Assembly (NCBI GenBank): GCA_001770815.1 | Contig: MESD01000199.1 | Coordinates: 1 to 45,374 of the forward strand | Source: Burkholderiales bacterium RIFCSPHIGHO2_12_FULL_69_20 | Lineage (GTDB): Bacteria; Pseudomonadota; Gammaproteobacteria; Burkholderiales; Burkholderiaceae_C | Length of the DNA stretch: 45,374 nt | Direction of reading: 5' to 3' | Shown here: piece after piece, positions 1 through 45,374 of the stretch | How positions within the stretch are numbered: position 1 is the first letter of the stretch | Layout: every line of letters begins with the position of its first letter | Made by a program: the position numbers and the translations under genes | Notes under the pieces: model-generated | What the model saw: the letters and a program-made list of their open reading frames with translations, nothing else | Database searches by the model: none | What the model was told of the DNA's origin: nothing

Positions 1-521
1 TGGACACGCCCCAGGTGCTGGCCTTTGCCAACGCCGGCGCACACAACCAGTTCGCCTTCACCACCGCGCCGGCCTATGCGGCGCAAGCGCGGGCCACGCT
101 GCTGGGCGCGCTGCAGTGGCACCGCTACCGCGTGATCGACAACAACCTGGTGCTGGAGCAGCCGCTGGACGGCAGCTCAGCGGTGCTGGTGCGCAACGTG
201 ATCGGCTTTCGTGCCGAGTACGGCATCTCGGATGCCGGCGGCTCGACGCTGCAATCCTGGCAGGACGCCGGCGACGCCGGCTGGGGCTCGCTGAGCGCGG
301 CCAGCATCAGCCGGGTGCGCGCTGTGCGCCTGGGGCTGGTGGTGCGCAGCCCGCAGCGCGACAAGCCCGACGCCAGCGGCAACTGCACCGCCTCCAGCGC
401 CAAGCCGCGGCTGTTCGGTGATGAGATCGAACCCGACGTCACCGACTGGCGCTGCTTCCGCTACCGCAGCTCGACCATCGTGGTGCCGCTGCGCAACCTG
501 GTCTGGGGGCAGATGCGATGA
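1..521 (+). CDS. pilW: PilW-like minor pilin assembly protein, 3' part only
   Basis: Only the C-terminal part is in the window. The frame is open from base 3 and ends in TGA at 519-521. The fragment of about 172 residues has no N-terminal prepilin helix, so the domain that would prove the family lies off the left edge. The call rests mainly on position: the stop overlaps the ATG of pilX (ATGA at 518-521), and pilY1 follows, which is the usual pilW-pilX-pilY1 order. The protein is expected to be a minor pilin that primes pilus assembly in the inner membrane. Two cysteines near the end (in GNCTAS and DWRCFR) could form a disulfide, as in PilW C-terminal domains. PilW is the best guess; another minor pilin is possible. 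Confidence 0.75.
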   Translation, partial: DTPQVLAFANAGAHNQFAFTTAPAYAAQARATLLGALQWHRYRVIDNNLVLEQPLDGSSAVLVRNVIGFRAEYGISDAGGSTLQSWQDAGDAGWGSLSAASISRVRAVRLGLVVRSPQRDKPDASGNCTASSAKPRLFGDEIEPDVTDWRCFRYRSSTIVVPLRNLVWGQMR

Positions 522-1069
522 CCACCCTCGTTTCGACCCCGCGCGCCCGCCAGCGCGGCAGCAGCCTGATCCTGGTGCTGATCCTGCTGACGGTGATGCT
601 GCTGGGCAGCCTGGCGCTGGCGCGCATCACCGAGGTGACCACCCTGGCGGGTGGCAACGCCGCCAGCGGCGACGCCGCGATGCAGGCCTCGGAGGTGGGC
701 GTGAACACCGGCTTTGCCGCGGTGCAGGCGATGGCGGCGGACGACAACGTGATCGGCGGCTGGTACTTCCCGACGATGCAGGCGGTGGACGCCGCGGGCA
801 TCCCCACCATCAACTGGGACAGCGCGCCCGAGCTCACCGTGGGCACCTTCCGGGTGCGCTACGCCGTCGACCGGCTGTGCAACCTCACGCCGGTCACCGA
901 CGTGCTGCGCCAGTGCCTGGTCAAGCAGGTGCTGCAGACCGAGAGCAACCGCGAAGGCGCCGAGCGACCCGACCCCCCCAACTCGCGCCAGTACCGCGTG
1001 ACGGTGCGGGTCATCGGCAGCAAGGGCACCCAGGTCTGGACCCAGGCCATGGTCACCAAGGGCAGCTGA
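518..1069 (+). CDS. pilX: Type IV pilus minor pilin PilX
   Basis: 183 residues. The N-terminus is a basic stretch (RARQRG) followed by a long hydrophobic helix (about residues 14-36, SSLILVLILLTVMLLG), the PilX_N prepilin-type pattern in which a peptidase would cut after Gly. The usual Glu at position 5 of the mature pilin is not evident, as in several PilX proteins. The start codon overlaps the pilW stop (ATGA), which implies translational coupling. pilY1 starts 24 bases after the stop. The role in the family is a minor pilin that works with PilY1 to start pilus assembly and in surface sensing. Confidence is good because hydrophobic pattern, size and neighbours agree. Confidence 0.88.
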   Translation: MTTLVSTPRARQRGSSLILVLILLTVMLLGSLALARITEVTTLAGGNAASGDAAMQASEVGVNTGFAAVQAMAADDNVIGGWYFPTMQAVDAAGIPTINWDSAPELTVGTFRVRYAVDRLCNLTPVTDVLRQCLVKQVLQTESNREGAERPDPPNSRQYRVTVRVIGSKGTQVWTQAMVTKGS

Positions 1070-1093
1070 GAACCGCGGCACAGGGAAAACACG

Positions 1094-4000
1094 ATGAACA
1101 ACGCTGTGAAATCCGGCCAGGCCGTGCTGGCGCTGTGCGGCCTGCTGTGGGGTGTGGCCTCGCAGGCCACCAACGTGGCCGAGCTGCCGCTCAAGACCTC
1201 GGTGCTGGCCAAGCCGAACGTCGTGTTCGCGCTGGACGAGTCGGGCTCGATGGACGCCGAGGTGATGATCGACGGCACCCACCAGGGCTGGTTCTACGGC
1301 AACTACGGCAATGCCACGCTGTACCCGTCGGGCAAGCTGCGCACCGGCGCGGCCAGCTACGACTGGAACATGCTGTACCTGTTCCCCAACGGCACTGGCG
1401 CCGGCAATCGCGTCTACGGCGACCCTGCCGCGTCCTACGGTTACGCGATACCGCCCACACCCCAGATGGCCTGGGTGCGCTCACCCACCTACAACACCAT
1501 CTACTACGACACGCGGCGCACCTACAAGCCCTGGGCGCCGGCCTATGTCGGCGGCGCCAGCACCAGCTACGGCAACGCCGGCACCAGCAGCACCCGCTCG
1601 CATCCGGCGTTGGGTTCGACGGCGATGGCCCTCGCCTCGAATCTGCCCACCACCACCGACGGCAACTGGCGCTTCACCTTCACCGCGGGGATGACCATGC
1701 CCGCCGGCACCACCGGCGCCACCTGCCTGAGTGGCAGCACGCCTGCCGTCGGCGCCTTGGGCTACACGGTGACGACCACCGACCGCATGTGCAAGGCGTC
1801 GATGAGCTACTACCCGGCCACCTTCTGGAACCGCGAGACCTGCACCGTCGACGGCAGCAGCTGCGTGGCCGCCTGGGACGGCCTGAGCCTCAAGCGCTAC
1901 GAGATCAAGTCGGGCAACAGCTTCCCGTCGGGCCGCAGCTACGCCGACGAACTGCAGAACTTCGCCAACTGGTTCAGCTACTACCGCAAGCGCCGGCTGC
2001 TGCTGGCCGCGGCCATGGGCGAGGTGCTGGAGAACACCAGCGGGCTGCGCCTGGGCGTGGTGAAGTTCAACGCGCCCGCCGCGCCGACGATGTACGACGC
2101 CGACGCCGGCGCCGCCGCCAGCAACCGATTGGCGGTCAGCGGCCAGTTCTACGTGGCCGAGGGCAATGGCGGCACGCCCACCCACGCCACGATGGCCTAC
2201 ATCCGCGAGCAATTCGACACCAATACCAGCGTGATCCAGTACGCCTGCCAGCGCAACGCCTCGTTCATCATCACCGATGGCTTTGCCAACGACACAGCCA
2301 CGGCGCCACCGACCTATTCGCAGGCCACCTACGGCGCGGGCGCGCCTTACCAGTCGATCGCCGCCAATTCGCTGGCCGACAAGGCACTGGGCTACTTCAC
2401 CCTGACCCTGCGCGCCAGCGGCGCCAATGCGCTGGCCACCGGGCGCGTGCCGCCGGGCCGCACCGACGTTGCCAATCCCGACACCAATGCCAACCTGCAC
2501 CTGAGCACCTATGCCTTGACGCTGGGCATGAAGGGCACCTTGTGGCCCACCGCGAGCGACCCGTTCGTCACCGCGCCGAGTTGGCCGACCCCCGTGTCCA
2601 ACACCGCGACCATGATCGACGACCTGTGGCACGCCACCCTCAACGGCCGCGGCCAGATGTACCTGGCCAACGACAGCGCGGCCGCCGCCGCCGGCATTGC
2701 CGCCGGCCTGTCCGACATCCTCGACCAGGCCGGCGCGCAGAGCAGCCTGGCCGTCAGCTCGATCAACCTCGATCGCGGTGATACCCGGGCCTACCTCGGC
2801 ACCTACAACCCGGCCGGCTGGGTGGGCGACCTGACCGCCAACCCGATCGACGCCAGCACCGCCGTGGTGTCGGCCACCCCCACCTGGAGCGCCGGCGCCC
2901 TGCTGATCAGCCGCGACTGGACCACCCGCAAGATCGCCAGCTTCAGCAGTGGCGCCGGTGTCACCTTCACCAGCGCCAATGTCGGGTCCATCGTCAACCC
3001 GGGCGCTGCCTGGGGCGCCGACGCCGACGTGGTGAACTACCTGCGCGGCAGCCGCACCGGCGAGGGCAGCAGCTTCCGCGCCCGCGCCAGCCTGATGGGC
3101 GCGGTGATCAACGCCGAGCCGGTGATCAGCCGCGACGACAAGATCGTCTACGTGGCCTCGGGCGAAGGCATGCTGCACGCCATCGACACCGACACAGGCG
3201 CCGAGCACTGGGCCTTCGTGCCGGGCCAGGTGCTGGCCAACCTGGGCCGCATCAGCAGCCGCGACTACAGCTTCAAGACCAAGCTCGATGCCACCCCGGC
3301 GCTGGGCAAGCTGGCCGGCAGCGGCAAGCGCATCCTGGTCGGCGCGCTGGGCGGCGCGGCGCGCGGCTACTACGCGCTGGACGTGAGCAGCCCGCGCGAC
3401 AAGACCGAGGCCGAACTGGCCAGCGCTGCGCTGTGGCAGTTTCCGGCCGCCAGCGACAGCAGCAACCTGGCCAACATGGGCTACTCCTATGGCCGTCCGG
3501 TGATCGCCAAGACCGCCACCCAAGGCGACGTGGTGCTGGTGACCTCGGGCTACGACAACGCCGAGACCATCGGCGACGGCAAGGGCCGGATGTGGATGCT
3601 CAACGCCGCCACCGGCGCGGTGCTGCGCGAGTTCGTCACCACCGACGGCGCCGCCGGCGCCGAGGCCGGCCTGTCGCATGTCTCGGCCTTTCGCGAGACC
3701 AACGGCAGCGTGCGCCATGTCTACGGCGGTGATCTGCTGGGCAACCTGTGGCACTTCGACCTCGACACCGGCACCACGGTGAAGCTGGCCACGCTGTACG
3801 ACGCCGCCGGCAACCTGCAGCCGGTGACCGCTGCGCCGGAGCTGGTGACCATCGCCGACAAGCGCGTGGTGATGGTGGGCACCGGGCGCCTGCTCGACAT
3901 CACCGACTTCGGCAGCGCCAAGACGCAGTCGTTCTACGCCATCGCCGATGGCGCCACGCTGGCCAACGCCCGCGCCGGCCTGGTGACCCAGACCTACAGC

Positions 4001-4402
4001 CGCGGCGCCACGCCCGAGCTGAGCGGCGCCGCGGTCGACTGGACCAGCGATCGCGGCTGGTACTTCGACCTGCCCGCCGGCGAGCAGGCCAACACCACGC
4101 CCAACGTGGCCTACGGCACCGTGGGCTTCACCACCAACAAGAACGGTGGCAGCGACTGCGCACAAAGCGCGTTCATGTACCTGGTGGACATCAAGACCGG
4201 CCAGAAATCGGCCATCACCGACTTCTCGTCGGCGCAGATCACCGCCACCGCCAATGCGTCGCGGCTGACCACGCTGCGCATCGCCAACGGCCAGCTGGTG
4301 GGCACCAGCCACACCTCGGACAACGGCGTCTACCGGCGCGTGCTGGGCGCCCGGCTGCCGATCCCGGCGGCCAAGAACGCCTGGCGCGAGATCCGCCGCT
4401 GA
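1094..4402 (+). CDS. pilY1: PilY1-type pilus tip adhesin with vWA domain
   Basis: 1102 residues, in the PilY1/PilC size range. A signal peptide ends near residue 25 (VASQA). A von Willebrand A-like region follows, with a metal-site motif DESGS at about residues 48-52. The C-terminal half (from about residue 650) is the PilY1 beta-propeller, recognised by repeats such as VASGEGMLHAID and by Asp-rich, calcium-site-like loops (DTDTGAEHW). The middle is rich in Ala, Thr, Ser and Asn. In this family the protein sits at the pilus tip, regulates retraction through calcium binding and mediates adhesion or surface sensing. It is the last gene of the pilus operon visible here; no pilE follows, and a terminator-like hairpin lies at 4443-4473. 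A very long open frame on the opposite strand is a codon-bias shadow. Confidence 0.92.
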   Translation: MNNAVKSGQAVLALCGLLWGVASQATNVAELPLKTSVLAKPNVVFALDESGSMDAEVMIDGTHQGWFYGNYGNATLYPSGKLRTGAASYDWNMLYLFPNGTGAGNRVYGDPAASYGYAIPPTPQMAWVRSPTYNTIYYDTRRTYKPWAPAYVGGASTSYGNAGTSSTRSHPALGSTAMALASNLPTTTDGNWRFTFTAGMTMPAGTTGATCLSGSTPAVGALGYTVTTTDRMCKASMSYYPATFWNRETCTVDGSSCVAAWDGLSLKRYEIKSGNSFPSGRSYADELQNFANWFSYYRKRRLLLAAAMGEVLENTSGLRLGVVKFNAPAAPTMYDADAGAAASNRLAVSGQFYVAEGNGGTPTHATMAYIREQFDTNTSVIQYACQRNASFIITDGFANDTATAPPTYSQATYGAGAPYQSIAANSLADKALGYFTLTLRASGANALATGRVPPGRTDVANPDTNANLHLSTYALTLGMKGTLWPTASDPFVTAPSWPTPVSNTATMIDDLWHATLNGRGQMYLANDSAAAAAGIAAGLSDILDQAGAQSSLAVSSINLDRGDTRAYLGTYNPAGWVGDLTANPIDASTAVVSATPTWSAGALLISRDWTTRKIASFSSGAGVTFTSANVGSIVNPGAAWGADADVVNYLRGSRTGEGSSFRARASLMGAVINAEPVISRDDKIVYVASGEGMLHAIDTDTGAEHWAFVPGQVLANLGRISSRDYSFKTKLDATPALGKLAGSGKRILVGALGGAARGYYALDVSSPRDKTEAELASAALWQFPAASDSSNLANMGYSYGRPVIAKTATQGDVVLVTSGYDNAETIGDGKGRMWMLNAATGAVLREFVTTDGAAGAEAGLSHVSAFRETNGSVRHVYGGDLLGNLWHFDLDTGTTVKLATLYDAAGNLQPVTAAPELVTIADKRVVMVGTGRLLDITDFGSAKTQSFYAIADGATLANARAGLVTQTYSRGATPELSGAAVDWTSDRGWYFDLPAGEQANTTPNVAYGTVGFTTNKNGGSDCAQSAFMYLVDIKTGQKSAITDFSSAQITATANASRLTTLRIANGQLVGTSHTSDNGVYRRVLGARLPIPAAKNAWREIRR

Positions 4403-4410
4403 CACGTCAG

Positions 4411-4447
4411 CCGCCCGGCCGCCCGGCCGCCCGGCCGCCCGGCCGCC
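4411..4447. repeat. Short tandem repeat CCGCCCGG x4.6
   Basis: The 8-base unit CCGCCCGG occurs four times in a row and part of a fifth, immediately after the pilY1 stop. Each unit can pair with its neighbour (CGGCCG palindromes), so the tract may fold in RNA. It is probably a slippage-prone simple repeat and copy number may vary between strains. Confidence 0.85.
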
Positions 4448-4473
4448 ACCTTCGTTTGAGCGTCAGGTGGCGG
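4443..4473 (+). terminator. Putative terminator after pilY1
   Basis: CCGCCACCT at 4443-4451 pairs perfectly over 9 bases with AGGTGGCGG at 4465-4473. The loop is 13 bases and TTT follows. It overlaps the stop codon of the convergent phosphatase gene, so it could serve both directions. The T tract is short, so efficiency is uncertain. Confidence 0.5.
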
Positions 4474-5113
4474 TTTCGTCGCGCACCAGTGCGTCGACCA
4501 GCGCGTCGAGGTGGACGTCGTCGTTCCAGCCCACCAGGCTCAGGCCCTGCGGTGTGTGCAGCAGGCGGTTGATCACCGCATTGCCCAGCAGCCAGGTGCG
4601 CGGCACGTCCAGCGGCAGGTGGTTGGCCGCGCGGTACAGGCTGTCGAGCACCCCGCCGTGGCTGACCAGCGCGATGGTCTGGCCGGCATGGCGCTGTGCC
4701 AGCCGCGCCACCGTGGCCAGGCAGCGGGCATGGAAGTGGCGCAGGGTTTCGCCGCCCTCGGGCTCGAAGTCGGGATCGCGGATGCGCCAGCGCCTGGCCA
4801 GCGCCGGCCAGCGCGCGTCGATCTCGGGGTAGGTGTGGCCCTGCAGCACGCCGAAACAACGCTCGCGCAGGCCCGGCTCGGGCTGCAGCGGCAGGCCCAG
4901 CGGGCCGGCCAGCGCCTGCGCGGTCTGCCAGGCACGGCCCAGGTCACTGGCATACACCGCCGCCAGGCCCTCGTCGCGCAGCGCCTCGACCAGCGTGGCA
5001 GCCTGGCGCTCACCCGACGCATTGAGCGGGATGTCCAATTGCCCCTGCAACCGCCCCTCGGCGTTCCACGCCGTCTCGCCATGGCGGATGGCGACGATGC
5101 GGGTGACCTGCAT
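4463..5113 (-). CDS. Histidine phosphatase family protein
   Basis: 216 residues from the ATG at 5113; an upstream TTG at 5128 would add five. The catalytic RHGET motif lies near the N-terminus (IVAIRHGETAWN), followed by the GRLQGQLDIPLN segment typical of the phosphoglycerate mutase/CobC branch. The second catalytic His is in LVSHGGVLDSLYR. The family transfers phosphate through a phospho-histidine. Members are annotated as broad-specificity phosphatases, GpmB-like, or alpha-ribazole phosphatases (CobC). No cobalamin genes are nearby, so CobC is not supported. The end is convergent with pilY1, and the PEBP gene lies upstream on the same strand with a gap of about 34 bases, so the two may be cotranscribed. 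Confidence 0.9.
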   Translation of the reverse strand: MQVTRIVAIRHGETAWNAEGRLQGQLDIPLNASGERQAATLVEALRDEGLAAVYASDLGRAWQTAQALAGPLGLPLQPEPGLRERCFGVLQGHTYPEIDARWPALARRWRIRDPDFEPEGGETLRHFHARCLATVARLAQRHAGQTIALVSHGGVLDSLYRAANHLPLDVPRTWLLGNAVINRLLHTPQGLSLVGWNDDVHLDALVDALVRDETAT

Positions 5114-5147
5114 CAGGCGAAGCGCCAAGGGTGCAGCGGTGGTCGGC

Positions 5148-5771
5148 TCACCTCAACCTGCGGTTGAGGGTGTAGGTGCCCGACAGCGTGGCCGCGCCCA
5201 GCACATGGCCGGCCAGCGCCTCGCGCACCTGGGCGCCGGTGAAGGCACCGTCCACACCCAGCCGCGCCAGGTTCAGCGCATACAGCGTGAACACGTAGTG
5301 GTGCACCAGCGAGTCGTTGAACGGCGGGAACGGCCCGTCGTAGCCGAAGTAGTGGCCGACGTTGTCGGCATCACCGGCAAACCAGCCGGTGTAGTCGTTC
5401 AAGCCCTGGCGCGCAGCGCCTGCGGTGGCCGGCCCGGGCTTGCCGCGCGCGGTGAAGCCGCGGCTCCACTGGCCTTCGTCAAAGCCGCTCACCGTGGGCG
5501 GCAGGTCGATCAGCACCCAGTGGAAAAAATCGACCCGGGGCAGATCGGCCGGCACCTCGCGGTCGGGCTGGTTGACGTCGTCGCCGACGCTGGGCACGTC
5601 GAAATCGTGGCAGATCAGCACCAGCGACTTGGTGCCGGCAGGCAGGTCGCTCCAGGCCAGCGGCGGGCTCAGGTTGCCCGAGAAGCCCACCCCGGCGTCG
5701 GTCAGCCGGCCGGCGGCATGGCGTTCAGGGATGGCCTCGCCATTGGCCCAGGCATCGCTCCACATCTTCAT
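5148..5771 (-). CDS. YbhB/YbcL-type PEBP family protein
   Basis: 207 residues from the ATG at 5771, which has a GGAG ribosome site a few bases upstream; longer upstream frames lack homology. Phosphatidylethanolamine-binding protein landmarks are present: an NLSPPLAWSDLP segment, the ligand-pocket pattern in LVLICHDFDVPS, FFHWVLIDLPP, and a GYDGPFPPFNDSLVHHYVFTLYAL block. Bacterial YbhB/YbcL proteins are small and soluble, resemble Raf kinase inhibitors, and have poorly defined roles. No signal peptide is seen. It lies downstream of the broken DUF1840 gene (25 bases) and upstream of the phosphatase, all on the minus strand. Confidence 0.9.
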   Translation of the reverse strand: MKMWSDAWANGEAIPERHAAGRLTDAGVGFSGNLSPPLAWSDLPAGTKSLVLICHDFDVPSVGDDVNQPDREVPADLPRVDFFHWVLIDLPPTVSGFDEGQWSRGFTARGKPGPATAGAARQGLNDYTGWFAGDADNVGHYFGYDGPFPPFNDSLVHHYVFTLYALNLARLGVDGAFTGAQVREALAGHVLGAATLSGTYTLNRRLR

Positions 5772-5796
5772 CGCGGATTCTCCAAGGCCAGGCAGG

Positions 5797-6120
5797 CTAG
5801 ACGCCCCACACCACCGGCTCACCGGCCGCCGCGGCACGCTTGAGCATGTCGACCATCGGCCACAGTCGCTGGCGCAGCCCCACACCGTCGTGTGCCGGCA
5901 GACGCTCACCGCGGGCGGCCGCGTCGGCTTCGGCCTAGGCGCGGGCGGCTTCGTCGGCCACCACCGCCTGCTCGATGGCCAGCATCGCCGCCGGCATCGC
6001 CGCCGGCTCGATGATGCCCTGGGGTTGCGGCTCGCGGCCGATGGCGCGCAGCAGCGCGTCGCCGGTGGGGCCCATCATGATGATGTCGCCGGTGGCCTTG
6101 CTCTTGAACTTGTAGATCAT
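5797..6120 (-). pseudogene. DUF1840 protein interrupted by an in-frame TAG
   Basis: The ATG at 6120-6118 has a strong GGAGGT site. It starts a DUF1840-type protein (MIYKFKSKATGDIIMM) that runs to a TAG at 5937-5935 (codon 62). The same frame continues for 45 more codons to a second TAG at 5799-5797. The downstream part reads as the expected family C-terminus (GLRQRLWPMVDMLKRA ... VVWGV). The full length would be 107 residues, normal for this family. Homology on both sides in one frame points to a single substitution, most simply CAG to TAG, or a sequence error. The function of DUF1840 is unknown; these are small cytosolic proteins common in Burkholderiales. As written, only a 61-residue N-terminal piece would be made. 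Confidence 0.8.
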
Positions 6121-6132
6121 CTGCACCTCCAG

Positions 6133-6169
6133 CCCCGTAACAACGGGGTGCCGCAGATTGTGCACCGGG
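6133..6169 (-). terminator. Hairpins between GGDEF-EAL gene and DUF1840
   Basis: CCCCGT at 6133-6138 pairs with ACGGGG at 6143-6148 around an AACA loop. Just beyond lies the perfect 14-base palindrome CACCGGGCCCGGTG. The pair separates the GGDEF-EAL gene from DUF1840 on the minus strand. It could end the c-di-GMP operon or shape the DUF1840 leader. There is no T tract. Confidence 0.4.
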
Positions 6170-6195
6170 CCCGGTGGCAGCCCGGTGCGCCAGGC

Positions 6196-8325
6196 CTAGC
6201 GAACCACCAGGCTCAGCAGGGGCCGCGCGCTGCGGTCGCGCTGCGGCCGCACCCGTTCCTCGAAGCTGATCGCGTCCAGCGCCGGCGCGTACAGGAAGCC
6301 CTGGAACTCGTCGCAACCCAGCTCCAGCAGGAACGCGCGCTGCGGCTCGGTCTCCACACCTTCGGCGATGACGGTCATCGCCAGTGCCTGGGCCATCTGC
6401 ACGATGGCGCGCACGATGGCGCCGTCGCTCTCGTCGCCGGGCACACCCTTGATGAAGCTGCGGTCGATCTTGAGCCGGTCGATCGGAAAGCGCTTGAGGT
6501 AGGCCAGGCTCGAGTAGCCGGTGCCGAAGTCGTCGATCGCCAGCCGCACGCCCAGCGCCGACAGCTGCGACAGCCGCGCCAGCGCGTCGTTGGCGTCGTG
6601 CACCAGGATCGATTCGGTCAGCTCCAGCTCCAGCAGCGCGCCGTCCAGGCCATGCTCGCGCAGCACGCTGGCCACGCGGTCGTTGAAGTCGGCCTGCTGG
6701 AATTGCAGCGCCGAGACGTTGACCGACACCGGCATCACCAGGCCGCTGTCGCGCCAGCGCACGGCCTGGCGCACCGCCTGCTCGAGCACCCAGTCGCCGA
6801 TGGCAATGATGAAGCCGGTCTCCTCGGCCACCGGAATGAACTGGCCGGGCGAGACCTCGCCCAGCTCGGGGTCGCGCCAGCGGATCAGCGCCTCGGCGCC
6901 GATCACCGCGCCGGTCTTCAGATCGATCTGCGGCTGGTAGTGCAGCCGGAAGCGCTGGCTGGCCAGCGCCTGGCGCATGGCGTGATCGAGCCGCATGCGC
7001 TGGCGCATGTCGGCGTCCTGGTGCGCCTGGTGGAAGCGGAAGCAGCCGCGCCCGCCCTGCTTGGCGCGCTGCATCGCCGATTCGGCATGGCGCATCAGCA
7101 TCTCGGCATCGCTGCCGTCGGCGGGGAACTGGGCCACGCCCACGCTGCAGGTCAGCGTGAACTGCAGGCCGTCGACCGAGCAGGGGTGCGACACGGCATC
7201 CAGCACGCGCCGCGCGGTGGCCTCGGCGCCGCGGCTGTCGGCCTCGTGCACCAGCAGCGCAAACTGGTCGCCGCTCATGCGCGCCACCACGTCACCCTGG
7301 CGCAGGCAGCCCTTCAGGCGGTCGGCGCAATCGAGCAGCACGCGGTCGCCGATCTCGTGGCCCAGGCTGTCGTTGATCTGCTTGAAGCGGTCCAGGTCGA
7401 GCAGCAGCAGCGCCAGCGTGCCGGCACTGCGCCGCGCCTGGCGGATGGCGTCGGTGACCGCATGGCCCATCTGGCGGCGGTTGAACAAGCCGGTCAACGC
7501 ATCGGTGCTGGACAAGGCCTCGATGCGTTGACCGGCGTTGACCAGCTCGGTGTGGTCGCGGAAGGCCCACACCCGTCCGCAGGGCCGGCCGCGGCAGTTC
7601 TGCGGCTGGGTCACGCGCTCGAGCACCTGGCCCGAATGCAGCGTGATGCGCTCGCTGGCCTGCAGCAGCGTGGCCTCGCCGATCTGCGCCAGCCGGCGGC
7701 TGTAGGCCTCGGGGTCGACGACGCTGCGGCGCATCCAGTCGTAGACCGCGTCATCCTGGCGCTCGGTCAGCAGCGATTCGGGCAGGCCCCAGATCTGCGC
7801 AAAGCGCCGGTTGAAGGCACGGATGCGGCCGGCCAGGTCGGTGACCAGGATGCCGTCGGCGGTGGATTCCAGCGTGGCCTGCAGTTCCGAGACCAGCATC
7901 TCGCGCTCGTCCAGCTCGCGCTGGGCCTCGCTGCGGTCGTGCACCACCACCAGGAAGGGCGGTGGCGCCTTGCCATCGGCCATCGGCCCCAGCGCGCGGA
8001 TGCGGCGTGTGACCTGCACCAGCCGCCCGGCGCCGTCGACCAGCACGGTCTCCGACAGCAGCGTGCCCACCGGGGCACCGCGGTCCTCGTTGCGCACGTC
8101 GTCCCAGTAAGCCAGGTCCTCGGGCGTGGCGATCAGCTGGTCGGCGCTCTGGCCCAGCACCGCGGCCTCGCCCTGGCCCAGCAAGGCCAGCGCCTCGGCG
8201 TTGATGGCCAGCACCACCAGGCGGTGCGCGCACACCAGCCAGGCGGGTTCGCCCAGGGCGTCGAGCAGCGTGCGCCAGGCGGGCAGCGCGTCGGGGGCCG
8301 CCTTGGGGAGCGTATTGGCAGTCAC
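6196..8325 (-). CDS. PAS-PAS-GGDEF-EAL protein, likely c-di-GMP phosphodiesterase
   Basis: 709 residues starting at GTG 8325-8323, which overlaps the TGA of the HD-GYP gene (GTGA), so the two are translationally coupled. Domains in order: PAS (about 20-130), PAS (about 145-265), GGDEF (about 270-430) and EAL (about 445-690). The GGDEF signature is degenerate: SGDQF at 351-355 replaces GG(D/E)EF, so cyclase activity is doubtful. The EAL side looks intact: EAL at 478-480, ELTES near 568-572, DDFGTG at 598-603, KIDRSFI near 619-625 and AEGVET near 654-659. The prediction is a sensory phosphodiesterase that hydrolyses c-di-GMP in the cytosol. No membrane segment is evident. The stop is TAG. Confidence 0.93.
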   Translation of the reverse strand: MTANTLPKAAPDALPAWRTLLDALGEPAWLVCAHRLVVLAINAEALALLGQGEAAVLGQSADQLIATPEDLAYWDDVRNEDRGAPVGTLLSETVLVDGAGRLVQVTRRIRALGPMADGKAPPPFLVVVHDRSEAQRELDEREMLVSELQATLESTADGILVTDLAGRIRAFNRRFAQIWGLPESLLTERQDDAVYDWMRRSVVDPEAYSRRLAQIGEATLLQASERITLHSGQVLERVTQPQNCRGRPCGRVWAFRDHTELVNAGQRIEALSSTDALTGLFNRRQMGHAVTDAIRQARRSAGTLALLLLDLDRFKQINDSLGHEIGDRVLLDCADRLKGCLRQGDVVARMSGDQFALLVHEADSRGAEATARRVLDAVSHPCSVDGLQFTLTCSVGVAQFPADGSDAEMLMRHAESAMQRAKQGGRGCFRFHQAHQDADMRQRMRLDHAMRQALASQRFRLHYQPQIDLKTGAVIGAEALIRWRDPELGEVSPGQFIPVAEETGFIIAIGDWVLEQAVRQAVRWRDSGLVMPVSVNVSALQFQQADFNDRVASVLREHGLDGALLELELTESILVHDANDALARLSQLSALGVRLAIDDFGTGYSSLAYLKRFPIDRLKIDRSFIKGVPGDESDGAIVRAIVQMAQALAMTVIAEGVETEPQRAFLLELGCDEFQGFLYAPALDAISFEERVRPQRDRSARPLLSLVVR

Positions 8326-9722
8326 GCGGCGAGGGCTTCCGAATGATCGGCCGCGCCGGCAAACACCGGCTCGAAGAAATACACCATGCGCTGGCGCGGC
8401 GACAGGTAGTCGCGCGCCGCGGCGGGCAGTTGCGTGGCCTTCAGGCTGCGGCGGATGCCCAGGTCGGCCTGGCCGTCGAGGTTGAGCAGCAGCGCCTCGT
8501 CCACCGGCACGCGGGTGTCGCACACCAGCACACGCGGCTTGAGCGGGCGCGACGAGTTGCAGCTCACCACCGTGGCGAAACGGTCGTCGGTCAGCTGCAC
8601 CAGCGAGCCCGGCGGGTACACGCCCATCATGCGGATGAAGGCGTTGAGCATGGTGGCGTCGAACTTGGTGCGCGCCTGCGCGAAGATCAGCGACAGCGCC
8701 TCGTGCGGCGTCAGCGCCTGCGCCACCTGCGCCGGGTTGCACAGGTTGTCGTAGCGGTTGATCAGCGAGACGATGCGCGCGCCGATCACCATGCGGTCGA
8801 GGTTGAGACGGGCCGGAAAGCCGCTGCCGTCGGCCATCTCGTGGTGCTGGGCCAGCACCTGCATCGCGCCCTCGCGCAGGCCCATGCGGCGGCCGTGGGC
8901 CAGGCCCAGCGCCACATGCTCGCGGTAGGCGGCCTGCTCGGCACTGCTGAGCTGCGGGTCGGCATGGTGCACACGCACGGGCAGGTCGAGCTTGCCCACG
9001 TCGTGCAGCAGCGCGCCCATGCCCAGGTCGAGCATCTCGTCGTCGGAGAAGCCGAACACGCGGCCCATCAGCAGCGCGATGACGGCCACGTTCAGCGCAT
9101 GGCCGGAGATGCGGTCGCCGCCCACGTCGCTGAGCACACGCACGCACATCTCGCGGTCGACCATCAACTTGTCGAGCAGCGAGCGGGTCAGGCCTTCGGT
9201 GATCTCGCGGGCGTTCTCGGGCGCGGTGGGCACCTGGCGCTGAGCCTCGTGCCAGGCGCGGCCGGCCTCGCCGTATTGCTGCTCGCACAGCTCACGCGCG
9301 GCATGCTGCTGGGCCAGGGTGGCGCGCAGGCGGGCCTGGGGGCTGGCGTCGGCGGCGGCGGACTCGGCCGCTGACAGGGCGGCTTCTGCGGCGGCGGTGT
9401 TGACTGGATCGGCGGCGTCACCCGGCGCGCTGTTGGCGTCCGACGCGTCGGCGGTGGCCGCTGCCACGCCGCCATCAATGGCATCGGCCGCATCACCGGC
9501 ATGGCCCGCACCGGCCGTGCCCGGCGGCAGCGGTGCCTCCGGCAGGCGGCTCATCTCGGGGCTCCAGCGCAGCTGCTTCAGGCCCAGGCCGCGGATGGTC
9601 TCGATCTGGTCCGGCGCGGTGACCAGGAAACTCGACAACGCAAACGGATGCGCCCACCAGCCCAAATCCAGGTGGACGAACATCCCGACTTGCAATTCTT
9701 CGATGGCAACCGTCTGCGACAT
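8322..9722 (-). CDS. HD-GYP domain c-di-GMP phosphodiesterase with DUF3391-like N-terminus
   Basis: 466 residues from the ATG at 9722 (MSQTVAIEELQVGMFV, a typical DUF3391 opening). An Ala/Asp-rich linker spans about 68-135. The HD-GYP domain follows with LLHDVGK (HD at 240-241) and HHE...DGSGFP (about 293-303); the GYP triplet is GFP here, a conservative change. HD-GYP proteins hydrolyse c-di-GMP to pGpG or GMP at a metal centre. The gene overlaps the downstream GGDEF-EAL gene, so the two turnover enzymes are made together. Transcription diverges from DUF3422 across a 329-base gap. Longer upstream starts run into low-homology sequence and were not chosen. Confidence 0.92.
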   Translation of the reverse strand: MSQTVAIEELQVGMFVHLDLGWWAHPFALSSFLVTAPDQIETIRGLGLKQLRWSPEMSRLPEAPLPPGTAGAGHAGDAADAIDGGVAAATADASDANSAPGDAADPVNTAAAEAALSAAESAAADASPQARLRATLAQQHAARELCEQQYGEAGRAWHEAQRQVPTAPENAREITEGLTRSLLDKLMVDREMCVRVLSDVGGDRISGHALNVAVIALLMGRVFGFSDDEMLDLGMGALLHDVGKLDLPVRVHHADPQLSSAEQAAYREHVALGLAHGRRMGLREGAMQVLAQHHEMADGSGFPARLNLDRMVIGARIVSLINRYDNLCNPAQVAQALTPHEALSLIFAQARTKFDATMLNAFIRMMGVYPPGSLVQLTDDRFATVVSCNSSRPLKPRVLVCDTRVPVDEALLLNLDGQADLGIRRSLKATQLPAAARDYLSPRQRMVYFFEPVFAGAADHSEALAA

Positions 9723-9878
9723 GGCCTGTGTACTTCCAGCGATATTCAGGAGCGCAGGCCAAGACCCGCATGACCTGGGACTTCGGCAATCGCCCGGTCG
9801 AACTTGAACCGGCGGGCGCCGCCAGGGCGGCTGCGGGCGGGTTTGTTCACCGGCGCACAGATCGCACCGCGGCCCGGC

Positions 9879-9892
9879 GTGACAAGCGTCAC
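9879..9892. repeat. Inverted repeat GTGAC-N4-GTCAC
   Basis: A perfect 5+5 base palindrome with an AAGC centre lies about 160 bases upstream of both divergent genes. The shape suits a dimeric regulator; the regulator is not identifiable from sequence. The tandem GTGTCAAGGC repeat lies about 14 bases to the right. Confidence 0.45.
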
Positions 9893-9978
9893 GGCGCATC
9901 ACGGTGTGTCAAGGCGTGTCAAGGCGAATCACGACAGCGATGGCCGCGCCGATTGACCACCCGCGGGACTTCCCAAGG

Positions 9979-9996
9979 TGTAAACCTGGCGCGACA
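9979..9996 (+). promoter_or_regulatory. PpsR/CrtJ box upstream of DUF3422-bchI
   Basis: Exact TGT-N12-ACA. It lies 55 bases upstream of the DUF3422 start and is the only such box seen ahead of bchI-bchD. It suggests that DUF3422, bchI and bchD belong to the PpsR regulon. Binding is inferred from the consensus alone. Confidence 0.6.
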
Positions 9997-10051
9997 CTCC
10001 GGGTATCCGGGGCTCCGGCAATGGTCGGCTTGGCCTTAAGCTGACTGTTCC

Positions 10052-11470
10052 ATGGCCGGTGCCGACCGGACCGCCCTCGCCCGCTGCCCGATGCCCGTCA
10101 ACGCCCTGCTGCCCCCTGATCACCCCGACCGCGCCAGCCTCGCGGCCGAAGTGCATGCCCGACCACCCGAGCCCCTGGCCGCGCCCAGCCGCGCCACCTA
10201 TGTGGCGGTGCGCATCGAGGGCGATGACCGCGCCGCCGAGCTGGCCCACATCGTCACGCTGTGCCGGCACCACGGCGTGGCGTCACCGCCCACCGGCGGC
10301 ACGCAATGGGTGGCCACGCTGGGGCCGCTGCGCTTCAAGTGGGAGCGCCACGGCGAGTTCTCCAGCTACACCTTCTTCACCCCCGGCCTGAGCGCCCAGC
10401 CGTTTGCCGAGCCGGTGGCCGCGCTGCTGCCTGCGCTCTGGCTGGCCGGCGTGCCCGGGCTGACGGTGTTTGCCGCGCATGCCAAGCTGGTGCCGGCCGA
10501 TCGCCTGTGCGACGGCCCGCTGGGCATGCCCTCGGCCGGGCAGCTGGCCCAGCACTTCGGCGCCCAGGTGGTGGTGGGGGCGGGCATCGGCGACGGCGCG
10601 GGCGGGGCCTTCACCGATTTCATGATTCACGCCGACGGTTTTGCCCGCTTCCTGCTGATCGACCGCGAGATGACCGAGCGCCAGGCCGGCCGCATGCTGC
10701 AGCGGCTGTTCGAGATCGAGGCCTACCGCATGATGGCGCTGCTGGCGCTGCCGATGGCGCGGGGCCTGTGGCCGCGGCTGCTGCAGATCGAGCGCACGCT
10801 GGCCGAGCTGACCGCCTGCTTTGCCGGCAGCGCCGCCCCGGGCGCCGGCGATGGCAGCGCGCAAGACGAGCAACTGCTGCAGCAACTGATGGCGCTGGCC
10901 GCCGAGGTGGAAAGTGCACTGGCCGCCAGCCAGGCGCGGTTTGGCGCCAGCCGGGCCTACCACGCGCTGGTGACCACCCGCATCGCCGAGCTGCGCGAGC
11001 AGCGCATCAAGGGGCTGCAGACCATCGACGAGTTCATGGCCCGGCGCCTGAGCCCGGCGATGGCCACCTGCGCCACCGTGGCGCAACGCCTGCACGACCT
11101 GTCCGAACGTGTGGCCCAGGCCAGCAGCCTGCTGTCGACCCGCGTCGACATCGTGCGCGAACGCCAGAACCAGGCGCTGCTGGCCGCCACCGCACGGCGC
11201 GCCAAGCTGCAGCTGCGGCTGCAACAGACGGTGGAGGGCCTGTCGGTGGCCGCCATCGTCTACTACCTGGCCGGCCTGGTGGGTTACGGCGCCAAGGCGC
11301 TGAAGGCCGCCGGCTTGCCGCTGTCGCCCGACCTAGTCACCGGCGCGGCCGTGCCGCTGCTGGCGCTGGGCGCCTGGTGGGTGCTGCAGCGGGTGCACCG
11401 CCGCATTGCCCAGGATGAGCGTGACGGTGCCCCCCTCGGCGGCAACCACGGCGGCCCGCACGGCCACTGA
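10052..11470 (+). CDS. DUF3422 family membrane protein
   Basis: 472 residues from the ATG at 10052; an in-frame ATG at 10091 (MPVNALLPPDHP) would give 459 and fits the family N-terminus better. The opening HPDRASLAAEVHARPPEPL and the FKWERHGEFSSYTFF segment are characteristic of DUF3422. The centre is helical. Two hydrophobic segments near the C-terminus (VAAIVYYLAGLVGYG and VPLLALGAWWVL) suggest membrane anchoring. The function is unknown. It lies 56 bases upstream of bchI on the same strand and has a PpsR box upstream, so co-expression with the Mg-chelatase genes is likely although the family also occurs in non-phototrophs. Confidence 0.85.
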   Translation: MAGADRTALARCPMPVNALLPPDHPDRASLAAEVHARPPEPLAAPSRATYVAVRIEGDDRAAELAHIVTLCRHHGVASPPTGGTQWVATLGPLRFKWERHGEFSSYTFFTPGLSAQPFAEPVAALLPALWLAGVPGLTVFAAHAKLVPADRLCDGPLGMPSAGQLAQHFGAQVVVGAGIGDGAGGAFTDFMIHADGFARFLLIDREMTERQAGRMLQRLFEIEAYRMMALLALPMARGLWPRLLQIERTLAELTACFAGSAAPGAGDGSAQDEQLLQQLMALAAEVESALAASQARFGASRAYHALVTTRIAELREQRIKGLQTIDEFMARRLSPAMATCATVAQRLHDLSERVAQASSLLSTRVDIVRERQNQALLAATARRAKLQLRLQQTVEGLSVAAIVYYLAGLVGYGAKALKAAGLPLSPDLVTGAAVPLLALGAWWVLQRVHRRIAQDERDGAPLGGNHGGPHGH

Positions 11471-11526
11471 CCCCGCACCCGCCCCTCTGCCCCTCAACCT
11501 CTCACCCGCGCTCGGAGCCTGCCCGC

Positions 11527-12555
11527 ATGGCGATTGCCTTTCCCTTTTCAGCCATCGTCGGCCAGGACGAGATGAAGCTGGCCATCCTGATCGCCGCGGT
11601 CGACCCCGGCATCGGCGGCGTGCTGGTGTTCGGCGACCGCGGCACCGGCAAGAGCACCGCGGTGCGCGCGCTGGCCGCGCTGCTGCCGCCGATGAAGGCC
11701 ACGCTGGGTTGCCGTTATGCCTGCGACCCCGCCGCCCCGCCCGGCGGTTGTGACCAATGCGCCACACTCAAGGGCGGCAAGGGCGTGGTCAAGAGCCACA
11801 GCGTGCCGGTGCCGGTGGTCGACCTGCCGCTGGGCGCCACCGAAGACCGCGTGGTCGGCGCGCTCGACCTGCAGCGTGCGCTGACCGATGGCGTCAAGGC
11901 CTTCGAGCCCGGTCTGCTGGCGCGTGCGCACCGCGGCTTTCTCTACATCGACGAGGTCAACCTGCTCGAAGACCACCTGGTCGACCTGCTGATCGACGTG
12001 GCCGCCTCGGGCGAGAACGTGGTCGAGCGCGAAGGCCTGAGCGTGCGCCACCCGGCGCGATTCGTGCTGGTGGGCAGCGGCAACCCCGAAGAGGGCGAAC
12101 TGCGCCCGCAGCTGCTCGACCGCTTCGGCCTCAGCGTGGAGGTGAGCACGCCGAAGGACCTGCCCTCGCGCATCGAGGTGGTCAAGCGCCGCGATGCCTT
12201 CGAGCGCGATCCCACTGCCTTCACCGCGGCCTGGGCCAAGGACGACGCCAAGCTGCGCAAGCGCATCGTCAACAGCCGTGCGCTGCTGCCCAGCGTGGTG
12301 GTGCCCGACGCGGTGCTGGAGCACACCGCCCGGCTGTGCCTGGCGCTGGGCACCGACGGCCTGCGTGGCGAGCTGACGGTGATGCGCGCCGCGCGCGCGC
12401 TGGCGGCGTTCGAAGGCGACAAGACCGTGACGCTGGCGCATGTGCGGCGCGTGGGCCCGCCGGCGCTGCGCCACCGGCTGCGCCGCGATCCGCTGGACGA
12501 CGCTGGTTCCAGCGTGCGCGTCGAAAGGGCGCTTGCTGACCTGCCGGCGGCATGA
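11527..12555 (+). CDS. bchI: Magnesium chelatase subunit I (BchI)
   Basis: 342 residues, the usual BchI length. It is the AAA+ ATPase subunit that, with BchD and BchH, inserts Mg2+ into protoporphyrin IX, the first committed step of bacteriochlorophyll synthesis. The Walker A motif GDRGTGKST is at 36-44 and the Walker B region reads FLYIDEVNLLEDHLVD. The conserved GSGNPEEGELRPQLLDRFGL segment includes the arginine-finger region. The stop overlaps the bchD start (ATGA at 12552-12555). bchH is not in the window. The identification is firm. Confidence 0.97.
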   Translation: MAIAFPFSAIVGQDEMKLAILIAAVDPGIGGVLVFGDRGTGKSTAVRALAALLPPMKATLGCRYACDPAAPPGGCDQCATLKGGKGVVKSHSVPVPVVDLPLGATEDRVVGALDLQRALTDGVKAFEPGLLARAHRGFLYIDEVNLLEDHLVDLLIDVAASGENVVEREGLSVRHPARFVLVGSGNPEEGELRPQLLDRFGLSVEVSTPKDLPSRIEVVKRRDAFERDPTAFTAAWAKDDAKLRKRIVNSRALLPSVVVPDAVLEHTARLCLALGTDGLRGELTVMRAARALAAFEGDKTVTLAHVRRVGPPALRHRLRRDPLDDAGSSVRVERALADLPAA

Positions 12556-14616
12556 GTGACCAGGCCGCCGCGACCGTGCCCGTGCGCGCTATCGAAGAAT
12601 CCCCGGTCGACCCCGACGCCGCCTGGGCCGACGCGCTGACCGCCGCGGCCCTGCTGGCGGTCGACCCGGTGGGCCTGGGCGGTGCGCTGCTGCGCGCGCG
12701 CCGGGCCGCAGCGCGCGCTGTGGCTGGCGGCGCTGCGCCACGGCCTGCCGGCGGCAGTGCCGCTGCGCCGCGTGCCGCTGCACATCGCCGACGAGCGCCT
12801 GCTGGGCGGGCTGGACCTGGCGGCCACGCTGCAGGCAGGCCGGCCGGTGGCGCAGCGCGGCGTGCTGGCCGAGGCCGATGGCGGCCTGCTGCTGCTGGCC
12901 ATGGCCGAACGCCTGGCCGCCGGCACCGCCGCGCGCCTGTGCGCGGTGCTCGACCGCGGCGAGGTTCAGCTCGAGCGCGATGGCCTGGCGCTGCGCCAAC
13001 CGGCACGGCTGGGCGTGGTGGCGCTGGACGAAGGCATCGACGACGACGAACACGCGCCGGCGGCGCTGGCCGACCGGCTGGCGTTCCACCTGTCGCTGGA
13101 TGCCCTGCCGCCGCGTGGGCCCGGCAGGCCCGCCGGCCCCAGCGCGGCGATCGTCCGCGACGACTCCGCGCAGGCCGGTGGCCTGGCCACGGGCTCGGCC
13201 GCGGGGTTCGCCATCTCGGCCGCCGACGTGGCCGACGCCCGTGCCCGCCTGCCCCGCGTGGGCAGCGGCAAAGACACCGCCGCCGCGCTGTGCCACGCCG
13301 CGGTGGCGCTGGGCGTGGCCTCGCTGCGCGCGCCGTGGCTGGCCTTGCGCGCGGCCTGCGCCGCCGCCGCGCTGCAAGGCCACGACCAGGTGCAGCCCGA
13401 AGATGCCGCGCTGGCCGCCCGGTTGGTGCTGGCGCCACGCGCCACGCGCTGGCCGGCACCGGCGCAGGCCGACGAGACCGCGCCGGCTGAACCGCCAACG
13501 CCGCCACCCGACGCACCAATCGACGCGCCGCCGGACACGCCGCCGCCCGAATCCTCACCGCCGCCACCGCCCGCGCCACCGCCGATCGAGAACGCGCCCG
13601 CGCCGAGCGAATCGCCCGACGACGCGAGCGACGACCACCCGCCACCCGCGCCCGACACGGCTCAGCCGCTCGACGACCAAGTGCTCGAAGCCGCGCTCAG
13701 CGCGCTGCCGGCCGGGCTGCTGGCGCGGCTGAAAGCTGGCGCCCTGAACCGCGCACCGACGCCCGCCGGTGGCAAGTCGGGCGCCTTGCAGGCCGGTGGT
13801 CCGCGTGGGCGGCCCCTCGGCGCGCGGCGCGGCGAGCTGCGTGCCGGCGCCCGGCTCGACCTGATCGCCACGCTGCGCGCCGCCGCACCCTGGCAGGCGC
13901 TGCGTCGGCGCGAGGCCGCTGCGGGCCCGTTGGCGACCATCCCTCACCAGCGCGTGCTGGTGCGCCCCGAGGATTTCCACATCGCCCGCCGCGCCCAGCG
14001 CCGCGAGACCACCACGCTGTTCGTCGTCGATGCCTCGGGCTCGGCAGCACTGCACCGGCTGGCCGAGGCCAAGGGCGCGGTCGAGCTGCTGCTGGCCGAT
14101 TGCTACGTGCGGCGCGACCGCGTGGCACTGCTGGCCTTTCGCGGCAGCGGCGCCGAGCTGGTGCTGCCGCCCACGCGCTCGCTGGTGCGCGCCAAGCGGG
14201 CGCTGGCCGGCCTGCCCGGCGGCGGTGGCACGCCGCTGGCGCTGGCGCTGGATGCCGCGGCCGACCTGGCCGGCACGCTGCTGCGGCGTGGTGGCACGCC
14301 GCTGCTGGTGCTGCTGAGCGACGCCCGCGCCAACATCGCCCGCAACGGCCAGCCCGGCCGCGAACTGGCCAGCACCGACGCGCTGGTCAGCGCCCGCCGC
14401 CTGCGCGCGCTGGGCCTGGGCATGTTGATGGTCGACACCTCGCCCGGCGCCGGCCGGGGTGCTGCGGCTGCCGCCGCGCCCTCACCCGCCCGCGCGCTGG
14501 CCGAAGCGCTGGACGCGCTGTACCTGCCGCTGCCGCAGGTCGACGCGCGCCGCCTGTCGTTGGCCGTGCGCGGCCTGGCGGCCGATGCCGCGCGCACCGC
14601 CTCCACCGGACGATGA
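12552..14616 (+). CDS. bchD: Magnesium chelatase subunit D (BchD), apparent frameshift near codon 50
   Basis: The ATG at 12552 overlaps bchI. The first ~47 codons read as a BchD N-terminus (WADALTAAALLAVDPVGLGG), but the rest of the protein (ALWLAALRHGLP onward) is one frame over. The switch falls in the alternating run GCGCGCGCGC at 12692-12701; removing one base joins the parts into about 687 residues. Without correction the main frame could start at GTG 12682 (644 residues). Later features are a degenerate AAA domain, a long Pro-rich acidic linker (about 315-370), and a C-terminal integrin-I/vWA domain with MIDAS motif DASGS. BchD is the platform for BchI in Mg-chelatase. Because the enzyme is needed for bacteriochlorophyll, a sequence error is more likely than a dead gene. 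Confidence 0.9.
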
Positions 14617-14924
14617 GCATGCCCCAGGCCCGCACGATCCGCATCCTTGTCTACGGCGCCATCGCGGTGCTGATGGTGGTCGGCAACCTCTACGCGTTCT
14701 GGCCCTTCGTGGTGGCCAACCGGCAGCTGCAGGCCTTCTGCGACGGCCTGCCGGCCGGCACCCGCATCGAGCAGGTGCAGGCGCTGGCCGCGCAGCGAGG
14801 TTATGCGGTGACGCTGCCGGTCGGCGGCGTGGCGCGGGTCGACGATCCACCATCCTTCGGCCGCCGCCACTGCGCGCTGCAGGTCGATCCGCAAGGCCGG
14901 CTCGTCGGGCGCCAAGCGCCCTGA
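14613..14924 (+). CDS. Unknown small membrane protein after bchD
   Basis: 103 residues from ATG 14613, which overlaps the bchD stop (ATGA); an in-frame ATG at 14619 is an alternative. There is one N-terminal membrane helix (about 13-34, ILVYGAIAVLMVVGNLYAFW), then a soluble tail with two Cys (in AFCDGLP and RRHCALQ). I do not recognise a family. The topology suggests an inner-membrane anchor with the tail outside the cytoplasm, where a disulfide could form. Translational coupling to bchD makes it a candidate accessory to the Mg-chelatase operon, but this is inference from position. Confidence 0.65.
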   Translation: MSMPQARTIRILVYGAIAVLMVVGNLYAFWPFVVANRQLQAFCDGLPAGTRIEQVQALAAQRGYAVTLPVGGVARVDDPPSFGRRHCALQVDPQGRLVGRQAP

Positions 14925-14940
14925 GGGCTACGCTCAGGCG
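14917..14940. terminator. Hairpin between convergent genes (orf103 / bchO)
   Basis: CGCC-CTGAG at 14917-14925 pairs with CTCAG-GCG at 14933-14940, with one bulged base and a 7-base loop. It lies across the convergent ends and may act in both directions. There is no T tract. Confidence 0.4.
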
Positions 14941-15848
14941 CGCTGCGTGTCGGGCAGGGCCGCGGGCGCAGCGAGCAGACCCAGGGCCTGCAGGGCATCG
15001 ACCACCCGCTGCGGCGCCTCTTCATGCGCCAGATGGCCCAGGCCTTCGAGCCGCTGCAGCCGGGTGGCCGGCCGGTGCAGCTGCACGCGCCGCGCCTGCG
15101 TCGGCGGCACGGTGGCGTCGTGGCTGCCCACCAGCAACGCCAGCGGCACGCTCAGCTGCGGCAGCTGACGCCACAGCGTGGCCAGGTCCCAGTCGGCCAT
15201 CATCGCCAGCGCGCCGGCCACATGCGCCGGGCTGCGCATCAGGCGGGCATACAGTGCCAGGCCCTCGGCATCCAGCCGCGAGCCGGTGGACGCCACCAGC
15301 CGCTGCACCGCCGACGCATCACCGGCGCGTTGGGCAAACAGCCACGGCACCCAGGGCTGGCGCGACATCAGCTTGGCCATCGGCCCGAACAGCCGCCCGG
15401 CCAGGCCGTCGAAGGGCAGCAGCGCGGCGTTGATGCCCACCAGCTGCGCCGGCGCCAGCCGCGCGTCCAGCACCGCGCGCGCCGCCAGCGCGGCGCCGGC
15501 CGAATGGCCCAGCATCACCGTGGGCGGCAGCTGCAGTGCCTGGGCCAGGCCGGCCAGCGCCTGCGCCATGCCGGGCAGCGAGGCCTGGCCGCGTGGCAAC
15601 GGCCCGCTGAAGCCGTGGCCGGGCAGGTCGGGCACCACCAGCGTGACCGCCGGCGCCAGCCGGTCCATCAGCGCGCGCCACGAGTGGCTGGCCGCGCCGG
15701 TGCCGTGCAACAGCCACCACACCGGCCGGCCGGGCGCGCCGTCGAGCACCTGCACATGCCAGCGGCAGCCGCCGGCGTCGACAAAGCGGCTGGCGTCGTG
15801 GTGCGGCCAGTGGCGGCCGTCCACCGCCCAATCCAGCCGGCCGCTCAC
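14934..15848 (-). CDS. bchO: BchO, alpha/beta hydrolase of the Mg-chelatase locus
   Basis: About 304 residues from GTG 15848; the frame stays open to GTG 15908, but that extension coincides with a REP-like hairpin element and has no ribosome site. The N-terminus (DGRHWPHHDASRFVDAGG) matches BchO proteins. The hydrolase fold shows an oxyanion segment LLHGTGAASHSW, nucleophile elbow GHSAG, acid GSHDATVP and catalytic His in GLGHLAHEE. BchO is usually encoded with bchI and bchD, and its exact role in bacteriochlorophyll synthesis is unsettled. Here it is inverted and convergent with bchI-bchD, so it is not in their transcript. Its upstream region is shared with the divergent heme oxygenase gene. 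Confidence 0.9.
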   Translation of the reverse strand: MSGRLDWAVDGRHWPHHDASRFVDAGGCRWHVQVLDGAPGRPVWWLLHGTGAASHSWRALMDRLAPAVTLVVPDLPGHGFSGPLPRGQASLPGMAQALAGLAQALQLPPTVMLGHSAGAALAARAVLDARLAPAQLVGINAALLPFDGLAGRLFGPMAKLMSRQPWVPWLFAQRAGDASAVQRLVASTGSRLDAEGLALYARLMRSPAHVAGALAMMADWDLATLWRQLPQLSVPLALLVGSHDATVPPTQARRVQLHRPATRLQRLEGLGHLAHEEAPQRVVDALQALGLLAAPAALPDTQRA

Positions 15849-15853
15849 CGACG

Positions 15854-15910
15854 CCGCCGCGCCGTTTCGGCGCGCCCCACGGCTTGCCCCCGCAGGGCCT
15901 GCGCCCACCG
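15854..15910. repeat. REP-like hairpin element upstream of bchO
   Basis: GCGCCG-TTT-CGGCGC hairpin followed by a C-run and a CCCCCGCAGGG segment. This is the same arrangement (loop-3 hairpin, then C-run/G-run) as elements at 33293, 36166 and 38199. It fills the gap between bchO and the heme oxygenase gene. Confidence 0.5.
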
Positions 15911-15967
15911 GGTGCTGGCTATCATCGACCGCATGTCGGGTGCCCCGCCCGGCCGACGAAAGCCTGG

Positions 15968-16615
15968 ATGAACATCGGACTGGCGCAGCGCCTGCGCGAC
16001 GGCACCTGGACCCTGCACACCACCACCGAGCGCGCCGGCGTGATGCCGGCGCTGCTGCGCGGCCAGCTGCCCATCGGCAAGTTCATCGCCCTGCAGCGCG
16101 GCCTGCACGCCGTCTACAGCGCCCTGGAGCCCGCGCTGGCCCGGCATGCCGCGCACCCGGTGCTGGCACCGCTGCACCTGCCGGCCCTGGCACGCAGCGC
16201 GGCGCTGGCGGCCGACCTGGCGCACCTGCACGGCCCCGATGAGGCTGCCACCTTGGCGGTGCCGGCCGCCGCGCTGGCCTATGCCGATCACCTGGGCGAG
16301 CTGGCCCGCCGCCAGCCCGCCGCGCTGGCCGCGCATGCCTACGTGCGCTACCTGGGCGACCTGAGCGGTGGCCAGGCGCTGCGCCGCATCGCGCAAAAAA
16401 CCTACCAGCTGCCCGGTGACGACGGCACGCGCTTCTTCGACTTCGGCCCGCCCGAGCAGGTGGCGCTGCTGGCGCGCGGCTTCCGCCAGGCACTGGACAC
16501 ACTGCCGCTGGACGAGGCCGGTGTGCAGGCGCTGGTGGCCGAGGCGCAGTGGGCCTTCGGCCAGCATGTGCGCCTGTTCGAGGAACTGGATGCGGCGCCG
16601 GTGCTGAGCGCCTGA
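15968..16615 (+). CDS. bphO: Biliverdin-producing heme oxygenase
   Basis: 215 residues from ATG 15968. The heme-ligand region LRDGTWTLHTTTERAGVM carries the conserved proximal His (LHxxxE pattern). A distal-helix GDLSGGQALRR segment (GDLSGGQ is diagnostic of heme oxygenases) lies near residue 133. The enzyme opens heme to biliverdin IXalpha, CO and iron in the cytosol. It is convergent with the adjacent phytochrome gene, whose chromophore is biliverdin, so the chromophore-supply role is a strong inference. The symbol could equally be hmuO; no iron-uptake genes are nearby. Confidence 0.92.
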   Translation: MNIGLAQRLRDGTWTLHTTTERAGVMPALLRGQLPIGKFIALQRGLHAVYSALEPALARHAAHPVLAPLHLPALARSAALAADLAHLHGPDEAATLAVPAAALAYADHLGELARRQPAALAAHAYVRYLGDLSGGQALRRIAQKTYQLPGDDGTRFFDFGPPEQVALLARGFRQALDTLPLDEAGVQALVAEAQWAFGQHVRLFEELDAAPVLSA

Positions 16616-16621
16616 CGGCCC

Positions 16622-16653
16622 CTGCCGGGCAGACCGCCCGCGCTGCCCGGCAG
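16622..16653. terminator. Bidirectional terminator between bphO and bphP
   Basis: CTGCCGGGCAG at 16622-16632 pairs perfectly over 11 bases with CTGCCCGGCAG at 16643-16653 around a 10-base loop. It occupies the short gap between convergent genes. There is no T tract on either side. Confidence 0.6.
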
Positions 16654-16664
16654 CGCCCATCGGA

Positions 16665-18845
16665 TCAGCCCCCGAACTGCTGCCGGATGCGGCCATACAG
16701 CGCGGCCGCCCGTTGCGCCGAGGCTTCCACCTCTTCGAGCAGCGGCGCCACGCCGGGCCCGCCGGCGCTGTCGGCAATGTCCATCGCCGCCAGGCTGGCA
16801 TTGGTGAGGATGGCGCCGATCACGTTGTCGTTGCCCGCGTCGCGCCCGCCCCGCCCGGCCTGTTGCAGCGACTGTTCGAGGTGCTGGCGCGCGGCATCGG
16901 CGCGGCGGTTGTCGCTCAGATCGCTGAGCACGATGATGTAGCCCAGCACCTGGCCGTCACGCCCGGGCACCATCTCCACCCGCACCCGCACCGGCAGCGG
17001 CTCGGCCGCGTCGCCGGACGTGCGCAGCGCCAGCTCGCCGCGCCAGGTCTGGTGCAGGCTGCGCACCGAGGCCAGTCCGTCGAGCAGCAGCGACGGCAGC
17101 GTGAAGGCCTGCGCCACGTCGTCGATGCTGGCCAGGGCCGCCGGCGCGCAGCCCAGCAGGCTGGCAAAGGCGGGGTTGGCAAACAGCACCCGGTCGTTGC
17201 CGTCGGCAATCGCCACCGGCTCGTGCGAGCTCTGCACCGTGGCGCGCACGCCGGCCAGCTGGTGTTCGGCCACCAGCAGCCGCACCGCGTTGACCTGCAC
17301 GATGATGTCGATCAGCGCCGCGCCGATGGCCCGCGCCAACGCCAGCTCGGCGCCGCTCCAGGGCAGCGCGGTGCCGCGCACGATCTCGCTCCACGCGGCA
17401 AACGAGCGCCGCGGCGACAGCTCGAGCGGGTTGTTGGCCACCATCGGCTTGGTCGGATCGCCGGCCCAGGTGACGGTGAGCAGCTGCTCCTTGCGGAACC
17501 ACATCAGGTAGTCGGGGCGCTGCAGCGACAGCTTGACCGCCAGCACGCCGCTGGCCATCGGCGTCAGCGAGTCGAGCGCCGGGTTGGCCTGCCCCACCGA
17601 CGAACAGGCGAACGGCGTCTCGGTGTACTGCCCGTCCACCCATTGCAGCAGCGCGCGCAGTTCGGGCGTGGACGGCACCTCGCCGCTGGTGAGCAGCTCG
17701 CCGTCGTGGAACAGCGCCGCGCCGGTGGCTTCCAGCGGCTGCAGCAGCGTGCGCGGGTTGCGGAACAGCGCCAGCCGCCAGTCGCCTTCGGTCGAGGTGG
17801 CCTCCACCAGCCGCTGCTCGAGCCGGCGCACCAGGATCGCCACCTGGGCATAGGCGTAGTTCTCGATCGCCGCGATGCGGGTGGACGCCACCTCGGCCAG
17901 CAGGTCGCAGGCCGCGCGCAGCGACGGGCTCAGCGCGCGAGCGCTGTAGTGGTGGGCGGCGATCAGGCCCCACAGCCGGCCCTCGCGCACCAGCGAGACC
18001 ACCAGCGTGCCGGTCACGCCCATGTTCTTGAGGTACTGCAGGTGCAGCGGCGACATGCTGCGCAGCGCGCACATCGACATGTCCAGCTCGGCGGCGTCCG
18101 CGCCCGCAGCGTCCGCGGGCAACAGGCCGGGCAGCAGCGGCACCGGCTCGTAATGCACGTCGACCAGCACCCGCACCCGGTTGCGCAGGTACAGCTCGCG
18201 CGCCCGCTGCGGGATGTCGGTGGCCGGGTAGTGGTGGCCCAGCAGCGTGTCGAGGCGGGGGTCGCGCGCCTCGGCGATGATCTTGCCGTGGCCGTCCGGG
18301 TCGAACTTGTAGACCATCACCCGGTCGTAGCCGGTCATCTCGCGCACGCAGCGCGCCAGGCCGTCGCTGAGCGCGCCGATGTTGGCGGCCTGGCTGAAGC
18401 GCTGCACCGCGGCCTGCAGTTGCTCGAGCATCGCGGGGTCGTCGTGCACCAGCGCATCGGCCGGGCCGCCGCCGCACGGCGCCTCCAGCTCGAGCACCAG
18501 CACACCCTGCGCGGCCACCCGGTGCAGCACGCCCGACCAGTCGAGCGCGCTGCCCACCTGCGTGTGGGCCTGCAGCGGCCGCGGCTAGCGCAGGTCGGGC
18601 GCGGCGGCCAACTGGCGCACCCGCGCCTCGAGGTCGCCGCCCAGCGAGGCGAGCGACTGGTTCAGCAGCCGCTCGGCCGGCAGGCCCAGCAGGGCTTCGC
18701 AGTTGGCTGAGGCCTGCACCACCGCGCCGTCGCGCTCGCGCAGCACCAGCAGCACCCCGTGCGGCTGGATCGAGCCGGCCAGGTGGATGAGTTCACGTTC
18801 GCAGTTGCTGAGATCGGCCTGGCCGAATGCGGGGCTGGTGTCCAC
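16665..18845 (-). pseudogene. bphP: Bacteriophytochrome (PAS-GAF-PHY-PAS) interrupted by TAG
   Basis: The frame begins at GTG 18845, 26 bases after the ppsR stop. It encodes the phytochrome N-terminal PAS domain with the biliverdin-binding Cys15 (SNCERELIHLAGSIQPHG). TAG at 18587-18585 (codon 87) interrupts it. The same frame then continues from codon 88 to TGA at 16667-16665 with GAF (PATDIP motif, DRVMVYKFDPDGHGKI), PHY, and a PAS-like segment near 500-600. It ends in about 75 residues with no kinase catalytic motifs. Full length would be 726. The layout resembles RpBphP1 and Bradyrhizobium BphP, which relieve PpsR repression in far-red light. A GTG at 18557 could start a Cys-less GAF-PHY-PAS protein. 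The stop may be a real mutation or a base-call error. Confidence 0.85.
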
Positions 18846-18871
18846 AGTGTTGCCGGTGCGGCAGCCTTTGG

Positions 18872-20329
18872 TCAGTTCAGCAGCGTGGGCAGATCGCTGG
18901 GGGCCGTCAGGCCATGGCGCTGCAGGCGAAGGCCCAGGCTCTCGGGCGTGATGCCCAGCCAGTGGGCGGCGGCCGCCGTCTGCCCGGGGGCGCGCTGCAG
19001 CGCGCTGAGGATCAGGTGGCGCTCGGCCAGGTGGGTGGCCTCCTGCATCAGCTCGGGCAGCGAGACACGGCCCAGCTGGTGGGCCAGGTTCTCGATCGCC
19101 GCCACCAGGCCGTCCACCGGCTGCAGCGGCAGCTCGTGGTGGCCCTGGCGGCGCAGGATGAAGCCCAGGCATTCCTGGTCGCCTTCGGCCAGCAGCGCGG
19201 CCGACACCTCGACCTCCTGCACGCCGCCGACCGGCCGCGTGGCGGTGCTGCCACCGATGGGTGCGCGCACCTGGGTGGCGATGCCGCTGCGCCGCACCTC
19301 GGCCACCAGCGCCGCCAGCCGGTGGCCGGGATCGCCGAGCAGCTCGGCCAGGGCCCGGCCCTTGACCTGTGCCTCGGTCATGCCGGGCGCACCCAGCACC
19401 AGGAAGGCCGGGTTGGCCATCTGCACCCGGCCGCTGCTGTCGGTGATGACCACCGCGTCGGAGGTCTGTTCGACGAACTCGGCCAGCCGGCGCGCGGTGT
19501 CGCCACCGCGGGCCTCGGAGCGGCGGCACCGCACCAGCAGCAGCAGCTGGCTGCCGCCGTCGACCGTGGCGCGGAACGGCGTGGCCGCCACATCCACCGC
19601 TGACGGCTCGGCCGTCGGCCCTTGCCGGCCCAGCCGGGCCCGGATCTCGGCCGGCTTGCCGCTGGCGCGGGCGGTGACCAGCAGTTCGTCGACCGCCGGG
19701 CGCGAAAGCGTGTCGATGCCGGCGGTGGCGCTCTGCCCGACCAGCTGGTCGGCGCCACGGCCGAACAGCTCGGCCGCGGCGCGGTTGGCCTCGACGATGC
19801 ACAGCGTGGCCGCATCGACCACCAGCACCGCATCGGTGGCCACCTGGAACAGCAACCGGTAGCGTGACTCGGCCTGGCGTTGCTGCCAGTAATCACGCTC
19901 CAGCTCCTGCTGGGCATCGAGAAAGCGCTGCTGGATGGCGGCGATGGCGCGCAGGTCGCGGCCGACGGCCAGCACCGGCCCATGCGCGCCCAGGCGGATG
20001 GCCGCAAAGGCCACCGGGATGTCCAGGCCCTCGGCGCCGGGCAGGTTGACCTCGCGGCGGCGCGACACGCCGGTGCTGCTGACCTCTTGCAGCAACTGCG
20101 TGACCTTGCTGCGGGTGTCCTGCGTCACCGTGTCGATGAACGGGCGGCCCACCCACAGTCGGGCCTGGCGGCTGATGGGCGCATCGCCCAAGGCCACGTT
20201 GCGAATGATGCCGTCGGGGCCGATGACCAGCGCAATGTCGCTGGCGATCGAGGCAAAGGTACTGGCCAGCTCAGGTGCCAACCCGGCCAACGCCCCCAGA
20301 TCCGCCATGTCAGCAGGGTTCGGGCTCAT
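18872..20329 (-). CDS. ppsR: Transcriptional regulator PpsR/CrtJ
   Basis: 485 residues from ATG 20329; a second ATG at 20308 is possible. The domain order is that of PpsR: N-terminal PAS (about 20-125), Q-linker helix (about 130-155), PAS1 (about 155-265), PAS2 (about 275-395) and a Fis-type helix-turn-helix (about 435-475, HWLGITPESLGLRLQRHGL). PpsR binds TGT-N12-ACA and controls bch, crt and puc genes, repressing most of them. The three cysteines are Cys177, Cys268 and Cys387. The HTH Cys used for redox control in Rhodobacter proteins appears to be Leu here. The gene is divergent from crtI and followed by bphP on the same strand. Its leader carries its own PpsR box. Confidence 0.95.
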   Translation of the reverse strand: MSPNPADMADLGALAGLAPELASTFASIASDIALVIGPDGIIRNVALGDAPISRQARLWVGRPFIDTVTQDTRSKVTQLLQEVSSTGVSRRREVNLPGAEGLDIPVAFAAIRLGAHGPVLAVGRDLRAIAAIQQRFLDAQQELERDYWQQRQAESRYRLLFQVATDAVLVVDAATLCIVEANRAAAELFGRGADQLVGQSATAGIDTLSRPAVDELLVTARASGKPAEIRARLGRQGPTAEPSAVDVAATPFRATVDGGSQLLLLVRCRRSEARGGDTARRLAEFVEQTSDAVVITDSSGRVQMANPAFLVLGAPGMTEAQVKGRALAELLGDPGHRLAALVAEVRRSGIATQVRAPIGGSTATRPVGGVQEVEVSAALLAEGDQECLGFILRRQGHHELPLQPVDGLVAAIENLAHQLGRVSLPELMQEATHLAERHLILSALQRAPGQTAAAAHWLGITPESLGLRLQRHGLTAPSDLPTLLN

Positions 20330-20360
20330 GCCAGGGTCCCTTCGATCCGGTTCGCCGCCA

Positions 20361-20405
20361 CCACAGTCCTTAATTTGTCGCGCAATGAGCACAGCAGGAC
20401 TGTGG
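20361..20405. promoter_or_regulatory. PpsR box framed by a 10-bp perfect inverted repeat, ppsR leader
   Basis: CCACAGTCCT at 20361-20370 is the exact inverse of AGGACTGTGG at 20396-20405. The 25-base interval between them contains an exact TGT-N12-ACA box (20376-20393). The box ends 47 bases before the ppsR start. This suggests autoregulation, or long-range contact with the second box at 20463-20480, 87 bases away start to start. Confidence 0.65.
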
Positions 20406-20461
20406 ACTTTACCGCATCACCCACCCCCGAATCGGGCGGCGGGAGAAGGAGGGCAACCCTA

Positions 20462-20490
20462 TTGTCAATCAAACTAGACACAAATACTAT
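20462..20490 (+). promoter_or_regulatory. crtI promoter with overlapping PpsR box
   Basis: A -35-like TTGTCA (20462-20467) and -10-like TACTAT (20485-20490) are separated by 17 bases. An exact TGT-N12-ACA box (20463-20480) covers the -35. A further half site TTGACA lies at 20500-20505. Expected transcription start is near 20497, that is, at the crtI ATG. Confidence 0.7.
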
Positions 20491-20496
20491 CCACAA

Positions 20497-22071
20497 ATGT
20501 TGACACAAACATGGCTGGCCCACGCAGCGCCCGACAGCCCGCTGGCGCAGCCCCTCAAGGCCCGGGGCAAGGCCCCACCGCACGCGGTGGTGATCGGCAG
20601 CGGCTTTGGCGGCCTGGCCGCCGCGGTGCGGCTGGGCGCGCGCGGCTGGCGGGTGACGGTGCTCGAGCAGCTCGACGCCCCCGGCGGCCGCGCCTATGTC
20701 TACAAGCAGGACGGCTTCACCTTCGACGCCGGCCCCACGGTGATCACCGCGCCCTTCCTGCTCGAAGAGCTGTGGACGCTGTGCGGCAAGACGCTGGCCG
20801 ACGACGTGACGCTGGTGCCGGTGAGCCCGTTCTACCGAGTGCGCTTCAACAGCGGTGAAGAGTTCAACTACACCGGCGATGCGGCGCAGATGCGTGCCGA
20901 GATCGGCCGTTTCGCGCCCGGGGACGTGCAGGGCTACGAGAACTTCCTGAAGGCCAGCGAGGCGATCTACAAGGTGGGCTTCGAGCAGCTGGGCGACCAG
21001 CCCTTCAGCCACTGGACCGACATGGCCAAGGTGGTGCCGCAGATGGTCAAGCTGGAGGCCTGGCGCACCGTCTGGCAGCTGGCCTGCAAGCATGTGCAGG
21101 ACCCGCGGCTGCGCGTGGTGCTGACCTTCCAGTCGCTGCTGGTCGGCGGCAACCCGTTCAACACCACCTCGGTGTACTGCCTGATCGCCTTCCTGGAGCG
21201 GCGCTTCGGCGTGCACTTCGCCCTGGGTGGCACCGGCGCGCTGGTCAAGGGCCTGGTCAAGCTGATCGAGGGCCAGGGCAATGCGGTGCGCTGCAACACC
21301 GGCGTGGCGCAGATCCTGGTCAAGGAAGGCGCGGCCTGCGGCGTGCAGTTGGCCAACGGCGACCGGCTGGCGGCCGACGCGGTGGTCTCCAACGCCGACT
21401 CGGCCACCACCTACCGCACGCTGATCGCGCCCGAGCACCGCAAGCGCTGGACCGACGCCAAGATCGAGCGCGCCAAGTACTCGATGAGCCTGTTCGTCTG
21501 GTACTTCGGCACCAGGCGCCAGTACCCCGACGTGGCACACCACACCATCGCGCTGGGGCCGCGCTACCGCGAACTGCTGACCGACATCTTCGACCAGAAG
21601 CACCTGGCCGAAGACTTCAGCCTCTACCTGCACCGGCCCACCGCCACCGACCCGTCGCTGGCGCCCGCGGGCTGCGATGCGTTCTATGCGCTGTCGCCGG
21701 TGCCGCACCTGCAGAGCGGCACCGACTGGTCGGTGGAGGCCGAGCGCTACCGCCAGAAGGTGATGCGGCGCCTGTCGTCCACGCTGCTGCCGGGGCTGGA
21801 GGATCAGCTCGTCACCTCGCGTGTGCTGACGCCGCAGGACTTCCAGGACCGGCTGTCCTCGTTCCGCGGCGCGGCCTTCGGCCTGGCACCGGTGCTCACG
21901 CAGAGCGCCTGGTTCCGCCCCCACAACCAGAGCGAAGACATCGCCCGGCTCTACCTGGTGGGTGCCGGCACCCACCCGGGCGCGGGCCTGCCCGGCGTGC
22001 TGTCTTCGGCCCGCATCCTCGACAAGGTGGTGCCCCATGGCGACAAGATCTCCGCAGCCGCCCATGCCTGA
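20497..22071 (+). CDS. crtI: Phytoene desaturase CrtI
   Basis: 524 residues. The N-terminal dinucleotide-binding motif VVIGSGFGGLAAAVRLGARG and the C-terminal GAGTHPGAGLPGVLSSARI segment are typical of CrtI. It desaturates phytoene in three steps to neurosporene or four to lycopene; betaproteobacterial enzymes of this type can do both, but sequence cannot decide here. It is membrane-associated and FAD-dependent. The ATG at 20497 lies only 6 bases after the predicted -10 box, so the message may be leaderless. The next in-frame candidates (GTG near 20586) would remove 30 residues. Its 3' end overlaps crtB, and transcription diverges from ppsR. Confidence 0.95.
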   Translation: MLTQTWLAHAAPDSPLAQPLKARGKAPPHAVVIGSGFGGLAAAVRLGARGWRVTVLEQLDAPGGRAYVYKQDGFTFDAGPTVITAPFLLEELWTLCGKTLADDVTLVPVSPFYRVRFNSGEEFNYTGDAAQMRAEIGRFAPGDVQGYENFLKASEAIYKVGFEQLGDQPFSHWTDMAKVVPQMVKLEAWRTVWQLACKHVQDPRLRVVLTFQSLLVGGNPFNTTSVYCLIAFLERRFGVHFALGGTGALVKGLVKLIEGQGNAVRCNTGVAQILVKEGAACGVQLANGDRLAADAVVSNADSATTYRTLIAPEHRKRWTDAKIERAKYSMSLFVWYFGTRRQYPDVAHHTIALGPRYRELLTDIFDQKHLAEDFSLYLHRPTATDPSLAPAGCDAFYALSPVPHLQSGTDWSVEAERYRQKVMRRLSSTLLPGLEDQLVTSRVLTPQDFQDRLSSFRGAAFGLAPVLTQSAWFRPHNQSEDIARLYLVGAGTHPGAGLPGVLSSARILDKVVPHGDKISAAAHA

Positions 22072-23218
22072 CGCGCAGCCTGGCGACACCGAAGCCGGGG
22101 CCGACTCCGCGGGCATCAGCCCCGCCGAGGCCGCCGACCTGGCCGCCTGCCGCACCCTGCTGGCGCATGGCTCGCGCACCTTTCTGGCCGCGTCGCGGCT
22201 GCTGCCGCGCCGGGTGCGTGAACCGGCCTGCGCGCTGTACGCCTTCTGCCGCATGGCCGACGACGAGGTCGACGGCCAGACCGGCGGCGGCCCGTCCAGC
22301 CTGGCCGACGATGCCGCCGATGCAGCGCGCGCCAGCGCCGCGGTGCAGCGGCTGCGCCAGCGCCTGGCGCGCATCTACCAGGGCCAGCCCGGCGCCGACG
22401 CCGCCGACCGCGCGCTGGCCGCGGTGGTGCGGCGCTTCCGCATCCCCGCGGTGCTGCCCGAGGCGCTGATCGAAGGTTTTGAGTGGGACGCCGCCGGTCG
22501 CCGCTACGAGACCCTGGCCGAGGTGCAGGCCTACGCCGCGCGCGTGGCCGGCACCGTGGGCGCGATGATGGCGCTGCTGATGGGCGTGCGCAGCGCCGCC
22601 GGCCTGGCGCGCGCCTGTGATCTGGGCGTGGCGATGCAGTTGTCGAACATCGCGCGCGACGTGGGCGAAGACGCGCGCCTGGGCCGCCTGTACCTGCCGC
22701 GCCAGTGGCTGCGCGAGGCCGGCATCGAACCCGATGCCTGGCTGGCCGCACCGCAGCACTCGCCCGCGCTGGGCCGGGTGGTGCAGCGCCTGCTGCGCGA
22801 GGCCGATGCGCTCTACACCCGGGTGGACGCTGGCGTGGCCGCGCTGCCGCTGGGCTGCCGGCCGGGCATCAACGCGGCGCGCTTTCTCTACGCCCAGATC
22901 GGGCTGGAGGTGGAACGGCGCGGCTTGAATGCGATCGACGGCCGGGCCGTGGTCAGCCGCCGGCGCAAGGCCACCAGCCTGCTGCGTGCGCTGGTGGCGC
23001 TGAACCCCGACGACAGCTGGGCACCGCAGCCGCCGTTGCCGGCCACGCGCTACCTGGTCGAGGCGGTCACCGGCCCGTTGCAGGCCGCGCATTTCGCGCC
23101 GCCCGCCCCGAGGCGAATGGCCGGCGTGATCGCGCTGTTCGACCGGCTAGAGCGACGCGACCGCGGCTGGAGCCGGGGTGACAGCCGGGTGGCCCTGGCC
23201 GAGGGTGGGGCCGAATAG
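22037..23218 (+). CDS. crtB: Phytoene synthase CrtB
   Basis: 393 residues from ATG 22037, chosen because AAGGTGG lies just upstream; ATG 22064 (384 residues) is an alternative. Both starts overlap crtI, so the genes are translationally linked. Signature regions are present: YAFCRMADDEVDG with the first Asp-rich motif, and QLSNIARDVGEDARLGRLYLP with the second. The enzyme condenses two geranylgeranyl diphosphates to phytoene at the membrane, using product from CrtE. The stop is TAG, at the expected family end. Confidence 0.95.
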   Translation: MATRSPQPPMPDAQPGDTEAGADSAGISPAEAADLAACRTLLAHGSRTFLAASRLLPRRVREPACALYAFCRMADDEVDGQTGGGPSSLADDAADAARASAAVQRLRQRLARIYQGQPGADAADRALAAVVRRFRIPAVLPEALIEGFEWDAAGRRYETLAEVQAYAARVAGTVGAMMALLMGVRSAAGLARACDLGVAMQLSNIARDVGEDARLGRLYLPRQWLREAGIEPDAWLAAPQHSPALGRVVQRLLREADALYTRVDAGVAALPLGCRPGINAARFLYAQIGLEVERRGLNAIDGRAVVSRRRKATSLLRALVALNPDDSWAPQPPLPATRYLVEAVTGPLQAAHFAPPAPRRMAGVIALFDRLERRDRGWSRGDSRVALAEGGAE

Positions 23219-23432
23219 ACGGTCAACCCAGGCGGCAAACCCACCACGGACCCGGGCGCCAAGCTGGCGTTTACCCGCAGACCGACCCGTCGCCTGGGTG
23301 CGACAGGTCGGGGCGCGGGCCTGCAAATCGTCTGAACCGACGTTGGTTGTCGCGGTGGGCACCACCATCATCGGGCGCACCGCTGCGACCCCAACGCGAC
23401 GGCGGCCCCAACCCCCCATCGATGGAGACCCC
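23219..23432. other. Gap between crtB and TRAP genes
   Basis: 214 bases without a recognisable gene. It contains a small hairpin CGCCA-AGC-TGGCG (23257-23269) followed by TTT, a weak candidate terminator for crtI-crtB. I found no PpsR box. A GGAG ribosome site lies just before dctP. Confidence 0.4.
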
Positions 23433-24434
23433 ATGAAACTTGCCGCTTCGATCCTGCTGGCCTGCGCCACCATGGCTGCCACCACCACGCCCGCCTGGGC
23501 CCAGAAGTCCTGGAAGGTCGGCTCCGCGGCCCAGCCGGGCTCGGTGCTGATCAGCTTCGTCGACGCCATGACCACCAAGACCTCGACCGGCAGCAAGGGC
23601 GAGCTCAAGCTCGAGCGGCTGTTCGTCGGCAGCGAGCAAGAGATCGTGCAGCAGGTGGTGCGCGGCCGGATCGAGATCGGCAGCGTGTCCTACACCGGTG
23701 CCGCCGGCCTGATCCCCGAGGCCTCGGTGCTGAACATGCCCTACCTGTGGGCCAGCTCGGCCGAGCGCGACTACGTCACCGACAACCACGCGCTGCCGGT
23801 GATGAAGAAGATCTACGAGGCCAAGGGCCTGGTGATCCTGGCGCTGGGCGAGGTGGGCTGGAACGACGTCGTGTGCAAGACCGCCTGCCTGACGCCCGAA
23901 TCGGTCAAGGGCATGAAGGTGCGGGTCGCCCCGTCGGCGGCCTCGAAGATGTTCTGGGGCTCGCTGGGCGCCAACGGCGTGCAGATGCCGCTGTCCGAGC
24001 TGTACCCGGCGCTGCAGAGCGGCCTGGTGTCTGCGGCCGACCTGCCGTTTCCCTATTACGTCACCACGCCGGCCGCGCAGAGCGCACCGCACTACGTGCT
24101 GACCCAGCACCTGCACCACGGCAGCACCGTGGTCGTCAACAAGGCCGCCTGGGACGCCCTGACCCCGGCCCTGCGCGAGATCGTGGCCGCCTCCCGGCCC
24201 GACGTGACGGTGATGCGCAAGGCGGTGGACGCCGAGGTCAAGCCCAAGATGGAAGAGTTCAAGAAGAAGGGCGGCTTCGTGCATGAGCTGACCGCAGCCC
24301 AGCGTGCCGAATGGCGCAAGCTGGTCGAACCCAACCAGGAGCAGCTGATCAAGGACATCGGCGGCGCCGCGCCCGAGCTGTGGGCCGCGATCCAGAAGGG
24401 CAAGAAGGAATTTGCCGCCCGCGGCGGCAAGTAA
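23433..24434 (+). CDS. dctP: TRAP transporter substrate-binding protein DctP
   Basis: 333 residues with a signal peptide cut after about residue 23 (TTTPAWA). The mature protein is a DctP-type periplasmic receptor: WKVGSAAQPGSVL opening, a VRVAPSAASKMFWGSLGANGV core with the conserved Arg that usually salt-bridges a substrate carboxylate, and the ALQSGLVSAADLPFPYY segment. The ligand is probably an organic acid but cannot be named. It is followed by the membrane subunits dctQ and dctM, forming a complete Na+- or H+-driven TRAP system. It sits between crtIB and crtDC, an unusual place for a transporter. Confidence 0.9.
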   Translation: MKLAASILLACATMAATTTPAWAQKSWKVGSAAQPGSVLISFVDAMTTKTSTGSKGELKLERLFVGSEQEIVQQVVRGRIEIGSVSYTGAAGLIPEASVLNMPYLWASSAERDYVTDNHALPVMKKIYEAKGLVILALGEVGWNDVVCKTACLTPESVKGMKVRVAPSAASKMFWGSLGANGVQMPLSELYPALQSGLVSAADLPFPYYVTTPAAQSAPHYVLTQHLHHGSTVVVNKAAWDALTPALREIVAASRPDVTVMRKAVDAEVKPKMEEFKKKGGFVHELTAAQRAEWRKLVEPNQEQLIKDIGGAAPELWAAIQKGKKEFAARGGK

Positions 24435-24509
24435 TCCGCCGCACGGCCCCGCCGGCGGTGCACCGCCGGCGCTTCAAGACCATGCGCGGCCACAGGCCGC
24501 CCCTTGCCC

Positions 24510-25013
24510 ATGCACGCTGTACGCAAACTCCTCAAATGGCTGTGGACGGTGGAGGCGACGATCTGCATCGTCGCTTTCTCCGGCACGGCGCTGGCCTTGA
24601 TGGCCGACGTGCTGGCGCGCGAGTTCTTCGGCAACGGCCTGTTCGGTGCGCAGCGCTTCGCGGTGTGGAGCAATGCCATCGCCGGCCTGCTGGGCTTTGC
24701 GCTGGTGACGGCCGAGCGTGGCCACCTGCGGCCGCAGTTTGCCGACGCCCTGCTGCCGAAATCGCTGGAGCCGCATGTCGAGCGCATCGGTGAGGTGGTG
24801 TCGGCCCTGATCTGCCTGGGCATGGGTTGGTACGCGGTGGAGTTCGTGCTCAGCTCGGCCCGGCTGGGCGAGCGCGGCATGGCGATCCCGATCCTCGTCT
24901 GGCCGATCCAGTTGGTGCTGCCCTGGATGTTTCTGTCGTCGGCGCTGCGCCACCTGGCCTTTGCGGCCTGGCCAGTGCTGCGCCCGGCGCCCCGCTCGGA
25001 GGTGCCAGCATGA
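24510..25013 (+). CDS. dctQ: TRAP transporter small membrane subunit DctQ
   Basis: 167 residues from ATG 24510; a TTG two codons upstream is less likely. There are four hydrophobic helices (about 13-34, 48-68, 90-110 and 128-148), the DctQ pattern. The segment MADVLAREFFGNGLFGAQRF resembles the conserved ADVLxRxxFNxxxxGA region of DctQ proteins. It pairs with DctM in the inner membrane and docks the binding protein. Its stop overlaps the dctM start (ATGA at 25010-25013). Confidence 0.88.
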   Translation: MHAVRKLLKWLWTVEATICIVAFSGTALALMADVLAREFFGNGLFGAQRFAVWSNAIAGLLGFALVTAERGHLRPQFADALLPKSLEPHVERIGEVVSALICLGMGWYAVEFVLSSARLGERGMAIPILVWPIQLVLPWMFLSSALRHLAFAAWPVLRPAPRSEVPA

Positions 25014-26344
25014 TCTGGCTCGGCCTGTTGCTGCTCATCGTGGTGCTGCTGATGCTGCGCCAGAGCCTGGTGCTGGTGTTCGCGGTGGCGGCCGCCTACA
25101 TCCATGTGCTCATCGCCGACAGCAAGCTCGAATACCTGCTGCAGGATTTCTGGTTCACGGTCGACCGCGAGGTGCTGCTGTCGATCCCGCTGTTCATCCT
25201 GGCGGGCAACGTCATGTCGCGTGGCTCGATCGCCGTGCGCTTGATCGACTTCATGAAGACGGTCACCTCGCCCATCCCCGGCGGGCTGGGCATCGCCTGC
25301 GTGCTGTCGTGCGCGGCGTTCGCGGCGATCAACGGCTCGTCGATCGTCACCATGCTGGCCATCGGCTCGATCATGTACCCGGCAATGGTCTCGCAGGGCT
25401 ACAGCAAGCCGTTCGCGCTGGGCGCCGTGGCCTCGGCGGGCACGCTGGGCATCATCATCCCGCCGTCGATCCCGCTGATCCTCTACGGCATCATGACCGA
25501 GAAGAACATCGCGCACCTGTTCGTCGCCGGCATCGGCCCCGGGCTGCTGCTGACGCTGATGTTCTCGGGCTACTCGCTGGTGATCAACCGCAACATCCCG
25601 CGCCAGCACTACAGCCTGGGCGATGCGGGGCGATCGTTCGGCCGAGGCGTGTTTGCGCTGGCGTTGCCGGTCATCATCATCGGCGGCATCTACTCGGGCA
25701 AGTTCAGCCCCACCGAGTCGGCCGCGGTGGCGCTGGCCTATGCGTTGCTGATCGAGTTCCTGGTGCATCGCCGGGACGAGGCGCCAGCCGCGCCGTCGCG
25801 CGCCGGCCCGGGCACCTGGCTGCGGCATTACCTGGCCACCCGCGCCATGAACCCCCGCGAGCTGGTGGACGTGGTGCTGGAGACCACCCGCCTGCTGGCC
25901 ACCCTGCTGCCGCTGCTGTGCATCGCCGGCAGCCTGAACACCATCCTGGACCACTCCGGCGCCCCCAAGGAGATGGTTCAGTACCTGGTTGGCGCGGTGG
26001 ACAACCGCTGGCTGATGATGCTGGGCATCAACCTGCTGCTGCTGCTGGTGGGATGTCTGATGGACGTGGGCTCGGCCATCCTGATCCTGGCGCCACTGCT
26101 GCAGCCGCTGGCCGAAGCCAAGGGCTTCGACCCGATCCACTTCGGCATCATCATGATCTCGAACCTGGAGCTGGGCTACCTCACCCCGCCCGTGGGGCTG
26201 AACCTGATCGTGGCGATGGCCGCGTTCAAGGTGTCGTTTGCCACCGTGTGCAAGGCGGTGGTGCCGTTCATGCTGATCATGGTGGCCTGGTTGACCGTGG
26301 TGGTGACGGTGCCGCTGTTGTCGCTGTTCCTGATCGGCCAGTAG
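25010..26344 (+). CDS. dctM: TRAP transporter large membrane subunit DctM
   Basis: 444 residues with about 12 hydrophobic segments. Family motifs include SIPLFILAGNVMSRGSIAVRL, the GTLGIIIPPSIPLILYGI signature and a C-terminal repeat with LTPPVGLNLIV. DctM carries the ion-coupled transport path. The start overlaps dctQ. The gene ends (TAG) seven bases before the convergent end of crtC, leaving almost no room for a terminator. Confidence 0.93.
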   Translation: MIWLGLLLLIVVLLMLRQSLVLVFAVAAAYIHVLIADSKLEYLLQDFWFTVDREVLLSIPLFILAGNVMSRGSIAVRLIDFMKTVTSPIPGGLGIACVLSCAAFAAINGSSIVTMLAIGSIMYPAMVSQGYSKPFALGAVASAGTLGIIIPPSIPLILYGIMTEKNIAHLFVAGIGPGLLLTLMFSGYSLVINRNIPRQHYSLGDAGRSFGRGVFALALPVIIIGGIYSGKFSPTESAAVALAYALLIEFLVHRRDEAPAAPSRAGPGTWLRHYLATRAMNPRELVDVVLETTRLLATLLPLLCIAGSLNTILDHSGAPKEMVQYLVGAVDNRWLMMLGINLLLLLVGCLMDVGSAILILAPLLQPLAEAKGFDPIHFGIIMISNLELGYLTPPVGLNLIVAMAAFKVSFATVCKAVVPFMLIMVAWLTVVVTVPLLSLFLIGQ

Positions 26345-26351
26345 CCCGCCT

Positions 26352-27281
26352 TCAAGCCCGGCGCGGCATGCGAAACGGCAGCATCGCCCGCACCAGCGGC
26401 TGCCTGAAGCGATCGAGCCGCAAGCTCTCGTGCATCGCCAGCACCGGCTGGCCCAGCCAGTGCGCCTGCACCAGCGAGCGGGCGTAGAACGGCGTGTCCT
26501 CCAGCGTGTGCAGCAGCATGGGCGCGTGGCCATGCTCGCTGCGCTGGCTGCGCGGCACGCGCCAGCCGCTGGCCGGCAGCGGCTGCAGCGCGGGCGCCTC
26601 GAACGGCTGACCACCACCACGTGCGTCGAACTGCAGCGCGATGTGCCGCAGCACGGCGTTACCTAGCTCGGCCGCGTCGTAGACCACCGCGCTGCGCCCG
26701 TCGGCCAGCGCCGCGCGGGCCCACTGCCAATCGCTGAAGCTGGCTTCCAGCGGCACCTCGCCGCGGTTGCTGTCGAGGTAGCCGTTGCCCTGCCAGCGCC
26801 AGGCGGGGTCGATCAGATCGACCTCCACCCGGGCGCAGGGGGCGATCGGCCACCACTGGTGCACACCGGCACGGTCCAGCGCCAGTGGCGCCGGGCTGCC
26901 CAGGGCCTGCGGGTGCAGGCGCAGCGTGCCGCGCAGCCGGCGCGGCAGCGGCACGCAGCGCTCGTCGAGCTGCAGCACCAGCGCGCTGCCGTCCCAGTGC
27001 CATTGGCTGGGGCCGATGGCCAACGTGTGGGCGCAACGCTGCAACGCGCCGCTGCCGCGCTCGGTCATGGCCCAGCGCGCGCCGGGCCCGCCGTCGGTGC
27101 GGTACAGCGCCACGTTGATCGCCACATGCTGCTGGGGATCGGTGCGCCCGCCCTGGCGCGCACGCGCCCCGGCGTAGTAGGGCGAGAACACACTGCCGAT
27201 GAAGGCGATGACCACCAGCGCGTGGCGCTGGTCGTCGCTCAGCGCGTCGAGGTACCACCAGGCATAACCGCCGGGCGCCAC
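26352..27281 (-). CDS. crtC: Hydroxyneurosporene synthase (carotenoid 1,2-hydratase) CrtC
   Basis: About 309 residues if started at GTG 27281. The protein is recognised by AVAPGGYAWWYLDALSDD, FIGSVFSPYYAGARARQGG and DSNRGEVPLEASFSDWQWARA. It adds water at C-1,2 of neurosporene or lycopene. The start is unclear: matching sequence (PDFD) extends a few codons upstream inside crtD, but that frame has no ATG, GTG or TTG there. Either the GTG is used, or a small sequence error hides the start. The gene overlaps crtD by 43 bases, so it depends on crtD translation. It is convergent with dctM. Confidence 0.87.
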   Translation of the reverse strand: MAPGGYAWWYLDALSDDQRHALVVIAFIGSVFSPYYAGARARQGGRTDPQQHVAINVALYRTDGGPGARWAMTERGSGALQRCAHTLAIGPSQWHWDGSALVLQLDERCVPLPRRLRGTLRLHPQALGSPAPLALDRAGVHQWWPIAPCARVEVDLIDPAWRWQGNGYLDSNRGEVPLEASFSDWQWARAALADGRSAVVYDAAELGNAVLRHIALQFDARGGGQPFEAPALQPLPASGWRVPRSQRSEHGHAPMLLHTLEDTPFYARSLVQAHWLGQPVLAMHESLRLDRFRQPLVRAMLPFRMPRRA

Positions 27282-28813
27282 GGCGCGGTCGAAATCCGGC
27301 CAGGGTGATCGGCCAGCAGCTGCTGCGCCGCCAGCAGCCCCGACAGTGCAGCCATCGGCACGCCCGCCCCCGGGTGGGTGCTGCCCCCCGCCAGGTACAG
27401 CCCCGGCACCGCGGTGCTCGCCGCCGGCCGGCTGAACGAGGCCCGCCAGCCGTGGGTCGCCGGGCCGTACAGCGCCCCGCCCGTCGCCGGGAAACGCTGC
27501 GCCCATTGCGCCGGGCCGTGCCGCAGCCGGCCCGGCGCATCCGGCTGCACCTGCAGGCCCAGCCGGGCCAGGTGCAGGAAGGTGCGTTGCTCGCATGCGC
27601 TGATCTCCTCGTCGGTAGGCTGACCCCGGTCGCCCAGTGCCGGTGCGTTGACCAGGCACAACAGGCGCTCGGCGGCGCCGTCGTCGGGCGTGGCCGCGTC
27701 GCCGCGGTCCTGGGCGCAGACATAGACCGTGGGCTCATCCGGCAAACGGCCCTGGGCGAACAGCTCGTGGAACTCGCGCGGGTAGTCGCCCGAGAAGAAC
27801 ACCGTGTGGCGCAGCAGCGGAAACCCACGCGCCGGCGCCCGCAGGTTCCAGGTCAGCGCCGACAGCGAGCGGCGGGCCACCGGCCGCGCCGGCACCGCGC
27901 CTTGCACCGCCTGCCCCAGCAGGCCGGCCGGCAGCGCGGCGGCATCACCGTTGAACACCACCGCCGACGCCGGCAGCACTTCGCCCAGGCCGCCCTCGGG
28001 CGCGGCCAGGCGCACGCCCGTCACCCGCCCGCTGCTGGTGGTCACCTGCGCCACACCCTGCCCGCAGCTGATGGTCACGCCCAGCCGCCGCGCCAGCCCG
28101 GCCAGCGCCTCGGCCAGCCGGTGCATGCCGCCCTGCACGCTCCACACGCCCGCCTGCTCGACATGGGCAATCAGCATCAGCGTGGCCGGCGCGGCCAGCG
28201 GCGACGAGCCGCCGTAGGTGGCGTAACGCGCAAACAACTGGCGCAGCCGGGCATCGTCGAACTGCCGGCCCAGTTCACGCCACAGGGTGTTGAAGGGCGA
28301 GATGCCCATCAGGCCACGCAGCTGCGGCCAGCCGGCCCGCGCGCAGCGCCAGGTCAGCGACAGCGGGCTGGGCCGGCTGCTGCGCAGGTAGGGGCCGTCC
28401 AGCGTCTGGAACACCGCTTTCGATCGCTCGCAGAAGGCCGCGTACTGGCGCGCCGCGGGGGCGCCCGAGAAGCGCCCCAGCGCATCCACCGTGGCGGCAC
28501 GGTCGGCATGCAGGTCGAAGCGGCTGCCGTCGGGCCAGGCGTGGCGCGCCAAGGTGCGCAGCGGGGTGAGTTGCAGGTGCGCGTCCAGCCGCTCGCCGGC
28601 CAGCTCGAACAGCTGGTCGAACACCGGGCGCATCGTCATCACCGTGGGGCCGGCGTCCAGCGCGTGGCCGTCGATCAACACCGGCCGCAGCTTGCCGCCG
28701 ATGGCGCTGTCGCGCTCGATCACCCGCACCGCCTGGCCGCGCGCGGCCAGCACCACGGCGGCCGCCAGGCCACCGATGCCGGCGCCCACCACGATCACCG
28801 GGGCCTGGGCCAT
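27239..28813 (-). CDS. crtD: Methoxyneurosporene (3,4-) desaturase CrtD
   Basis: 524 residues from ATG 28813. The N-terminal FAD motif is VIVVGAGIGGLAAAVVLAARG, and the C-terminal AGGSTHPGAGVPMAALSG is typical of CrtI/CrtD enzymes. The sequence is clearly distinct from the CrtI at 20497. It introduces the C-3,4 double bond in hydroxy- or methoxy-carotenoids on the way to spheroidene or spirilloxanthin. About 20 residues after the conserved end run into the crtC start. It is divergent from crtE across a 139-base region with two PpsR boxes. Confidence 0.93.
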   Translation of the reverse strand: MAQAPVIVVGAGIGGLAAAVVLAARGQAVRVIERDSAIGGKLRPVLIDGHALDAGPTVMTMRPVFDQLFELAGERLDAHLQLTPLRTLARHAWPDGSRFDLHADRAATVDALGRFSGAPAARQYAAFCERSKAVFQTLDGPYLRSSRPSPLSLTWRCARAGWPQLRGLMGISPFNTLWRELGRQFDDARLRQLFARYATYGGSSPLAAPATLMLIAHVEQAGVWSVQGGMHRLAEALAGLARRLGVTISCGQGVAQVTTSSGRVTGVRLAAPEGGLGEVLPASAVVFNGDAAALPAGLLGQAVQGAVPARPVARRSLSALTWNLRAPARGFPLLRHTVFFSGDYPREFHELFAQGRLPDEPTVYVCAQDRGDAATPDDGAAERLLCLVNAPALGDRGQPTDEEISACEQRTFLHLARLGLQVQPDAPGRLRHGPAQWAQRFPATGGALYGPATHGWRASFSRPAASTAVPGLYLAGGSTHPGAGVPMAALSGLLAAQQLLADHPGRISTAPWRPAVMPGGTSTR

Positions 28814-28848
28814 CACCACCCGCCGCGTTGCATCGCGACCACCCGGTG

Positions 28849-28877
28849 TTGACGGGGGCTCGCCATGTGTCTATTCT
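28849..28877 (+). promoter_or_regulatory. crtE promoter (sigma70-like)
   Basis: TTGACG (28849-28854) and TATTCT (28872-28877) are spaced by 17 bases. The first PpsR box (28868-28885) covers the -10. This would drive crtE and, by read-through, the downstream crtF-bch-puf run. For crtD on the other strand, a TATGAT at 28892-28887 is a weaker -10 candidate. Confidence 0.65.
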
Positions 28878-28911
28878 GCATGACACATCATAATGTAATG
28901 TCGCAGTGACA
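28868..28911. promoter_or_regulatory. Two tandem PpsR boxes in the crtD-crtE divergent region
   Basis: Exact TGT-N12-ACA boxes lie at 28868-28885 and 28894-28911, 26 bases apart start to start. Paired boxes at this spacing fit cooperative PpsR binding. Box 1 overlaps the crtE -10 and box 2 covers the probable crtD promoter, so one array could control both directions. Confidence 0.75.
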
Positions 28912-28952
28912 AGGGCGGTCGCCCAGGTTGCCCGGCATTCGCCGGAGGACAC

Positions 28953-29834
28953 ATGGATCCCATGCACCGCATCGACCGGGCCCTGGTGGCCGCCCTCGCC
29001 AGCGTCGACCTGCCGAGCGGCCCGCCGCGCTTGGCCGCCGCGGTGCGGCATGCGGTGTTTCCGGGCGGCGCACGGGTGCGGCCGCGGCTGTGCGTGGCGG
29101 TGGCGCTGGCCTGCGGCGACGACGACCCCGCGCTGACCGATGCGGCGGCGGTGTCGCTCGAGCTGCTGCACTGCGCCTCGCTGGTGCACGACGACCTGCC
29201 CTGCTTCGACGACGCGCCCACGCGGCGCGGTGTGCCTTCGGTGCACAGCGCCTATGGTGAGCGGCTGGCGGTGCTGTCGGGGGATGCGCTGATCGTGCTG
29301 GCCTTCCAGGTGCTGGCGGCCGCGCCGATGCGCCAGCCGCAGCGACTGGCCGGCCTGATCCAGCGCATCGCCAGCGGCGTGGGCCAGCCGCACGGCATCG
29401 TCGCCGGCCAGGCTTGGGAATGCGAGCCGCATGTGCTGCTGCGCGACTACCAGCGCGCCAAGACCGGCGCCTTGTTCGCCGCCGCCACGATGGCCGGTGC
29501 CGAGGCCGCCGGCGGTGCGCCCGAACCCTGGCGCGCGCTGGGCGAATGGCTGGGCGAGGCCTACCAGGTGGCCGACGACATCCGCGACGTGGCGGCCGAC
29601 CCGGTGCTGCTGGGCAAGCCCATCGGCCGCGACCAGGCGCTGGGCCGGCCCAACATGGCCGCCGCACACGGGCTGCTGGGCGCAGTGGCGCACTTCCACC
29701 AGCTGGTCGCGCATGCGGCTGCGGCGGTGCCCGACTGCCGCGGCGCGCAACGCTTGCGGGCCCTGGTGCGGGCCGAATCCGAACGGTTGGTACCGGCCGC
29801 GCTGTGCCACCAGTTGGCGCAGGCCGTGGCTTGA
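28953..29834 (+). CDS. crtE: Geranylgeranyl diphosphate synthase CrtE
   Basis: 293 residues. ATG 28953 follows a GGAGG ribosome site; ATG 28962 is an alternative. The first Asp-rich motif is HDDLPCFDDAPTRRG (Asp80, Asp81, Asp86, Asp87) and the second is DDIRD near residue 209. The enzyme builds C20 geranylgeranyl diphosphate for CrtB and, in phototrophs, for the bacteriochlorophyll tail. It is the first gene of the long plus-strand run that continues through the puf genes, and is controlled by the two upstream PpsR boxes. Confidence 0.94.
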   Translation: MDPMHRIDRALVAALASVDLPSGPPRLAAAVRHAVFPGGARVRPRLCVAVALACGDDDPALTDAAAVSLELLHCASLVHDDLPCFDDAPTRRGVPSVHSAYGERLAVLSGDALIVLAFQVLAAAPMRQPQRLAGLIQRIASGVGQPHGIVAGQAWECEPHVLLRDYQRAKTGALFAAATMAGAEAAGGAPEPWRALGEWLGEAYQVADDIRDVAADPVLLGKPIGRDQALGRPNMAAAHGLLGAVAHFHQLVAHAAAAVPDCRGAQRLRALVRAESERLVPAALCHQLAQAVA

Positions 29835-29925
29835 ACGCCTGCCCGTGGCAGCGCTGCCCACCACCCCGGCGGCCAATCGGGTCGATCGGGCCGATCGGTC
29901 TGATCTGGTCCCAGACGCGAGCCCC

Positions 29926-31059
29926 GTGACCCGCTGGCTCGACGCGCTGCGCGACTGGGCCGACCGGCGCATCGCCAGCCCGGTCTTTCGGCGCTGGGCG
30001 GCGCGCTTTCCGCTCACCCGACCGATCGCGCGCCGGCGCGCGGCCGCGCTGTTCGACCTGGTGGCCGGCTTCAGCTACAGCCAGGTGCTGCTGGCCTGCG
30101 TGCAACTGCGGCTGTTCGATCACCTGGCGCAGGGTGCACAAAGCGCCGAGGCCCTGGCCCCCACGCTGCACCTGCCGCTGGAAGGCTGCCGCCGCCTGCT
30201 CGATGCCGCGGTGGCGCTGCGCCTGCTCAGCCGGCGCCAGCGTCATGGCCACGCCGCGGTGTACCGCCTGGGCCCGCTGGGCGCGCCGATGGTGGGCAAT
30301 GCCGCCATCGCCGCGATGGTCGAGCACCACCGCCTGCTGTACGCCGACCTGGCCGACCCGCTGGCCCTGCTGCGCGCGCCGCCCGGCCAGGGTGCGCTGG
30401 CCGGCTATTGGGCCTATGCCCGCAATCCACAGCCGCACACGCTGGCACGCGAGCAGGTGGCCGACTACTCGGCGCTGATGGCCGCGTCGCAACCGCTGGT
30501 GGCCGATCAGATCCTCGACGCCTACCCGCTGGCGCGCCACCAGTGCCTGATGGACGTGGGCGGTGGCGAGGGCGTGTTCGCCGCCGCCGCGGCGCAGCGC
30601 TGGCCGCAGCTGCGGCTGCTGGTGTTCGATCTGCCCGAAGTGGCGCGCCGCGCGCAGGGCCGGCTGGCGGCGCTGGGCCTGGCCGGGCGCGCCAGCGCGG
30701 TGGGCGGCGACTTCACCGCCGATGCGCTGCCCACCGGGGCCGACGTCATCAGCCTGGTGCGGGTGGTGCATGACCACGACGACGCCCGCGTGATGGCCCT
30801 GCTGCGCGCCGTGCGCCGCGCGCTGCCGCCGCACGGCGTGCTGTTGCTGGCCGAGCCGATGGCCGGCACCCGCGGTGCGCAGGCCATGGGCGACGCCTAC
30901 TTCGGCCTGTACCTGTGGGCCATGGGCAGCGGGCGGCCGCGCACCGTGGCCGAGCTGGGTCGCCTGCTGCAGGACGCCGGCTTCCTGGCGCCGCAGCGGC
31001 TGCACAACGCCATGCCGTTGCAGACGCAGGTGCTGCTGGTGCGGCCGGCGCCGCCGTGA
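29926..31059 (+). CDS. crtF: Hydroxyneurosporene O-methyltransferase CrtF
   Basis: 377 residues from GTG 29926; GTG 29845 would give 404. The frame is open far upstream inside crtE, so the start is not certain. An N-terminal dimerisation region contains FDLVAGFSYSQVLLACVQL, and the SAM-binding domain has MDVGGGEGVFAAAAA and the GGDFTADALP acidic loop. The enzyme methylates the 1-hydroxy group of carotenoids made by CrtC. It lies 91 bases after crtE. bchC follows after a separate promoter region with its own PpsR box. Confidence 0.92.
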   Translation: MTRWLDALRDWADRRIASPVFRRWAARFPLTRPIARRRAAALFDLVAGFSYSQVLLACVQLRLFDHLAQGAQSAEALAPTLHLPLEGCRRLLDAAVALRLLSRRQRHGHAAVYRLGPLGAPMVGNAAIAAMVEHHRLLYADLADPLALLRAPPGQGALAGYWAYARNPQPHTLAREQVADYSALMAASQPLVADQILDAYPLARHQCLMDVGGGEGVFAAAAAQRWPQLRLLVFDLPEVARRAQGRLAALGLAGRASAVGGDFTADALPTGADVISLVRVVHDHDDARVMALLRAVRRALPPHGVLLLAEPMAGTRGAQAMGDAYFGLYLWAMGSGRPRTVAELGRLLQDAGFLAPQRLHNAMPLQTQVLLVRPAPP

Positions 31060-31068
31060 GGTGACGGG

Positions 31069-31131
31069 TGTCAAAACCTGGGATAACCCGATGTAAGGTT
31101 TGCTTGACACTTTTGAGAGTCAGCGTAAAGT
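31069..31131 (+). promoter_or_regulatory. bchC promoter with PpsR box and half site
   Basis: An exact TGT-N12-ACA box lies at 31092-31109. Its last six bases are a consensus -35 (TTGACA, 31104-31109), with a TAAAGT -10 candidate at 31126-31131 (16-base spacer). An upstream half site TGTCAA (31069-31074) forms an imperfect inverted repeat with the box: TGTCAA..AACCT faces AGGTT..TTGACA. This gives bch and puf genes an internal PpsR-controlled promoter. Confidence 0.75.
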
Positions 31132-31205
31132 GACAACCAGACCTGACATCCCCGCATGACCACCTCAGCCACCCCTTCCCACAGCGCCTCGTGCGCGCGC
31201 CGGAC

Positions 31206-32168
31206 ATGAACACCACCGCGGTGCTGCTGGCCCAACCCGAGCGCCTGCACCTGGCCGAGTTGCAGCTGACCGAGCCCACCGCCGAAGACGTGGTGGTCGA
31301 CGTGCACTGGAGCGGCATCTCCACCGGCACCGAGCGCCTGCTGTTCACCGGCAAGATGCCGATGTTCCCGGGCATGGGCTACCCGCTGGTGCCGGGCTAC
31401 GAATCGGTGGGCCGGGTCATCGCCGCGGGCGACGCCAGCGGCCACCGGGTCGGCCAGCAGGTGTTCGTGCCGGGCGCCAACTGCTTCGGCCCGCTGGATG
31501 GCCAGCCGGTGCGCGGGCTGTTCGGTGGATCGGCCTCGCGGCTGGTGGTGCCGGGCCGCCGGGTGATCCCCGTCGACGAGGCGCTGGGCGAGACAGCGGT
31601 GCTGCTGGCGCTGGCCGCAACGGCCTACCACGCGGTCTCGGGTGGTGGTCGCATCGAGCACCCCAAGGCACCGCAGCTGATCGTCGGCCACGGCGTGCTG
31701 GGCCGGTTGCTGGCGCGGCTGAACGTGGCGGCCGGCGTCAAGGACACCGTGGTGTGGGAGACCAACCCCACCCGCAGCGCCGGCGCCCAGGGCTATACCG
31801 TGCTGCACCCCGATACCGATGCGCGCCGCAACTACGACGTGATCTGCGACGTCAGCGGTGATTCCGACCTGCTCGACACCCTGATCGCCCGCCTGGCCCC
31901 CGGCGGCGAGGTGATCCTGGCCGGCTTCTACAGCCAGCCGCTGCACTTCAACTTTGCGCCGGCCTTCATGCGCGAAGCCCGGTTGCGTGCCGCCGCCGAA
32001 TGGCAGCGCCCCGACCTGCTGGCCGTGCAGGCGCTGATCGCCAACGGCCTGCTGACGCTGGACGGGCTCATCACCCACCACGCGCCGTTCGCGCAAGCGG
32101 ACACCGCCTATCGCACCGCCTTCGGCGATGTGTCTTGCTTGAAGATGGTTCTCGATTGGACGCACTGA
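31206..32168 (+). CDS. bchC: Bacteriochlorophyllide a dehydrogenase BchC
   Basis: 320 residues from ATG 31206; an in-frame GTG at 31191 would add five. This is a medium-chain dehydrogenase-like protein: EDVVVDVHWSGISTGTERLLF and GYESVGRVIAAG in the N-terminal domain, IVGHGVLGRLLAR as the nucleotide-binding turn. BchC oxidises the 3-hydroxyethyl group to the 3-acetyl group near the end of bacteriochlorophyll a synthesis, using NAD+. It is the first gene after the internal PpsR-controlled promoter and leads into bchXYZ. Confidence 0.95.
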   Translation: MNTTAVLLAQPERLHLAELQLTEPTAEDVVVDVHWSGISTGTERLLFTGKMPMFPGMGYPLVPGYESVGRVIAAGDASGHRVGQQVFVPGANCFGPLDGQPVRGLFGGSASRLVVPGRRVIPVDEALGETAVLLALAATAYHAVSGGGRIEHPKAPQLIVGHGVLGRLLARLNVAAGVKDTVVWETNPTRSAGAQGYTVLHPDTDARRNYDVICDVSGDSDLLDTLIARLAPGGEVILAGFYSQPLHFNFAPAFMREARLRAAAEWQRPDLLAVQALIANGLLTLDGLITHHAPFAQADTAYRTAFGDVSCLKMVLDWTH

Positions 32169-32183
32169 TATGAAGCCCCCACG

Positions 32184-32248
32184 CTCACTTAGTTCGCTGC
32201 CCCCCAAGGGGATGCTCAGTACCTTCGGAACGGCCGGGCGGTACTGAC
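32184..32248. repeat. Intergenic hairpin element between bchC and bchX
   Basis: An 80-base gap holds a GCCCCCCAAGGGG segment and a second stem AGTACC...GGTACT (near 32218-32246). The arrangement resembles REP-like intergenic elements I recall from related Burkholderiales. It may influence relative mRNA levels of bchC and bchX. Confidence 0.45.
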
Positions 32249-33292
32249 ATGACCGCCAGCATCAACAGCCCCCAGGGTCCGGCCAGCGCCCCGATCCAGA
32301 TCCTGCGTGACCTGCGCTTGAACGATGTCATGCTGCGCGCCGAGGCCGCCGTCGAGCCCGATGCGCCGGCCACCGGCCCGGTGACCAAGACCACCCAGAT
32401 CATCGCCATCTACGGCAAGGGCGGCATCGGCAAGAGCTTCACGCTGGCCAACCTCAGCTACATGATGGCCCAGCAGGGCAAGAAGGTGCTGCTGATCGGT
32501 TGCGACCCGAAGAGCGACACCACCAGCCTGCTGTTCGGCGGCAAGGCCTGCCCCACCATCATCGAGACCAGCAGCAAGAAGAAGCTGGCCGGTGAGGCGG
32601 TCGCCATCGGCGACGTCTGCTTCAAGCGCGACGGCGTCTATGCGATGGAGCTGGGCGGGCCCGAGGTCGGCCGCGGCTGCGGCGGGCGCGGCATCATCCA
32701 CGGCTTCGAGACGCTGGAAAAGCTGGGCTTCCACGACTGGGGCTTCGACTTCGTGCTGCTCGACTTCCTGGGCGACGTGGTCTGCGGCGGCTTCGGCCTG
32801 CCGATCGCCCGCGACATGTGCCAGAAGGTCATCGTCGTCGCCAGCAACGACCTGCAGTCGCTCTACGTCGCCAACAACGTCTGCAGCGCGGTCGAGTACT
32901 TCCGCAAGCTCGGCGGCAACGTCGGCGTGGCCGGCATGGTGATCAACCGCGACGACGGCACCGGCGAGGCCAAGGTCTTCGCCGCCAACGCCGGCATCCC
33001 GGTGCTGGCCACCATCCCGGCCAACGAAGACATCCGCCGCAAGAGCGCCAGCTACGAAATCATCGGCCGCCCCGGCACGCAGTGGGCCCCGCTGTTCGAG
33101 GAACTGGCCACCAACGTGGCCGAAGCACCGCCGGTGCGCCCCAAGCCGCAGACGCAGGACCAATTGCTGGGCCTGTTCTCGGCCGAGGTGACCGGGCGCG
33201 ATTTCAAGATGGAGCCGGCCACGCTGTTCGACATGGTGGGCAAGACCGAAATCGTGAAGCCCACGCTCGAAGTCATCTACGACGAAGTATGA
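32249..33292 (+). CDS. bchX: Chlorophyllide a reductase iron protein BchX
   Basis: 347 residues. The NifH-like P-loop GKGGIGKS is at 56-63. Cysteine ligands for the bridging [4Fe-4S] cluster lie in GRGCGGRG and DVVCGGFG. BchX passes electrons with ATP hydrolysis to BchY-BchZ, which reduces the C7-C8 bond of chlorophyllide a, turning a chlorin into a bacteriochlorin. The stop overlaps the bchY ATG (ATGA at 33289-33292). The identification is firm. Confidence 0.97.
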   Translation: MTASINSPQGPASAPIQILRDLRLNDVMLRAEAAVEPDAPATGPVTKTTQIIAIYGKGGIGKSFTLANLSYMMAQQGKKVLLIGCDPKSDTTSLLFGGKACPTIIETSSKKKLAGEAVAIGDVCFKRDGVYAMELGGPEVGRGCGGRGIIHGFETLEKLGFHDWGFDFVLLDFLGDVVCGGFGLPIARDMCQKVIVVASNDLQSLYVANNVCSAVEYFRKLGGNVGVAGMVINRDDGTGEAKVFAANAGIPVLATIPANEDIRRKSASYEIIGRPGTQWAPLFEELATNVAEAPPVRPKPQTQDQLLGLFSAEVTGRDFKMEPATLFDMVGKTEIVKPTLEVIYDEV

Positions 33293-34875
33293 CCCCCCCC
33301 CGTAACGCCTTCGGCGTTCCCCCCCAGGGGGGCGCACCCAGCGGCCCGGCAGAGCCGGTTCCGCGGCTGCCGCTGGACGGCCTGCCGCCTTCGGGCGGTG
33401 ACGGCCTGGGCTGCCACTCCGGCGCCGAAACCATGCTCGCCGCGGCCAAGACCGCCGGCAAGAGCGAGACGCTGGCGCAATACGCGCAGGATTATCCCAA
33501 GGGGCCGCACGACCAGCCGCAAAGCATGTGCCCGGCCTTCGGTTCGCTGCGTGTGGGCCTGCGCATGCGGCGCACCGCCACGGTGTTGAGCGGCTCGGCC
33601 TGCTGCGTCTACGGCCTCACCTTCACCAGCCACTTCTACGGCGCGCGCCGCAGCGTGGGCTACGTGCCCTTCAACAGCGAGAGCCTGGTCACCGGCAAGC
33701 TGTTCGAGGACATCCGCGAGGCCACCTTCAAGCTCGCCGATCCGGCGCTGTACGACAGCATCGTGCTGATCAACCTGTGCGTGCCGACCGCCAGCGGCGT
33801 GCCGCTGCAGCTGCTGCCCAAGCAGATCAACGGCGTGCGCATCATCGGCATCGACGTGCCCGGCTTCGGCGTGCCCACCCATGCCGAGGCCAAGGACGTG
33901 CTGGCCGGCGCGATGCTGAAATACGCCCGCAGCGAGGTCGAGGCCGGCCCGGTGCAGGCGCCAAGAGGGGGGCGCAGCAGCAAGCCGACGGTCACGCTGC
34001 TGGGCGAGATGTTCCCGGCCGACCCGGTGATCCTGGGCATGATGCTCGAACCGATGGGCCTGGCCGCCGGCCCGGTGGTGCCCACCCGTGAATGGCGCGA
34101 GCTGTATGCCGCGCTCGACGGCGCGGTGGTCGCGGCGATCCATCCCTTCTACACCGCCAGCGTGCGCGAGTTCCAGGCCGCCGGCCGGCCGATCGTCGGC
34201 TCGGCCCCGGTGGGCCACGACGGCACCGAGGCCTGGCTGCAGGCCATCGGCGACGCCACCAATACCGCCCAACCCCTGATCGACGCGGCCAAGAACCGCA
34301 TCCTGCCGGCCATCAAAGGGGCGCTGGCCGCCAAGCCGATCCAGGGCCGCATCACCTTGTCGGGCTACGAGGGCAGCGAGCTGATCGTCGCCCGCCTGCT
34401 GGTCGAGAGCGGCGCCGACCTGCGCTACGTCGGCACCGCCTGCCCGCGCACGCCCTGGAGCGAGGCCGACTGCCAATGGCTGCAGGCGCGCGGCGTGCAC
34501 GTGCAGTACCGCGCCAGCCTCGAGCAGGACCTGGCGGCGATGCACGCGTTCAAGCCCGATCTGGCGATCGGCACCACCCCGGTGGTTCAGGCCGCCAAGC
34601 AGGCGCGCATCCCCGCGCTGTACTTCACCAACCTGATCTCGGCGCGCCCGCTGATGGGCCCGGCCGGTGCCGGCTCGCTGGCCGCGGTGATCAACGCCGC
34701 CATCGCCAACCAGGCGCGCTTCGACGCCATGGCCGATTTCTTCGGCGATGCCGGCCAGGGCGACAAGGCCGGCGTGTGGACCGACACGCCCAAGGACCGG
34801 CCCGAGTTCCGCGCCGACTTCAAGCGCCAGGTGATCAAGCTGCATGCCAAGCGCAAAGCCGAGGCGATGATCTGA
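33289..34875 (+). CDS. bchY: Chlorophyllide a reductase subunit BchY
   Basis: 528 residues. Cluster-ligand cysteines lie in [17 protein letters not shown] and SGSACCVYG. BchY with BchZ forms the NifDK-like catalytic component of chlorophyllide a reductase. The start overlaps bchX, but the first ~27 residues (PP, GG and Pro-rich) are encoded by a REP-like hairpin element, and the conserved protein seems to begin near [11 protein letters not shown] at about residue 41. This N-terminal addition looks like an element captured in frame. The stop overlaps bchZ by one base (TGATG). Confidence 0.95.
33293..33372 (+). repeat. REP-like element inside the 5' end of bchY
   Basis: Three stems in order: AACGCC-TTC-GGCGTT (near 33304-33318), a C7-A-G6 run, and CCGGC-AGA-GCCGG (near 33346-33358). 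The element at 38199-38270 has the same order with compensated stem changes (AGCGCC-TGC-GGCGCT and CCGGC-AAA-GCCGG). It is translated as part of BchY. Confidence 0.7.
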
Positions 34876-36431
34876 TGCTAGTCCTCGACCACGATCGTGC
34901 CGGCGGCTATTGGGGCGCCGTGTATGTGTTCACCGCCATCAAGGGCCTGCAGGTGGTGATCGACGGCCCGGTGGGCTGCGAGAACCTGCCGGTCACCAGC
35001 GTGCTGCACTACACCGACGCGCTGCCACCGCACGAGCTGCCCATCGTCGTCACCGGCCTGGCCGAAGAGCAACTGGGCCGCGAAGGCACCGAAGGCGCGA
35101 TGAAGCGCGCCCACGCCACGCTCGACCCCGACCTGCCCAGCGTGGTGGTCACCGGCAGCATCGCCGAGATGATCGGCGGCGGCGTCACGCCCGAGGGCAC
35201 GGCGCTGCAGCGCTTCCTGCCGCGCACCATCGACGAAGACCAGTGGCAGTGCGCCAACCGCGCGATGTTCTGGCTGTGGGCCCAGTACGGCCTGCGCCAC
35301 ATCCCGGCACGCAAGCCCCTGGCCGAGCGCCCCGCCGGCAGCAAGCCGCGCGTCAACATCATCGGCCCCTGCTACGGCAGCTTCAACCTGCCCAGCGACC
35401 TGCACGAGATCCGCCGCTTAGTCGTTGGCATCGGCGCCGAGATCAACCTGGTCTTTCCGTTGGGCAGCCACCTGGCCGAGGTGCAGCAGCTGGCCGACGC
35501 CGACGTCAACATCAACCTGTACCGCGAGTACGGGACGATGCTGTGCGATGCCCTGGAGCGGCCCTGGTTGCAGGCGCCGATCGGGTTGCACAGCACCACC
35601 AAGTTCCTGCGCAGTCTGGGCAACCTGCTGGGGCTGGATCCCGAGCCTTTCATCGAGCGCGAGAAGCACACCACAGTCAAGCCCCTGTGGGATTTGTGGC
35701 GCTCGGTGACGCAGGATTTTTTCGGCACCGCCAGCTTCGCGGTGGTGGCCGGAGAAACCTACACCCGCGGCCTGCGGCACTACCTGGAAGACGAACTCGG
35801 CCTGCCCTGCCAGTTCGCGGTGCCGCGCCTGCCCGGGGCCAAGACCGACAACGCGGCCATCCGCCAGCTGACCCGCGACAAGCCGCCGCTGGTGCTGTTC
35901 GGCAGCTACAACGAGCGCATGTACCTGGCCGAGTGCGGCGGTGGCCACGGGCCGCGGCCCAGCTACATCCCGGCCTCGTTTCCCGGCGCCATCATCCGCC
36001 GCGCCACGGGCACGCCCTTCATGGGTTATGCCGGCGCCACCTACGTGCTGCAGGAGTACTGCAACGCGCTGTTCGACGCGCTGTTCCACGTGCTGCCGCT
36101 GGGCACCGACCTCGACCGCGCCGAGGCCACGCCTTCGCGCCTGGACGATGCCATAGGCCTGGCGCCCGGCCGCCCGAAGCCTGGCCTGCCCCCGCAGGGC
36201 GGGGAGGCGCGCAGCGCCTGGGGTGCCGACATCATCAGCCCCTGGGACGACGACGCGCAGCGCCTGCTGAACGAGCTGGTCAGCGCCCAGCCGGTGCTGG
36301 TGCAGATCTCGGCGGCCAAGCGCCTGCGCGACCGCGCCGAAGCCGATGCCCGCCAGGCCGGCGAAGAACGCATCACCGCCGAGCGCGTGGCCCGTGCCCG
36401 CGCCGCGCTCAGTTCAGGAGCCACGGCATGA
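34875..36431 (+). CDS. bchZ: Chlorophyllide a reductase subunit BchZ
   Basis: 518 residues. N-terminal [19 protein letters not shown] and the Cys-containing [13 protein letters not shown] are typical; a second Cys lies in [15 protein letters not shown]. It is the partner of BchY in the reductase. About residues 425-447 (a Gly/Pro-rich stretch containing [19 protein letters not shown]) coincide with a REP-like element and interrupt an otherwise conserved C-terminal region before [16 protein letters not shown]. This makes the protein about 30 residues longer than I would expect. It starts on the last base of the bchY stop; the puf leader follows. Confidence 0.95.
36166..36226 (-). repeat. REP-like element inside bchZ, opposite orientation
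   Basis: On the minus strand it reads AGGCGC-TGC-GCGCCT, then a CCCCGCCC...GGGGG run, then a GC-rich tail: the same architecture as the elements at 33293 and 38199 but inverted. It stays in frame with bchZ. Confidence 0.6.
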
Positions 36432-36616
36432 CCGCCGCGCTCCGCCCCCTTGTTTCGGCGCGCCTCACCGCGTGCCGGGCCAACCCAACCGCGCGGGTGC
36501 AGCGCGGTAAAGGCAACCCGTCGCATCCTGGCCTGTCGGCCGGGATGGGCCGGGTATCCGACGGCGGCCGCAAGGCCAACCAAGGCCGCGAGGCCCATTG
36601 AAAAAGGAACCACGTT
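36432..36616. other. puf leader between bchZ and pufB
   Basis: 185 bases with no gene I can support. It contains a 7-bp hairpin ACCGCGC/GCGCGGT (36488-36508) and a GGCC-TGTC-GGCC hairpin (36530-36541). An AAAAAGGAA ribosome site precedes pufB. A 57-codon frame starts at the bchZ stop (ATGA, 36428), but it is not hydrophobic and does not resemble PufQ. No PpsR box was found. Confidence 0.5.
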
Positions 36617-36766
36617 ATGGCAAACGACCGACAAGGCTCGCTGTCCGGGTTGACCGAGCAGGAAGCACGGGAGTTTCACGGCATGTTCGTGAGCAGCTTC
36701 ATCGGCTTCACCGTGATCGCAATCGTCGCTCACGTGCTGGTGTGGAACTGGCGCTCGTGGCTGTAA
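36617..36766 (+). CDS. pufB: Light-harvesting LH1 beta subunit PufB
   Basis: 49 residues, typical for LH1 beta. It has a polar N-terminus ([14 protein letters not shown]), one membrane helix, and the BChl ligand His39 in VAHVLVW, ending in WRSWL. LH1 beta pairs with PufA to form the B870 ring around the reaction centre. A good ribosome site (AAAAAGGAA) precedes the ATG. The usual next gene, pufA, is displaced by an inserted 73-codon gene. Confidence 0.96.
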
Positions 36767-36808
36767 GCCGCTAGCCCTGTTCGTTACCCGCTCAACAAGG
36801 AGCAAACC

Positions 36809-37030
36809 ATGGCAGCTTCAACACTCAAGCCCCATTCAACACCTGCCGTCGACGGTGCGCTGTCGCCGGTGGTGTTCTGTGCCGGCTTCGCCGTGTTTCT
36901 GGTGATCGCCCTCGTCGCCCAGATGCTGACCATGCGGTGGCGGACCTGGTTGCCAGGCGCCGAGGGAGAACGGTCGTTGATCGGCGGCGTCAAGTCGGCG
37001 GTCTACACCTTCATGTCCTACATCCCCTAA
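36809..37030 (+). CDS. PufB-like 73-residue membrane protein lacking the BChl His (orf73)
   Basis: It lies between pufB and pufA with its own AAGGAG ribosome site, 42 bases after pufB and 13 before pufA. There is one membrane helix (about 20-42). Residues 23-48 align without gaps to PufB residues 24-49, with 13 of 26 identical, including FxxxF, VIA-VA, and the terminal WR-WL. The chlorophyll-binding His39 of PufB is Gln38 here. The N-terminus lacks the EFH segment. After WLPG there is a 25-residue tail, probably amphipathic, ending in [10 protein letters not shown] do not recognise a named family. It may be a diverged beta paralogue that fills a special place in LH1, or a PufQ- or PufX-like assembly factor. 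Confidence 0.85.
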
Positions 37031-37043
37031 GGAGGTATCCACC

Positions 37044-37232
37044 ATGTGGAGACTTTGGTTGTTGTTCGATCCGCGAAGGATCCTGGTTGCGCTCGGCACG
37101 TTCCTGTTCGGCCTGGCCATCCTCATCCACTTCATCCTGCTCAGCACGGACAAGTTCAACTGGCTCGATGGCGCGAGGGCGCCCGCCAAGGCGGCTGCCG
37201 TGCAGATGGAACCGCTGCAACCCAGGGCCTGA
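37044..37232 (+). CDS. pufA: Light-harvesting LH1 alpha subunit PufA
   Basis: 62 residues. The N-terminus [12 protein letters not shown] is the typical LH1 alpha opening. The helix carries the BChl ligand His29 ([10 protein letters not shown]), followed by FNWLDG. A 15-residue C-terminal tail is Ala/Pro-rich. A very strong AAGGAGG ribosome site precedes it. PufA and PufB bind B870 bacteriochlorophyll in the core antenna. Confidence 0.96.
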
Positions 37233-37233
37233 C

Positions 37234-37293
37234 GCCCCGGTGGCGGGGCAGCCTGCACCACCGCAATCGGCCAGGCCCCCGCGGGCCGGCTGG
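37234..37293 (+). terminator. Intercistronic hairpins between pufA and pufL
   Basis: Hairpin 1: GCCCCG (37234-37239) with CGGGGC (37244-37249), GTGG loop. Hairpin 2: GGCCC (37274-37278) with GGGCC (37283-37287), flanked by CCA/TGG. Comparable pufA-pufL hairpins in Rhodobacter stabilise the LH1 message and raise its level over the reaction-centre message; this function is inferred here. Confidence 0.65.
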
Positions 37294-37366
37294 TTGCCAC
37301 GAATTCGCAAGACCGGTCGTCACCATGCCCAAGGCGCGGTGAGACCTGACCAACCGGGAGCCGGCG

Positions 37367-38191
37367 ATGGCCATGCTCAGCTTTGAAAAGAAGTACCGCG
37401 TGCGCGGCGGCACCCTGCTCGGGGGCGACCTGTTCGACTTCTGGGTCGGGCCGTTCTACGTCGGGTTCTTCGGCGTCACCAGTGCGTTCTTCGCGATCCT
37501 GGGCACGCTGCTGATCATCTGGGGCGCGGCGATGGGGCCCACCTGGAACCTCTGGCAGATCAACATCGCGCCACCCGACCTGAGCTACGGGCTGCGCCTG
37601 GCGCCGATGGCCGAGGGCGGGCTGTGGCAGATCGTCTCGATCTGCGCGCTGGGCGCGTTCGTTTCGTGGGCGCTGCGCGAGGTCGAGATCTGCCGCAAGC
37701 TGGGCATGGGCCTGCATGTGCCCATCGCCTTCGGCTTCGCGATCCTGGCGTACTTCACGCTGGTGTTCATCCGCCCGCTGCTGCTGGGCGCCTGGGGCCA
37801 TGGCTTCCCGTACGGGATCATGAGCCACCTCGACTGGGTCTCGAACACCGGCTACCAGTACCTGCACTTCCACTACAACCCGGCGCACATGGTGGCGATC
37901 AGCTTCTTCTTCGCCACCGCCTTCGCGCTGTCGTTGCACGGTGGGCTGATCCTGGCCATGACCAACCCGGCCACCGGCGAGCCGGTGAAGACGCCCGAGC
38001 ACGAGAACACCTTCTTCCGCGACACCATCGGCTACTCGATCGGCTCGCTGGGCATCCACCGTCTGGGCCTGTTCCTGGCGCTGTCGGCGGCCTTCTGGAG
38101 CGCGGTCTGCATCGTCATCAGCGGGCCCTTCTGGACCCGCGGCTGGCCCGAGTGGTGGGGCTGGTGGCTCAGCCTTCCCGTCTGGAGGTGA
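37367..38191 (+). CDS. pufL: Photosynthetic reaction centre L subunit PufL
   Basis: 274 residues with five membrane helices. Landmarks are REVEIC (Glu-L104 equivalent), [23 protein letters not shown] with the His ligands of BChl and iron, and GIHRLGL with the second iron His. At the QB site the sequence is HENTFFRD: Glu-L212 is kept but L213 is Asn instead of the Asp of Rhodobacter. The start ATG 37367 gives [15 protein letters not shown], as expected. It binds the special pair, pheophytin and quinone with PufM. pufM follows after an unusually long 130-base gap that holds a REP-like element. Confidence 0.97.
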
Positions 38192-38198
38192 ATTCACA

Positions 38199-38270
38199 CC
38201 CCCCCCGAAGCGCCTGCGGCGCTCCCCCCCAGGGGGGCGGCCCCGGCAGCCCGGCAAAGCCGGATCTGCG
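38199..38270 (+). repeat. REP-like element between pufL and pufM
   Basis: Stem order: AGCGCC-TGC-GGCGCT, C7-A-G6 run, CCGGC-AAA-GCCGG. It matches the bchY element almost base for base over about 70 positions, with changes in both arms of the first stem. pufL and pufM are normally adjacent, so this is an insertion into the operon that may change processing of the L-M message. Confidence 0.75.
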
Positions 38271-38321
38271 GCGCCCGTTTGGTTTGACCGGCGCGTTGTT
38301 TGAGAGTTAGGAGCCTAGACC

Positions 38322-39296
38322 ATGGCTGAGTACCAGAACATCTTCACCCGGGTGCAGGTGCATGCGCCGTCCTACCCCGGCGTGCCGTTGCCCTACCGGG
38401 GCGAGAACGAGCAGCGGGCCGGCGGGCCGATCCACCTGCACCTCCTGGGGCGCATCGGCGATGCGCAGCTGGGGCCGATCTACCTCGGTTGGCTGGGCGT
38501 GGTTTCGCTGATCTGCGGCTTCATCGCCTTCGAGATCATCGGCCTGAACATGCTGGCCCAGGTGAACTGGGACCCGATCCAGTTCGTGCGCCAGCTGTTC
38601 TGGCTGGGGCTGGAGCCGCCGCCGCCCGAGTATGGGCTGAAGATACCGCCGCTGGCCAAGGGCGGCTGGTGGCTGATGGCGGGCTTCTTCCTCACGCTGG
38701 CCATCCTGCTGTGGTGGGTGCGCATGTACCGCCGCGCCCGCGCGCTGGGCATCGGCACGCACGTGCCCTGGGCCTTCGCCGCGGCGATCTGGCTGTACCT
38801 GGTGCTGGGCTTCATCCGCCCGGTGATGCTGGGCCAGTGGAGCGAGGCGGTGCCCTTCGGCATCTTTCCGCACCTGGACTGGACGGCCGCGTTCTCGCTG
38901 CGTTACGGCAACCTGTTCTACAACCCGTTCCACATGCTGTCGATCGCCTTCCTGTACGGCTCGGCGCTGCTGTTCGCGATGCACGGCGCCACCATCCTGG
39001 CGGTCAGCCGCTTCGGCGGCGAGCGCGAGATCGAGCAGATCTACGACCGCGGCACCGCCAGCGAACGCGCTGCGCTGTTCTGGCGCTGGACCATGGGCTT
39101 CAACGCCACGATGGAGTCGATCCACCGCTGGGCCTGGTGGTTTGCGGTGCTCACGCCGCTGACCGGCGGCATCGGCATCCTGCTGACCGGCACCGTGGTC
39201 GACAACTGGTACCTCTGGGCGGTGCAGCACGGCGTGGCGCCGTCCTACCCGGCCGTCTTCCCCACCGGCGCCGATCCGGCCCTGTTGCCCAAGTGA
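38322..39296 (+). CDS. pufM: Photosynthetic reaction centre M subunit PufM
   Basis: 324 residues with five membrane helices. Landmarks are [33 protein letters not shown] (special-pair His and Tyr-M210 equivalent), [18 protein letters not shown] with an iron His, and ESIHRWAWW with the other. The position equivalent to Asn-M44 of Rhodobacter is Asp (RIGDAQ). The C-terminal extension (about 17 residues after VAPSY) is common in centres that carry a tetraheme cytochrome, encoded next as pufC. It starts 31 bases after a TGAGAG boundary of the inserted element. Confidence 0.97.
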
Positions 39297-39345
39297 CGGC
39301 GCGCCCCCCGGCCCCAAGAGCCCCCAATGCCAAGAGGTGATCCGC

Positions 39346-40452
39346 ATGAAGCGTTTCCACACCGCCCTGCTGGCCACCCTGCTGGCCCCGCTGCTGCTCG
39401 CCGGTTGCGAGAAGCCGCCGATGGACAGCACCCAGACCGGCTTTCGCGGCACCGCCATGGGCGCGGTGCAGAACCCGCGCATCGTCGGACCGGTCGAGGC
39501 GGCGCAGAAGCTGCCCGATCCGGTGCCGGCCATCCCGTCGCCACCGGTCAGCCCGCTGTCGCGCGATGTCTTCAAGAACGTGCAGGTGCTGGGCGACCTG
39601 CCGGCCGGCGAGTTCACCCGCACGATGCTGGCGATCACCGCCTGGGTGGCGCCCCAGGAGGGCTGTGCCTACTGCCACAAGGCCGGCGACGAACTGTCCG
39701 CCGACACGCTCTACACCAAGGTGGTGGCGCGCAAGATGATCGCGATGACGCGCCACATCAACACCGACTGGAAGCAGCACGTCGCGGCCAGCGGTGATGC
39801 GGGGGCCGGCGGCGTCACCTGCTACACCTGCCACCGCGGCCAGCCGGTGCCGGCCAGGATCTGGTTCACCGCGCCAGCGCCGCGGCAGACCGGCGGCAGC
39901 ACCGCCGATTCGAACGGCCAGAACCGGCCGGCCGTGGCCGCCGGGCTGACCTCCCTGGGCATCGATCCGCTGTCGCCTTACCTGCTGGGCAATGAGCGCA
40001 TCCGGGCGGCTGCCACCACCGCCCTGCCCGTCAACGCGCCGATCAGCATCCAGCAGACCGAAAAGACCTTCGGCCTGATGATGCACATGAGCCAGTCGCT
40101 GGGCGTCAACTGCACCTATTGCCACAACACCCGCTCGCATGCCGAATGGGCCGAGAGCCCGCCCACCCGCACCACCGCCTTCCACGGCATCAACATGGCG
40201 CGGGACCTGAACGTGGCCTACATGCTGCCGTTGACCCAGGTCTTCCCCGCCAATCGGCTGGGCCCCACCGGTGACGTGGCCAAGGTCAGCTGCGCCACCT
40301 GCCACCAGGGCCTGTTCAAGCCGCTGAAGGGTGCGCCGCTGCTCAAGGACCATCCGGCGCTGGGTGCGCCCGTGGCGGCGGCGTCCGACACCACCAGCGT
40401 GCCGAGCACCGCCGTGGCCAAGGTGGCCACCCGGCCCGCCACCCAGCGCTGA
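39346..40452 (+). CDS. pufC: Reaction-centre tetraheme cytochrome c PufC
   Basis: 368 residues from ATG 39346 with AAGAGG upstream. The lipobox LLLAGC predicts a lipid-anchored Cys near residue 22. Four CxxCH heme sites are present: CAYCH, CYTCH, CTYCH and CATCH. The protein sits on the periplasmic face of the reaction centre and re-reduces the special pair. A C-terminal Ala/Thr/Pro-rich tail of about 40 residues follows the last heme site. Confidence 0.96.
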   Translation: MKRFHTALLATLLAPLLLAGCEKPPMDSTQTGFRGTAMGAVQNPRIVGPVEAAQKLPDPVPAIPSPPVSPLSRDVFKNVQVLGDLPAGEFTRTMLAITAWVAPQEGCAYCHKAGDELSADTLYTKVVARKMIAMTRHINTDWKQHVAASGDAGAGGVTCYTCHRGQPVPARIWFTAPAPRQTGGSTADSNGQNRPAVAAGLTSLGIDPLSPYLLGNERIRAAATTALPVNAPISIQQTEKTFGLMMHMSQSLGVNCTYCHNTRSHAEWAESPPTRTTAFHGINMARDLNVAYMLPLTQVFPANRLGPTGDVAKVSCATCHQGLFKPLKGAPLLKDHPALGAPVAAASDTTSVPSTAVAKVATRPATQR

Positions 40453-40480
40453 CACCGCCACACCCACCGGGGAGCGCCTC

Positions 40481-41461
40481 ATGGACATGCGCGTGCGTCC
40501 CGCCGACGTGCTGCTGGCGCAGCCGCGTGGCTTCTGTGCCGGTGTGGTGCGCGCCATCGACGTGGTCGAGCAGGCCCTCGACCTGTTCGGCGCACCGGTG
40601 CATGTGTTCCACGAGATCGTGCACAACGGCCACGTGGTGCAGGCGCTGCGCTGCCGCGGCGCGGTGTTCGTCGACCGCATCGATCAGATCCCCGAAGGTG
40701 CGGTCACGATCTTCAGCGCCCATGGCGTGGCCCACAGCGTGGTGGCCGAAGCGCGTGCGCGCCGGCTGCGGGTGATCGACGCCACCTGCCCGCTGGTGGC
40801 CAAGGTGCACCTGCAGGCGCAGCGTTATGCGCAGGCCGGCCGCACCGTGCTGATGATCGGCCATCCGGGCCACGACGAGGTGGTGGGCACGCTGGGTGCG
40901 ATCGACGGGCCGGCCTTCGTCGTGCCCTCGGTGGCGGCGGCCGAGCAACTCGACCTGCCCGGCGCCACGCCGCTGGCCTACGTGACCCAGACCACGCTGA
41001 GCGTGGACGACACCCGCGACATCATCGCGGTGCTGCAGCGCCGCTTCCCCGGCATCGAAGGCCCGGCGCTGGCCGACATCTGCTACGCCACGCAGAACCG
41101 GCAGACCGCCGTGCGTTTCCTGGCGCGCCAGGCCGACCGGGTGCTGGTGGTGGGGGCGCGCAACAGCAGCAACTCCTGCCGGCTGCGCGAAGTGGCCGAG
41201 CAGCAAGGCGTGCCGGCCTGGCTGGTGGAGGACGCCGACCAGATCCAGCCCGCGTGGCTGATCGGTGCGCGCTGCATCGGCGTGACCGCGGGCGCCAGCA
41301 CGCCCGAATCGCTGGTGCAGGGCGTCTGCGACCGGCTGCGTGAACTGGGTGCCCGCGGCGTGCGGCAACTGCCCGGCAAGCCCGAGAGCGTGAGCTTCCG
41401 CCTGCCGTCCGCCCTGGACGCGGCCCGCGCCCGGGTGGCCGTGACCAGCCTGTTGGAATGA
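40481..41461 (+). CDS. ispH: 4-hydroxy-3-methylbut-2-enyl diphosphate reductase IspH
   Basis: 326 residues from ATG 40481 (MDMRVRPADVLLAQPRGFCAGV). The three [4Fe-4S] cysteines lie in RGFCAGV, DATCPLV and NSCRLRE. The substrate-binding His/Glu motifs (FHEIVHNGHVV, GHPGHDEV) are present. IspH makes isopentenyl and dimethylallyl diphosphate in the last step of the MEP pathway. Its place between pufC and pucC couples isoprenoid supply to pigment and photosystem expression. It may be a second copy besides a housekeeping gene, which cannot be judged from this window. Confidence 0.95.
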   Translation: MDMRVRPADVLLAQPRGFCAGVVRAIDVVEQALDLFGAPVHVFHEIVHNGHVVQALRCRGAVFVDRIDQIPEGAVTIFSAHGVAHSVVAEARARRLRVIDATCPLVAKVHLQAQRYAQAGRTVLMIGHPGHDEVVGTLGAIDGPAFVVPSVAAAEQLDLPGATPLAYVTQTTLSVDDTRDIIAVLQRRFPGIEGPALADICYATQNRQTAVRFLARQADRVLVVGARNSSNSCRLREVAEQQGVPAWLVEDADQIQPAWLIGARCIGVTAGASTPESLVQGVCDRLRELGARGVRQLPGKPESVSFRLPSALDAARARVAVTSLLE

Positions 41462-41483
41462 GGCCAGACCGAACGGGCACACC

Positions 41484-42914
41484 ATGAATCCCCTCAGCAA
41501 GAAGCTGATGCGCAGCTGGGCCCAGGCAGGCCCGCGCTTTCTGCCGTTTGCCGATGTCGCCTCACCCGACCTGCCGCTGAGCCGCTTGCTGCGGCTGTCG
41601 CTGTTCCAGGTGTCGGTGGGCATGGCGCTGGTGCTGCTGGTGGGCACGCTGAACCGGGTGATGATCGTCGAGCTGCAGGTGCCGGCCTCGCTGGTGGCGG
41701 TGATGATCTCGCTGCCGGTGCTGTTTGCGCCCTTCCGCGCGCTGATCGGCTTCAAGTCCGACACCCACCGCTCGGCGCTGGGCTGGCGCCGCGTGCCCTT
41801 CATCTGGAAGGGCACCATGATCCAGTTCGGCGGGCTGGCGATCATGCCGTTTGCGCTGCTGGTGCTGTCGGGGGGCGGCCATGCCAGCGAATGGCCGTCG
41901 TGGATCGGCCAGGCCGGTGCCGGGCTGGCCTTCCTGCTGGTGGGTGCCGGCCTGCACATCACCCAGACCGCCGGGCTGGCGCTGGCCACCGACCTGGCGC
42001 CGGTCGAATCACAACCGCGCGTGGTGGGCCTGATGTACGTGATGCTGCTGGCGGGCACCATCGTCAGCGCGCTGGTGTTCGGCGCGATGCTCGAGAACTT
42101 CAGCGCCGGCCGCTTGATCGAGGTGATCCAGGGCTCGGCCGTGGCCACCATCGCGCTGAACCTGCTGGCCTTGTGGAAGCAGGAGACGCGCCGCCCGCAA
42201 CGCGGTGTGCAGGCGCCCGCACAGGCGCCCAGCTTTCGCGCGAGCTGGGGCAGCTTTGCCAACGGCGACCACGCGATGCGGCGGCTGGCGGCCGTCGGGC
42301 TGGGCACCATGGCCTTCAGCATGCAGGACGTGCTGCTCGAACCCTATGGCGGCCAGGTGCTGCACCTGACGGTGAGCGCCACCACCACGCTGACGGCCAC
42401 GCTGGCGCTGGGCGGGTTGCTGGGCTTCTGGCTGGCGTCGCGCGTGCTGGGCAAGGGCGCGGACGCGTTTCGCATCGCCAGCCACGGCGCGCTGGTGGGC
42501 ATGGCGGCTTTTGCCGCGGTGATCGCCGCGGCGTCGCTGCAGTCGCCGCTGCTGTTCGGCGCCGGCGTGCTGCTGATCGGCTTCGGCGGCGGGTTGTTCG
42601 GCCACGGCACGCTCACCGCAACGATGAACCTGGCGCCCAAGGAGCAGGCCGGCCTGGCGCTGGGGGCCTGGGGTGCTGTGCAGGCCACCTCGGCGGGCGT
42701 GGCAGTGGCGCTGGGTGGCATCGGCCGCGACCTGGTCTCGGCGCTGGCCGAGCGCAACCTGCTGCTGGCGGCGTGGAACAGCCCGGCCACCGGCTACATC
42801 GCCGTCTACGCGCTCGAGCTGCTGCTGCTGGCGGCCACGCTGGTGGCGATGGCGCCGCTGATCCGCCAACGCACCGCCGGCCACGCCGCCGCGGTGGGCG
42901 CCACCCCCGACTGA
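41484..42914 (+). CDS. pucC: PucC/LhaA family light-harvesting complex assembly protein
   Basis: 476 residues with about 12 membrane helices, of the BCH1/PucC branch of the major facilitator fold. Signatures are ISLPVLFAPFRALIGFKSDTHRS-type loop 2-3, WRRVPFIWKGTMIQFGG and GLALATDLAPVESQPRVVGLMY. These proteins help assemble LH1 (LhaA) or LH2 (PucC). It lies downstream of the puf genes and convergent with pucBA, so it could serve either complex; the symbol is a choice. It starts 22 bases after ispH and ends before a strong hairpin. Confidence 0.92.
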   Translation: MNPLSKKLMRSWAQAGPRFLPFADVASPDLPLSRLLRLSLFQVSVGMALVLLVGTLNRVMIVELQVPASLVAVMISLPVLFAPFRALIGFKSDTHRSALGWRRVPFIWKGTMIQFGGLAIMPFALLVLSGGGHASEWPSWIGQAGAGLAFLLVGAGLHITQTAGLALATDLAPVESQPRVVGLMYVMLLAGTIVSALVFGAMLENFSAGRLIEVIQGSAVATIALNLLALWKQETRRPQRGVQAPAQAPSFRASWGSFANGDHAMRRLAAVGLGTMAFSMQDVLLEPYGGQVLHLTVSATTTLTATLALGGLLGFWLASRVLGKGADAFRIASHGALVGMAAFAAVIAAASLQSPLLFGAGVLLIGFGGGLFGHGTLTATMNLAPKEQAGLALGAWGAVQATSAGVAVALGGIGRDLVSALAERNLLLAAWNSPATGYIAVYALELLLLAATLVAMAPLIRQRTAGHAAAVGATPD

Positions 42915-42972
42915 CACCAGCGCATCGCCGCCGACCTCGGCGCGCTGTGCCCATCCACTGACCACACCAAGA

Positions 42973-43008
42973 GACTGGGGCCGGGATCTTGCGATCCCGG
43001 CCCCAGTC
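42973..43008. terminator. Strong bidirectional terminator between pucC and pucA
   Basis: GACTGGGGCCGGGATC (42973-42988) pairs perfectly over 16 bases with GATCCCGGCCCCAGTC (42993-43008) around a TTGC loop. It is the longest perfect hairpin I found. It separates the plus-strand superoperon from convergent pucBA. There is no T tract, but the stem could also protect the 3' ends of both messages. Confidence 0.8.
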
Positions 43009-43031
43009 CGGCGATGGCCATGGAGGTTCCG

Positions 43032-43310
43032 CTACGGCTTGCCGGTCGGGGCCTTCGCGATGAGCACGGTGGCCGCCTCGGTGCCGGTCGGTGCCGCAGC
43101 CAGTGGTGCGGTCATCGTCGTGGTGTTGGCCGCGGCCTTGGCCGGCATGGCGGCCGCCACGGCGGCCTTGCCGCTGTAGTACGCGGGGTACCAGGCGGTG
43201 GTGGTCAGCACGGCGGCATGCACCGCCAGCGCGATCACGGTCACGCCGCCCAGGAACAGCGGCAGACCGACGGTGGGCTTGACCACCAGCCAGATTTTTC
43301 CTTGATTAAT
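43032..43310 (-). CDS. pucA: Light-harvesting LH2 alpha subunit PucA, ATT start
   Basis: 92 residues if translation starts at ATT 43310-43308. The frame upstream is closed by TAG at 43316-43314 and has no ATG. Reading from ATT gives the conserved N-terminus (M)NQGKIW..VVKP, places the BChl ligand at His31 as in known LH2 alpha, and puts Tyr44-Tyr45 at the B850 hydrogen-bond sites. AGGGA lies 7 bases upstream. A GTG at 43286 would cut off the first eight residues, including the one that ligates B800 BChl. About 45 residues of Ala/Pro/Thr-rich tail follow the helix, longer than in most LH2 alphas. It lies 11 bases after pucB. Confidence 0.9.
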
Positions 43311-43321
43311 GGTCTATCCCT

Positions 43322-43477
43322 TCAGTGCAGCCAAGGGGTGTAGATGTACGCCAGCAGGTGCGCCAGCGCGGCGATGAAGCCGAAAATGCGGGTGCCCTCG
43401 ATGACGTGGCGATGCAGTTCTTCGCTTTCGGCCAAGGTCAGCCCGGTCGGCCAGACCCTGTTCGGATCGATGTCCAT
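43322..43477 (-). CDS. pucB: Light-harvesting LH2 beta subunit PucB
   Basis: 51 residues: N-terminal polar region ending GLTLAESEELHRHVI, one membrane helix with BChl ligand His40 (LAHLLAY), and the end YTPWLH. ATG 43477 has TAGGAG upstream. It pairs with PucA in the peripheral B800-850 antenna. It is the first gene of pucBA and lies on the same strand as acsF-puhE, 122 bases after puhE. Confidence 0.95.
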   Translation of the reverse strand: MDIDPNRVWPTGLTLAESEELHRHVIEGTRIFGFIAALAHLLAYIYTPWLH

Positions 43478-43599
43478 TCCGATTCTCCTAGTCAATGTTT
43501 CCGTCTTTACCGTGCTGAACCCGCACGTGGGTAGGGGGTGGCTCTTGCGGCCACTTGGCAGTCAGCGACTTGGGGGTCGCGTGTCCGGTGAAATCATGT
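43478..43599 (-). promoter_or_regulatory. pucBA upstream region
   Basis: 122 bases between puhE and pucB. No exact TGT-N12-ACA occurs. There is a direct-oriented pair TGT-N12-TGT on the plus strand (43582-43599), that is, only one arm of the palindrome matches. I could not place a convincing sigma70 promoter. Regulation by PpsR is possible but not shown by the sequence. Confidence 0.35.
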
Positions 43600-44409
43600 T
43601 CATCCGCCCAGGGGCGGCGCCGATGCCGCGGGCACCTTGGCGTCGGCCTTGGCATGCGAGCGCAGGCCCCAGCGCCACAGCAGCTCGGTGGGCAGCGGCA
43701 GCACCAGCAACCAGTGCTCCAGCGCGCCCAGCGCCAGCATCGTGCCCACCAGCGCCAGGCCGGCGGTCTCGAACGGGGGGGCTGTCACGGTGGCCAGCTG
43801 CCACCACACCAGCACGGCCGCGCCGGTGCTGGCGGTCACCGAGAACGGGAACAGCACGTTCATCGGCGCACGCCGGAAGTAGCTCTTCATGTACTGCAGG
43901 TGCGGCGGCAGGAAGTTCTCGCCCAGGTTGCGCACGCCCAGAAAGATGTTGAGCTTGGCACTCTGGCGCATCACCCACAGCGCCATGAAGGTCCACAGGC
44001 CGACGCGGTTCTCACCATTGCCCACGCAGGCCACCACCGCGATGGCCAGCACTATCAGCGCCAGCTCGTGGTAGAGCACGGCCTGCACCGCAAAGCCGGT
44101 GCGGCGCCAGCCGCTGGCCCCGGGTGGGCAGGCGCTGCGGCGCGGGCCGGTCACCACGCCCAGCAGGAAGGCCACCTCCTGCCAGGCCCACACCAGCAGC
44201 GCACAGGTGAAGGCGCAGTAGGCGCCGGCCACGCTGGTGTCGTTGCGGGTGTGCACCAGCGCATACAGCGCCGCGACCAGCACCACGGTGGTGGCCTGCA
44301 GCGTCAGCGGGAAGGTGCGCGGCGGCAGGCCGTCGAGGTAGAGGATCACGCCCGTGCTGAACCACCACGCGAACAGCGTGTAGAGCAGGGGCAGGGCCAG
44401 TTCGGACAT
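43600..44409 (-). CDS. puhE: Photosynthetic complex assembly protein PuhE (DUF3623)
   Basis: 269 residues with about seven hydrophobic segments. The segment WVMRQSAKLNIFLGVRNLGENFLPPHLQYMKSYF (the central conserved block, about residues 146-179) is the hallmark of the DUF3623/PuhE family, and HTRNDTSVAGAYCAF is another. In Rhodobacter, PuhE affects reaction-centre assembly and bacteriochlorophyll levels. It follows acsF by 53 bases on the same strand. puhA, puhB and puhC are not visible and probably lie beyond the right edge. Confidence 0.92.
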   Translation of the reverse strand: MSELALPLLYTLFAWWFSTGVILYLDGLPPRTFPLTLQATTVVLVAALYALVHTRNDTSVAGAYCAFTCALLVWAWQEVAFLLGVVTGPRRSACPPGASGWRRTGFAVQAVLYHELALIVLAIAVVACVGNGENRVGLWTFMALWVMRQSAKLNIFLGVRNLGENFLPPHLQYMKSYFRRAPMNVLFPFSVTASTGAAVLVWWQLATVTAPPFETAGLALVGTMLALGALEHWLLVLPLPTELLWRWGLRSHAKADAKVPAASAPPLGG

Positions 44410-44462
44410 CGGGGGTGGGTGAAGCGGGTCGGCGAGGGTTCGGCGCAGTCAGTCCGCTGGCC

Positions 44463-45374
44463 TCACCAGGCCGGCGCCATGTGGATGGTCTCGGGCAGTG
44501 GGTGCGTCTTCACCGGCATCAGGTACAGCCGGGCAAAGGTGCCGAAGGCCGCCACCGCGCAGCCGGCCTGGGTGAGATTGCCGACCAGGCCGCCCCGCGC
44601 CTTGGCCGCGTCCATCTTCCTGGACAGCATGCACAGCCGGGTGAGGCCGGCGCGGAAGGCCGGGTGGTCGGTGTCCAGCGTCAGCGGGAAGCACTGCTTG
44701 GAGATCTCGCTGGTGATGCGGAACACCTCGAAGTCGTAGCTGTCGGCATCGAGCCCCATGGCGTCGTGCATCTCGGGGCGGCTGTGGTCGCGCACGAACA
44801 TCGTGGCGTACACCGCCAGCAGGAAGAAGCGGATCCACAGCTTGTTGCCGCCCGCCAGCAGCTGCGGGTTCGCGCGCAGGATCAGCGCGAACGATTCGCC
44901 GTGGCGGAATTCGTCGTTGCACCAGCGCTCGAACCAGCGAAAGATCGGGTGAAAGCGCAGCTCGGGGTGGCGCTCGAGCTGGCGGAAGATCGCGATGTAG
45001 CGCGCGTAGCCGATCTTCTCGGACAGGTAGGTGGCGTAGAAGATGTACTTGGGCTTGAAGTAGGTGTAGGCCTTGGTGCGCTTGAGCTGGCCCAGGTCGA
45101 CGCCCAGGCCGTAGTCCTTGAGCGCACTGTTGATGAAGCCGGCATGGCGCGATTCATCACGCGCCATGAAGGTCATCAGCTGCTTGATGTCGGGGTTGCT
45201 GACGTTCTTGCGGATCTCGTTGTAGAGCACGCAGCCCGAGAACTCGCTGGTCAGCGAGCTGACCAGGAACTCGAGGAACTCCTTCTTCAGCGCTGGCGGC
45301 AGCTCGCGGATCTCGCTCTTGAAGGCCTCGTCGCGCTGGAAGTGGTCGTGGTTGTTGTCGCCTTCGTACTCGGC
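44463..45374 (-). CDS. acsF: Aerobic Mg-protoporphyrin IX monomethyl ester cyclase AcsF, 5' end missing
   Basis: 303 C-terminal residues; the frame is open to the window edge ([18 protein letters not shown]). Di-iron ligand motifs include [19 protein letters not shown] (ExxH) and [11 protein letters not shown]. The enzyme uses O2 to close the isocyclic ring E of bacteriochlorophyll. Its presence shows the organism can make the pigment with oxygen. The missing N-terminus is about 50 residues if the protein has normal length. It leads a minus-strand run acsF-puhE-pucBA. Confidence 0.95.

Follow-up and report, generated by a model that had tools for sequence, protein, structure and literature searches.

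An LH1-beta-like protein lacking the ligand histidine, encoded between pufB and pufA in phototrophic Burkholderiales

We find that the puf operon in a 45,374-nucleotide stretch of Burkholderiales DNA (hereafter the window) encodes, between pufB and pufA, a small protein, here called X, which profile comparisons identify as a homolog of LH1 beta, a beta paralog in which the bacteriochlorophyll (BChl) ligand His has been replaced. X belongs to a conserved family, and as far as we have found this LH1-beta-derived accessory is new as a family in the literature and databases searched. We tentatively propose, with a probability of roughly 0.45, that X may derive from beta and serve the RC-LH1 core as a subunit or as an assembly partner. 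The relevant features of the window are as follows.

36617–36766, + strand: pufB, His-bearing short-tailed LH1 beta (NCBIfam pufB, 79.3 bits)
36797–36802, + strand: AAGGAG, Shine-Dalgarno-like site of X (read from the sequence)
36809–37030, + strand: X, LH1-beta-like protein without the His, 73 amino acids (ORF list, family profile searches, hhalign)
36920–36922, + strand: CAG codon for Gln38 of X, aligned with the BChl-ligand His of PufB
36953–37027, + strand: X codons 49–73, conserved tail PGAEG..S..GVK.AVYTFMS, with a second predicted helix at residues 56–70
37030–37035, + strand: AGGAGG of pufA; overlaps TAA, the stop codon of X (37028–37030); like arrangement in 67 of 88 X loci
37044–37232, + strand: pufA, LH1 alpha (NCBIfam pufA, 75 bits)
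37367–38191, + strand: pufL (ORF; 137.1 bits with the model of its paralog pufM)
38322–39296, + strand: pufM (556 bits to TIGR01115)

The X reading frame opens with ATG, and the initial annotation had correctly described it as a 73-codon gene with its own AAGGAG site lying between pufB and pufA; its picture of a small puf-operon protein with one helix also stands. The AlphaFold model of X, which is of low confidence (mean pLDDT 65.5), places a helix at residues 13–47 and a second helix at 56–70 in the tail, and a Foldseek search of the PDB with this low-confidence model returned no match. Elsewhere in the window, 43032–43301 and 43322–43495, both on the minus strand, hold a second alpha/beta antenna pair, both members of which exceed the Pfam LHC cut-off and which we take, by sequence, to be LH2 (pucBA).

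The kinship of X with LH1 beta is apparent at several levels of comparison. Residues 23–48 of X align without gaps to residues 24–49 of PufB with 13 of 26 identical, placing Gln38 of X at the position of PufB His39; shuffling the PufB segment 20,000 times with its composition preserved gave at most 9 identities and never 13, and blastp gives the pair an E-value of 2.2e-8. When X was searched against the PDB with phmmer, LH1 beta chains ranked first, and the best match in both the phmmer and the profile search, 8z81_B (phmmer E 1.9e-8), aligns into the X tail; no chain found by the profile search of the PDB is X itself. In hhalign comparisons, made after identical rows were dropped (leaving 86 of 88 X and 73 of 89 short betas), X matched the long-tailed beta of Burkholderiales over its full length (E 6.7e-26, 72 columns), six non-Burkholderiales long betas at E 3e-18, and short betas at E 3.9e-11. 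The same method gave E 0.0082 (probability 4.9%) against LH1 alpha and E 0.083 (0.7%) against PufX, controls that rule out a merely generic helix likeness, which the initial annotation had named as a ground for refutation. A long-beta HMM likewise scores the 88 X sequences at 31.4–78.3 bits and LH1 alpha at no more than 7.4 bits. The earlier suggestion that X is a beta duplicate is thus upheld by the profile alignment, as is the view that it lies outside named families: in Pfam and NCBIfam scans no curated family matched the window protein above its cut-off, with 15.2 bits against the 23 required by PF00556 and 17.3 against the 61 required by the NCBIfam PufB model (NF040862). Across the alignment of 21 X used as query for our profile searches (alignment A1), the PufB model matched 11 members, and a phage holin model matched 3 with E-values up to 1, which we take as chance.

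Unlike LH1 beta, X lacks the ligand His and also the N-terminal SGLTxxEAxEFH motif with its second His. Long-tailed LH1 betas (8z81_B, 7xxf_B and those of G088, G589 and G576) share with X the single helix, the WRxWLPG junction, the tail and a full-length alignment. In a tree of beta and X sequences, X forms one side of a branch at 86/94 that is not starred and rests on few columns, while PufQ-position proteins (see below) appear as long branches; G464 contributes one X and one short beta to it, alongside 48 of the 88 X and 32 of the 89 short betas, making 49 and 33 rows, respectively.

X is widespread among phototrophic Burkholderiales, as our surveys of increasing breadth indicate. A1 excludes L038 and L039, copies of L010 and L011, as well as L019 and L049, which are His-bearing long-tailed betas. 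A first search, with a permissive threshold, matched 21 of 100 related genomes, betas and chance matches included, and a scan of named contigs from close relatives matched 12 contigs (e.g. an Aquabacterium MAG, Rubrivivax pictus and Comamonadaceae MAGs), 11 of them X loci under Burkholderiales, Comamonadaceae or betaproteobacterial titles and one a long-tailed beta (Elioraea). Among 399 genomes of the window's family, 64 have pufM, of which 54 have X, 7 a long-tailed beta without X and 1 (G174) a short beta without X, with 2 left unsettled. The order sample (318 genomes) has pufM in 40, 37 of them outside the family; these include 26 with X, 1 with an X-like gene (G464), 5 with a long-tailed beta without X, 3 (G481, G598, G628) with a short beta without X, and 2 cut by contig ends. 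In total, of the 101 pufM-bearing Burkholderiales sampled, 81 have X and 12 a long-tailed beta, 4 combine a short beta with the absence of X, and 4 are left unassigned (G267, G429, G557, G706). This distribution rules out a local insertion or a chance reading frame, and the one-off insertion implied by the initial annotation gives way to a conserved family; the gene order pufB-X-pufA, for which a survey of pufB-pufA spacing had been suggested, was found in every X locus read.

The 88 X sequences analyzed here come from the family sample (54), the order sample (30) and four other genomes (G005, G006, G017, G018). G464, whose contig ends in pufA, stands outside this set, G576 was counted as a long beta since its His is present, and G056 and G402 were placed among the short betas after their sequences were read. 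No X was found outside Burkholderiales in a 398-genome sample of the phylum that was unscreened for pufM; 15 genomes from outside the order gave matches there, a His-bearing beta in every case, together with two PufQ-position proteins. Two X-like matches, at 22.1 bits in G035 and 20.9 bits in G331, are put down to chance, since the search for pufM matched neither genome.

Several loci are unusual in their own right. Those of G487 (L122), G006 (L204) and G005 (L205) carry X together with an atypical PufA (MWR[FY]WR[VI][IV]DPRKAI...), and as the window's genus includes both G005 and G006, this suggests that puf segments have been swapped between lineages. The X-like gene of G464 (L202), whose contig ends soon after it, has a tail ending in SVIPLMFM, between the X and the long-beta/PufQ-like tail types. 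At G429:C3:110000-114800 (L221), pufM is accompanied by an incompletely matched pufL, and a motif search upstream found no pufA or pufB.

Loss of the ligand is nearly uniform across the family. The claim that PufB His39 is replaced was borne out in the window, where the codon is CAG, and the ligand residue is other than His in 87 of the 88 X. Across 86 distinct X sequences the column holds Gln in 61, Thr in 9, Leu in 5, Lys in 3 and other residues in 8 (Ala, Ser, Cys and Gly occur), and Trp is found nine residues further on, at the position of the H-bonding Trp of beta, in 77; every beta scorable by pattern (86 short and 18 long) has both the His and the Trp. A single X of the 88, from G151 (L185), has His at the ligand column (VGHLLTMNW). 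Conservation within X is greatest at the junction, the mean entropy rising from 0.64 bits in WRxWLPGAEG to 1.35 in the tail, 1.86 in the helix and 2.98 in the N-terminus. Over 20 hand-chosen genome pairs, pufB has a median pN/pS of 0.02, pufA of 0.16 and X of 0.20 (19 pairs for X, the remaining one lacking synonymous changes); the summed values are 0.09, 0.16 and 0.26 in the same order. Because pN/pS is below 1, X is constrained; it is under purifying selection, evolving faster than, and being less constrained than, both pufB and pufA.

The 25-residue tail noted earlier is indeed present, although its description as an addition to X is doubtful. LH1 betas with both the His and a long tail are present in several Burkholderiales and, within the phylum sample, in phototrophs of other groups; together with the PDB alignments that run into the tail, they contradict the idea that the tail is a novelty of X. 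In 12 related Burkholderiales that lack X, the His-bearing beta has a tail that can be aligned to that of X, and a whole-genome search with the X profile lists a single match in each, the beta itself. The tails that resemble the X tail are those of G576 (LPGAEGYTSMLDGVKAAANTITPYMMS), G589 and G088, while those of the seven long betas in the window's family differ more (LPGxxGYA...DAK...). Conversely, all 88 X loci have a short beta and none has a long-tailed one. This mutual exclusion gives a Fisher value of 1e-14, in a table whose short-beta loci without X include G174 and not G481, G598 or G628, but the value is not independent evidence because the PufL tree gives too few supported independent contrasts: X and long-beta states are interleaved in it, with 1 contrast on starred (well-supported) branches and 8 in the best Burkholderiales PufL tree. 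The PufL tree for the exclusion test omits rows G429 and G267, and the trees omit G481, G598 and G628.

From these sequence comparisons, it is more likely that the tail is ancestral rather than added and that the pigment-binding beta became shorter. The probable course is duplication of a long-tailed beta, after which one copy kept the His and lost the tail while X kept the tail and lost the His. The alternative, that X and the long betas gained tails of similar sequence separately, is compatible with the shallow PufL and beta/X trees. The two arrangements, a tailed beta in one case and a short beta plus X in the other, resemble a division of labour after gene duplication.

X is also closely tied to pufA. 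The gap between the two genes is 10–22 nt (median 12) across the 88 loci, and X and alpha are probably made together, since in 67 loci the X stop codon adjoins or overlaps the Shine-Dalgarno core of pufA, which starts no more than 4 nt from the start of that codon. The long-tailed betas of the 12 genomes without X lie 11–12 nt before pufA. A gene in the same place has been mentioned in Roseateles depolymerans: the available excerpts of PMC10037100 place ORF74 (RD2015_RS05155; 74 codons by its name) between pufB (RS05150) and pufA (RS05160), on the major 1-kb puf transcript and co-transcribed with pufBA, and list it among the three loci with the greatest changes under carbon starvation. We infer from its place and length that ORF74, known to us from this description rather than its sequence, is X; those excerpts state neither a function nor a beta kinship for it. 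In the open PubMed Central literature, to the extent that its texts were available, this was the sole mention found, with no function or structure for X, and a description elsewhere is possible.

Small accessory proteins of the RC-LH1 core, such as we propose X to be, are known as PufX, protein-W, gamma and gamma-like LH1 polypeptides (PMC10214105, PMC9640540, as excerpted). X was set beside protein-W and gamma by description, and the sequence comparison covered PufX, for which the hhalign probability of 0.7% with two PufX sequences indicates no kinship and rules out X being PufX. The Rhodopila gamma-like polypeptide, according to the excerpts available, differs from X in having 22 residues and the opposite orientation. 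PufQ is a closer parallel, being, like X, a small puf-operon protein with one helix, no ligand His and a conserved C-terminus; unlike X, whose place in the loci read is between pufB and pufA, pufQ is located between bchZ and pufB, and its product lacks LPGAEG. The four short-beta Burkholderiales without X (G174, G481, G598, G628) all have a small one-helix PufQ-like ORF between bchZ and pufB, and an ORF at the PufQ position is also found in G768, G1092 and G845 (long-beta genomes of the phylum sample), in Methylobacterium aquaticum and in Thiodictyon. Four such divergent proteins were compared with X.

G768, L142:1471-1755, - strand: PufQ-position protein
G1092, L144:1456-1701, + strand: PufQ-position protein
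Thiodictyon, L168:1620-1841, + strand: PufQ-position protein
G174, L088:3394-3663, - strand: PufQ-position protein

These proteins show profile similarity to X (hhalign E 2.3e-14), to the long-tailed beta (E 1.9e-15 over 64 columns to the last residue) and to Rhodobacterales PufQ (E 9.3e-6, probability 83%). In a Pfam scan one of them, from G768, reaches 15.4 bits to PufQ (cut-off 22.1) and the other three match nothing, and the G768 protein also matches NCBIfam PufB at E 0.0012, below its cut-off. Two Rhodobacterales PufQ used as controls score 91.9 and 133.3 bits to PF05398, and a search of 23 genomes with that model gave nothing above cut-off, so the model misses the divergent PufQ-position proteins. 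A search of 11 whole genomes with a PufQ-like profile ranked first, in G174, the protein that the profile itself contains and, in each of the remaining ten genomes, a puf-operon gene (LH1 beta, X or a PufQ-position ORF); unrelated matches reached 22.9 bits at most. X may accordingly substitute for PufQ; alternatively, PufQ may be an ancient relative of beta in its own right. The C-terminus of PufQ is predicted to be cytoplasmic (PMC5725709, excerpt) and that of LH1 polypeptides is on the periplasmic side (PMC10214105, excerpt), which counts against PufQ as an old beta relative.

These observations bear on what X does. The main rival to a core subunit, which we judge rather unlikely, is that X does PufQ-like work as a small membrane protein made with LH1, steering tetrapyrrole flow or pigment hand-over without being a permanent part of the core. 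The role of PufQ is itself disputed. That four short-beta Burkholderiales have a PufQ-like gene instead of X points to another role, and the two replace each other, a PufQ-like upstream ORF being visible in 0 of 88 X loci and 4 of 4 short-beta loci without X, though the contigs of at least G593 and G554 are too short to tell. X is also the best match to the PufQ-like profile in the four X-bearing genomes searched whole (G000, G008, G006, G324), and Rhodobacter PufQ, as excerpted in PMC5725709, is a one-helix protein with a conserved C-terminus. Yet X is closer to the long-tailed beta (6.7e-26) than to the PufQ-position proteins (2.3e-14), and its likeness to Rhodobacterales PufQ is weak (E 6.9e-5, probability 63%), again below that to the long beta. 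The window X and the other 20 members of A1 do not have PF05398 among their matches, so membership in that family is rejected; with respect to the PufQ relationship that the initial annotation had allowed for, the Pfam comparison gives no match while the alignment to PufQ-position proteins does. Moreover, the X/PufQ-like set is not universal, because the 12 long-beta Burkholderiales and Novosphingobium (L169), which has a short beta, lack both genes.

Two further readings keep X in the operon for other reasons. X might still bind BChl through Gln or water and serve as a spectrally tuned beta at some ring positions; Gln can ligate chlorophyll Mg elsewhere, and the frequent Gln (61 of 86) and downstream Trp (77 of 86) would suit such a role, but the spread of the ligand column to Thr, Leu, Ala, Lys, Ser, Cys and Gly, where scorable betas all have His and Trp, makes it improbable. 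We regard as very improbable indeed that the product of X matters little and that its reading frame persists as a means of linking translation of pufA to ribosomes arriving from upstream: 67 of the 88 X stop codons do lie beside the ribosome site of pufA, but X is conserved at the residue level (pN/pS 0.20) and the long-tailed beta genes lie equally near pufA without X.

As a beta-derived core subunit or assembly partner, X would be synthesised together with alpha, its stop codon lying in or beside the pufA ribosome site, and would insert in the beta topology with its C-terminus periplasmic. It would then join the RC-LH1 core, or an assembly intermediate of it, as a beta-like helix without the normal BChl and provide the periplasmic tail no longer carried by beta. 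In the simplest version, one or a few copies would hold a particular position in the LH1 ring; a helix lacking BChl at that point would terminate or open the ring of pigments close to where quinone leaves, and the ring-gap or quinone-channel role suggested by the initial annotation would be one form of this reading. Weighing against the core reading are the four short-beta Burkholderiales that manage without X, its faster evolution than that of pufB and pufA, the few independent origins behind the exclusion between X and the long beta, the His in the X of G151, and the failure of the PDB profile and Foldseek searches to find an X chain or a match. A broader and somewhat doubtful possibility is that X and, earlier, PufQ are both 'blind' LH1 betas, duplicates that lost the ligand and kept the tail; Burkholderiales would then carry the tail on exactly one of three interchangeable carriers (a long-tailed beta, X or a PufQ-like protein), and it would be needed for core assembly or quinone exit.

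In conclusion, if X is part of the core complex, one subunit is absent from the RC-LH1 models of a large group of phototrophs, and X would offer a natural test of the long beta tail and of a pigment-free beta position. If X is instead PufQ-like, it would give PufQ a structural ancestry in LH1 beta and offer a way to test the tie between pigment supply and antenna synthesis, and should the 'blind' beta reading be true, PufQ would be a relative of LH1 beta that acts on the nascent antenna.
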